A stretch of 33,289 nt of DNA from Chloroflexota bacterium (lineage in GTDB: Bacteria > Chloroflexota > Dehalococcoidia > Lucifugimonadales > Australimonadaceae), in contig JADFQE010000015.1 in assembly GCA_022561985.1 (NCBI GenBank), forward strand, positions 1-33,289, in the 5' to 3' direction. Positions 1 through 33,289 of the stretch are shown piece by piece. The stretch's first letter is position 1. Every line of letters begins with the position of its first letter. The notes below the pieces were generated by a model. The model did no database searches. It was not told where the DNA came from and saw nothing but the letters and a program-made list of their open reading frames with translations. A program made the position numbers and the translations under genes.

Positions 1-2
1 AG

Positions 3-161
3 GCGCTCGAAGCGAAGTACCGCGCCATCGCCACGCCCGTGATCGGCGAGGAGCACGCCGGGAAGCTCCTCGCGGCCGCATGGGCGCTCGACGGCGCGCC
101 CGGCGTCGGCGAGCTGGCCTCGCTCATGGCGGCTTCTTCAGGCCAGTCTTCAGGGGCGTAA
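3..161 (+). CDS. MmgE/PrpD-family protein, C-terminal fragment
   Basis: This is the last 52 codons of a gene that begins before the window (reading frame starts at base 3, TAA stop at 159-161). The peptide, with KYRAIATPVIGEEHAG and then AAWALDGAPGVGELASLM, matches my memory of the C-terminal helix pattern of MmgE/PrpD proteins (2-methylcitrate dehydratase and relatives), where a 'KF..L..pvl' segment is followed by 'aiwaLe...dv.eLa.Ll'. The substrate cannot be inferred from this fragment. It ends only 6 bases before an ATG at 168, so it may be co-transcribed with the following transporter. The family call is moderate because only about a tenth of the expected length (~450 aa) is visible. Confidence 0.6.
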   Translation, partial: ALEAKYRAIATPVIGEEHAGKLLAAAWALDGAPGVGELASLMAASSGQSSGA

Positions 162-237
162 GAGACCATGGCAAGCACCGACAAGCGGCCACGCCCGGTG
201 GTGGAGAACGCGTAGCTCCGGGCCGCGCCCCGTCGTC

Positions 238-1101
238 CTGTGGGGCTGGATCGCCGTCGGCGTCGCCAGCGTCTCGGTCGCAGCCATCTTCATCCGCCTG
301 GCGGACACCAACCCGCTGACCTTCGCGGCGTACCGCCTGGGCCTGGGCGCAGCGCTCGTCGCCGTTCCCACGCTGCTGCGAGCGCGCCCCCAGCTACGAG
401 CGCTGCGGCGGGCCGACATGCCGTTGCTCGTCCTCTCCGGGTTCTTCCTGGCGGCCCACTTCGCGCTGTGGATCACGTCGCTGTCGCTCACGTCGGTCGC
501 GAGCTCCCTGCTGCTGGTCACGACCGCGCCCGTGTTCGTCGCGCTCGCATCGCACCTGTGGCTGCGCGAGCGGATCGGCCGGCTGACCGCCGCGGCGGTC
601 GCACTCACGCTGGCGGGAGGCGCCGTGCTGGCGGCCGGAGGCTGGGCCGGCGAGGAGCGCCGCCTCCTTGGCGACGCTCTGGCGCTGCTCGCAGCGGTCG
701 CGGTCGCCGGCTACATCCTGGCGGGCAGGAAGGCCCGCGGCCGCATCGCGAACCTGCCCTACGTCACGGTCGTCTACACGGTGACGGCGGTGGTCCTCCT
801 GGCGGCGGTGGTGGCCACGGGCGCACCGATGCTGGGGCTGCCGGCCGAGACGTACTTCTGGATCGCGATGAGCGCGGTGATCCCCCAGGCGATCGGGCAC
901 ACGCTGCTGAACTGGGGGCTCGGGCACGCCTCGGCAACGAGCGTGGCGATGGCGGTGCGCGCCGAGCCGGTGATCGCAACGCTGCTCGCCATCGTGGTGC
1001 TCGGCGAGGTCCCACCCTGGACCGCCGCACCAGGAGGCGCACTGGTCCTCACCGGCGTCTACCTAGCAACAAGGGCCAAGGGCACAGCCCTTGACCCATA
1101 A
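238..1101 (+). CDS. EamA/DMT-family transporter, 5' end disturbed
   Basis: This is an inner-membrane drug/metabolite-superfamily permease of the EamA type. The frame from 238 gives about 287 residues with ten hydrophobic segments in two five-helix repeats, the usual size. The first repeat contains IFIRLADTNPLTFAAYRLG and the second ends near ALVLTGVYLA. The start is a problem: in this frame no ATG, GTG or TTG occurs between the stop at 40-42 and the ATG at 418, which would delete the first two helices. A well-placed ATG at 168 opens MASTDKRPRPVVENA but hits TAG at 213 in another frame. I see either a frameshift near 190-215, a CTG start at 238, or a sequence error. The last codons (KGTALDP) lie in a dispersed hairpin repeat. 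Substrate is unknown. Confidence 0.7.
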   Translation: MWGWIAVGVASVSVAAIFIRLADTNPLTFAAYRLGLGAALVAVPTLLRARPQLRALRRADMPLLVLSGFFLAAHFALWITSLSLTSVASSLLLVTTAPVFVALASHLWLRERIGRLTAAAVALTLAGGAVLAAGGWAGEERRLLGDALALLAAVAVAGYILAGRKARGRIANLPYVTVVYTVTAVVLLAAVVATGAPMLGLPAETYFWIAMSAVIPQAIGHTLLNWGLGHASATSVAMAVRAEPVIATLLAIVVLGEVPPWTAAPGGALVLTGVYLATRAKGTALDP

Positions 1102-1221
1102 CCGGTAGCGCCGCCGATGACGGCGGTCCCCGTCGTCCATAGCGACCCGGCCAAGCGCTGAGCCGACGGTCTCCGTTAGCCGCGTTCTGCGCTGGCGAGT
1201 GGGTCAAGGGCGTTGCCCTTG
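1077..1221. repeat. hairpin-capped inverted element, copy 1
   Basis: A 145-bp intergenic element is bounded by two mini-hairpins in inverted orientation: CAAGGGC-ACA-GCCCTTG at 1077-1093 and CAAGGGC-GTT-GCCCTTG at 1205-1221. Each is followed inward by ACCCA-type sequence (TGGGT on the right side). The right part carries the core ACCCACTCGCCAGCGCAG (minus-strand reading) shared with copies 2 and 3; the left part contains a second stem CCGCCG-ATGA-CGGCGG. It fills the space between the convergent EamA and DUF1385 genes and encodes the last residues of both. No U-tract follows the hairpins, so simple Rho-independent termination is unlikely. Confidence 0.75.
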
Positions 1222-2096
1222 TCGGCGGCGATGGCGGTGTTCATTGCGGAGATGGCGACCTCGATCTGGTCGTCGTCTGGGGGGCGTGTCGTCAGCTTCT
1301 GGAGGGCCAGGCCGGGGACGGCCAGTGCGCGGACGAGGGCGTTGTCCTCGTGGGCGGCCGAGTAGCGGATCACCTCGTACGCGATGCCGGCGATGACCGG
1401 GATGAGGACGATCCGCGAGAGGATACGCAGCGGCAGATCGGGCGTGCCCAGCATGGCGAACACGATGATCGCCACGATCATCACCGTGAGCAGGAACGCC
1501 GTCCCGCAGCGTGGGTGCGCGGCGGGGAACTTGCGGACGTTGTCCGTTTCGAGGGACAGGTCGTGCTCGTTCGCGTGCACCGTCATGTGCTCGGCGGCGT
1601 GGTAGGCGAAGACGCGGCGGATGCTCGGCATCAGCCCGATGGCGAGCAGGTACAGGAAGAAGATGGCGAGCCGCAGGACGCCCTCGGCGATGTTGCTCAG
1701 GATCGAGCTGTCGGTGAACCGGTCGACCACCGTGTGGGTGATGAGCAGCGGCGTGATGAAGAACAGCACCACCGACAGGCCGATGGAGAACGCCAGGGTG
1801 GCCGCGAGCATCCACTTGGGGATCGGCTCGCCGTCGTCCTCGTCCTCGCCCGCTGCCACCTGCGCCGAGTAGGTGAGCGCGCGCATGCCCATGACCATCG
1901 TCTCGCTGAGCACGAGCGTGCCGCGCAGGAAGGGGATGCGGCGCCAGCGGCTGGTCGCCCAGGGCGGGACCGGCCATGAGCGCGTGTGGATCTCGCCATT
2001 CGGGTGCCGCGCCGAGCAGGCGTAGATGGTGCGGCCGCGGATCATCACGCCCTCGACCACCGCCTGGCCGCCGTACACGTAGGGTTGTTGGGCCAC
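1176..2096 (-). CDS. DUF1385 family membrane protein
   Basis: The 306-aa product matches the DUF1385 family, a conserved membrane protein of unknown function. Visible family marks are GGQAVVEGVMIRG near the N-terminus, the AAEHMTVHANEH stretch around residue 165 and HPRCGTAFLL around residue 195. About four to five hydrophobic segments lie between residues 95 and 245. The start is a GTG at 2096 with only a weak AGG upstream. In Chloroflexota and Firmicutes this gene is usually next to rpmE and often prfA; here rpmE follows upstream on the same strand. The C-terminal tail KGNALDPLASAERG is encoded by the dispersed repeat 1077-1221, so the original stop was probably displaced by insertion of the element. 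Confidence 0.85.
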   Translation of the reverse strand: MAQQPYVYGGQAVVEGVMIRGRTIYACSARHPNGEIHTRSWPVPPWATSRWRRIPFLRGTLVLSETMVMGMRALTYSAQVAAGEDEDDGEPIPKWMLAATLAFSIGLSVVLFFITPLLITHTVVDRFTDSSILSNIAEGVLRLAIFFLYLLAIGLMPSIRRVFAYHAAEHMTVHANEHDLSLETDNVRKFPAAHPRCGTAFLLTVMIVAIIVFAMLGTPDLPLRILSRIVLIPVIAGIAYEVIRYSAAHEDNALVRALAVPGLALQKLTTRPPDDDQIEVAISAMNTAIAADKGNALDPLASAERG

Positions 2097-2207
2097 CTGG
2101 TTCGCTCCGATCCGGCTCGCCCTGCGTGAGCGGGCCCGTCTACGGATGTTACAGCGGCCGCGCCGCCACGCCCTCGCCCAAACGTGCCATCGCCGCCGGA
2201 CGAACAG

Positions 2208-2230
2208 AGGGGCGCACGGCGTGCGCCCCT
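2208..2230 (-). terminator. GC-rich hairpin downstream of rpmE
   Basis: AGGGGCGCAC-GGC-GTGCGCCCCT forms a perfect 10-bp stem with a 3-base loop, 27 bases beyond the rpmE stop. On the minus strand it is followed by CTGTTCGT, which is only weakly T-rich. It may act as a terminator for rpmE, but the same kind of GGGGCGCAC/GTGCGCCCC palindrome also occurs as a dispersed repeat in many genomes, so the role is uncertain. Confidence 0.4.
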
Positions 2231-2257
2231 ACGAGGTCCGAACCCTCGTCGCGCTGC

Positions 2258-2461
2258 TTACTGGAGGTTGAAGCGCCTCTTGAGGCGGTCCACCCGGCCC
2301 TCGGTGTCGACGATGCGCTGCTCGCCCGTGAAGAACGGGTGGCAGGCGCTGCATATCTCGACCTTGATCTGTGCCTTCGTGGCGCCGGTGGTGAACGTGT
2401 TCCCGCAGGAGCAGGTCACGACGGCTTCGGCGTAGTACGTGGGATGGATGTCGGTCTTCAT
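2258..2461 (-). CDS. rpmE: 50S ribosomal protein L31
   Basis: The 67-aa protein starts [20 protein letters not shown] and is a full-length L31, a component of the large ribosomal subunit. It is the zinc-binding (C+) form: the four cysteines are in CSC (residues 16-18) and CSAC (about 37-40), followed by HPFFTG. The ATG at 2461 is preceded by GGAAGGA at suitable distance. It is transcribed apart from rplU-rpmA (about 160 bp gap upstream) and is followed by DUF1385 on the same strand, a common pairing. Nothing looks unusual. Confidence 0.97.
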
Positions 2462-2623
2462 CGCGTCGGTCCTTCCAGTCTTGGGTCTGCACTCGGTCGG
2501 TGCATGCCGCGCGTTCCGGGATGGTGGCCGGGGCGCGTTCGCACCTGACTACTACCTCGCTCATTCGCGCTGGGGGCACGGATGGCTCACATCGTTATGA
2601 TGCGTGCCACGCGTCCTGAGATG

Positions 2624-2887
2624 CTAGCTGACGGCCACCGGTACGATGTTCGCGCGCTTGCGCTGCCTGGTGGCGTGGTCGAAAGCGACCGTGCCGTCGA
2701 CGAGCGCGTAGAGCGTGAAGTCGCGTCCCATGCCCACGTGGAGTCCGGGGCGGATCTTGGTGCCGCGCTGGCGCACGATGATGGTGCCCGCGCGGACCGC
2801 CTGGCCCCCGAAGCGCTTCACGCCGAGGCGCTGGCCCCTGCTGTCGCGCCCGTTCCGGCTGCTGCCGCCGGCCTTCTTATGCGCCAT
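2624..2887 (-). CDS. rpmA: 50S ribosomal protein L27
   Basis: The 87-aa product starts [20 protein letters not shown], the typical N-terminus of L27 that reaches into the peptidyl-transferase centre, and keeps the [12 protein letters not shown] and [15 protein letters not shown] blocks. No cleaved N-terminal extension like that of Firmicutes is present. It overlaps the end of rplU by 11 bases, so the two are co-transcribed and probably translationally coupled. The 160 bp between this gene and rpmE shows no further gene. Confidence 0.97.
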
Positions 2888-3248
2888 CGGCTGCCTTCTT
2901 GGACCGGGCCGCCGAGGGGCTTGCCCCGTCGATCACGATCTCTTTGATGGCCAGCTTCGTCAGCCACTGCCGGTGGCCTGTCTTGACCGCGTAGCGGGTC
3001 TTCGACTTGTACTTGAGGATGATGATCTTCTTGGCGCGGCCCTGCTCGGTGACCTCGGCCACGACCTTCGCGCCCTCCACCATCGGCGTGCCAACGCTCA
3101 GCTTGTCGTCTTGGGAGACGAGCAGGACGCGGTCGAGCTCCACCGTGCTGCCCGTCTCGCCCTCGATCTTCTCGATCGAGATGGACTTCCCAGGCTGCAC
3201 GCGGTACTGCTTCCCGCCGGTTTCGATGATTGCGTATGTGCTGGCCAC
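2877..3248 (-). CDS. rplU: 50S ribosomal protein L21
   Basis: The 123-aa product matches L21 of the large subunit: [19 protein letters not shown] at the N-terminus, then [21 protein letters not shown] near residue 80. A C-terminal tail ([15 protein letters not shown]) extends slightly past the usual end. The start is GTG at 3248. A TAGAAT box at 3258-3263 lies only 9 bases before this GTG, so the mRNA would have almost no leader. It is the first gene of the rplU-rpmA pair; the usual partner obgE is not in view. Confidence 0.96.
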
Positions 3249-3257
3249 GACCTATCG

Positions 3258-3263
3258 ATTCTA
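3258..3263 (-). promoter_or_regulatory. -10 box of rplU-rpmA
   Basis: TAGAAT on the minus strand ends 9 bases before the rplU GTG. The expected transcription start would fall within a few bases of the start codon, so the transcript would be nearly leaderless. No convincing -35 hexamer is seen. Confidence 0.45.
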
Positions 3264-3313
3264 GGCCGTGAAGCGCTCGCTGACAAGAGGGCCGAGGTGG
3301 ATCGCGCGGACGC

Positions 3314-5950
3314 TTAGCGCTTCTTCTCGCCGCCCGAAGCACCGTCCGGCTCGCCGTCACCGTCGGGGGCCGGCTCGTCGTCCGATGGGAGCTCCAGCGC
3401 AAGCTGCGGGTTCTCGGGCTCGTCGCCGTTCGTGCCGCTCTTGGCGGCCTTGGTGGTCTTGCGGGCGGGCGCCTTGGACGGCTCCTCCTGCTCCTTCTCC
3501 CACGAGCGCTCCTTGAACGCGCTCATGGAGATCACCTGGTCGTCCGGCGCGAGCTTGTTCATGACCTGCACGCCCTGGGTGTTGCGCCCGAGGGTGCGGA
3601 TCTCCTTGATGTGCGTGCGGTAGACCATCGCCTTGGCGGAGCCGACCATGATCTCCTCGACGTCCTCGGCCGTGACCACCGCCGCGGCCAGTGGGCCTGT
3701 TTTGTCCATGATCTTGAGCGCGATCACGCCCTGGACGCCGCGGCCGGTCTTGCGGAAGTGGTCGACCAGCGTGCGCTTGCCGTAGCCGCGCTCCGTGAGC
3801 ACCAGGAGCTGCGCGCCCGGCGTGGCCACGTCCATGCCGATGACCTCGTCCTTGTCGATCAGCCGGATGCCGCGGACGCCGCCGGCGCCCCGGGTGGCGC
3901 GCACGCGGACCTCGTCGAGGGCGAAGTGCACGGCCTTGCCGTTGCGCGTCACCATGATGACCGTCATGTCCGGGTCGGCGAGGCGCGCGCCCAGGAGCGA
4001 GTCGCCCTTGTTGAGGTCGAAGGCCGCGAGCCCGTTGCGCCTGATGTTGGCGAACTGGCTGAGCGCCATCCGCTTGACCTCGCCCTTGCGCGTCGCCATG
4101 AAGATGTACTTGTCGACGGTCAGGTCCGTGATGGGCACGACAGCCGTGACCGTCTCCTCGGCGGCGTTCATCGCGATGAGGTTCTGGATCGGCGTGCCGC
4201 GCGTCTGCCTGGTCGCGTCCTGAGCGATGTTGAAGACGCGCTCGCGGTAGACGCGGCCGCGGTCCGTGAAGAAGAGCAGCCAGTCGTGCGTCTCGCAGAC
4301 CACGAGCTGCTGGATCGCGTCCCCCTCGCGGGTCTGCTGGCCGCGGACGCCCTTCCCCCCGCGGTGCTGGAGGTGGTACGCCTCGATGGGCAGCCGCTTG
4401 AGGTAGCCGCGGTCGCTCAAGGTCACGACCGCGTCGCCGCGGGCGACCAGGTCCTCCATCGAGTAGTCGCGGGCCTCCTCGGTCGTTATCCTCGTGCGGC
4501 GGGGCTGCCCGAAGTTCTTGCGGAGCTCGGCCGTCTCGGCCTTGATGACCTCGAGCACCTGGCCCGGGTCGCCGAGCAGCCCCTCGAGCCCACCGATGGT
4601 CTTCGTCAGCTCCTGGTACTCGTTCTCGATGCGCTCGCGCTCGAGGGCGGCGAGGCGCCGCAGCTGCATGTCCAGGATCGCCTGGGCCTGGACCTCGGTG
4701 AGTCCGAACTGCTCCATGAGGCCGTTGCGCGCCGCCTCGGCGTCCTTCGACGCCCGGATCAGCACGATGACCGCATCGAGGTTCTCGAGCGCCACGCGCA
4801 AGCCTTCGAGGACGTGCGCCCGCTCGCGTGCCCGGGTCAGGTCGTATTCGGCGCGGCGCCGGATCACCGTCCGGCGGAAGTCGATGAAGTGCTGCAGGGC
4901 CGGCTTGAGGCTCAGCACCCGCGGCTGGCCGTCCACGAGGGCGACCATGTTGACGTGGAACGCGCTCTGGAGCGAGGTGTGCTTGTAGAGGTTGTTCAGC
5001 ACCTGCTCGGGCATCGTGCCCCGCTGCAGCTCCACCACCACGCGCATCCCGTCGCGGTCCGACTCGTCGCGGACCTCGGAGATGCCGGTGATCTTCTTGT
5101 CCTTCGAGAGCATGGCGATCTTCGCGACCATGGTCGCCTTGTTCACCTGGAACGGGAGCTCGTTGATCACGATGCGCTGGTGCCCGCCGCGCTCGACCTC
5201 CTCGATGACCGCCTTGCCGCGCACGACGACCCGGCCGTGGCCGGTGTGGTACGCCTGCTGGATGCCCTCGGTGCCCATGATGATGCCGGCGGTGGGGAAG
5301 TCCGGGCCTTTGACGAACTGGATGAGATCGTCGACGGTGGCGTCGGCGTGGTCCACGAGGTAGGTGATCGCGTCGCAGAGCTCGTTCAGGTTGTGGGGAG
5401 GGATGTTGGTGGCCATGCCCACCGCGATGCCCGATGCGCCGTTGGCCAGCAGGTTGGGCAGCCGCGCCGGGAGCACCGTCGGCTCGCGCTGGGAGCCGTC
5501 GTAGTTGTCGACGAAGTCGACGGTCTCGCGGTCGATGTCGGTCAGCATCGCGTCGGCGATGCGGGCGAGGCGCGCCTCCGTGTACCGCATCGCGGCCGGC
5601 GGGTCGTCGTCGACCGAGCCGAAGTTGCCCTGGCCGTCGATGAGCGGGTGGCGCAGCGAGAAGTCCTGCGCCATGCGGACGAGAGCGTCGTAGACGGGCG
5701 CGTCGCCGTGGGGGTGGTACTTGCCGAGCACCTCGCCGACGACGGCCGCGCACTTCTTGTGGGCGGAGCCCGGCCGGAGGCCCATGCCGTGCATCGCGTA
5801 GAGGATGCGGCGCTGCACCGGCTTCATGCCGTCGCGCACGTCGGGGAGGGCGCGCGCGACGATCACGCTCATGGCGTAATCGAGATACGCGGTCCGCATC
5901 TCGTCTTCGATGCGGACGACCCGGATATTGCCGCCGCTAGCCAGAACCAT
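3314..5950 (-). CDS. gyrA: DNA gyrase subunit A
   Basis: GyrA is the breakage-reunion subunit of DNA gyrase. The catalytic tyrosine lies in [10 protein letters not shown] (Tyr123 counted from the start used here), and the C-terminal wrapping domain keeps the GyrA box as QHRGGKG, which separates it from ParC. Four to six beta-pinwheel blades follow (for example [10 protein letters not shown] and [11 protein letters not shown]), then an acidic tail of about 60 residues. I prefer the ATG at 5950 over 5959 because AAGGA sits 8 bases before 5950 but directly abuts 5959. In the quinolone-determining region [15 protein letters not shown] the position of E. coli Ser83 is Ala, while Asp87 is retained. 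The antisense 806-aa ORF on the plus strand is a shadow. Confidence 0.97.
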
Positions 5951-6085
5951 AAGCGACATCCTTGGGGGCGAATGAAGCGGGCGGGTGGAGCGTCCGCACT
6001 ATGCCTCTCGGAGGCTCCGCGATGTTACTAGATGTTGTGGGATAACGACTTCGCACGCCGATATGTACCAGGATTACCGCCTGCG

Positions 6086-6091
6086 ATTATA
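6086..6091 (-). promoter_or_regulatory. extended -10 box upstream of gyrA
   Basis: The minus strand reads CTGC-TATAAT, an extended -10 element, inside a palindrome (CGCCTGC-GATTATA-GCAGGCG on the plus strand, 6079-6099). It would leave a leader of about 130 nt before gyrA, which contains a small GCCTC-CGA-GAGGC stem at 6003-6015. No -35 is recognisable; the upstream bases are alternating GC. Confidence 0.45.
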
Positions 6092-6130
6092 GCAGGCGCG
6101 CGCGCGTGCGCATAGCGCTCGGCGGCCCAC

Positions 6131-6835
6131 TTAGGGCATGTCCCCCGCGTCGAAGCGGCCCGACCAGCCAACGAGCCAGTCGAAGAGCTTCCGGAAGCTC
6201 TTGGGCACCTCGCTCTCGCGCTCCGGGTGGCACTGCACGCCCACCAGCCACGGGTGCGCGGGGCTCTCGATGGCCTCGACGATGCCGTCTTGGGGATGGA
6301 ACGCCGAGGCCATCAGCCCCGGCGCGCGCTGCGCCTCCTTCAGCCCCTGATGGTGGAGGCTGTTGGTGCGGTAGACGGCACCCGCGCCGATGATGGCCCC
6401 GAGCTTGCTGCCGGGCGCGACGTAGACCTCGTGCCGCACCGACCCGTCGTTGTCGCCGCCGGGCTCGACGTGCCCCGGTATGTCCTGGAGCAGCGTGCCG
6501 CCGAAGGCGACGTTGATGAGCTGCATGCCGCGGCAGATGCCCAGCACGGGCATGTTGCGATCGAGCGCATCCCGCAGCAACCCCAGCTCCATCTCGTCGC
6601 GCCGGGGGTCGGTCTCGCCCGTCGCGGGGTCGCGCTCGGCGCCGTAGCGCGACGGCTCGACATCGTACCCACCGCACAGCAGCAGCCCCGAGACGCCACG
6701 CATGGCCTCGTCCACGCCCTCGAAGTGCTCCGGCGTGAGCACGCGCGCCTCGCCCCCGCGCGCGGCGAGCGCATCGACGTACGGCTGCGCCTCGCGCTCG
6801 CTCGTGGCCGTGACGGCGATCAGCGGCAAGGGCAC
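6131..6835 (-). CDS. class-I glutamine amidotransferase-like / PuuD-type gamma-glutamyl hydrolase
   Basis: The about 234-aa protein belongs to peptidase family C26 (gamma-glutamyl-GABA hydrolase PuuD and relatives). The nucleophile elbow is GICRGMQLINVAFGG, and the catalytic His-Glu pair is in GVQCHPERE near the C-terminus; LLCGGYDVEPSRYG is the usual oxyanion region. The natural substrate is not known. The start is peculiar: the only in-frame candidates before PLIAVTATSERE are GTG at 6835 and TTG at 6829, both inside the mini-hairpin of a dispersed repeat (6827-6843), and no Shine-Dalgarno is visible. The repeat seems to have replaced the original 5' end. It lies downstream of the DRTGG gene on the same strand with about 100 bp between. 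Confidence 0.85.
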   Translation of the reverse strand: MPLPLIAVTATSEREAQPYVDALAARGGEARVLTPEHFEGVDEAMRGVSGLLLCGGYDVEPSRYGAERDPATGETDPRRDEMELGLLRDALDRNMPVLGICRGMQLINVAFGGTLLQDIPGHVEPGGDNDGSVRHEVYVAPGSKLGAIIGAGAVYRTNSLHHQGLKEAQRAPGLMASAFHPQDGIVEAIESPAHPWLVGVQCHPERESEVPKSFRKLFDWLVGWSGRFDAGDMP

Positions 6836-6900
6836 AGCCCTTGACCCACTCGCCAGCGCAGAACGCGGCCGACGGAGACCGCTGGCTGCGCGCTGGCCGG
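6827..6900. repeat. hairpin-capped element, copy 2 (one terminus)
   Basis: It begins with the mini-hairpin CAAGGGC-ACA-GCCCTTG (6827-6843), followed by ACCCACTCGCCAGCGCAG and then an arm GCGCTGGC that pairs with the GCCAGCGC near the left. This core matches copy 1 (reversed) and copy 3 almost base for base. I do not find the second, inverted mini-hairpin; the element may be truncated where the DRTGG gene ends at 6936. It supplies the start codon of the amidotransferase gene. Confidence 0.7.
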
Positions 6901-6935
6901 GACGCTGTGCCGGGCGGCGGCCCCTGCCCGCGCGC

Positions 6936-7970
6936 TCACGTGCTTCTCGAAGCCCTGGCCCGCCGGCGGCTTTGCTTCGCCGGGGCGAGCCGGCCGGCCA
7001 GGGCGTCGAGGTCCACGCTCCGCTCCACCATCTCGGTGAAACGCTCGATCTTCTCCGGGTGGTGCACCGTGACCGTCCCGGCGAGCGCTTCGAGCGCCTC
7101 GGCCGTCTCGTGCGTGTCGCGCTCGAGGGTGAGCAGCGGCACGTCGAGGGCTTCGGCGCGCTGGGCGACGTAGGCGGGCGGCTGCGCACACCCCGTCAGC
7201 ACGAGCGCGTTCAGCGGGAAGTTGAGCGCGGCCATCCCGATATCGGCACGCCCACCGCGCGCGATGACCGCCTGGTTGGGCAGCCGGTTGAAGTAGTTGC
7301 CCCCCCACTCGGTGACGAGGCCGCCGATGAGGAAGTGCTCGATGAGCCGGTCGAGGCCCGAGCGGCCCGCGAACAGCCTGGCCCCCAGCAGGTCCACGAC
7401 TTGGCGGACCGTCGGCGCGAGCATCAGCCGCTCCTCCGGCAGCACGGCGATCACGCTCGCGCCCGCTGCCTCAAGCTCCGGCACCAGCCGGTCGGCGGCG
7501 TCCCGCTCCGCGTAGCGCGTCCGTCGGTTGAGCACGAACCCGACGAGCGCGTCGCCGTAGGCCTCGCGCCAGGCCGCCACCGAGGCCGCGCCGAGGCTCC
7601 GCTCGTACGGCAGCACGCCGACGACCGCCGCCTTGAGCCGCTTGACCAGCGCGCCGGAGGCGGCCACGACGCTCCCGTCCGCACGGGCGAGCGGCGGCGC
7701 GTCCACGACGACGACCTCGGCTGTTTCCTCCAGCGCGCCGACGCGTTTCGCAGCCGCGGCCAGCACGGGCCGCTTCACCTTGCCATCCGGGCTCACGATG
7801 CCCGGTCCCTCCACCGCGAGCAGCGCCGCGTCGGCGTCGCCATCGGCGAGCGCCAGCGGCTTGTCGACGGCTGCCTTGCGTCCGGCGTGCCGCCAGGCGG
7901 CCGCCAGCGACGCGGCAACGGCCGTGCTGCCCACGCCGGGACGCGCGCCCACCACACACAGGACCGTCAT
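6936..7970 (-). CDS. BioD-like P-loop / DRTGG-domain protein with degenerate Walker A
   Basis: The 344-aa protein has an N-terminal BioD/CobB-like nucleotide-binding domain (MTVLCVVGARPGVGST; VVVVDAPPL) and a C-terminal DRTGG-like domain related to the regulatory half of some phosphotransacetylases (VIARGGRADIGMAALNF, then LVLTGCAQPP). Such stand-alone proteins usually have no known function; a sensor or phosphoacyl-metabolism role is only a guess. The Walker A motif reads GARPGVGST, so the invariant Lys before S/T is replaced by Ser, suggesting loss or change of ATP hydrolysis. The start is ATG at 7970, with an extended -10 box 36 bases upstream. It is divergent from the MFS gene. Confidence 0.75.
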   Translation of the reverse strand: MTVLCVVGARPGVGSTAVAASLAAAWRHAGRKAAVDKPLALADGDADAALLAVEGPGIVSPDGKVKRPVLAAAAKRVGALEETAEVVVVDAPPLARADGSVVAASGALVKRLKAAVVGVLPYERSLGAASVAAWREAYGDALVGFVLNRRTRYAERDAADRLVPELEAAGASVIAVLPEERLMLAPTVRQVVDLLGARLFAGRSGLDRLIEHFLIGGLVTEWGGNYFNRLPNQAVIARGGRADIGMAALNFPLNALVLTGCAQPPAYVAQRAEALDVPLLTLERDTHETAEALEALAGTVTVHHPEKIERFTEMVERSVDLDALAGRLAPAKQSRRRARASRST

Positions 7971-8005
7971 CGAGCCTCCCCGCCGTCGTCCATCGCCACG
8001 CGGCG

Positions 8006-8011
8006 ATTATA
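8006..8011 (-). promoter_or_regulatory. extended -10 box of the DRTGG gene
   Basis: The minus strand reads TTGC-TATAAT, a perfect -10 hexamer with the extended TGn element, 35 bases before the ATG at 7970. No -35 match lies 16-18 bases upstream. Confidence 0.55.
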
Positions 8012-8022
8012 GCAATGGCCGG

Positions 8023-8039
8023 GGGGAGGGAGCCTCCCC
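8023..8039. promoter_or_regulatory. palindrome between divergent promoters
   Basis: GGGGAGG-GAG-CCTCCCC is a perfect 7-bp inverted repeat with a 3-base centre, placed between the -10 boxes of the DRTGG gene (minus) and the MFS gene (plus). Its position suits an operator for both genes, but no regulator is identified and GC-rich palindromes are common here. Confidence 0.3.
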
Positions 8040-8059
8040 AGAGGCACCGGCACATTCGC

Positions 8060-8065
8060 TAGAAT
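8060..8065 (+). promoter_or_regulatory. -10 box of the MFS gene
   Basis: TAGAAT lies 71 bases before the MFS start codon. It resembles the TAGAAT boxes before rplU and argS. No -35 is evident. Confidence 0.4.
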
Positions 8066-8136
8066 CGGGGCAGCCGCGCGCCCGCCCCGGCTCCGCGGGC
8101 ACCGGGGCCACGAACAGCCCTCGCAGGAGCATCCCG

Positions 8137-9420
8137 ATGTGGGAAACACGACCCAACCCATCCGTGCGATGGGTCCAATTGTCACTGCTGCTCGTCCTCA
8201 CGGCCTTCCTCGGCGCGATGTGGGGGATCGAGCGCACGACGCTGCCGCTGATGGCCGAGAGCGAGTTCGGCATCACGTCGGCGGCGGTCACCCTCTCGTT
8301 CGTGGCCGGATTCGGGCTGACCAAGGCTTTCGCGAACCTCTTCGCCGGCGGCCTCATGGACCGGATCGGGCGGCGGCGGGTGCTCATGCTGGGATGGGCG
8401 GCGGGGTTGCCCGTGCCGCTGCTCATCATCTGGGCACCGTCGTGGGAGTGGGTCGTCGCGGCCAACCTCCTGCTCGGCGTCAACCAGGGGTTGGGCTGGA
8501 CCGCCACGATCCTCATGATGATGGACATCATGGGCCCCCGCCGCCGTGGCCTTTCCACGGGGCTGAACGAGTTCGCCGGCTACAGCGGCGTTGCCGCTCT
8601 CACGTTGATCGCCGGACTGCTCGCCGCCGCCTACGCGCCCCGGCCCTACCCCTTCTTGATCGGTATCGTCCTCGCGGTGCTGGGCCTCGTGATCTCCGCC
8701 GTCTGGGTGGCGGAGACGCGGGAGCGCGCACACGAAGAGGCGGCGAGCGCTCCGCGGCCGGCGCCGGCACCGAGCTTCCTGACGACCTTCGTGGCAGGCG
8801 CCCGGGACCGCGTGCTGCTGAGCTACGGACAGGCCGGGCTCGTGACCAAGATCAACGACGCTGCTGTGTGGGGGCTCCTCCCGCTCTTCCTGGCCAGCCA
8901 GGGGGTCGGCGCCGCCCAGATCGGCATCGTCGCAACGGTGTACCCGCAGGTGTGGGGCGTGGGCCAGCTGCTCAGCGGCTTCCTGGGAGACCGCATCGGC
9001 CGCAAGCCGCTCATCGTCTGGGGCATGGTGCTCCAGGGGCTGGGGATCTGGGCCCTCGCCGTCGCCGACGGCCTGCTGGAGCGTGTGGCGGGCGCCGCCC
9101 TCCTCGGACTGGGCACGGCGGCCGTGTACCCGACGCTGATCGCCGCCGTCGGCGACTACGCACCGCCCCTGCGGCGCGCCTCCGCGGTCGGCGTCTACCG
9201 GTGGTACCGGGACGCCGGTCTCATCGCGGGGGCCGTCGGCGGTGGACTGCTGGCCGACCAGTTGGGGTTCCGCTCGGCCTTCTTGGTCATCGGGGGGCTC
9301 AGTGTGGTTTCGGCGGTGTTCGTTGCCATCGCCACGGTCGAGCCGGCAGGCGCGCCGAGCGTTGAGGCCAGACAACAGCCACATGACGGCCCACCGTACC
9401 GCGAAGACACTGCGCTATAA
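8137..9420 (+). CDS. major facilitator superfamily transporter
   Basis: The 427-aa inner-membrane protein has about twelve hydrophobic segments. The MFS signature between helices 2 and 3 reads GGLMDRIGRRRVLMLGW, and its echo in the second half is GFLGDRIGRKPLIVWGM. The start is ATG at 8137 (MWETRPNPSVRW) with AGGAG 7 bases upstream; the longer 595-aa frame in the ORF track is the same frame extended into the antisense of the DRTGG gene. Substrate is unknown; the overall look is that of sugar/drug-type MFS permeases. The TAA stop (9418-9420) lies inside the TATAAT box of thrB. Confidence 0.9.
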   Translation: MWETRPNPSVRWVQLSLLLVLTAFLGAMWGIERTTLPLMAESEFGITSAAVTLSFVAGFGLTKAFANLFAGGLMDRIGRRRVLMLGWAAGLPVPLLIIWAPSWEWVVAANLLLGVNQGLGWTATILMMMDIMGPRRRGLSTGLNEFAGYSGVAALTLIAGLLAAAYAPRPYPFLIGIVLAVLGLVISAVWVAETRERAHEEAASAPRPAPAPSFLTTFVAGARDRVLLSYGQAGLVTKINDAAVWGLLPLFLASQGVGAAQIGIVATVYPQVWGVGQLLSGFLGDRIGRKPLIVWGMVLQGLGIWALAVADGLLERVAGAALLGLGTAAVYPTLIAAVGDYAPPLRRASAVGVYRWYRDAGLIAGAVGGGLLADQLGFRSAFLVIGGLSVVSAVFVAIATVEPAGAPSVEARQQPHDGPPYREDTAL

Positions 9421-9421
9421 T
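9416..9421 (+). promoter_or_regulatory. -10 box of thrB-lysC
   Basis: TATAAT overlaps the MFS stop codon (TAA is part of the hexamer) and sits 19 bases before the thrB GTG, leaving a leader of roughly 13 nt with the Shine-Dalgarno. No good -35 is visible in the MFS 3' end. Confidence 0.5.
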
Positions 9422-9440
9422 TGCCGTTTGGCAGGACACC

Positions 9441-10400
9441 GTGCGACAGAGCTCCGCAAACGAACCCGTGATCGTCCGCGTCCCCGCTTCCACCGCGAAC
9501 CTGGGGCCCGGCTTCGACACGCTCGGGCTCGCCCTGTCCCTGTGGAACACGCTGCGCGTCGGCTGGGCCGAGGCGCCGTCGGTGACCGTCCACGGCGAGG
9601 GCGAGGGCCACCTGCGCACCGACGAGCGCAACCTGACCTACCGGGCCGCCGCACGCTTGCTCGATGAGGCCGGCGCCGGCGGGCGCCACCTCGCGATCGA
9701 GTCGTGGCAGGACGTGCCGCTGAGCCGCGGCCTCGGCTCAAGCTCGTGCGCGATCGCCGGCGGCATCTACGCCGCCAACGCGCTGCTCGGCCATCCGATC
9801 GAGGCGCACCGGCTCTTGGAGCTGGCCGCTGAGATCGAGGGCCACCCCGACAACGTCGCGCCCGCGCTGATGGGCGGCATGACCATCGCGCTCCGCGACG
9901 GAGAGTCCGTCCAGGCGGTGCCGATCCCCGTGCCGCCCGCCCTCCAGTGCGTCGTCTTCATCCCCGAGCGGCCGCTGGCCACCAAGAAGGCGCGCGAGGT
10001 CCTGCCCGCGACGGTCTCGCTCGAGGACGCCGTCCACAACGTCGGCCGCGCCGCCCTGCTGGTCGCCAGCTTCGCCCTCGACCGGCCGGAGTACCTGCGG
10101 CTCGCCACCCAGGACCGGCTGCACCAGCCGCAACGCCGCGCCATCTTCCGCGAGATGAAGGTGATCTTCGAGAGCGCGCTCCAGGCGGGCGCCCGCGGCG
10201 TGTTCCTCTCCGGCGCCGGACCCTCCGTCGTGGCGCTGACCACGAAGGGCGAGAACCGCGCCTTCACCATCGGCGTGGAGATGACCAACGCGGCCGACAA
10301 GGCAGGCCTGCCCGGCACCTTCCGGGTGCTGGACCCGGCGCCGGCCGGCGCCGAGGTGCTGCCCGAGCTCCCCCACGAGCTCCTGGCGGAGCTCGCCTGA
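9441..10400 (+). CDS. thrB: homoserine kinase
   Basis: This GHMP-family kinase phosphorylates L-homoserine to O-phosphohomoserine in threonine biosynthesis. All three GHMP motifs are present: VPASTANLGPGFDTLGLAL at the N-terminus, the ATP-binding loop PLSRGLGSSSCAIAGG near residue 95, and GVFLSGAGPSVVAL near residue 255. The length of 319 aa is normal. The start is GTG at 9441, with AGGAC a few bases upstream. The TGA stop overlaps the ATG of lysC (TGATG), so the two genes are translationally coupled. thrC and hom are not in the window. Confidence 0.95.
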   Translation: MRQSSANEPVIVRVPASTANLGPGFDTLGLALSLWNTLRVGWAEAPSVTVHGEGEGHLRTDERNLTYRAAARLLDEAGAGGRHLAIESWQDVPLSRGLGSSSCAIAGGIYAANALLGHPIEAHRLLELAAEIEGHPDNVAPALMGGMTIALRDGESVQAVPIPVPPALQCVVFIPERPLATKKAREVLPATVSLEDAVHNVGRAALLVASFALDRPEYLRLATQDRLHQPQRRAIFREMKVIFESALQAGARGVFLSGAGPSVVALTTKGENRAFTIGVEMTNAADKAGLPGTFRVLDPAPAGAEVLPELPHELLAELA

Positions 10401-11665
10401 TGGCGCTCCTCGTGCAGAAGTACGGCGGGACGTCCATCGCGGACGCCGAGCGCATCCGCCACGTCGCCGGGCGCATCGTGCACGACCGTGCGGCCGGGAA
10501 CGATATCGCCGTGGTCGTCTCCGCGATGGGCAGCACGACCGACGAGCTGATCGAGCTCGCCCGCTCGATCGCCGCGGCCCCCGACCCGCGCGAGCTCGAC
10601 CTGCTGCTCTCCACCGGCGAGCTGGTCTCGTGCACGCTGATGGCGATGGCGGTCCGGGAGCTCGGCGCCGACGCCGTGAGCATGACCGGCGCGCAGGCCG
10701 GCATCCGCACGGACACCGCGCACGGCCGCGCGTCCATCGTCGCGCTCGATCCGAAGCGGGTGCGGCGCGAGCTCGACCGGGGCCGGATCGTCATCATCGC
10801 CGGCTTCCAGGGAACGACCGAGGACTCAGACGTGACCACCCTGGGGCGGGGCGGCTCGGACACGACCGCGGTTGCCCTGGCGGCGGCGCTCGGGGCCGAG
10901 CGCTGCGAGGTCTACACGGACGTGAGCGGCATCTACACGGCCGACCCGCGCGTCGTTCCGGATGCGCGGCAGCTCTCCGAGATCGGGTACGAGGAGATGC
11001 TGGAGCTCGCGAGCTACGGCGCCAAGATGCACCCGCGGGCGATCGAGCTCGCGGCGTGGTACCACGTGCCCGTCCTCGTTGCCGGCAGCGCGGAGGAGGC
11101 CGGCAGCACAGAGGAGCGCCCCGGCACGCTGATCCACGACCTGGAGACCCCCACGGGAGGCGAGATGGCAAGCACCGGCGAGATGGAGGCCCGCGATCGC
11201 GTGAGCGGCGTGACCTACGAGCGCGGCGTCGCGCGGATCACCATCCGCGCGGTGCCCGACCGCCCCGGCATCGTGGCGTCCGTGTTCGAGCCGCTGACTT
11301 GGGGCAACGTGAGTGTCGACACCATCGTCCAGAACGCCAGCGCCGACCGGCTCACCGACGTGTCCTTCACCGTGGCGAAGGCCGACGCCGGCGCCGCCCT
11401 CGACATCTCGCGCCGCGTCGCGAGCGAGATCGGCGCCGCCGAGTGCGTCAGCGACACGGACCTCGGCGCCGTCACCATCGTCGGGACGGGCATGCAGAAC
11501 GCCCCCGGATATGCCTCGCGCATGTTCCGCGCGCTGGCCGATGCGGGCATCAACATCGAGATGATCACCACCTCGCAGATCCGCATCACCTGCATCGTGG
11601 CCGAGGCGCAGCTCGATGAGGCCGTCCGCGTCCTCCACGCCGCCTTCGAGCTGGACAAGCCCTAG
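10400..11665 (+). CDS. lysC: aspartate kinase
   Basis: Aspartokinase makes aspartyl-phosphate, the first step to lysine, threonine and methionine. The N-terminal kinase domain begins with LLVQKYGGTSIADAERI and contains GRGGSDTTAVALAAALGA and the YTDVSGIYTADPR motif. Two C-terminal ACT domains (from about residue 275, with VPDRPGIVASVFEPL and then VGTGMQNAPGYASRMFRAL) are the usual site of lysine/threonine feedback. The length of 421 aa is typical. The start ATG overlaps the thrB stop; the 572-aa version in the ORF track extends the frame through thrB and is not real. A 16-bp perfect palindrome follows the TAG stop. Confidence 0.96.
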   Translation: MALLVQKYGGTSIADAERIRHVAGRIVHDRAAGNDIAVVVSAMGSTTDELIELARSIAAAPDPRELDLLLSTGELVSCTLMAMAVRELGADAVSMTGAQAGIRTDTAHGRASIVALDPKRVRRELDRGRIVIIAGFQGTTEDSDVTTLGRGGSDTTAVALAAALGAERCEVYTDVSGIYTADPRVVPDARQLSEIGYEEMLELASYGAKMHPRAIELAAWYHVPVLVAGSAEEAGSTEERPGTLIHDLETPTGGEMASTGEMEARDRVSGVTYERGVARITIRAVPDRPGIVASVFEPLTWGNVSVDTIVQNASADRLTDVSFTVAKADAGAALDISRRVASEIGAAECVSDTDLGAVTIVGTGMQNAPGYASRMFRALADAGINIEMITTSQIRITCIVAEAQLDEAVRVLHAAFELDKP

Positions 11666-11670
11666 CTCCA

Positions 11671-11686
11671 CGGGGCCGCGGCCCCG
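11671..11686 (+). terminator. palindrome after lysC
   Basis: CGGGGCCG-CGGCCCCG is a perfect palindrome starting 6 bases after the lysC stop. It can fold into a strong GC stem but lacks a following U-tract, so it is at best a pause or terminator-like hairpin. Confidence 0.4.
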
Positions 11687-11830
11687 GCAAACCGTCCGGA
11701 AATCCGGTCACACGGTGCTCCCAAAAGGCATTGACGGCGCTCCCACGGATGCGCAACCTAGCGCGCATCAGGTAACGGCGGCGTGGAACGCCTCCGGCGG
11801 GGCAGATCCACCTCGCCCATCGTCATATCC

Positions 11831-12253
11831 ATGGCAACGATAGAAGAGATCCTAACGAGATCGGTGGTGATAGCGGTCGTGGGGCTGTCCGACCGGGAGA
11901 ACCGGCCGAGCCACAGCGTTGCGAAGTACCTGCAGTCGCAGGGCTACCGCATCATCCCCGTGAACCCGCAGCTCACCGGCCCGGTGCTGGGCGAGCAGCC
12001 GTACCCGGACCTGGGATCGGTGCCGGAGCACATCGACCTGGTCGATGTCTTCCGGCGGGCGGCCGACGTGCCGCCGGTGGTGGAATCGGCCATCGAGGCC
12101 GGAGCGTCGGCGGTGTGGATGCAATTGGGGATCATCCACGAGGAGGCCGCCGAGCGCGCACGGGAAGCTGGGCTGGACGTGGTGATGGACCGATGCACCG
12201 CGATCGAGCACCGGCTCCTCGTCGGAGCGGGAAGGATCCCGCGAAGAAGCTGA
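11831..12253 (+). CDS. CoA-binding domain protein (YccU-like)
   Basis: The 140-aa protein is a single Rossmann-like CoA_binding domain of the YccU/HcgR-type small family. The glycine motif is VVIAVVGLSDRENRPSHSVA, followed by GYRIIPVNP, PDLGSVPEHIDLVDVFRR and a conserved late cysteine in VMDRCTAIEH. Members bind CoA in crystal structures, but the cellular role is unsettled. I chose ATG at 11831 (MATIEEIL), because upstream codons of the longer ORF (from 11783) look non-coding; the Shine-Dalgarno is weak. The upstream 165 bp contains TTGACG at 11731 but no matching -10. Confidence 0.85.
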   Translation: MATIEEILTRSVVIAVVGLSDRENRPSHSVAKYLQSQGYRIIPVNPQLTGPVLGEQPYPDLGSVPEHIDLVDVFRRAADVPPVVESAIEAGASAVWMQLGIIHEEAAERAREAGLDVVMDRCTAIEHRLLVGAGRIPRRS

Positions 12254-12305
12254 ATCAAAACGCGGCGCCGAAGGGGGCGAGGCGCGGGCGATCCGGAGAA
12301 TGGAC

Positions 12306-13157
12306 ATGGTGTACCGAGAAGACGATGCCGTCAGGGCGCTGAAGGAGAGGACGAGGGAGGCTGTCGCCCTCGCGATGGAGGGCCGCTGGAAAGAGGCCGC
12401 CGCCATCAACCGGGAGCTCACCGAGGTGGAGCCGGCCGGGCTCGATGCGTGGAACCGCCTCGGCAAGGCCCTGCTTGAGATGGGCGACGCCAAGGGCGCG
12501 AGGGGTGCGTTCGCCAAGGCGGTCGAGATCGACCCGGCGAATGCCATCGCCCACAAGAACCTCGACCGGCTCGCCGCCCTCCCGGCGAAGGCGCGCGCCA
12601 CGAAGCGCGCCGCCACGTCCGCGGCCCCGCACCGCTTCTTCATCAACGACGGCTCGAAGACGGCGCACGTGGCGCTCATGGGCTGCGCGCACGCCAAGGA
12701 CCGCGCCCTCGTCTCGCCCGGCGCGCTGGTGCGGCTCGAGCGGAGAGGCGACTCGCTGATCGTCCACACGGAGGACGGCGAGCGCCTGGGCATGGTCCCG
12801 CCGAAGCTCGGACGCCGGCTCAGCCGCCTCATGGAGGGCGGGAACGAGTACGGCGGCGCCGTGGCCAGCACCACCGGCGACACGATACGGGTCGTGCTCC
12901 ACGAGACCTACCAGCACCCGTCGCTGCGCTCGACGGTCTCCTTCCCGGCCTCGACCGCGAGCGCCGAGCCGGTCAGGACCGCAGCCGGCCCCAGCGCACC
13001 CGTGAGCGCGCCGGCGCTTGATATGGCCCGGTGGGCTGAGGACGACCCGGAGCGCAGCGCCAGCCTGGTCGGCGCCGGCGTGGGCGCGGTGCTCGACGGC
13101 GGCATGCCGGACGACTCGACGCTGCGCGAGGTGCCCGAGCTACCGGAGCAGGCGTGA
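12306..13157 (+). CDS. TPR-repeat protein
   Basis: The protein is about 283 aa. Its N-terminal 100 residues form tetratricopeptide repeats (ALAMEGRWKEAAAINRELTE; AWNRLGKALLEMGDAKGARG; AFAKAVEIDPANAIAHKNLD). The middle section, PGALVRLERRGDSLIVHTED and then LGRRLSRLMEGGNEY, looks like a small beta-domain I do not recognise. The tail is rich in Ala, Pro and Asp. It is probably cytoplasmic; no signal or membrane segment is seen. The ATG at 12306 has GGAG 7 bases upstream, whereas the ATG at 12300 is too close to it. Its stop lies only 4 bases from the stop of the convergent Fe-S oxidoreductase gene. Confidence 0.75.
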   Translation: MVYREDDAVRALKERTREAVALAMEGRWKEAAAINRELTEVEPAGLDAWNRLGKALLEMGDAKGARGAFAKAVEIDPANAIAHKNLDRLAALPAKARATKRAATSAAPHRFFINDGSKTAHVALMGCAHAKDRALVSPGALVRLERRGDSLIVHTEDGERLGMVPPKLGRRLSRLMEGGNEYGGAVASTTGDTIRVVLHETYQHPSLRSTVSFPASTASAEPVRTAAGPSAPVSAPALDMARWAEDDPERSASLVGAGVGAVLDGGMPDDSTLREVPELPEQA

Positions 13158-13161
13158 GGCG

Positions 13162-15264
13162 TCAGCCGGACTGAGGTCCATCGAGGCTCTCGGCGAGCAG
13201 CTCGAGCAGGTCCTTCGCCTGCTTGGTGTCGCCCATGCCCTTGGCCCCGATCCCCTCCTCCATCATCTGGAGGCAGAAGGGGCAGGAGACGCCGACGATG
13301 TCGGCGCCGGTCTCGAGGAAGTGGTCGGTCCGGATGTGGTTGACCCGGGTGCCCTCCTCCTCCATCCACATGCGCCCGCCGCCCGCGCCGCAGCAGAACC
13401 CACGCTCGCGGCAGCGGTCCTCGCCCATCTCGACGAGCGTCAGCCCCGGGATCGCCTCCGCGATCTCCCGCGGCGGGTCGTAGATGCCGTTGTGCCGCCC
13501 CAGGTAGCACGAGTCGTGGTAGGCGACCGTGGCCTCGATGCGGGCAACGGGCTTGATGCGCCCCTCGCGCACGAGCTCCGCGACGTACTCGGTGTAGTGC
13601 AGCACCTCGAAGTTGCCCCCGAGCTGCGGGTACTCGTTCTTGATCGTGTTGAAGCAGTGGGGGCAGAGCGTGAGCACCTTCTTCACGCCATAACCCTGCA
13701 TCGTTGCGATGTTCTGCTCGGCGAGCGTCTGGTAGAGATACTCGTTGCCCATGCGCCGGGCCGGATCGCCCGTGCACGCCTCCTCGTTGCCCAGCACGCG
13801 GTAGCGCACGCCAGCGCGCTTGAGCACTGCGGCCATCGCCCGCGCGGCGGCCTGGTTGCGGGTGTTCAGCGCCGTCGTGCAGCCCACCCACAAAAGCACC
13901 TCGTGCTCCGGGTCCTCCGCCATCGTCACGGCGCCCGTGCCCTCCATCCAATCCGTTCGCGTCGCCTGCGTGCCGCGCCACGGGTGCCCTCGCTGCTCCA
14001 TCGACGCCATCGCGTCCATCGCCGTCTGGGGCGCGGCCGCCTCCTCCATCGTGAGGAAGCGGCGCATGTCGACGATGGTGTCGATGTGCTCGACGCCCGC
14101 CGGGCATGCCTCCTCGCACGCGCCGCAGGTCGTGCACGCCCACAGCGCGTCGGGCCCGATGAAGTCGTGGACCAGCGAGCGCTCCGGGTCAGCGGCCGGC
14201 TCCCCACCCGCCGCCGCGAGCAGCGCCGGGGCCCGGTATTCCATATACGCCTTGGCGTCCTGGATCACCCTGCGCGGCGAGAGCGGCTTGCCGCTGGCGA
14301 AGGCCGGACACTGGTCCTCGCAGCGCCCGCAGTTCGTGCAGGCGTCGAAGTCCAGGAGCTGCTTCGTGGTGAGCTGGCCCAGGTCGCGGGCGCCGAAACT
14401 CTCCAAGCTCTCAAGCGCGCCCATGGGCCGCAGCGCCCCCTTCGGCCGCGTGAGCGAGGTGCGCATGAGCAGGCTCAGCGGGCTCACGAAGATGTGCATC
14501 AGCGGTCCGAAGCGCACGGCCGCGTACACGAAGGTCGCCGAGAACAGCGCGGCATGCGCCCACCACAGCACGAAGTGGCTCACCTCCATCGCGTAGAGGG
14601 TCATGCCGCTCGCGCGCAGGCCAAAGGCTATCGAATAGCTCACCGGCGACCAGGCAGCCCACTCGGGGTGGTACAGCGCACTCGTCGGCTCCATCTCGGT
14701 GGCCGCCATGCGCAGCGCCTGGAGCACGAAGCCGGAGAGCGCCATCGCCAGCAACGCCCAGAGCAGCACGCCGTTCTCGAGCATGGTGTTCAGCCGGGGT
14801 GGCCGGATGACGTAGCGGCGGTAGGCCGCGAGCCCGATGCCGGCGAGGAGCATCAGCCCACCGATGTCCCACACAAGCTCGAGCTGCACGCCGATCAGGG
14901 CCGTGGGGAAGACCCAGCCCGCATAGCGCTCGACGTTGAACTCGACCGCTGCGAGCGTCGTGGCGACGAACAGCACGGCGATGCCCCAAAAGATCAGCGC
15001 GTGCATCACGCCGGGGTAGCGCTCGTGGCGCACGAGCCGCCGGTGGCCGAAGCCCTCGGCGAGCAGCGTCCGCAACCCTGCGCGCACTCGCGGGCCCCAG
15101 GGCCCAGCGTCCGGGTCCGGCGCGCCGAGCCGCCAGATGCGCGAGCGCCCGTAGAGCGCCCACGCGACCGCCACGACCGCGACGAGGGCGCTCAGGTAGA
15201 CGAGGGCGCCCAGCGGGTAGCCGATGTTCCAGAAGTCGAGGCGTCCGTTGAGGTCGGGGGGCAA
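13162..15264 (-). CDS. membrane-bound Fe-S oxidoreductase (HdrD/EtfD-like)
   Basis: The 700-aa protein combines an N-terminal NarI-like membrane domain (about six hydrophobic segments, residues 15-265), a two-[4Fe-4S] ferredoxin module (CTNCGRCEDQCP and CTTCGACEEACP, about residues 315-395) and two C-terminal CCG domains (LCPHCFNTIKNEYPQLGG; GFCCGAGGGRMW with SCPFCLQMM). This order is that of heterodisulfide-reductase-related proteins such as the proposed ETF:menaquinone oxidoreductases (EtfD, Rv0338c type). A role passing electrons from acyl-CoA oxidation to quinone is inferred from that homology. The start is a TTG at 15264; no better in-frame start lies upstream. sucCD lies directly upstream on the same strand. 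Confidence 0.85.
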   Translation of the reverse strand: MPPDLNGRLDFWNIGYPLGALVYLSALVAVVAVAWALYGRSRIWRLGAPDPDAGPWGPRVRAGLRTLLAEGFGHRRLVRHERYPGVMHALIFWGIAVLFVATTLAAVEFNVERYAGWVFPTALIGVQLELVWDIGGLMLLAGIGLAAYRRYVIRPPRLNTMLENGVLLWALLAMALSGFVLQALRMAATEMEPTSALYHPEWAAWSPVSYSIAFGLRASGMTLYAMEVSHFVLWWAHAALFSATFVYAAVRFGPLMHIFVSPLSLLMRTSLTRPKGALRPMGALESLESFGARDLGQLTTKQLLDFDACTNCGRCEDQCPAFASGKPLSPRRVIQDAKAYMEYRAPALLAAAGGEPAADPERSLVHDFIGPDALWACTTCGACEEACPAGVEHIDTIVDMRRFLTMEEAAAPQTAMDAMASMEQRGHPWRGTQATRTDWMEGTGAVTMAEDPEHEVLLWVGCTTALNTRNQAAARAMAAVLKRAGVRYRVLGNEEACTGDPARRMGNEYLYQTLAEQNIATMQGYGVKKVLTLCPHCFNTIKNEYPQLGGNFEVLHYTEYVAELVREGRIKPVARIEATVAYHDSCYLGRHNGIYDPPREIAEAIPGLTLVEMGEDRCRERGFCCGAGGGRMWMEEEGTRVNHIRTDHFLETGADIVGVSCPFCLQMMEEGIGAKGMGDTKQAKDLLELLAESLDGPQSG

Positions 15265-15291
15265 GGGCAGGCTCCGTGCCTGGTAAGGGGT

Positions 15292-15323
15292 CTGGGGGTC
15301 ATGTACGCAGTGCGGACCCCCAG
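15292..15323 (-). repeat. inverted repeat in the sucD / Fe-S oxidoreductase gap
   Basis: CTGGGGGTC (15292-15300) and GACCCCCAG (15315-15323) form a 9-bp stem with a 14-base loop. It lies between the sucD stop and the TTG start of the oxidoreductase, so it could terminate sucCD or act in the leader of the downstream gene. No U-tract follows. Confidence 0.4.
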
Positions 15324-15363
15324 CCGTCCAAACGCCGCGTGGCGGCCCGGCGGGTCGCGCGGC

Positions 15364-15369
15364 AGTGTA
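15364..15369 (-). promoter_or_regulatory. possible -10 box of the Fe-S oxidoreductase
   Basis: The minus strand reads GTGC-TACACT, an extended -10-like element in the gap after sucD, about 100 bases before the TTG start. The leader would contain the 9-bp inverted repeat at 15292-15323. Confidence 0.35.
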
Positions 15370-15394
15370 GCACGCGGCCGGGCGGCCGCAGGCG

Positions 15395-16273
15395 CTACCC
15401 GCCCAGCATCGCGCTCACGGTCGCGCCGATGTCGGCGGGCGTTGGGATGGTGTGGCAGCCGGCGGCCTCAAGCGCTGCGACCTTCGCCGAGGCGAGGGCA
15501 GCCTCGCCGGTGATGACGGCGCCTGCGTGGCCCATCCGGCGGCCCGGAGGCGCCGTCTGGCCGACGATGAGGCTCGCCACCGGCTTGCGGACGTGCTCCT
15601 TGATATAAGCGGCCGCCTGCTGCTCCTTCGTGCCGCCGATCTCGCCGATGAGCACGATGGCCTCGGTCTCGGGGTCGTCGTTGAAGAGCGCGAGCACGTC
15701 CACGAAGCTGGTGCCGGAGACGGGGTCGCCGCCGATGCCCACGCACGTCGACTGCCCGATGCCCGCCTTCGTGAGCTGGTCGACGGCCTCGTACGTCAGC
15801 GTGCCGGAGCGCGAGACGACGCCGACCTTGCCCGGCGTGTGTATGTTGCCCGGCATGATGCCGATCTTGGCCTTGGAGCCGGGGCTGATGAGGCCGGGGC
15901 AGTTGGGGCCGATGAGCCGCGTCGCCTTGCCCTCCAGGTAGCGGACGACGAAGGTCGAGTCGCGCACCGGCACGCCCTCGGTGATGCAGACCACCAGCGG
16001 GACGCCGGCATCGGCCGACTCCAAGATGGCATCGGCCGCGAAGGGCGGCGGCACGAAGATGAGCGCGACGTTCGCGTCCGTCTCGCGCACGGCCGCCCTG
16101 ACGCTGTTGAAGACCGGCACGCTCCCGCCGAAGGTCTCGCCGCCCTTGCCGGGCGTCACGCCGGCGACGAGGTTCGTCCCGTAGGCGGCGCAGCGCTCGG
16201 CGTGGAAGCTGCCCTCGCGCCCGGTGATGCCCTGGATGAGCAGCCGCGTGTTGCCGTCGACCAGGATGCTCAT
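15395..16273 (-). CDS. sucD: succinyl-CoA synthetase alpha subunit
   Basis: The alpha subunit carries the CoA site and the phosphohistidine that shuttles phosphate between succinyl phosphate and the nucleotide in the TCA cycle. The N-terminal CoA-binding fold shows [16 protein letters not shown], the CoA loop [11 protein letters not shown] is near residue 125, and the active-site histidine lies in [11 protein letters not shown] near residue 248. The length of 292 aa is normal. Its ATG overlaps the sucC stop by four bases (ATGA), so the pair is translationally coupled. Confidence 0.96.
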
Positions 16274-17418
16274 CGCGCGATCGCCTCGGCGGCCTCGCGG
16301 AGCGTGTCCACCAGCTCGATGGCGAGCCCCGAGTCGGCCAGGACCTGCTTGCCCTCGTCCGCGTTCGTGCCCAGCATCCGCACGACCAGCGGCGGGCGGC
16401 GGTCCGCCTTGGCGTAGGCGTCAACGATGCCGCGAGCCGCGATGTCGCAGCGCAAGATCCCGCCGAAGATGTTCACGAGCACCCGCTCGACGCTGGCGTC
16501 GGAGAGCATGAGGAGGATGGCGGTCGCTATCTTCTCCTCGTTGGCCCCGCCGCCCACGTCCAGGAAGTTGGCCGGATCAGCGCCCGCCGACTTCACGATG
16601 TCCATGGTGGCCATGGCAAGCCCGGCGCCGTTGACCAGACAGCCAACGTTGCCGTCGAGCTTCACATACGCGATACCAGCTTCGGACGCCTCGACCTCGA
16701 GTGGTTCCTCCTGCGCCGTATCGCGCAGCGCGGCTGCGTCCGCGTGCCGGAACAGCGCGTCGTCGTCCAGGCTCATCTTGGCATCGAGCGCCAGCAGCCG
16801 CCCGTCCTTGGTCAGCACCAGCGGGTTGATCTCGATCATGCTGGCGTCGGTGTCCATGAACGCCTTGTAGCAAGCCTCGGCCAGGGCCACGAAGGGCCGG
16901 ACGGCCGACGCCGGCAGCTCCAGCGCCTCCGCCAGCCGCCTGCCCTGGAAGGGCTGGAGGCCGATGGCCGGGTCGATGGGCTCCGTGAGGACCCGATCGG
17001 GCGTCTCGCGGGCGACCTCCTCGATCTCCATGCCGCCCGCCGAGGAGACGATGACGACCGGGCGGCGCCGCTCGCCGTCGGTGATGACGCTGAAGTAGAG
17101 CTCCCGGTCGATGTCCACGGTCTGCTCGACGAGCACCTTGTGGACCGGCGCTCCCTGGGGGCCGGTCTGGAAGGTCACGAGCGTCGTGCCGATCAGCGAT
17201 GCGGCGATGGTCCCGGCCTCCGCGGGCTCGGACGCCACCTTGACGCCACCCGCCTTGCCGCGGCCTCCCGCGTGGACCTGCGCCTTGACGACGACGCGGC
17301 CGCCCAGGCGGACGGCGGCATCGACAGCCTCGGCGGCGCTCGATGCGACGTGGGCCTCCGGCACCGGGACGCCGTACCCAGCCAGGAGTTCTTTGGCCTG
17401 GTATTCGTGTAGTTTCAT
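16270..17418 (-). CDS. sucC: succinyl-CoA synthetase beta subunit
   Basis: The ATP-grasp beta subunit binds nucleotide and succinate. The N-terminus [20 protein letters not shown], the grasp segment [38 protein letters not shown] and [19 protein letters not shown] are all present. The length of 382 aa is typical. I start it at ATG 17418; the 413-aa ORF adds 31 non-family residues. No strong Shine-Dalgarno is seen, but a TGC-TATCAT box lies 42 bases upstream. It is the first gene of a sucC-sucD operon, with the Fe-S oxidoreductase following on the same strand. Confidence 0.96.
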
Positions 17419-17459
17419 GCGTGAGGGAGCGTTGGCGGACAGGCCGCCGCGGCGAGGGC

Positions 17460-17465
17460 ATGATA
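17460..17465 (-). promoter_or_regulatory. extended -10 box of sucCD
   Basis: The minus strand reads CTGC-TATCAT, five of six bases of the -10 consensus with the extended TGn, 42 bases before the sucC ATG. It is divergent to the hydrolase promoter at 17525. Confidence 0.45.
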
Positions 17466-17524
17466 GCAGACGGGGGGCCCAGGCAGCCCGGTGGCCGGCC
17501 GCTCCCTGCACAGGATCGCGCTGC

Positions 17525-17530
17525 TACAAT
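17525..17530 (+). promoter_or_regulatory. extended -10 box of the hydrolase-flavin reductase-methyltransferase operon
   Basis: CTGC-TACAAT lies 44 bases before the ATG at 17575. It is the plus-strand counterpart of the divergent sucCD promoter about 60 bases away. Confidence 0.5.
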
Positions 17531-17574
17531 GCCCGCCAGACGGGGACCCATCGAGCACGCTGAGGAGGAGATCC

Positions 17575-18444
17575 ATGCTGGTCGATCTCGTCGATACGAC
17601 AACGAGCGATGGCGTCAAGCTGCACGGCATCTTCCTGGAGCCGGAGCACCCGCGCACGGACCTGATCGTGGACGCCGTGCTCATGGTCCACGGCTCGGGC
17701 GGGAACTTCTACGCGTCGCCGTCCAACCCCCGCGCGGCCCGGCTGCGGGACGCGGGCATCCCCGTGGTGCTCTTCAACACGCGGGGCCACGACGTGGTCG
17801 GCGGCCGCTCGGGCGACGTGAAGCTGGGCAACGCCTTCGAGGTCCTCGACGACTGCCGCATGGACCTCAAGGCAGCGGTCGCGTGGCTGGTCGACCGCGG
17901 CTACCCGCGGGTTGCCATCTGGGGCAGCAGCCTGGGGGCGACGAAGGTGGTCTACGCACAGGCGCACAACCAGGACCCGCACGTCGGCGCCGTGATCGCG
18001 CTCGGGCCGCTGCGCTTCTCGCACGAGTACTACTCCGCGTGCGAGATGAAGGAGCTGCACCTGAAGCACTACGAGGAGGCCAAGGCCTTGGTCGCGGCCG
18101 GGAAGCCGAACCAGCTCATGCCCGTGGACTTCCCGAACCCCAACGCCCTCTTCTCGGCGGCGGTGCACCTGGACCGCCACTGCAGCGAGCGCTACGACAT
18201 CACCAAGGCGCACTCGGACAAGGTCACCTGCCCCTTCCTGATCCTCACCGGGAGCGAGGAGAAGCACCCGCGGATGCTGGATGTGGGACGCGACATGCAC
18301 GAGCTCGTCAAGGGCAACCCAGGGACCAGGTGGGTCCACGTCGAGGGCGGCGAGCACGGGCTGCACAACATGGACGACCTCCTGTTCGACGAGATCCTCG
18401 GCTGGCTGTCGGGCGCGAAGGCCCCGGCCGCCGTTGGGAGCTAG
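17575..18444 (+). CDS. alpha/beta hydrolase
   Basis: The 289-aa cytoplasmic protein has the alpha/beta-hydrolase fold. The oxyanion-hole segment is VLMVHGSGGNFYASP, the nucleophile elbow is VAIWGSSLGATKVV (Ser in GSSLG, near residue 123), and the catalytic histidine is probably in VEGGEHGLHN near the C-terminus. The acid after the sixth strand seems to be Glu (FLILTGSEEKHP). It resembles peptidase-S9-like or esterase members; the substrate is unknown. The ATG at 17575 has a strong GGAGGAG upstream. It leads a set with the flavin reductase (6 bp gap) and the methyltransferase. Confidence 0.85.
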   Translation: MLVDLVDTTTSDGVKLHGIFLEPEHPRTDLIVDAVLMVHGSGGNFYASPSNPRAARLRDAGIPVVLFNTRGHDVVGGRSGDVKLGNAFEVLDDCRMDLKAAVAWLVDRGYPRVAIWGSSLGATKVVYAQAHNQDPHVGAVIALGPLRFSHEYYSACEMKELHLKHYEEAKALVAAGKPNQLMPVDFPNPNALFSAAVHLDRHCSERYDITKAHSDKVTCPFLILTGSEEKHPRMLDVGRDMHELVKGNPGTRWVHVEGGEHGLHNMDDLLFDEILGWLSGAKAPAAVGS

Positions 18445-18450
18445 CCTCCC

Positions 18451-18969
18451 ATGAGCGAGCGCGTCGTGAGCGTCTCGCCCGAGCTGTTCCGCTCGGCGTG
18501 GCGCAAGTTCGCCACCGGCGTGAGCATCGTCACGACCCGGCAGCCGGACGGCGGCGCCTACGCCACGACCGCGAACTCCGTGGCCTCCGTCTCCCTCGAC
18601 CCGCTGCTGGTGCTGGTGAGCTTCGGCAACGGCGGCACGACGCATGCCAACCTCGTGCGGGAGCGGCGCTTCGGCATCAACATCCTGCGCGACGACCAGG
18701 CCGCCATCGCGCAGCGCTACGCGGCGAGCCCACCGGAGGAGCGCCGGCTTCTCCCCCCGGCGCACCGGCTGCTGCCCAGCGGCACGGCGTTGCTTAACGA
18801 TGCGCTCGCGCGGATGGACTGCCGCGTGGTGAGCGACGTGGGCGCCGGAGACCACACGGTGTTCATCGCCGAGGTGGAGCACATCGAGGTGAGCGGCGGC
18901 GCGCCTCTCATCTTCTACGACGGCCGGTACGGCACCGTCGCCGAGGCGGGCCCGGAGCCAACGCCGTGA
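18451..18969 (+). CDS. flavin reductase-like FMN-binding protein
   Basis: The 172-aa protein belongs to the flavin reductase-like (HpaC/RutF/ActVB) family that reduces free FMN or FAD with NAD(P)H, often for a two-component monooxygenase. Family marks are FRSAWRKFATGVSIVTTR at the N-terminus, TANSVASVSLDPLLVLVSF for flavin contact, FGINILRDDQ, and the C-terminal GGAPLIFYDGRYG. The length is typical. No partner monooxygenase is seen next to it. It starts 6 bases after the hydrolase and its stop overlaps the methyltransferase start (GTGA), so the three genes form an operon. Confidence 0.9.
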   Translation: MSERVVSVSPELFRSAWRKFATGVSIVTTRQPDGGAYATTANSVASVSLDPLLVLVSFGNGGTTHANLVRERRFGINILRDDQAAIAQRYAASPPEERRLLPPAHRLLPSGTALLNDALARMDCRVVSDVGAGDHTVFIAEVEHIEVSGGAPLIFYDGRYGTVAEAGPEPTP

Positions 18970-19613
18970 GCTGCCCGCAGTGCCAGGGGATCGAAACGTT
19001 CTTCGACCGGCGCGAGGCCGAGCGGGAGCTCCGCAGCTACCGGAAGAAGGGGCCCAGCCGGGTCACCAAGGTGCTGCTCGAGGCCATCCGGGCCGAGGGC
19101 GTCGACGGCGCGTCGCTGCTCGACGTGGGAGGCGGCGTCGGCGCGATCCAGCACGAGCTGCTGGCCTCAGGCGCCAGCAGCGCCGTCAGCGTCGACGCAT
19201 CCAGCGCCTACCTCGCCGTCGCGAAGGAGGAGGCGGAGCGCCGCGGACTCAGCGACCGCGTGGAGGCGCGCTTCGGGAACTTCGTGGACCTAGCCCCACA
19301 GGTCGAGCCTGCCGACATCGTCACGCTCGACAAGGTCCTCTGCTGCTTCGACGACGTCCAGCAGCTGGTCCACCTCTCGTCGGCCAAGGCCAAGCGGATC
19401 TATGGGCTCGTCTATCCACGCGACAACCTGCTGCTCAAGGCCGTGCTGCCGATCGCGAACCTGTACTTCAGGCTCAAGCGCTCGCCGTTCCGGGTGTTCC
19501 TCCACCCGACGGCCGTGGTCGAAGCGCTGGTCGAGGCCAACGGACTGCGGCGTACCTTCCACCGCAAGAGCGGGGCGTGGCAGGTGGCGGTCTTCACGCG
19601 AGCGCCCGCCTAG
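18966..19613 (+). CDS. class I SAM-dependent methyltransferase
   Basis: The 215-aa protein shows the SAM-binding motif I SLLDVGGGVGAIQHELL, the acidic motif II (VSVDASSAYLAVA) and post-motif residues ADIVTLDKVLCCFDD. The N-terminus has CPQCQGIETFFDRREAE and the YRKKGPSRVTKVLL helix seen in small methyltransferases distantly like BchM. The substrate is unknown. The start is GTG at 18966, overlapping the flavin reductase stop, so it is translated by coupling. It converges with the LigB-type gene about 20 bases away. Confidence 0.82.
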   Translation: MSCPQCQGIETFFDRREAERELRSYRKKGPSRVTKVLLEAIRAEGVDGASLLDVGGGVGAIQHELLASGASSAVSVDASSAYLAVAKEEAERRGLSDRVEARFGNFVDLAPQVEPADIVTLDKVLCCFDDVQQLVHLSSAKAKRIYGLVYPRDNLLLKAVLPIANLYFRLKRSPFRVFLHPTAVVEALVEANGLRRTFHRKSGAWQVAVFTRAPA

Positions 19614-19634
19614 CGACGGGCAGGGCCTCCGGAG

Positions 19635-20645
19635 CTAGCCCATGTCCCAGTAGGCGAAGCCCATGCCACACGGGGACGCATACACCGGCACGTAGTCCAC
19701 CACGGTGCCGCGATGGCCGTCCGCGACGCCCGCCGCGACGATCCAGTTCCGCGTCTCGCCGGTCCCGCCGCCGATGCCCGCGTACATCCCCGTCCCGCCG
19801 TCGATCCAGCGCGCTTTCGCCCCGTCCGCGTACTCCGGCGGCGGCTCGGCGCCCGCGGCGTCGAAGCGCTCGGCCATGCCCTTGGCGTCGCCCGAGCGCA
19901 CGGCGGCGAGCGTCGCCTCGTCGAACGCCTCGTCGATCCACGAGTCCGGCATCCCCGGCGTGTGCCAGAGCCCGCCGGAGCCGAGCACGGCCACGCGCAG
20001 ATCGAGGGGCGATGCCTCGATGACCTCGCGGATCGCCCGCCCGAAGTTGTAACAACGCATGGCGGTCGGCTGCGGGCCGTAGTAGCAGTTCACGAATACC
20101 GGCACCACGGGGATGTCGAAGGCCGGCCGTATGTAGTGCAGGGGCCGCATGAACGCGTGGCCCATGCCGTGCTCCTTGTTGGGCAGGTCCATCATGAACG
20201 AGAGGTCGAAGTCGCGGACGCCGAGGCCCACGAGAAGCTCCTTGGCGAGCTCCGGGTGGCCCTTCACGGTCACCCACGACTCCTTGGTCTTGGGCGCCCA
20301 CTCGCGCGACGTGCCCGGCACGATGCCCTGGCGGGCCAGCGTCCGGTACCCCTCGTACTCAGCGCCGGCGTAGATCGCGAAGGACGGGAAGTTGTTGAAG
20401 TCGAACTGCTCGCTCTGGTCGTCGCCGAAGACGATGAGCACGTCCGGGGCGGCGTCCGTGAGCCGCTTCTCCAGCTCCTCGAAGGCGGCCATGCAGCGCG
20501 CGTGCTGGAGGAGGTTGTCCTCCTCGGACATCGCGGGGTTGCGCGGGGCCGGGGGCCGCGCGGCCCGTACCTCGTTCCACTGCTCCGGCTGGAGGAACAG
20601 GAACGGCGAGTGGGAACAGGCCTCGACCAGCACGATCTTCGCCAT
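19635..20645 (-). CDS. LigB-type class III extradiol dioxygenase family protein
   Basis: The about 336-aa protein resembles the catalytic subunit of class III extradiol ring-cleavage dioxygenases (LigB: protocatechuate or gallate cleaving). MAKIVLVEACSHSPFLF places a His at residue 12, as for the LigB iron ligand; LIVFGDDQSEQFDFNNFPSF and AVLGSGGLWHTPGMPDSWID are typical. A distinct NKEHGMGHAFMRPLHYI block is also present. The actual substrate is unknown; marine Chloroflexota carry many such paralogs. I chose ATG 20645 because GAGAGGTGAG lies just upstream; the ORF track begins at a GTG 9 bases earlier. No separate LigA-like gene is adjacent. Confidence 0.82.
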   Translation of the reverse strand: MAKIVLVEACSHSPFLFLQPEQWNEVRAARPPAPRNPAMSEEDNLLQHARCMAAFEELEKRLTDAAPDVLIVFGDDQSEQFDFNNFPSFAIYAGAEYEGYRTLARQGIVPGTSREWAPKTKESWVTVKGHPELAKELLVGLGVRDFDLSFMMDLPNKEHGMGHAFMRPLHYIRPAFDIPVVPVFVNCYYGPQPTAMRCYNFGRAIREVIEASPLDLRVAVLGSGGLWHTPGMPDSWIDEAFDEATLAAVRSGDAKGMAERFDAAGAEPPPEYADGAKARWIDGGTGMYAGIGGGTGETRNWIVAAGVADGHRGTVVDYVPVYASPCGMGFAYWDMG

Positions 20646-20723
20646 CGGACTCACCTCTCTCGGGGGCGCATCTTCGGGGGCGCTTCGACGGGAGCCAGGG
20701 CAGCCGCCGGGCCCTCCCCAGGG

Positions 20724-20729
20724 AGTCTA
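20724..20729 (-). promoter_or_regulatory. possible -10 box of the LigB-type gene
   Basis: TAGACT on the minus strand lies about 80 bases before the ATG at 20645. The same hexamer precedes the AhpD-like gene. No -35 is seen. Confidence 0.3.
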
Positions 20730-20792
20730 CCGCCGCGACGGCCCTTCGGCCACACCGCCGATGGGGCGGCGCAGCGTCCGCGGCGGAACCCC

Positions 20793-20798
20793 TACAAT
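20793..20798 (+). promoter_or_regulatory. -10 box of tRNA-Ser
   Basis: TACAAT ends 8 bases before the first base of the tRNA, the right distance for transcription to start close to the mature 5' end. Confidence 0.5.
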
Positions 20799-20806
20799 GC
20801 ACGCAC

Positions 20807-20894
20807 GGAGGGATGCCGGAGCGGCCGAACGGTCACGTCTTGAAAACGTGCGGGTGTCACAGCCCCGTGGGTTCGAATCCCACTCCCTCCGCCA
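20807..20894 (+). tRNA. tRNA-Ser(UGA)
   Basis: The 88-nt sequence folds as a type II tRNA. The 7-bp acceptor stem GGAGGGA pairs with TCCCTCC, followed by discriminator G and an encoded CCA. The anticodon stem CACGT/ACGTG closes the loop CTTGAAA with anticodon TGA, so it reads UCA codons. A long variable arm of about 14-16 nt and the GGTTCGAATCC T-arm fit serine. It is not tRNA-Sec, whose anticodon would be TCA with an 8-bp acceptor stem. Confidence 0.97.
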
Positions 20895-20987
20895 CCACCC
20901 AAGCGGCCCGCCGCACCCCCAACGGCCCGAGAGAGACCGGCGACAGCAGCCGCGAGCGGGCTGCGCTCGCCGGACCGGCGGGCGGCG

Positions 20988-21521
20988 TCACGCCGCGCCG
21001 AGCGCAGCCTGGGGCAGCCGTTGGCGCGTGCCCAGCAGGAAGTCGGCGATGGGCAGCACGATGTTCAGGTTCGTGCCGTGCTTCCGGTGGTGCTGGAGGT
21101 GATGGGCGTTGATCCAGGTGAACGCACGCACTCCCTCGAACCAGCGGTTCCGGGGAACGTGCATGCAGTAGTGCAGATACTCGTAGCTGGCCTGGTAAAG
21201 CGTGAGAGCAGCCAGCAGGCCAACCGCCGCGGGCAGACTCACCCAGACGGCGACGGCGACGAGAAAGGGGACATGGAAAAGGACGGGGAACGGCATCGCC
21301 CACCAGGCCAACGTGAGGTCGGTGCGCGGACGGTCTCCAACGATATAGGTCGAGTCGGCCCGATACTTCCCGTGATGGATCATGGCGTGCCCGATGAAGA
21401 AGTGCCGGAACCGGAACAGGGGACGGTGCATGATCCTCCGGTGGATGACCCATTCCGCGAAGCTGGCGTAGATGAGCCCCGCGGGGAAGATAGCCAGCCC
21501 GATGACGACCGCTTCTAGCAT
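20988..21521 (-). CDS. fatty acid hydroxylase / sterol desaturase superfamily protein
   Basis: The 177-aa integral membrane protein belongs to the diiron fatty-acid-hydroxylase superfamily. The histidine clusters that bind the diiron centre are HRRIMH, HAMIHHGKY, HYCMH and INAHHLQHHRKHGTN. Four hydrophobic segments separate them. Members act on carotenoids, sterols or lipids; the substrate here is unknown. I start at ATG 21521 (MLEAVVIG), which has GGGAG 6 bases upstream, rather than the track start, which is inflated by upstream repeats. A tandem 18-bp repeat lies just upstream (21534-21569). The gene stands alone, between the tRNA and the SnoaL-like gene. Confidence 0.87.
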   Translation of the reverse strand: MLEAVVIGLAIFPAGLIYASFAEWVIHRRIMHRPLFRFRHFFIGHAMIHHGKYRADSTYIVGDRPRTDLTLAWWAMPFPVLFHVPFLVAVAVWVSLPAAVGLLAALTLYQASYEYLHYCMHVPRNRWFEGVRAFTWINAHHLQHHRKHGTNLNIVLPIADFLLGTRQRLPQAALGAA

Positions 21522-21533
21522 CTGTGTCTCCCT

Positions 21534-21569
21534 CATCTCAGAAAGAACTGGCATCTCAGATAGAACTGC
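21534..21569. repeat. tandem 18-bp duplication upstream of the hydroxylase
   Basis: CATCTCAGA(A/T)AGAACTG(G/C) occurs twice, directly adjacent, at 21534-21551 and 21552-21569. It lies 13 bases before the hydroxylase ATG. It may be a binding site or just a slippage duplication in the leader. Confidence 0.7.
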
Positions 21570-21625
21570 AAGGCGTGGGTCGCCTGAGGCACCGTGATGG
21601 CGGCGGCAGGGTCTCACGCCGCGTG

Positions 21626-21631
21626 ATAGTA
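21626..21631 (-). promoter_or_regulatory. possible extended -10 box of the hydroxylase
   Basis: The minus strand reads GTGC-TACTAT about 105 bases before the ATG at 21521. The resulting leader would include the 18-bp tandem repeat. Confidence 0.35.
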
Positions 21632-21763
21632 GCACGGTGCGCCTCCGCCGCCACCTGGCTGAGCGCCCCGCGCACGGCGCGTGCCGTTTTGCCGCGTCCG
21701 TCCGCCGTCGGGTACAGTACGCAGCGCAGCCCCATCGCGCGGGGCTTGAGGGGAGGGGCGCTC

Positions 21764-22159
21764 GTGACGGAAGGCGACGAGGCGGGGGCGGTCACCGCGG
21801 CCAACGATGGGTTCTACCGCGCCTTCGAGAGCCTCGACATCGACAACATGACCGAGGTGTGGGCGCGCGACGAGACGGTGCGCTGCGTCCACCCCGGCTG
21901 GGGCATGCTGCAGGGCTGGACCGACGTCATGGCGAGCTGGGAGCGCATCTTCGACGCCGCGACGATGATGCAGTTCCGCATCACGGGCACCGAGGTCTCC
22001 GTCGAGGACGACTGGGCGTGGGTCGCCTGCACCGAGAACCTCACGCAGGTCATGAACGGGCAGGTGATCGAGACGCGCGTGCAGACCACGAACATCTTCC
22101 GCAAGCGCGCCGGCCACTGGCTGATGGTGCACCACCACGGCTCGCCCATCATGGCCTAG
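21764..22159 (+). CDS. SnoaL-like / NTF2-fold protein
   Basis: The 131-aa protein has the compact cone-shaped NTF2-like fold typical of SnoaL_3/DUF4440-type proteins: helix ANDGFYRAFESLDIDNMTEV, then HPGWGMLQGWTDVMASWERIF and strand VACTENLTQV ending WLMVHHHGSP. Proteins with the W-H-P-G-W and HHHGSP pattern are common and mostly uncharacterised; a small-ligand or isomerase role is possible. The start is GTG at 21764 with GGGAGGGG upstream. It ends at a perfect palindrome it shares with the convergent AhpD-like gene. Confidence 0.8.
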   Translation: MTEGDEAGAVTAANDGFYRAFESLDIDNMTEVWARDETVRCVHPGWGMLQGWTDVMASWERIFDAATMMQFRITGTEVSVEDDWAWVACTENLTQVMNGQVIETRVQTTNIFRKRAGHWLMVHHHGSPIMA

Positions 22160-22178
22160 CGCCACGCCCGGCACGCCT

Positions 22179-22196
22179 CCAAGACCTAGGTCTTGG
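22179..22196. terminator. 18-bp perfect palindrome between convergent genes
   Basis: CCAAGACCT-AGGTCTTGG is a perfect palindrome placed between the stop of the SnoaL-like gene and the stop of the AhpD-like gene; the latter's TAG lies at its centre. It can form a 7-bp stem with a 4-base loop on either transcript and may act as a bidirectional terminator or protein site. Confidence 0.5.
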
Positions 22197-22737
22197 GCTG
22201 GAGCAGCCACTCCTGCTCGCGGGCGGGCCCGCTCAGCCACGACTCCACCCACTCCTGCCTGCCCTCGGCCGGCTCGACGCCCAGGCCGTCCGCCAGGCGC
22301 GTCATGAAGTTGAAGGTGCACGTGATGAGCACGACCGACAGGATCTGCTGGTGCGTGAGGCCGGCTTCCTCGAGGCGCGCGAAGTCCTCGTGGTTGGTGT
22401 CCGAAGGCGTGACCGTGAGCTTGAAGGCGTAGTCGAGCATGGCACGCGTGGGCGCATCGAGGTCGGCGTTCCGGTAGTCGTGCATCACGTGGCTTGCGAG
22501 CTCCGGGTCCTCCGAGTGCTGACGGAGAAACTCTCCGTGGGCCATCGTTCAGTACCGGCAGTGGTTGGCCACGGAGACGGTGGTGGCGATGGCCTCCTCC
22601 TGCACCCGGGTGAGCGCCGAGGCACCGAACGTGATGCCGCGGTTCATCCCGCGCACGGCCGCAAGGGCCGTCTCGTTGATGGACATGCACTTGATGATGG
22701 GCGAGAGCTTGACGTCTGCTTCCGTGATCCAAGACAC
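22186..22737 (-). CDS. predicted selenoprotein, AhpD/carboxymuconolactone-decarboxylase-like
   Basis: The ORF track shows two pieces (62 and 119 aa), but they are in the same frame, separated only by a TGA at 22551-22549 and an ACG codon. Read through, they give one 183-aa AhpD-fold protein of the peroxidase-related type. The TGA falls where the family has the second Cys of its CxxC active site: E48, C60, U63 and H67 have exactly the spacing of Glu118, Cys130, Cys133 and His137 of M. tuberculosis AhpD. A perfect stem-loop follows (22522-22538). So I read TGA as selenocysteine (CRYU). A role in peroxide or thiol redox is inferred. The start is GTG 22737 with GGAGGGG upstream. The alternative is a TGC-to-TGA nonsense mutation. 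Confidence 0.8.
22522..22538 (-). promoter_or_regulatory. bacterial SECIS-like stem-loop
   Basis: On the minus strand ACGGAGA-GTT-TCTCCGT is a perfect 7-bp stem with loop GUU. It begins 10 bases after the UGA, so the loop is 17 bases from the UGA. The bacterial SECIS model asks for a loop 16-37 nt downstream, at least 3 nt, with a G in its first two positions; all are met. Confidence 0.7.
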
Positions 22738-22766
22738 GCGAACCCCTCCGGCCGGCGGATAACGGC

Positions 22767-22772
22767 AGTCTA
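22767..22772 (-). promoter_or_regulatory. possible -10 box of the AhpD-like gene
   Basis: TAGACT on the minus strand lies 29 bases before the GTG at 22737. It is divergent to the oxidoreductase promoter at 22855. Confidence 0.3.
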
Positions 22773-22854
22773 GGGTCGGGCCGCAGACGGGTCAAACGCA
22801 CCCGCGAGGCTGGCGGCCGCGCACGTCCGAGTGGCCGCGCCGGGCGAAGTGCGG

Positions 22855-22860
22855 TATAAC
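22855..22860 (+). promoter_or_regulatory. -10 box of the Gal80-like oxidoreductase
   Basis: TATAAC, five of six bases of the consensus, lies directly before a tandem 19-bp repeat and 51 bases before the ATG at 22912. Confidence 0.4.
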
Positions 22861-22898
22861 GCCCGTGGCGCAGCACATCGCCCGTGGCGCAGCACATC
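22861..22898 (+). repeat. tandem 19-bp duplication in the leader
   Basis: GCCCGTGGCGCAGCACATC occurs twice without a gap or mismatch (22861-22879 and 22880-22898), between the -10 box and the Shine-Dalgarno of the oxidoreductase gene. Perfect identity suggests a recent duplication or a selected binding site. Confidence 0.8.
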
Positions 22899-22911
22899 CA
22901 AGGAGGACGAC

Positions 22912-24009
22912 ATGGCGGACCCGATCCGGCTCGGTATCATCGGTGCGAACGTCAACGGCTGGGCGGGGCGCGCCCACATGCCGGCGCTGGCCGCAGGCGT
23001 CCCGGGCGTCGAGCTCGTCGCCGTCTGCACGACGCGCCAGGAATCGGCGGACGAGGCGGCCAAGAAGTTCGGCGTGGGCCTCGCGTTCTCCGACCGCGCC
23101 AAGATGCTCGCGCACCCGGACATCGACGTCGTCGCGGTCGTCGTCAAGCTGCCGGCGCACCGCGAGCTCGCGATGGACGTGATCGCGGCCGGCAAGCACG
23201 TCTACACCGAGTGGCCTCTCGGGACCACCACGGCGCAGGCGCAGGAGATAGCCGACGCCGCCGCAGCGAAGGGCGTGCGGACCTGCGTCGGGCTCCAGGC
23301 CCGCCACTCGGCCGAGTACCGCCACCTCCGAGGTCTGATCGACGACGGCTACGTGGGCGACGTGCTCTCGTGCAGCATGATGCAGGTCGGCGGCGGCGCG
23401 ATGGGCGAGCGCCCTCCCGGCCGCGTCTGGCAGCGCGATGCGGCGGTCGCCGCCAACACGCTCAGCATCGGGTTCGGGCACGCCATCGACGGCCTCACGT
23501 CCGTGGTGGGCCCCATCGAGTCGGTCGCCGGCGTCGTCGGCACGCAGGTCAAGGAGTGGACCGAGGCCGGGACCGGCAAGCGCTATCCCGTGACCGCGCC
23601 CGACGACATCCTGCTCAGCGGCCGCCTGCGGAGCGGCGCGTCCGTCTCCGTGCACGTCGCGTCCGCCGGCGGCGTCGGCACGGGCTGCCGCATCGACATC
23701 CACGGCACCGAGGGCACGCTCGTCCTCGAAGCGACGGGCTCGCCGCACTCGAGCTCCCCCGCCCGCATCCTCGGCGCGCGGCGCGGCGACAAGGAGCTCG
23801 CGGAGATCGAGGTCCCGCAGGACGACTGGATCACCGCCGCGGGGCTGAAGGGCGGGTCGATCAACATCGGCAAGCTGTGGAAGAGCTTCGCCGAGTCTTT
23901 TGCGGCCGGTGATGGCTTCGCGCCGAGCTTCGAGAGCGCCGTCGAGCACCACAAGCTCATCGACGCCGTGCGCACGGCGTCCGAGACCGGCCAGACGCAG
24001 AAGCTCTAA
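22912..24009 (+). CDS. Gfo/Idh/MocA oxidoreductase (Gal80-like)
   Basis: The 365-aa protein has an N-terminal Rossmann domain (IRLGIIGANVNGWAGRAH; VELVAVCTT) and a C-terminal Gfo/Idh/MocA-type alpha/beta domain. Instead of the usual EKP motif it has VYTEWPLGTTTAQA, the EWPLG form typical of Gal80-like members. Such enzymes use NAD(P) on sugars or related polyols, but Gal80 itself is not catalytic, so activity is uncertain. The start is ATG at 22912 with AGGAGGA upstream; the 392-aa ORF adds an in-frame leader. It converges with the Rieske gene. Confidence 0.87.
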   Translation: MADPIRLGIIGANVNGWAGRAHMPALAAGVPGVELVAVCTTRQESADEAAKKFGVGLAFSDRAKMLAHPDIDVVAVVVKLPAHRELAMDVIAAGKHVYTEWPLGTTTAQAQEIADAAAAKGVRTCVGLQARHSAEYRHLRGLIDDGYVGDVLSCSMMQVGGGAMGERPPGRVWQRDAAVAANTLSIGFGHAIDGLTSVVGPIESVAGVVGTQVKEWTEAGTGKRYPVTAPDDILLSGRLRSGASVSVHVASAGGVGTGCRIDIHGTEGTLVLEATGSPHSSSPARILGARRGDKELAEIEVPQDDWITAAGLKGGSINIGKLWKSFAESFAAGDGFAPSFESAVEHHKLIDAVRTASETGQTQKL

Positions 24010-24014
24010 GCGAG

Positions 24015-24038
24015 GGGCCCGCTCCAGGACGAGGGCCC
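24015..24038. terminator. hairpin between convergent genes
   Basis: GGGCCC repeats at 24015-24020 and 24033-24038 can pair across a 12-base loop in the 36-bp gap between the oxidoreductase and Rieske stops. It may terminate both transcripts; no U-tract is seen. Confidence 0.3.
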
Positions 24039-24045
24039 GGGCCTG

Positions 24046-25320
24046 CTAGAGCTGGACTCCGGCCTCGGGCGAGAGGATCGCCACGATGTCCGGCTTGCCG
24101 ACGGGCTGGTCCTTGAAGGGGCCGCCGGTCTCCGACTCCCCCGGCCAGTAGGAGTGCTCCTGGGGCAGGGGGATCGGTCCCTCGTCCACCCGGTGGACGT
24201 TGATCGGATCGCCTCCGTCCTGCACGATCTGGATCTGCTCCTCGATCATCCGCCGGAACATGATGATGCCGACGTCCGTGACGCCGAGGGCCTCGGTCGA
24301 GCGGTCGGAGATGGCGCCCTGGGCGATCCAGGCGGTCTGGTCCTGGGCCACCACCCAGTCGTTGCGCGGCTTGCCGTGCTCGTCGAAGGTCGGGCGCTCC
24401 TCCCAGGGGATGACGTCCTGGGCTGGGTAGGTCTGGCCGACCCTCGGCACGAAGTTGCGCTGCACGATGTGCAGCGTGTGGGTGTCGTCGATGGGCACGC
24501 GGAACTGGAAGGCGTGCAGGTAGCCGGCCTCGGTGGGATGGGCCTCGCCGACGCGCAGGGTGTTGGGGAACAGGATGGGGTGGCCGATGCGCCACCACTC
24601 GTCCTCCTCCGTCTCGCCCTCCATCAGCCGGCGCTTGATGATGCCGTACTTGAACCGCTCGAAGCCCACCTTGAGCTGGTGCCTGCCCCTGGGCAGCGTC
24701 TGGCGGTTCCAGGTCTCCCGCTGCTCGGGCGATCCCGTCCGGCTCATGATCCACGTGCCCCAGTAGCGGTGCAGCCACTCGAAGTGGACGGGGTCGAGGG
24801 AGTTCTCCTGGCACTGGACCCAGTTACACGGCAGCACGCAGTAGTAGACGTCGCGCCAGGCGCTCTCCCAGGTGAGCGCGTCCCACTTCGGCAGGATCGG
24901 CGCGGGCTCCGGGCCCATGTACGCGAAGATCAGCCCGGCCAGCTCCTCGACGCGGTACGCCTTGAGCTTGACCTTGTCCTTGAAGCGGCTGCCCTCGGGC
25001 TCGGACGGCTGGTCGACGCACTGGCCGTTCACGTCGTACAGCCAGCCGTGGTAGGGGCAGCGGATGCCCTCGGGCTCCGGGATGCCGTAGGAGAGGTTCG
25101 CCTTGCGGTGCGCGCAGGACGGCTCGATCAGCCCGATCTTGCCGGCGGCCGACCGGAAGAGGACCAGGTCCTCCGAGAGGAGGCGGACCTCCTTCGTGGG
25201 GTTGTCCTCGTTGAGCTCCCCGCTGGGCGCGATGGGGTGCCAGTACCGCCGCAGCATCTGGCCCATGGGCGTGTCGGGGCCCGTCTGGGTTATCCGCTCG
25301 TTCTGCTCCTTGGTCAGCAC
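24046..25320 (-). CDS. Rieske non-heme iron oxygenase, alpha subunit-like
   Basis: The 424-aa protein has an N-terminal Rieske [2Fe-2S] domain with ligands in SCAHRKANLSYG and RCPYHGWLYD (CxH...CxxH), and a C-terminal catalytic domain with the mononuclear iron motif ENSLDPVHFEWLH near residue 180. It resembles phenylpropionate/phthalate-type dioxygenase large subunits, which attack aromatic or alicyclic substrates with reductase help. No reductase or small subunit is beside it, so partners must be elsewhere. The start is GTG at 25320 with GGGGAGG 6-7 bases upstream; the 456-aa ORF overextends. Substrate is unknown. Confidence 0.88.
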   Translation of the reverse strand: MLTKEQNERITQTGPDTPMGQMLRRYWHPIAPSGELNEDNPTKEVRLLSEDLVLFRSAAGKIGLIEPSCAHRKANLSYGIPEPEGIRCPYHGWLYDVNGQCVDQPSEPEGSRFKDKVKLKAYRVEELAGLIFAYMGPEPAPILPKWDALTWESAWRDVYYCVLPCNWVQCQENSLDPVHFEWLHRYWGTWIMSRTGSPEQRETWNRQTLPRGRHQLKVGFERFKYGIIKRRLMEGETEEDEWWRIGHPILFPNTLRVGEAHPTEAGYLHAFQFRVPIDDTHTLHIVQRNFVPRVGQTYPAQDVIPWEERPTFDEHGKPRNDWVVAQDQTAWIAQGAISDRSTEALGVTDVGIIMFRRMIEEQIQIVQDGGDPINVHRVDEGPIPLPQEHSYWPGESETGGPFKDQPVGKPDIVAILSPEAGVQL

Positions 25321-25506
25321 AGGACGCCTCCCCTCGCACGCTCGTTGGGCTCCTAGCCTACTGCGGTTGCGAGCGTTCTGCCCATCGCCGGAGCGCGTTG
25401 CGCGCGGCCGCATCACCCCTCCGCATCATCATGGAATCACCCACCCGTGTGATGCCCGAGGGCTCCCCACGGCCTACGCTCCGGGTGAGAGGCGAGGAGG
25501 AGAACG

Positions 25507-25707
25507 ATGAGTATCTTGCAGGCGCAGGGCACGTCCAATGGGGAGAGCGGCGCCGCTCAGCGCGCCGCGCAGGTGCGGACGCGGATCGCGGCCTTCCTCG
25601 ACCTCTCCATCCTCGTGCGCGGCGAGGACACGGGGCTGGTCCTCGAAACGATGGAGGCCTACGCCGCGCACAACGGCGAGCCGCAGCCGGCGCCCGAGCG
25701 GGCGTAG
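25507..25707 (+). CDS. small hypothetical protein
   Basis: The 66-aa protein has no family I recognise. It is preceded by a very strong GAGGAGGAG at the right distance from ATG 25507, which argues for translation. The sequence is Ala-rich with a central helix (AAFLDLSILVRGEDTGLVLETMEAY) and no cysteine, signal or membrane segment. It lies divergent to the Rieske gene and 72 bases before recG. The Rieske leader and this gene share about 185 bp in which I see no other feature. Confidence 0.55.
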   Translation: MSILQAQGTSNGESGAAQRAAQVRTRIAAFLDLSILVRGEDTGLVLETMEAYAAHNGEPQPAPERA

Positions 25708-25779
25708 CCCGCGACTTGCGCCCCTAGCCACGTCGCGCGCGCGTTGTAACGAACGAGAATCCTCGGCTACCCTACCGGC

Positions 25780-28383
25780 GTGACGTCTCGACCGCAGACA
25801 CCCTCGAAGTCCGGGCCCGACCGGCTGCGCGCCCTGCGCAACATCCTGGCCATGGAGACCGCCAACGGCTTCGCCGATAAAGCGGTCTCCGGGGGCCTCG
25901 ACGGCTTCCTCCGCACGCTGCTCCGTGAGCCGGACGCCGGCCCCACGATCCGCTGGCTCGCGGACCACGGCCTGCTCTCGGTCGGCTACGGCGAGCTCGA
26001 CGCCACGCTGCGCGAGCGGTGGGCCCACGAGACGGCGCGCGTGCTCGCCACCGCCGGCACGACATCCGAGGAGCCGGCGGCACCACCCCCCAAGCGCCCG
26101 CCCGAGAAGCCGGCGGCGCAGCGCAGAGCACCACGGAAGCCCGCGCCTGCGCCCGCACCCTCGCCCCCGCCTCCACCGGCGCTCGACGCGCCGGTCCTCC
26201 AGCTCAAGAGCGTCACGCGCACCCACGTCACCAAGCTCGCCAAGATGGGCGTGGAGACCGTGCGGGACCTGGTTTTCCTGTTCCCCAACCGGCACCTGGA
26301 CTACAGCCAGCGCCGGAGCGTCGCGCAGGTGCGCCCCGACGAGGACCTGACCATCGTCGTCTCGCTGTGGGAGGCGCGCCAGGTGCAGATGGGCCGCGGC
26401 GGCCGCCTCCGCGCCACCGAGGCGGTCGTCGGCGACGAAACCGGGAACCTGCGCGTCATCTGGTTCGGCCAGCCGTGGCTCGCACAGACGCTCAACCGGG
26501 CGATGGCCAAGGGCTCGCAGAGCGGCAAGGGCCCCCCGAAGCTCGTGCTCAGCGGCCGGGTCAGCGTCTTCAACGGCCGTCAGCAGATGGAGTCGCCCGA
26601 GTGGGAGCCCCTGGACGACCCCGAGGCCGCCGACTTGGTCCACACCGGCCGGCTCGTCCCCGTGTACCCGTCCACGGAGGGTCTGCCCGCGCGGACCATC
26701 CGCCGCATCGTGCGCGAGGCGCTGGAGTGCGTGAGCGTCGACGGCACGCTGCGCATCGAGGACACGCTGCCCGGCTCCATGCGCGAGCGGCTCGGCTTGA
26801 TCGGGCTCGCCGAAGCCGTCGCCCAGGCACACTACCCCGACTCGGCCGAGGCCAAGGAGACCGCCCGCCTCCGCCTCGCCTTCGACGAGCTGCTGGTGCT
26901 GCAGCTCGCGGTTGCGGCGAGGCGTGGCACCGGCAAGCAGAAGGCGGCGGGCATCCCGCTCGCGCCGATGCCCGAGCCGGTCCAGGCATTCCTGCGCTCG
27001 CTGCCCTTCGCCCTCACGAAGGGCCAGGAGACGGCGCTGGCCGAGGCCATGCGCGACGTCGCGGCCGCCGAGCGGCCCATGAGCCGCCTGCTCCAGGGCG
27101 ACGTCGGCTCCGGCAAGACGGTCGTGGCGCTCGCGCTGCTGCTGACGGCGGTCGCTGCGGGTTACCAGGGCGCGCTGATGGCGCCGACCGAGGTGCTTGC
27201 GGAGCAGCACTTCCTGAGCCTGCGGCAGATGCTGGCGGGACTCGATACGCCCCCCGCCGCTCTGCTCCAAGAGCCGTCTGAGGGCCCGGGCTGGTTCTCC
27301 GTGCGGCTGGCCGGCCACCCAAGCCCCATCACCATCGCGCTGCTGACCGGGAGCACGCGCGCCGCAGCCCGGCGCGAGCTGCGCCAGCGCATCGCCGACG
27401 GGGCGCTCGACATCCTCGTCGGCACCCACGCGCTCATCCAGCAGGAGGTCGAGCTGCCCAACCTCGCCCTCGCGGTCGTCGACGAGCAGCACCGCTTCGG
27501 GGTGCTCCAGCGCGCCGCGCTCCGCGAGAAGGGGGGCCAGGGCGACCGGCGCGACCCCCACCTGCTGCTCATGTCCGCGACGCCCATCCCACGCACGCTG
27601 GCGCTCACGCTCTACGGCGACCTGGACGTGTCGACCATCCCCGAGCTCCCGGCGGGCCGCAAGGAGATCAAGACGCGCTTCGTGAAGGCCGCACAGGCCG
27701 AGGGCGCCGAGCGGTTCCTGGTCGAGCAGGCGCGCGCGGGCCGCCAGTCCTTCGTCGTCTGCCCGCTGATCGACGAGTCCGAGACGGTCCTGGCACGCGC
27801 GGCGACGGTCGAGTACGACCGGTTGCGCGAGACGACGCTGGCGGAGCTCACCGTCGGCCTGCTGCACGGACGGATGGCACTCGCCGACAAGCAGGCGGTC
27901 ATGGACCGCTTCCGCGCAGGCGAGATCGACGTGCTCGTCGCAACGCCGGTCATCGAGGTGGGCATCGACGTGCCGAACGCCACGGTCATGCTGATCGAGG
28001 GCGCGGACCGCTTCGGCCTGGCGCAGCTCCACCAGCTCCGCGGCCGGGTGGGGCGCGGCGAGCACCAGAGCTACTGCCTGCTGCTCTCCGATGCGCTCTC
28101 GGCCGATGCCAACGAGCGCCTCAACGTGCTCGTGCGCACCAACGACGGCTTCGCCATCGCCGAGGCCGACCTGCAGCTCCGCGGCCCCGGCGACTTCTTC
28201 GGCACGCGCCAGTCCGGCCTGCCGTCGCTGCACATGGCGAGCCTCGACGACCGCGACCTGCTGGCATCGGCCCGCGACGAGGCGCGCACGCTGCTGGCCG
28301 CCGACCCGACGCTCGCCACCCACCCCCAGCTCGCCGAGGCCCTTGCGCACTACACGACCGCCGTCTCCGACGACGTCGCCTGA
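25780..28383 (+). CDS. recG: ATP-dependent DNA helicase RecG
   Basis: RecG is the superfamily-2 helicase that reverses stalled replication forks and processes Holliday junctions. The 867-aa product has an unusually long N-terminal part (residues 1-145, ending in a Pro/Ala-rich linker) as seen in Chloroflexota RecG. Then come the wedge/OB domain (DLTIVVSLWEARQVQMGRGG), Walker A LLQGDVGSGKTVVAL near residue 438, the helicase box VVDEQHRFGVLQ, motif III MSATPIPRTLALTLYGDLD, and the conserved C-terminal GRVGRGEHQSYCLL. The start is GTG at 25780 with no strong Shine-Dalgarno. The TGA overlaps the first mini-hairpin of repeat copy 3. The 976-aa antisense ORF is a shadow. Confidence 0.96.
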   Translation: MTSRPQTPSKSGPDRLRALRNILAMETANGFADKAVSGGLDGFLRTLLREPDAGPTIRWLADHGLLSVGYGELDATLRERWAHETARVLATAGTTSEEPAAPPPKRPPEKPAAQRRAPRKPAPAPAPSPPPPPALDAPVLQLKSVTRTHVTKLAKMGVETVRDLVFLFPNRHLDYSQRRSVAQVRPDEDLTIVVSLWEARQVQMGRGGRLRATEAVVGDETGNLRVIWFGQPWLAQTLNRAMAKGSQSGKGPPKLVLSGRVSVFNGRQQMESPEWEPLDDPEAADLVHTGRLVPVYPSTEGLPARTIRRIVREALECVSVDGTLRIEDTLPGSMRERLGLIGLAEAVAQAHYPDSAEAKETARLRLAFDELLVLQLAVAARRGTGKQKAAGIPLAPMPEPVQAFLRSLPFALTKGQETALAEAMRDVAAAERPMSRLLQGDVGSGKTVVALALLLTAVAAGYQGALMAPTEVLAEQHFLSLRQMLAGLDTPPAALLQEPSEGPGWFSVRLAGHPSPITIALLTGSTRAAARRELRQRIADGALDILVGTHALIQQEVELPNLALAVVDEQHRFGVLQRAALREKGGQGDRRDPHLLLMSATPIPRTLALTLYGDLDVSTIPELPAGRKEIKTRFVKAAQAEGAERFLVEQARAGRQSFVVCPLIDESETVLARAATVEYDRLRETTLAELTVGLLHGRMALADKQAVMDRFRAGEIDVLVATPVIEVGIDVPNATVMLIEGADRFGLAQLHQLRGRVGRGEHQSYCLLLSDALSADANERLNVLVRTNDGFAIAEADLQLRGPGDFFGTRQSGLPSLHMASLDDRDLLASARDEARTLLAADPTLATHPQLAEALAHYTTAVSDDVA

Positions 28384-28548
28384 AGGGCATAGCCCTTCAC
28401 CCACTCGCCAGCGCAGAGCGCGGCTGACCGAGATCGCTGGCTTCGCGCTGGCCGGGCCGCTGAGGCTGATCGGTCCGACGAGCGCCCTGCCGGGGTCGTG
28501 GACCTGCCTCGGCCGGCGCGAGTGAGTGGGTGCAGGGCTGAGCCCTGC
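28382..28548. repeat. hairpin-capped inverted element, copy 3
   Basis: The 167-bp element runs from GAAGGGC-ATA-GCCCTTC (28382-28398) to the inverted GCAGGGC-TGA-GCCCTGC (28532-28548). The left side has the shared core ACCCACTCGCCAGCGCAG with an inner arm GCGCTGGC; the right side has GAGTGGGT before the hairpin. Compared with copies 1 and 2, both stem strands changed together (C-G to G-C, A-T to G-C). It exactly fills the space between the recG stop and the start region of the next gene. Confidence 0.75.
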
Positions 28549-28552
28549 CGGG

Positions 28553-28558
28553 CATAAT
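28553..28558 (+). promoter_or_regulatory. possible -10 box just outside repeat copy 3
   Basis: CATAAT follows the right mini-hairpin by 4 bases and overlaps the ATG at 28557. If used, transcription would start around the GTG at 28566, giving a leaderless message for the MenC-like gene. Confidence 0.35.
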
Positions 28559-29678
28559 GGCGGGCGTGCGTATCACCAAGCTCGAATGGAGAGGCATCCG
28601 GGTCCCGCTGCGGGACGTGCCGGCCGGGCGTGAGGCCGTGCCCGAGCGCCACGCGCTGCTGGTCTGGATCCACACCGACGACGGCCTCGTCGGCGTGGGC
28701 GAGGCATCGCCCGTCGCGCCGGGCCGTCCGGAGCACACCGGCGACGTCGCGAGGATCCTCCACGACCTCGCCCCCTCCGCCCTCGGCCTCCCACCGTCCG
28801 TCGCCCTCGGCGTGCTCCTCGCGCTCGCGCCCCAGACCGAGGCCGGGGACGCCGCGCGCTTCGGCCTGGAGACGGCGGCGCTCGACCTGATCGGCAAGCG
28901 CTCCGGCCGCCCCATCGTCACGCTCCTCGGCGGCGTCATCGACTGGGTGGGCATGCACGCGAATATCGGCTTCGAGGAGCCCGCGGAGGCCGCGCGCCAG
29001 GCGGCCGAGGCCGTCGCCCGCGGCTTCCGCTCGGTCAAGGTGACCCTCGGCTCGCACGACCCGGAGGTGGACGTCGAGGTCGTGCGCCTGGTGCGGACTG
29101 CCATCGGGCCGGCGGTGAGGCTGCGGGCCGACGCCGACGAGGTGTGGTCGCCGGAGCGCGCGATCGACGTGCTCTGCCGGCTCGGCCCCTACGACCTCGA
29201 CCTCGTCGAGCAGCCCGTCTTCGCCCAGGACCTCTCCGGCATGGCGCAGGTCCGCAGGGCGGCGCCCATGCAAGTCGCGGCCGACGAGTCCGTCGCCTCG
29301 CTGGAGGACGCGCAACGGGTGATCGACGCGGACGCGGCCGACGTCCTCGTGGTGAAGCCGTCGCGCGCCGGCGGGCTCTACGCCTCCCGCGCCATCATGG
29401 AGCTCGCCCGCGACCACGGCCTCGGCAGCATCGTGAGCTCCTCGTTCGAGACCGGGGTGGGGATCGCGGCGTCGCTGCACGTCGCGGCCTCCCTCGGCCC
29501 GGCGTCTATGAGCGGCATCGCGTCGGGAGCGGCGCTCGAGCACGACATGCTGACCCAGCCGCTGGTCCCGGTCCGGGGGCACATCACCGTGCCGCAGATG
29601 CCGGGCCTGGGCGTCGAGGTCGACCTCGATGCCGTCAACCACTACACCACCGACCTCGCCGGCGTGGTGATGGGCTGA
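28557..29678 (+). CDS. enolase-superfamily enzyme, MenC/muconate-cycloisomerase-like
   Basis: The 373-aa protein has the enolase-superfamily capping domain and barrel. Metal ligands are Asp192 in RLRADADEVW, Glu218 in LDLVEQPV and Asp243 in ADESVAS; a late Lys267 in VVKPSRAGG and the SSSFETGVGIAASLHVAA loop look like o-succinylbenzoate synthase. The KxK motif reads SVKVTLG, so the catalytic second Lys is Thr163, which is unusual and leaves the activity uncertain. The start is ATG 28557 or, more likely for a leaderless message, GTG 28566; no Shine-Dalgarno is seen. Flanked on both sides by hairpin-capped repeats. Confidence 0.8.
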   Translation: MAGVRITKLEWRGIRVPLRDVPAGREAVPERHALLVWIHTDDGLVGVGEASPVAPGRPEHTGDVARILHDLAPSALGLPPSVALGVLLALAPQTEAGDAARFGLETAALDLIGKRSGRPIVTLLGGVIDWVGMHANIGFEEPAEAARQAAEAVARGFRSVKVTLGSHDPEVDVEVVRLVRTAIGPAVRLRADADEVWSPERAIDVLCRLGPYDLDLVEQPVFAQDLSGMAQVRRAAPMQVAADESVASLEDAQRVIDADAADVLVVKPSRAGGLYASRAIMELARDHGLGSIVSSSFETGVGIAASLHVAASLGPASMSGIASGAALEHDMLTQPLVPVRGHITVPQMPGLGVEVDLDAVNHYTTDLAGVVMG

Positions 29679-29888
29679 CCAGGGCCTCGCCCTGGACCCA
29701 CTCGCTCGCGCCAACTGACGCTCCTCTCCAGGCCGGTTGAGCGCTCGCCGGACCGCCACGGATGCGGCTCAGCGCTGGCCATGTACCTGTCATCCTGAGT
29801 GCGCGAAGGATCTCGTCCCCCGGCCTTGCTCGCTCGCCCGGGCTGCTGATGCTGAGCGGCAGCGAGCGGGTCCAGGGCAGTGCCCTGG
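29679..29888. repeat. hairpin-capped inverted element, copy 4, with nested repeat
   Basis: The 210-bp element begins at the base after the MenC-like stop with CCAGGGC-CTC-GCCCTGG (29679-29695) and ends with the inverted CCAGGGC-AGT-GCCCTGG (29872-29888), just before the argS -10 box. ACCCACTCGCTCGCG on the left and GCGAGCGGGT on the right echo the other copies, but the core differs. It contains a CATCCTGAGTGCGCGAAGGA segment at 29791-29810, the type of interspersed repeat often mistranslated in related genomes. Confidence 0.72.
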
Positions 29889-29894
29889 TAGAAT
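29889..29894 (+). promoter_or_regulatory. -10 box of argS
   Basis: TAGAAT directly abuts the right mini-hairpin of repeat copy 4 and ends 6 bases before the argS ATG, which predicts a leaderless transcript. There is no Shine-Dalgarno in the gap. Confidence 0.45.
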
Positions 29895-29900
29895 CGCCGC

Positions 29901-31574
29901 ATGCTCATCCGCGAGGTCATCACCCAGCGCATCGCCGATGCGATCACAGCCGCGCAGCAGCAGGGCGCGCTGCCCGCCTTCGATGTCCCGGACGTCGCGC
30001 TCGACCGGCCGCAGGACCCGGAGCACGGCGACTTCGCCAGCTCGCTGCCCCTGCGGCTCGCCAAGCAGGCGCGCATGGCCCCGCTGGCCATCGCCGAGGC
30101 GCTCGTGCCGCACGTCGCGGCGGGCGACCCGATCGATCGCGTGTGGGCCGCGCCGCCCGGCTTCCTGAACGTGGCGCTGAGCCCGGCGTGGCTCCAGCGG
30201 CAGGTGGACGACGTGCTCGCGCAGGGCGAGGCTTTCGGGAACACGAGCACGGGCAAAGGCCGCAGCGTGCAGGTCGAGTTCGTCAGCGTGAACCCGACGG
30301 GCCCGGTCCACGTCGGCCACGCCCGCGGCGCGGTGCTCGGCAGCACGCTCGCCAACACGCTCGCGGCGGCCGGCTTCGACGTCACGCGCGAGTACTACGT
30401 GAACGACGCCGGCACGCAGATGGAGATCTTCTACGCGTCGGTGTTCGCGCGGTACGCCCAGGCGCTCGGCCGGGCCGACGAGCAGATCCCGGAGGACGGC
30501 TACCGCGGCGACTACCTGGTCGTCCTGGGCAAGGAGCTTGCGGCGGAGCACGGCGACCGCTTCTTGAGCATGGAGCGCAAGCAGGCGGTGGCCGAGCTCG
30601 GCGCGGCCGGTCTGGAGCGCATGCTCGATGGCATCCGCACCGACCTCGCGCGCATCGGCGTCGAGTTCGACGTCTGGTTCCGCGAGCGCTCGCTGTTCGA
30701 GAGCGGGCAGTACGACGCGGCCATCGCCGAGCTGGAGGGGCGCGGGGCGACCGTCCAGCGGGACGGCGCGCTCTGGTTCACCTCCGCGGCGCTGGGGGAC
30801 GACAAGGACAACGTGCTCGTCCGCAGCACGGGGCAGCCGACGTACTTCGCGTCGGACATCGCCTACCACCGCAACAAGTTCGAGGAGCGCAGCTTCGACC
30901 GCGTCATCGACATCTGGGGCGCCGACCACCAGGGCCACGTCACGCGCATGAAGACGGCGATGCGGGCGCTCGGGATCGACCCGGAGCGGCTGCACATCAT
31001 CATCTCCCAGCTCGTCACGCTGCGCCAAGGCGGCGATCGGGTCCGCGCCTCCAAGCGCACGGGGCAGATCGTGACGCTCTCCGACCTGGTGGACGAGGTC
31101 GGGGCCGATGCCTGCCGCTACTTCTTCCTGGCGCGCGCGGCCGAGAGCCAGATGGACTTCGACCTGGAGCTCGCGAAGAAGGAGTCGGGCGACAACCCGG
31201 TCTACTACGTGCAGTACGCGCACGCGCGCATCGCGGGCATCCTGCGGCAGGCGAAGGAGCGCAGCGTGCGCTGGGACGACGGCGACCCGTCGCTGCTCGT
31301 CGACGACGCGGAGCTCGCGCTCATCCGCAAGATGCTGCTGCTGCCCGAGCACGTCGAGTCGATCGCGATGACGCTGGCGCCCCACGCGCTGCCGCACTAC
31401 GCCGCCGAGCTGGCGACGGCGTTCCACTGGTTCTACGACCGCTGCCGCGTGCTGTCGGCCGAGCCGGCCGAGGCGCCGCTGATGAAGGCGCGCCTCAAGC
31501 TCGTCGAGGCCGCGAAGACGGTCCTCGCCCGCACGCTCGGCCTCATGGGCATGTCCGCACCGGAGACGATGTAG
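29901..31574 (+). CDS. argS: arginyl-tRNA synthetase
   Basis: ArgRS charges tRNA-Arg with arginine. The 557-aa class I enzyme has an N-terminal arginyl-tRNA additional domain (HGDFASSLPLRLAKQ), the HIGH signature as GPVHVGHARGAVLG near residue 137, a catalytic-domain segment IDIWGADHQGHVTRM, the degenerate KMSKS region VRASKRTGQIVTL near 380, and a C-terminal DALR anticodon domain (NPVYYVQYAHARIAGILRQA to the end MGMSAPETM). Length is typical. The ATG at 29901 lies 6 bases after a -10 box, so the message may be leaderless. Confidence 0.97.
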   Translation: MLIREVITQRIADAITAAQQQGALPAFDVPDVALDRPQDPEHGDFASSLPLRLAKQARMAPLAIAEALVPHVAAGDPIDRVWAAPPGFLNVALSPAWLQRQVDDVLAQGEAFGNTSTGKGRSVQVEFVSVNPTGPVHVGHARGAVLGSTLANTLAAAGFDVTREYYVNDAGTQMEIFYASVFARYAQALGRADEQIPEDGYRGDYLVVLGKELAAEHGDRFLSMERKQAVAELGAAGLERMLDGIRTDLARIGVEFDVWFRERSLFESGQYDAAIAELEGRGATVQRDGALWFTSAALGDDKDNVLVRSTGQPTYFASDIAYHRNKFEERSFDRVIDIWGADHQGHVTRMKTAMRALGIDPERLHIIISQLVTLRQGGDRVRASKRTGQIVTLSDLVDEVGADACRYFFLARAAESQMDFDLELAKKESGDNPVYYVQYAHARIAGILRQAKERSVRWDDGDPSLLVDDAELALIRKMLLLPEHVESIAMTLAPHALPHYAAELATAFHWFYDRCRVLSAEPAEAPLMKARLKLVEAAKTVLARTLGLMGMSAPETM

Positions 31575-31620
31575 GCAGGAGTCCAGCAAGATACCGAGGG
31601 ATGTGAAGCGGAGGTTCGCC

Positions 31621-31968
31621 ATGGCGGAGGGGCAAGAGCAATCCTGGCGTGAGCGAGGGAAGGAAGCCGCTCGTCGAGCGACTGAGCCCCTGACCACGGC
31701 GGCTGACGCCATATCGGGTCGGGGCATTGAGAAAGAGGTTGCTCAGTACTCCGAAGTATTTACCCAAGTGGCTCTCGGGCTTCACGAAGACCTGACGGCG
31801 GCCACCAGACAGATCGGCGAACTGGAATCGGCTGTTGCCGAGCTGAGGGTCGCGCAGAGGTCGCGGGATCGATCACTGTCTCGACTGACGAGGATCTCCG
31901 TTGCCGTCGTGGGCGCACTGGCCATAGCGGTCGCGGCACTTGGCGTGGGGACATGGGCAACGATCTAG
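31621..31968 (+). CDS. small coiled-coil membrane protein, unknown
   Basis: I do not recognise this 115-aa protein. The N-terminus is charged (QEQSWRERGKEAARRATE), residues about 55-88 form a likely coiled coil (EDLTAATRQIGELESAVAEL), and a single C-terminal transmembrane helix follows (ISVAVVGALAIAVAALGVG), so the protein is probably tail-anchored with the coiled coil in the cytoplasm. The ATG at 31621 has GGAGG 6 bases upstream. Its end overlaps the next gene by 16 bases, so the two are coupled. GC content and codons (ATA, TTT) differ from argS, hinting at transfer. Confidence 0.7.
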   Translation: MAEGQEQSWRERGKEAARRATEPLTTAADAISGRGIEKEVAQYSEVFTQVALGLHEDLTAATRQIGELESAVAELRVAQRSRDRSLSRLTRISVAVVGALAIAVAALGVGTWATI

Positions 31969-32924
31969 ACGAAGTACGCAACCACTACGTGGACCTGTAT
32001 GGCGAGGCCGTTCGCTCGGCAAGCCGGCTGCAGGAGTTGCACGACCACTACGGACGCCGCTCCGAAGCGTCGCTGCTCGACGCGATCACGGCGACAACGG
32101 CGCTTGACGCGTTCTTTCTGAGCGACCAGGTGGACCTGGGACAGGTCACGCCGCAGATGCGAAGGGCGTTTGCACTGGCTTTCCCCAACAAGTCGCTCAG
32201 TGATCTCAACGATCTGTCGCCCGAATCCGCGAAGGGTTGGCTGGCCGCGTGGAAGGGGAAATTCTTTGAGGTAGTGGTCGAGGACAAGCTCAACGCGGGA
32301 GAGCAGGTCGGTGATCTCCGCCTTGGGCTCGGTCAGATAGCGAGGCTCGCCGACAGCCCCACCCAGCCCGGGTTCGACCTCGAAATCGTCAACAGCGACG
32401 GGAACATCGACCAGCCGCGACAACTCAAGGCAACGGAGAGCCTTGGCTACGTCAAGAAAGCGTTAGAAACGTATCCGGGCATAAGAGTCCCTGCCACGGC
32501 GGAAGCGGCGAGCGACCAGCTAGACGCCATCGTTAACAGCGGCATCGGGGACGAGGCTATCGACGGACAGGTTGCGGCGCCCTTGGCGGACTTGCTCGAC
32601 AACGCCATCAAAGAGTTATTCGAGAACATCGCACCGGGTCTGCCGTTTGTCCTCATCGCCACAACGGAGGGAGCCCGGGTTCTGATGGGCCGTCAGACCT
32701 TTCAGCAGGGAGTGGAGCGCGCATTGCGGCGAGGAACCAGGACGGGGGTGGCGATGAGTGCCGGTGCCCTAGCTGCTCTCGCCGGCGCAGGCGTGCTGAG
32801 CCTCCCGGTTGCGTCCTTAACGCGGTTGGGCATGGATCGGCACCAGATTGGCTCCACCTTGATCCGGAAGCTTCGCTCAGACCGTGCGCAACTTGAACCG
32901 CTACAGGCTCGATCCGATCGCTGA
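31953..32924 (+). CDS. predicted PD-(D/E)XK-nuclease-like protein, unknown
   Basis: The 323-aa protein is not a family I can name. The middle contains KGKFFEVVVEDKLNAGE (E106/E110), GFDLEIVNSDG (D142) and RQLKATES (Q157-x-K159), spaced like the E...D...QxK active site of PD-(D/E)XK nucleases. Two-thirds in, LPFVLIATTEGARVL precedes a small-residue hydrophobic stretch (GVAMSAGALAALAGAGVLSL) that may insert in a membrane, and the end is Arg-rich. The ATG 31953 overlaps the coiled-coil gene by 16 bases. Lower GC and rarer codons (TTA, ATA) than the neighbours suggest the pair was acquired. A nuclease role is inference only; the fold is unverified. Confidence 0.65.
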   Translation: MGNDLDEVRNHYVDLYGEAVRSASRLQELHDHYGRRSEASLLDAITATTALDAFFLSDQVDLGQVTPQMRRAFALAFPNKSLSDLNDLSPESAKGWLAAWKGKFFEVVVEDKLNAGEQVGDLRLGLGQIARLADSPTQPGFDLEIVNSDGNIDQPRQLKATESLGYVKKALETYPGIRVPATAEAASDQLDAIVNSGIGDEAIDGQVAAPLADLLDNAIKELFENIAPGLPFVLIATTEGARVLMGRQTFQQGVERALRRGTRTGVAMSAGALAALAGAGVLSLPVASLTRLGMDRHQIGSTLIRKLRSDRAQLEPLQARSDR

Positions 32925-32935
32925 GCGCGGGGCTC

Positions 32936-33289
32936 CTACCCCTTCGTGACGCGGAAGAAGCGGCGGCGGCCCACCCGGACGACGGCGCCATAGGGCACCG
33001 TCGCCTCACGCTCGGTGAGCGCCTCGCCGCTCAGCGCTACGGCGCCCTGGGTCAGCAGCCGGCCCGCCTGGGCGGCGCTCGGCGCCAGGGCGTTCGCGGC
33101 CAGGAAGCGCGGCAGGTCCAATCGCACGTCCTCGGCCCCCACGGCGAGCACGCCCGCGTCGCCCGCGTGGACCTCGATCGACTGCACGTCCGCCGGCGCC
33201 TCGCCCCCCTGCACCACGCGCTCGAACCCGGCCTGCGCGGCGGCGGCGGCGGCGGGCGAATGGAACCACGACACCATCTCGACGCCAAG
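32936..33289 (-). CDS. tyrS: tyrosyl-tRNA synthetase, C-terminal part
   Basis: This is the 3' end of a gene that enters from the right edge (minus strand; 117 codons visible, TGA-side stop at 32936). LGVEMVSWFHSPAAAAAAQ is the end of the catalytic/anticodon part, and LPRFLAANALAPSAAQAGRL with GAVVRVGRRRFFRV is the S4 RNA-binding domain that recognises tRNA-Tyr. The HIGH and KMSKS motifs lie outside the window. It converges with the unknown cassette 11 bases away. Confidence 0.85.
   Translation of the reverse strand, partial: LGVEMVSWFHSPAAAAAAQAGFERVVQGGEAPADVQSIEVHAGDAGVLAVGAEDVRLDLPRFLAANALAPSAAQAGRLLTQGAVALSGEALTEREATVPYGAVVRVGRRRFFRVTKG

Follow-up and report, generated by a model that had tools for sequence, protein, structure and literature searches.

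Membrane-bound nucleases are an established principle of anti-phage defence. In SNIPE (PD-lambda-1), which acts during genome injection, a membrane anchor holds the toxic nuclease close to the site of injection and away from the host chromosome (PMC13190303). Further candidates are found among the PDCs of PADLOC, which are putative, come from a guilt-by-embedding approach and are mostly without experimental validation (PMC12988326).

The window (the whole stretch of DNA that was analysed) is one complete contig of 33,289 bases from a Chloroflexota genome of 2.39 Mb. It carries a cassette of two co-directed genes, here called A and B, between argS and the convergent 3' end of tyrS. Protein B matches two PADLOC PDC-M72B profiles (PDLC04784, E-value: 3.8e-11; PDLC04785, E-value: 1.3e-9). 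These profiles match 18 of the 19 aligned members of the B family, and B is the component that the window and these relatives have in common with PDC-M72. A preliminary description of the locus had recognised no family. This statement does not stand, as B falls in PDC-M72B, an unvalidated candidate defence family; the same match bears out the comparison with anti-phage modules that the description had drawn. The family is already known as a candidate, and the cassette is a variant of that putative defence candidate. A literature search on PDC-M72 found nothing, and a phage assay of PDC-M72B was likewise not found. Window A has no match among the PDC models, and neither window A nor any of the scanned partner genes matches PDC-M72A (a model whose existence is taken from the naming). 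The alphaproteobacterial partner resembles PDC-M09A instead, and the Chloroflexota B proteins are longer, with a hydrophobic C-terminal region past the matched part.

The likeness of the cassette to SNIPE is one of principle only, namely the tethering of a nuclease to the inner membrane. In SNIPE, GIY-YIG and DUF4041 domains are combined in a single protein, whereas the cassette consists of two genes and its nuclease is predicted to have a different fold; neither GIY-YIG nor DUF4041 was found by Pfam in B or its relatives. Mrr-type restriction endonucleases (PF04471) share with B the E...D...QxK triad, in its QxK variant and in register, but the window cassette differs from them in the hydrophobic C-terminus of B and in the predicted membrane-anchored partner A. 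Protein A weakly matches ZorA of Zorya (E-value: 0.019), probably through its coiled-coil composition. Unlike Zorya, A is a single small, putatively tail-anchored coiled coil with no MotA/ExbB-type Pfam match, and no other Zorya gene lies beside it.

Gene organization and nuclease signature

The argS gene ends at 31574, upstream of the cassette, and tyrS lies downstream on the minus strand (ORF end at 32936), where only its 3' end is present, cut by the contig end. The ORF of gene A extends from a GTG at 31603 (alternative start) to 31968; its true start is probably the ATG at 31621, giving a protein of 115 aa. The two ORFs were recovered as the overlapping pair reported earlier, with 16 bp shared (Table 1). 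In relatives, the overlap reaches at most 17 bp, and where A and B do not overlap the gap is no longer than 54 bp. The lower GC content noticed in the preliminary description was likewise confirmed, at 63.2% for A and 62.3% for B compared to about 70-75% for the preceding genes. Relative to sister species, both A and B show dN/dS values of 0.19-0.38. Because this indicates purifying selection, A and B can be regarded as real coding genes, and it is nearly certain that they are both coding and paired.

Table 1. Coordinates of the A-B cassette and its features in the window
Feature	Position	Strand	Description or basis
Gene A	31621..31968	+	115-aa coiled-coil protein with predicted C-terminal membrane anchor
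Predicted tail-anchor transmembrane segment of A, residues 92-110, ISVAVVGALAIAVAALGVG	31894..31950	+	KD mean 2.44
A/B overlap, 16 bp	31953..31968	+	ORF coordinates
Gene B	31953..32924	+	323-aa PD-(D/E)XK-type putative nuclease, PADLOC PDC-M72B-like
Putative PD-(D/E)XK core of B, about residues 90-180	32220..32492	+	Invariant residues, in-register Mrr profile alignment
E106 codon (KGKFFE)	32268..32270	+	Invariant in 19; kept in all 29 aligned
D142 codon (PGFDLEI)	32376..32378	+	Invariant in 19; kept in all 29 aligned
Q157-L158-K159 codons (QLK)	32421..32429	+	Invariant in 19; Q.K in distant branches
Gly/Ala-rich hydrophobic C-terminal segment of B, putatively membrane-associated, residues 262-290	32736..32822	+	KD 1.86 at 266-284; hydrophobic peaks in relatives

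Five residues of B (E106, D142, Q157, L158 and K159) are all invariant in an alignment of 19 B proteins, the other members of which are 30-87% identical to window B. A wider alignment (n=29), which adds a distant branch (G507, G021 and G331) and a plasmid/phage branch, shows the E/D/QxK pattern in 10 more distant B proteins as well; QVK replaces QLK in one distant branch. The residues singled out in the preliminary description were therefore found at the positions given there, and their invariance in 19 proteins shows that they are conserved and not a product of chance. The residues required in the PD-(D/E)XK superfamily (E, D and (D/E/Q)xK) occur in this order in B, and, as judged from the aligned proteins, the E...D...QxK arrangement is a PD-(D/E)XK signature in the QxK variant known from Mrr. 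B is likely to be a PD-(D/E)XK-type nuclease.

In a profile-profile comparison of B with 28 Mrr domains, the E, D and QxK residues were in register. The hhalign scores for this pairing (18.7-19.3; P 0.014-0.027) lie above every control, although narrowly (best control 18.6). One distant B protein matches the Pfam domain Mrr_cat (E-value: 0.022; 15.3 bits, under the curated cut-off of 21), and window B has no match to Mrr (PF04471) above the Pfam cut-off. Profile searches of Pfam, PHROGs and NCBIfam gave nothing significant for B, and neither B nor the B family profile found a relevant match among PDB sequences. At the level of sequence, the likeness of B to Mrr is weak. Two AlphaFold runs with B, based on shallow alignments (5 and 8 rows), gave pLDDT values of 38.6 and 49.7. 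The second model, with its low mean pLDDT of 49.7, contains a helix, three strands, a helix and a short strand, which is the order of the expected alpha-beta-beta-beta-alpha-beta core but, at this confidence, is neither proof of that core nor evidence against it; Foldseek with this model found no meaningful match.

At one relative locus (L038, positions 7509-9029), B is duplicated in tandem within a single 506-aa ORF. The first copy has lost QLK (METSIDAAN) and the second copy keeps the motif.

Partner protein A and putative membrane association

The conserved core of A reads eFTEa.T.v.vGLH.D...L..r...LE in 17 aligned proteins. The Chloroflexota A proteins are short coiled coils, most of which end in a predicted transmembrane segment and some of which lack one. 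Searches of Pfam, PHROGs and NCBIfam with A gave coiled-coil noise only (e.g. PspA, E-value: 4e-4). A coiled-coil, tail-anchored membrane partner and a hydrophobic C-terminal stretch in B had both been proposed for this locus, and the hydropathy values in Table 1 agree with these proposals, although the glycine-rich segments of B may be soluble helices instead.

The adjacency of A and B is kept in three branches despite their differing A proteins. In the distant branch, A has another core (ERVKFW..QD.IN.ELIPRVI) and is still a coiled coil with a C-terminal anchor; one B protein of this branch matches Pfam Gly-zipper_Omp in its C-terminal part (E-value: 1.2e-4). In the plasmid/phage branch, A is larger, rich in glycine zippers and PDC-M09A-like where scanned, and B is shorter. 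In Yoonia, A and B are fused into one protein. Because the B motif is kept while A differs across branches, the nuclease core is constant and the partner exchanged. In nearly every pair, at least one of the two proteins has a hydrophobic or glycine-zipper segment, and on the basis of this hydrophobicity the cassette proteins are probably associated with the membrane.

Distribution and genomic context

Of 250 genomes from the same order, 17 contain B, which was not detected in the other 233. It also occurs in further genomes of the phylum, in two alphaproteobacterial plasmids and in five IMG/VR contigs; a tblastn search of an annotated phage collection gave no match for window B or for Sulfitobacter B. 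In the window genus, the pair adjoins tyrS in all three sampled species. Upstream of the cassette, the window has argS but the other two species have leuS, and DNA similarity within the genus starts at the beginning of A. Other genera of the family have unrelated genes after tyrS and no significant remnants of A or B.

In another family, three species of one genus carry the cassette in the trpG-trpD interval. The junction is empty in three sister species, where only a few tens of bases separate the two genes, and TrpD identity to a carrier is 90-91% for two of the empty-site species compared to 87-89% for other carriers. In this genus, B is 53-66% identical and A 43% identical between carriers, in contrast to 87-90% for TrpD and TrpG. 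In a further family, the cassette lies between trpD and trpC. In the B tree, the trpG|trpD and trpD|trpC copies fall into different halves, both well supported, and they are separate insertions. The B trees cross bacterial families, and in one genus two species have B proteins in two different halves. Multiple cassettes occur in at least two genomes, and cassette GC content is below the mean of the flanking genes at 17 of 18 loci. The accessory, mobile character suggested at the outset is upheld by this patchy occurrence, the empty sites, the course of the B tree and the low GC content. Universal vertical conservation with the same neighbours is ruled out by the distribution and the empty sites, and the cassette is horizontally exchanged.

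By inspection, cassette sites are strikingly often next to genes for amino acid biosynthesis or tRNA synthetases: ilvD, trp (twice independently), cysK-like and argS/leuS/tyrS (L033, L034-L036, L042, L038 and the window). A literature search on defence genes in the tryptophan operon found nothing. In the genome of locus L036, which carries A-B between trpG and trpD, the part of the trp operon that directly precedes trpG also holds a type II restriction-modification pair (4556-6257), consisting of a PaeR7I-like restriction endonuclease (E-value: 7e-67) and a methyltransferase.

A reverse-strand position among tail genes is one where prophage cargo that guards the host from other phages is commonly found. 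In four viral contigs, the A-B pair lies inside tail-gene clusters, on the strand opposite to the tail genes. At the two alphaproteobacterial plasmid loci and on a first, prophage-like contig, the neighbours include genes of known or candidate defence systems, namely HEC-05 (E-value: 4e-218), UzuA (E-value: 3e-58) and QatC (E-value: 7e-52). Defence neighbours were found at 4 of 17 Chloroflexota loci (restriction-modification at two loci, AbiE and HEC-05-like). However, 17 control regions, taken from some of the same genomes, also gave matches, to Kiwa, type I restriction-modification specificity and MzaA, and the comparison of 120 neighbour genes with 104 control genes showed no defence-gene enrichment near Chloroflexota cassettes. 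A defence-island setting for the window's branch was therefore dropped. Phage contigs L140 (2622-3002) and L143 (4169-4630) carry, as read by eye, PIN-domain-like and thermonuclease-like genes in the tail region on the same strand as A-B.

Candidate function and alternative explanations

The reading that we favour, with moderate confidence, is that A-B is a mobile, membrane-tethered nuclease cassette that attacks incoming phage DNA. We infer DNA as the substrate, the membrane as the location, binding between A and B, a trigger and an anti-phage outcome, and of these the anti-phage role itself seems reasonably probable. The proposed model is as follows. B would be a QxK-type (Mrr-like) PD-(D/E)XK nuclease acting at the inner membrane, where A and the glycine-rich hydrophobic C-terminus of B itself would tether it. 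A would be a small coiled-coil, tail-anchored partner that serves as an anchor and possibly as a sensor or brake. The likely mode would be the cutting of incoming phage DNA near the membrane; alternatively, the nuclease could be freed when infection perturbs the membrane or A. Action at the point of DNA entry is a tentative part of this model. The faster divergence of A would suit a phage-facing part.

The strongest rival is a toxin-antitoxin or addiction module, in which a self-toxic nuclease B is restrained by A and kills cells that lose the pair, with defence at most secondary. The arrangement of a small upstream and a large downstream gene, mostly with a 4-17 bp overlap, fits such a module, as does the patchy, mobile occurrence of A-B, which extends to plasmids and prophages. 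However, A is a coiled coil, often with a predicted membrane anchor, in which Pfam finds no antitoxin-like DNA-binding domain, a fused A-B exists, and the clean absence of the pair from the same site in sister species argues against strong addiction; on balance this explanation is rather unlikely. An effector/immunity pair acting between competing bacteria, which the preliminary description had suggested, would also pair a probable nuclease with a small membrane protein in a unit of two genes. This suggestion was not borne out: Pfam and NCBIfam show B to have no domain for delivery or secretion and none of polymorphic toxins, and A and B stay in one operon with no secretion locus recognised alongside at the loci that were read. 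We consider it highly improbable.

A role in host housekeeping tied to the operon (e.g. envelope-linked DNA repair or DNA uptake, with no anti-phage role) would account for the tight fit of the cassette within trp operons and beside tRNA-synthetase genes, its presence in three of three sampled species of the window genus and the purifying selection on both genes. The 233 of 250 genomes of the order in which the cassette was not detected speak against such a role, as do the variation of the host operon by lineage, the sister species that keep the operon without the cassette and the occurrence of relatives as phage cargo. Because of this patchiness and the empty sites, a housekeeping role is unlikely. 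It is also conceivable that B retains its fold and has lost catalysis, serving as a nucleic acid-binding scaffold. One duplicated relative (G507) does have a degenerate extra B copy without QLK, but QLK is intact in its second copy and all other aligned proteins have the triad, which makes a scaffold role improbable.

If the reading of A-B as a membrane-tethered anti-phage nuclease is correct, it would supply a mechanism for the candidate family PDC-M72B and would connect the cargo genes of prophages with the chromosomal cassettes of Chloroflexota. A membrane-held B would be a second, structurally unrelated answer to the problem solved by SNIPE, that of cutting phage DNA at entry while sparing the chromosome. 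A more speculative extension, to which we give little weight, is that there are membrane-tethered, Mrr-like nuclease defence cassettes that are translationally coupled inside amino acid biosynthesis and tRNA-synthetase operons, outside defence islands, perhaps tying defence expression to amino acid supply. Defence genes could then hide in housekeeping operons and not in islands, and island-based searches would miss such cassettes.

The sequences flanking the cassette in the window genus have features of their own. Within tyrS, window positions 33184-33288 match contig C57 (L060, 2380-2484) over 105 bp at 99%, and beyond this match C57 has a different tyrS 3' end; the contig end in tyrS is likely a chimeric or strain-mixed join. 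In the sister species, leuS beside the cassette is a mosaic (L002, 1-2617, and L003, 1000-4000), with mostly about 60-80% DNA identity first and then about 87-97%, which suggests either recombination or a MAG artefact.
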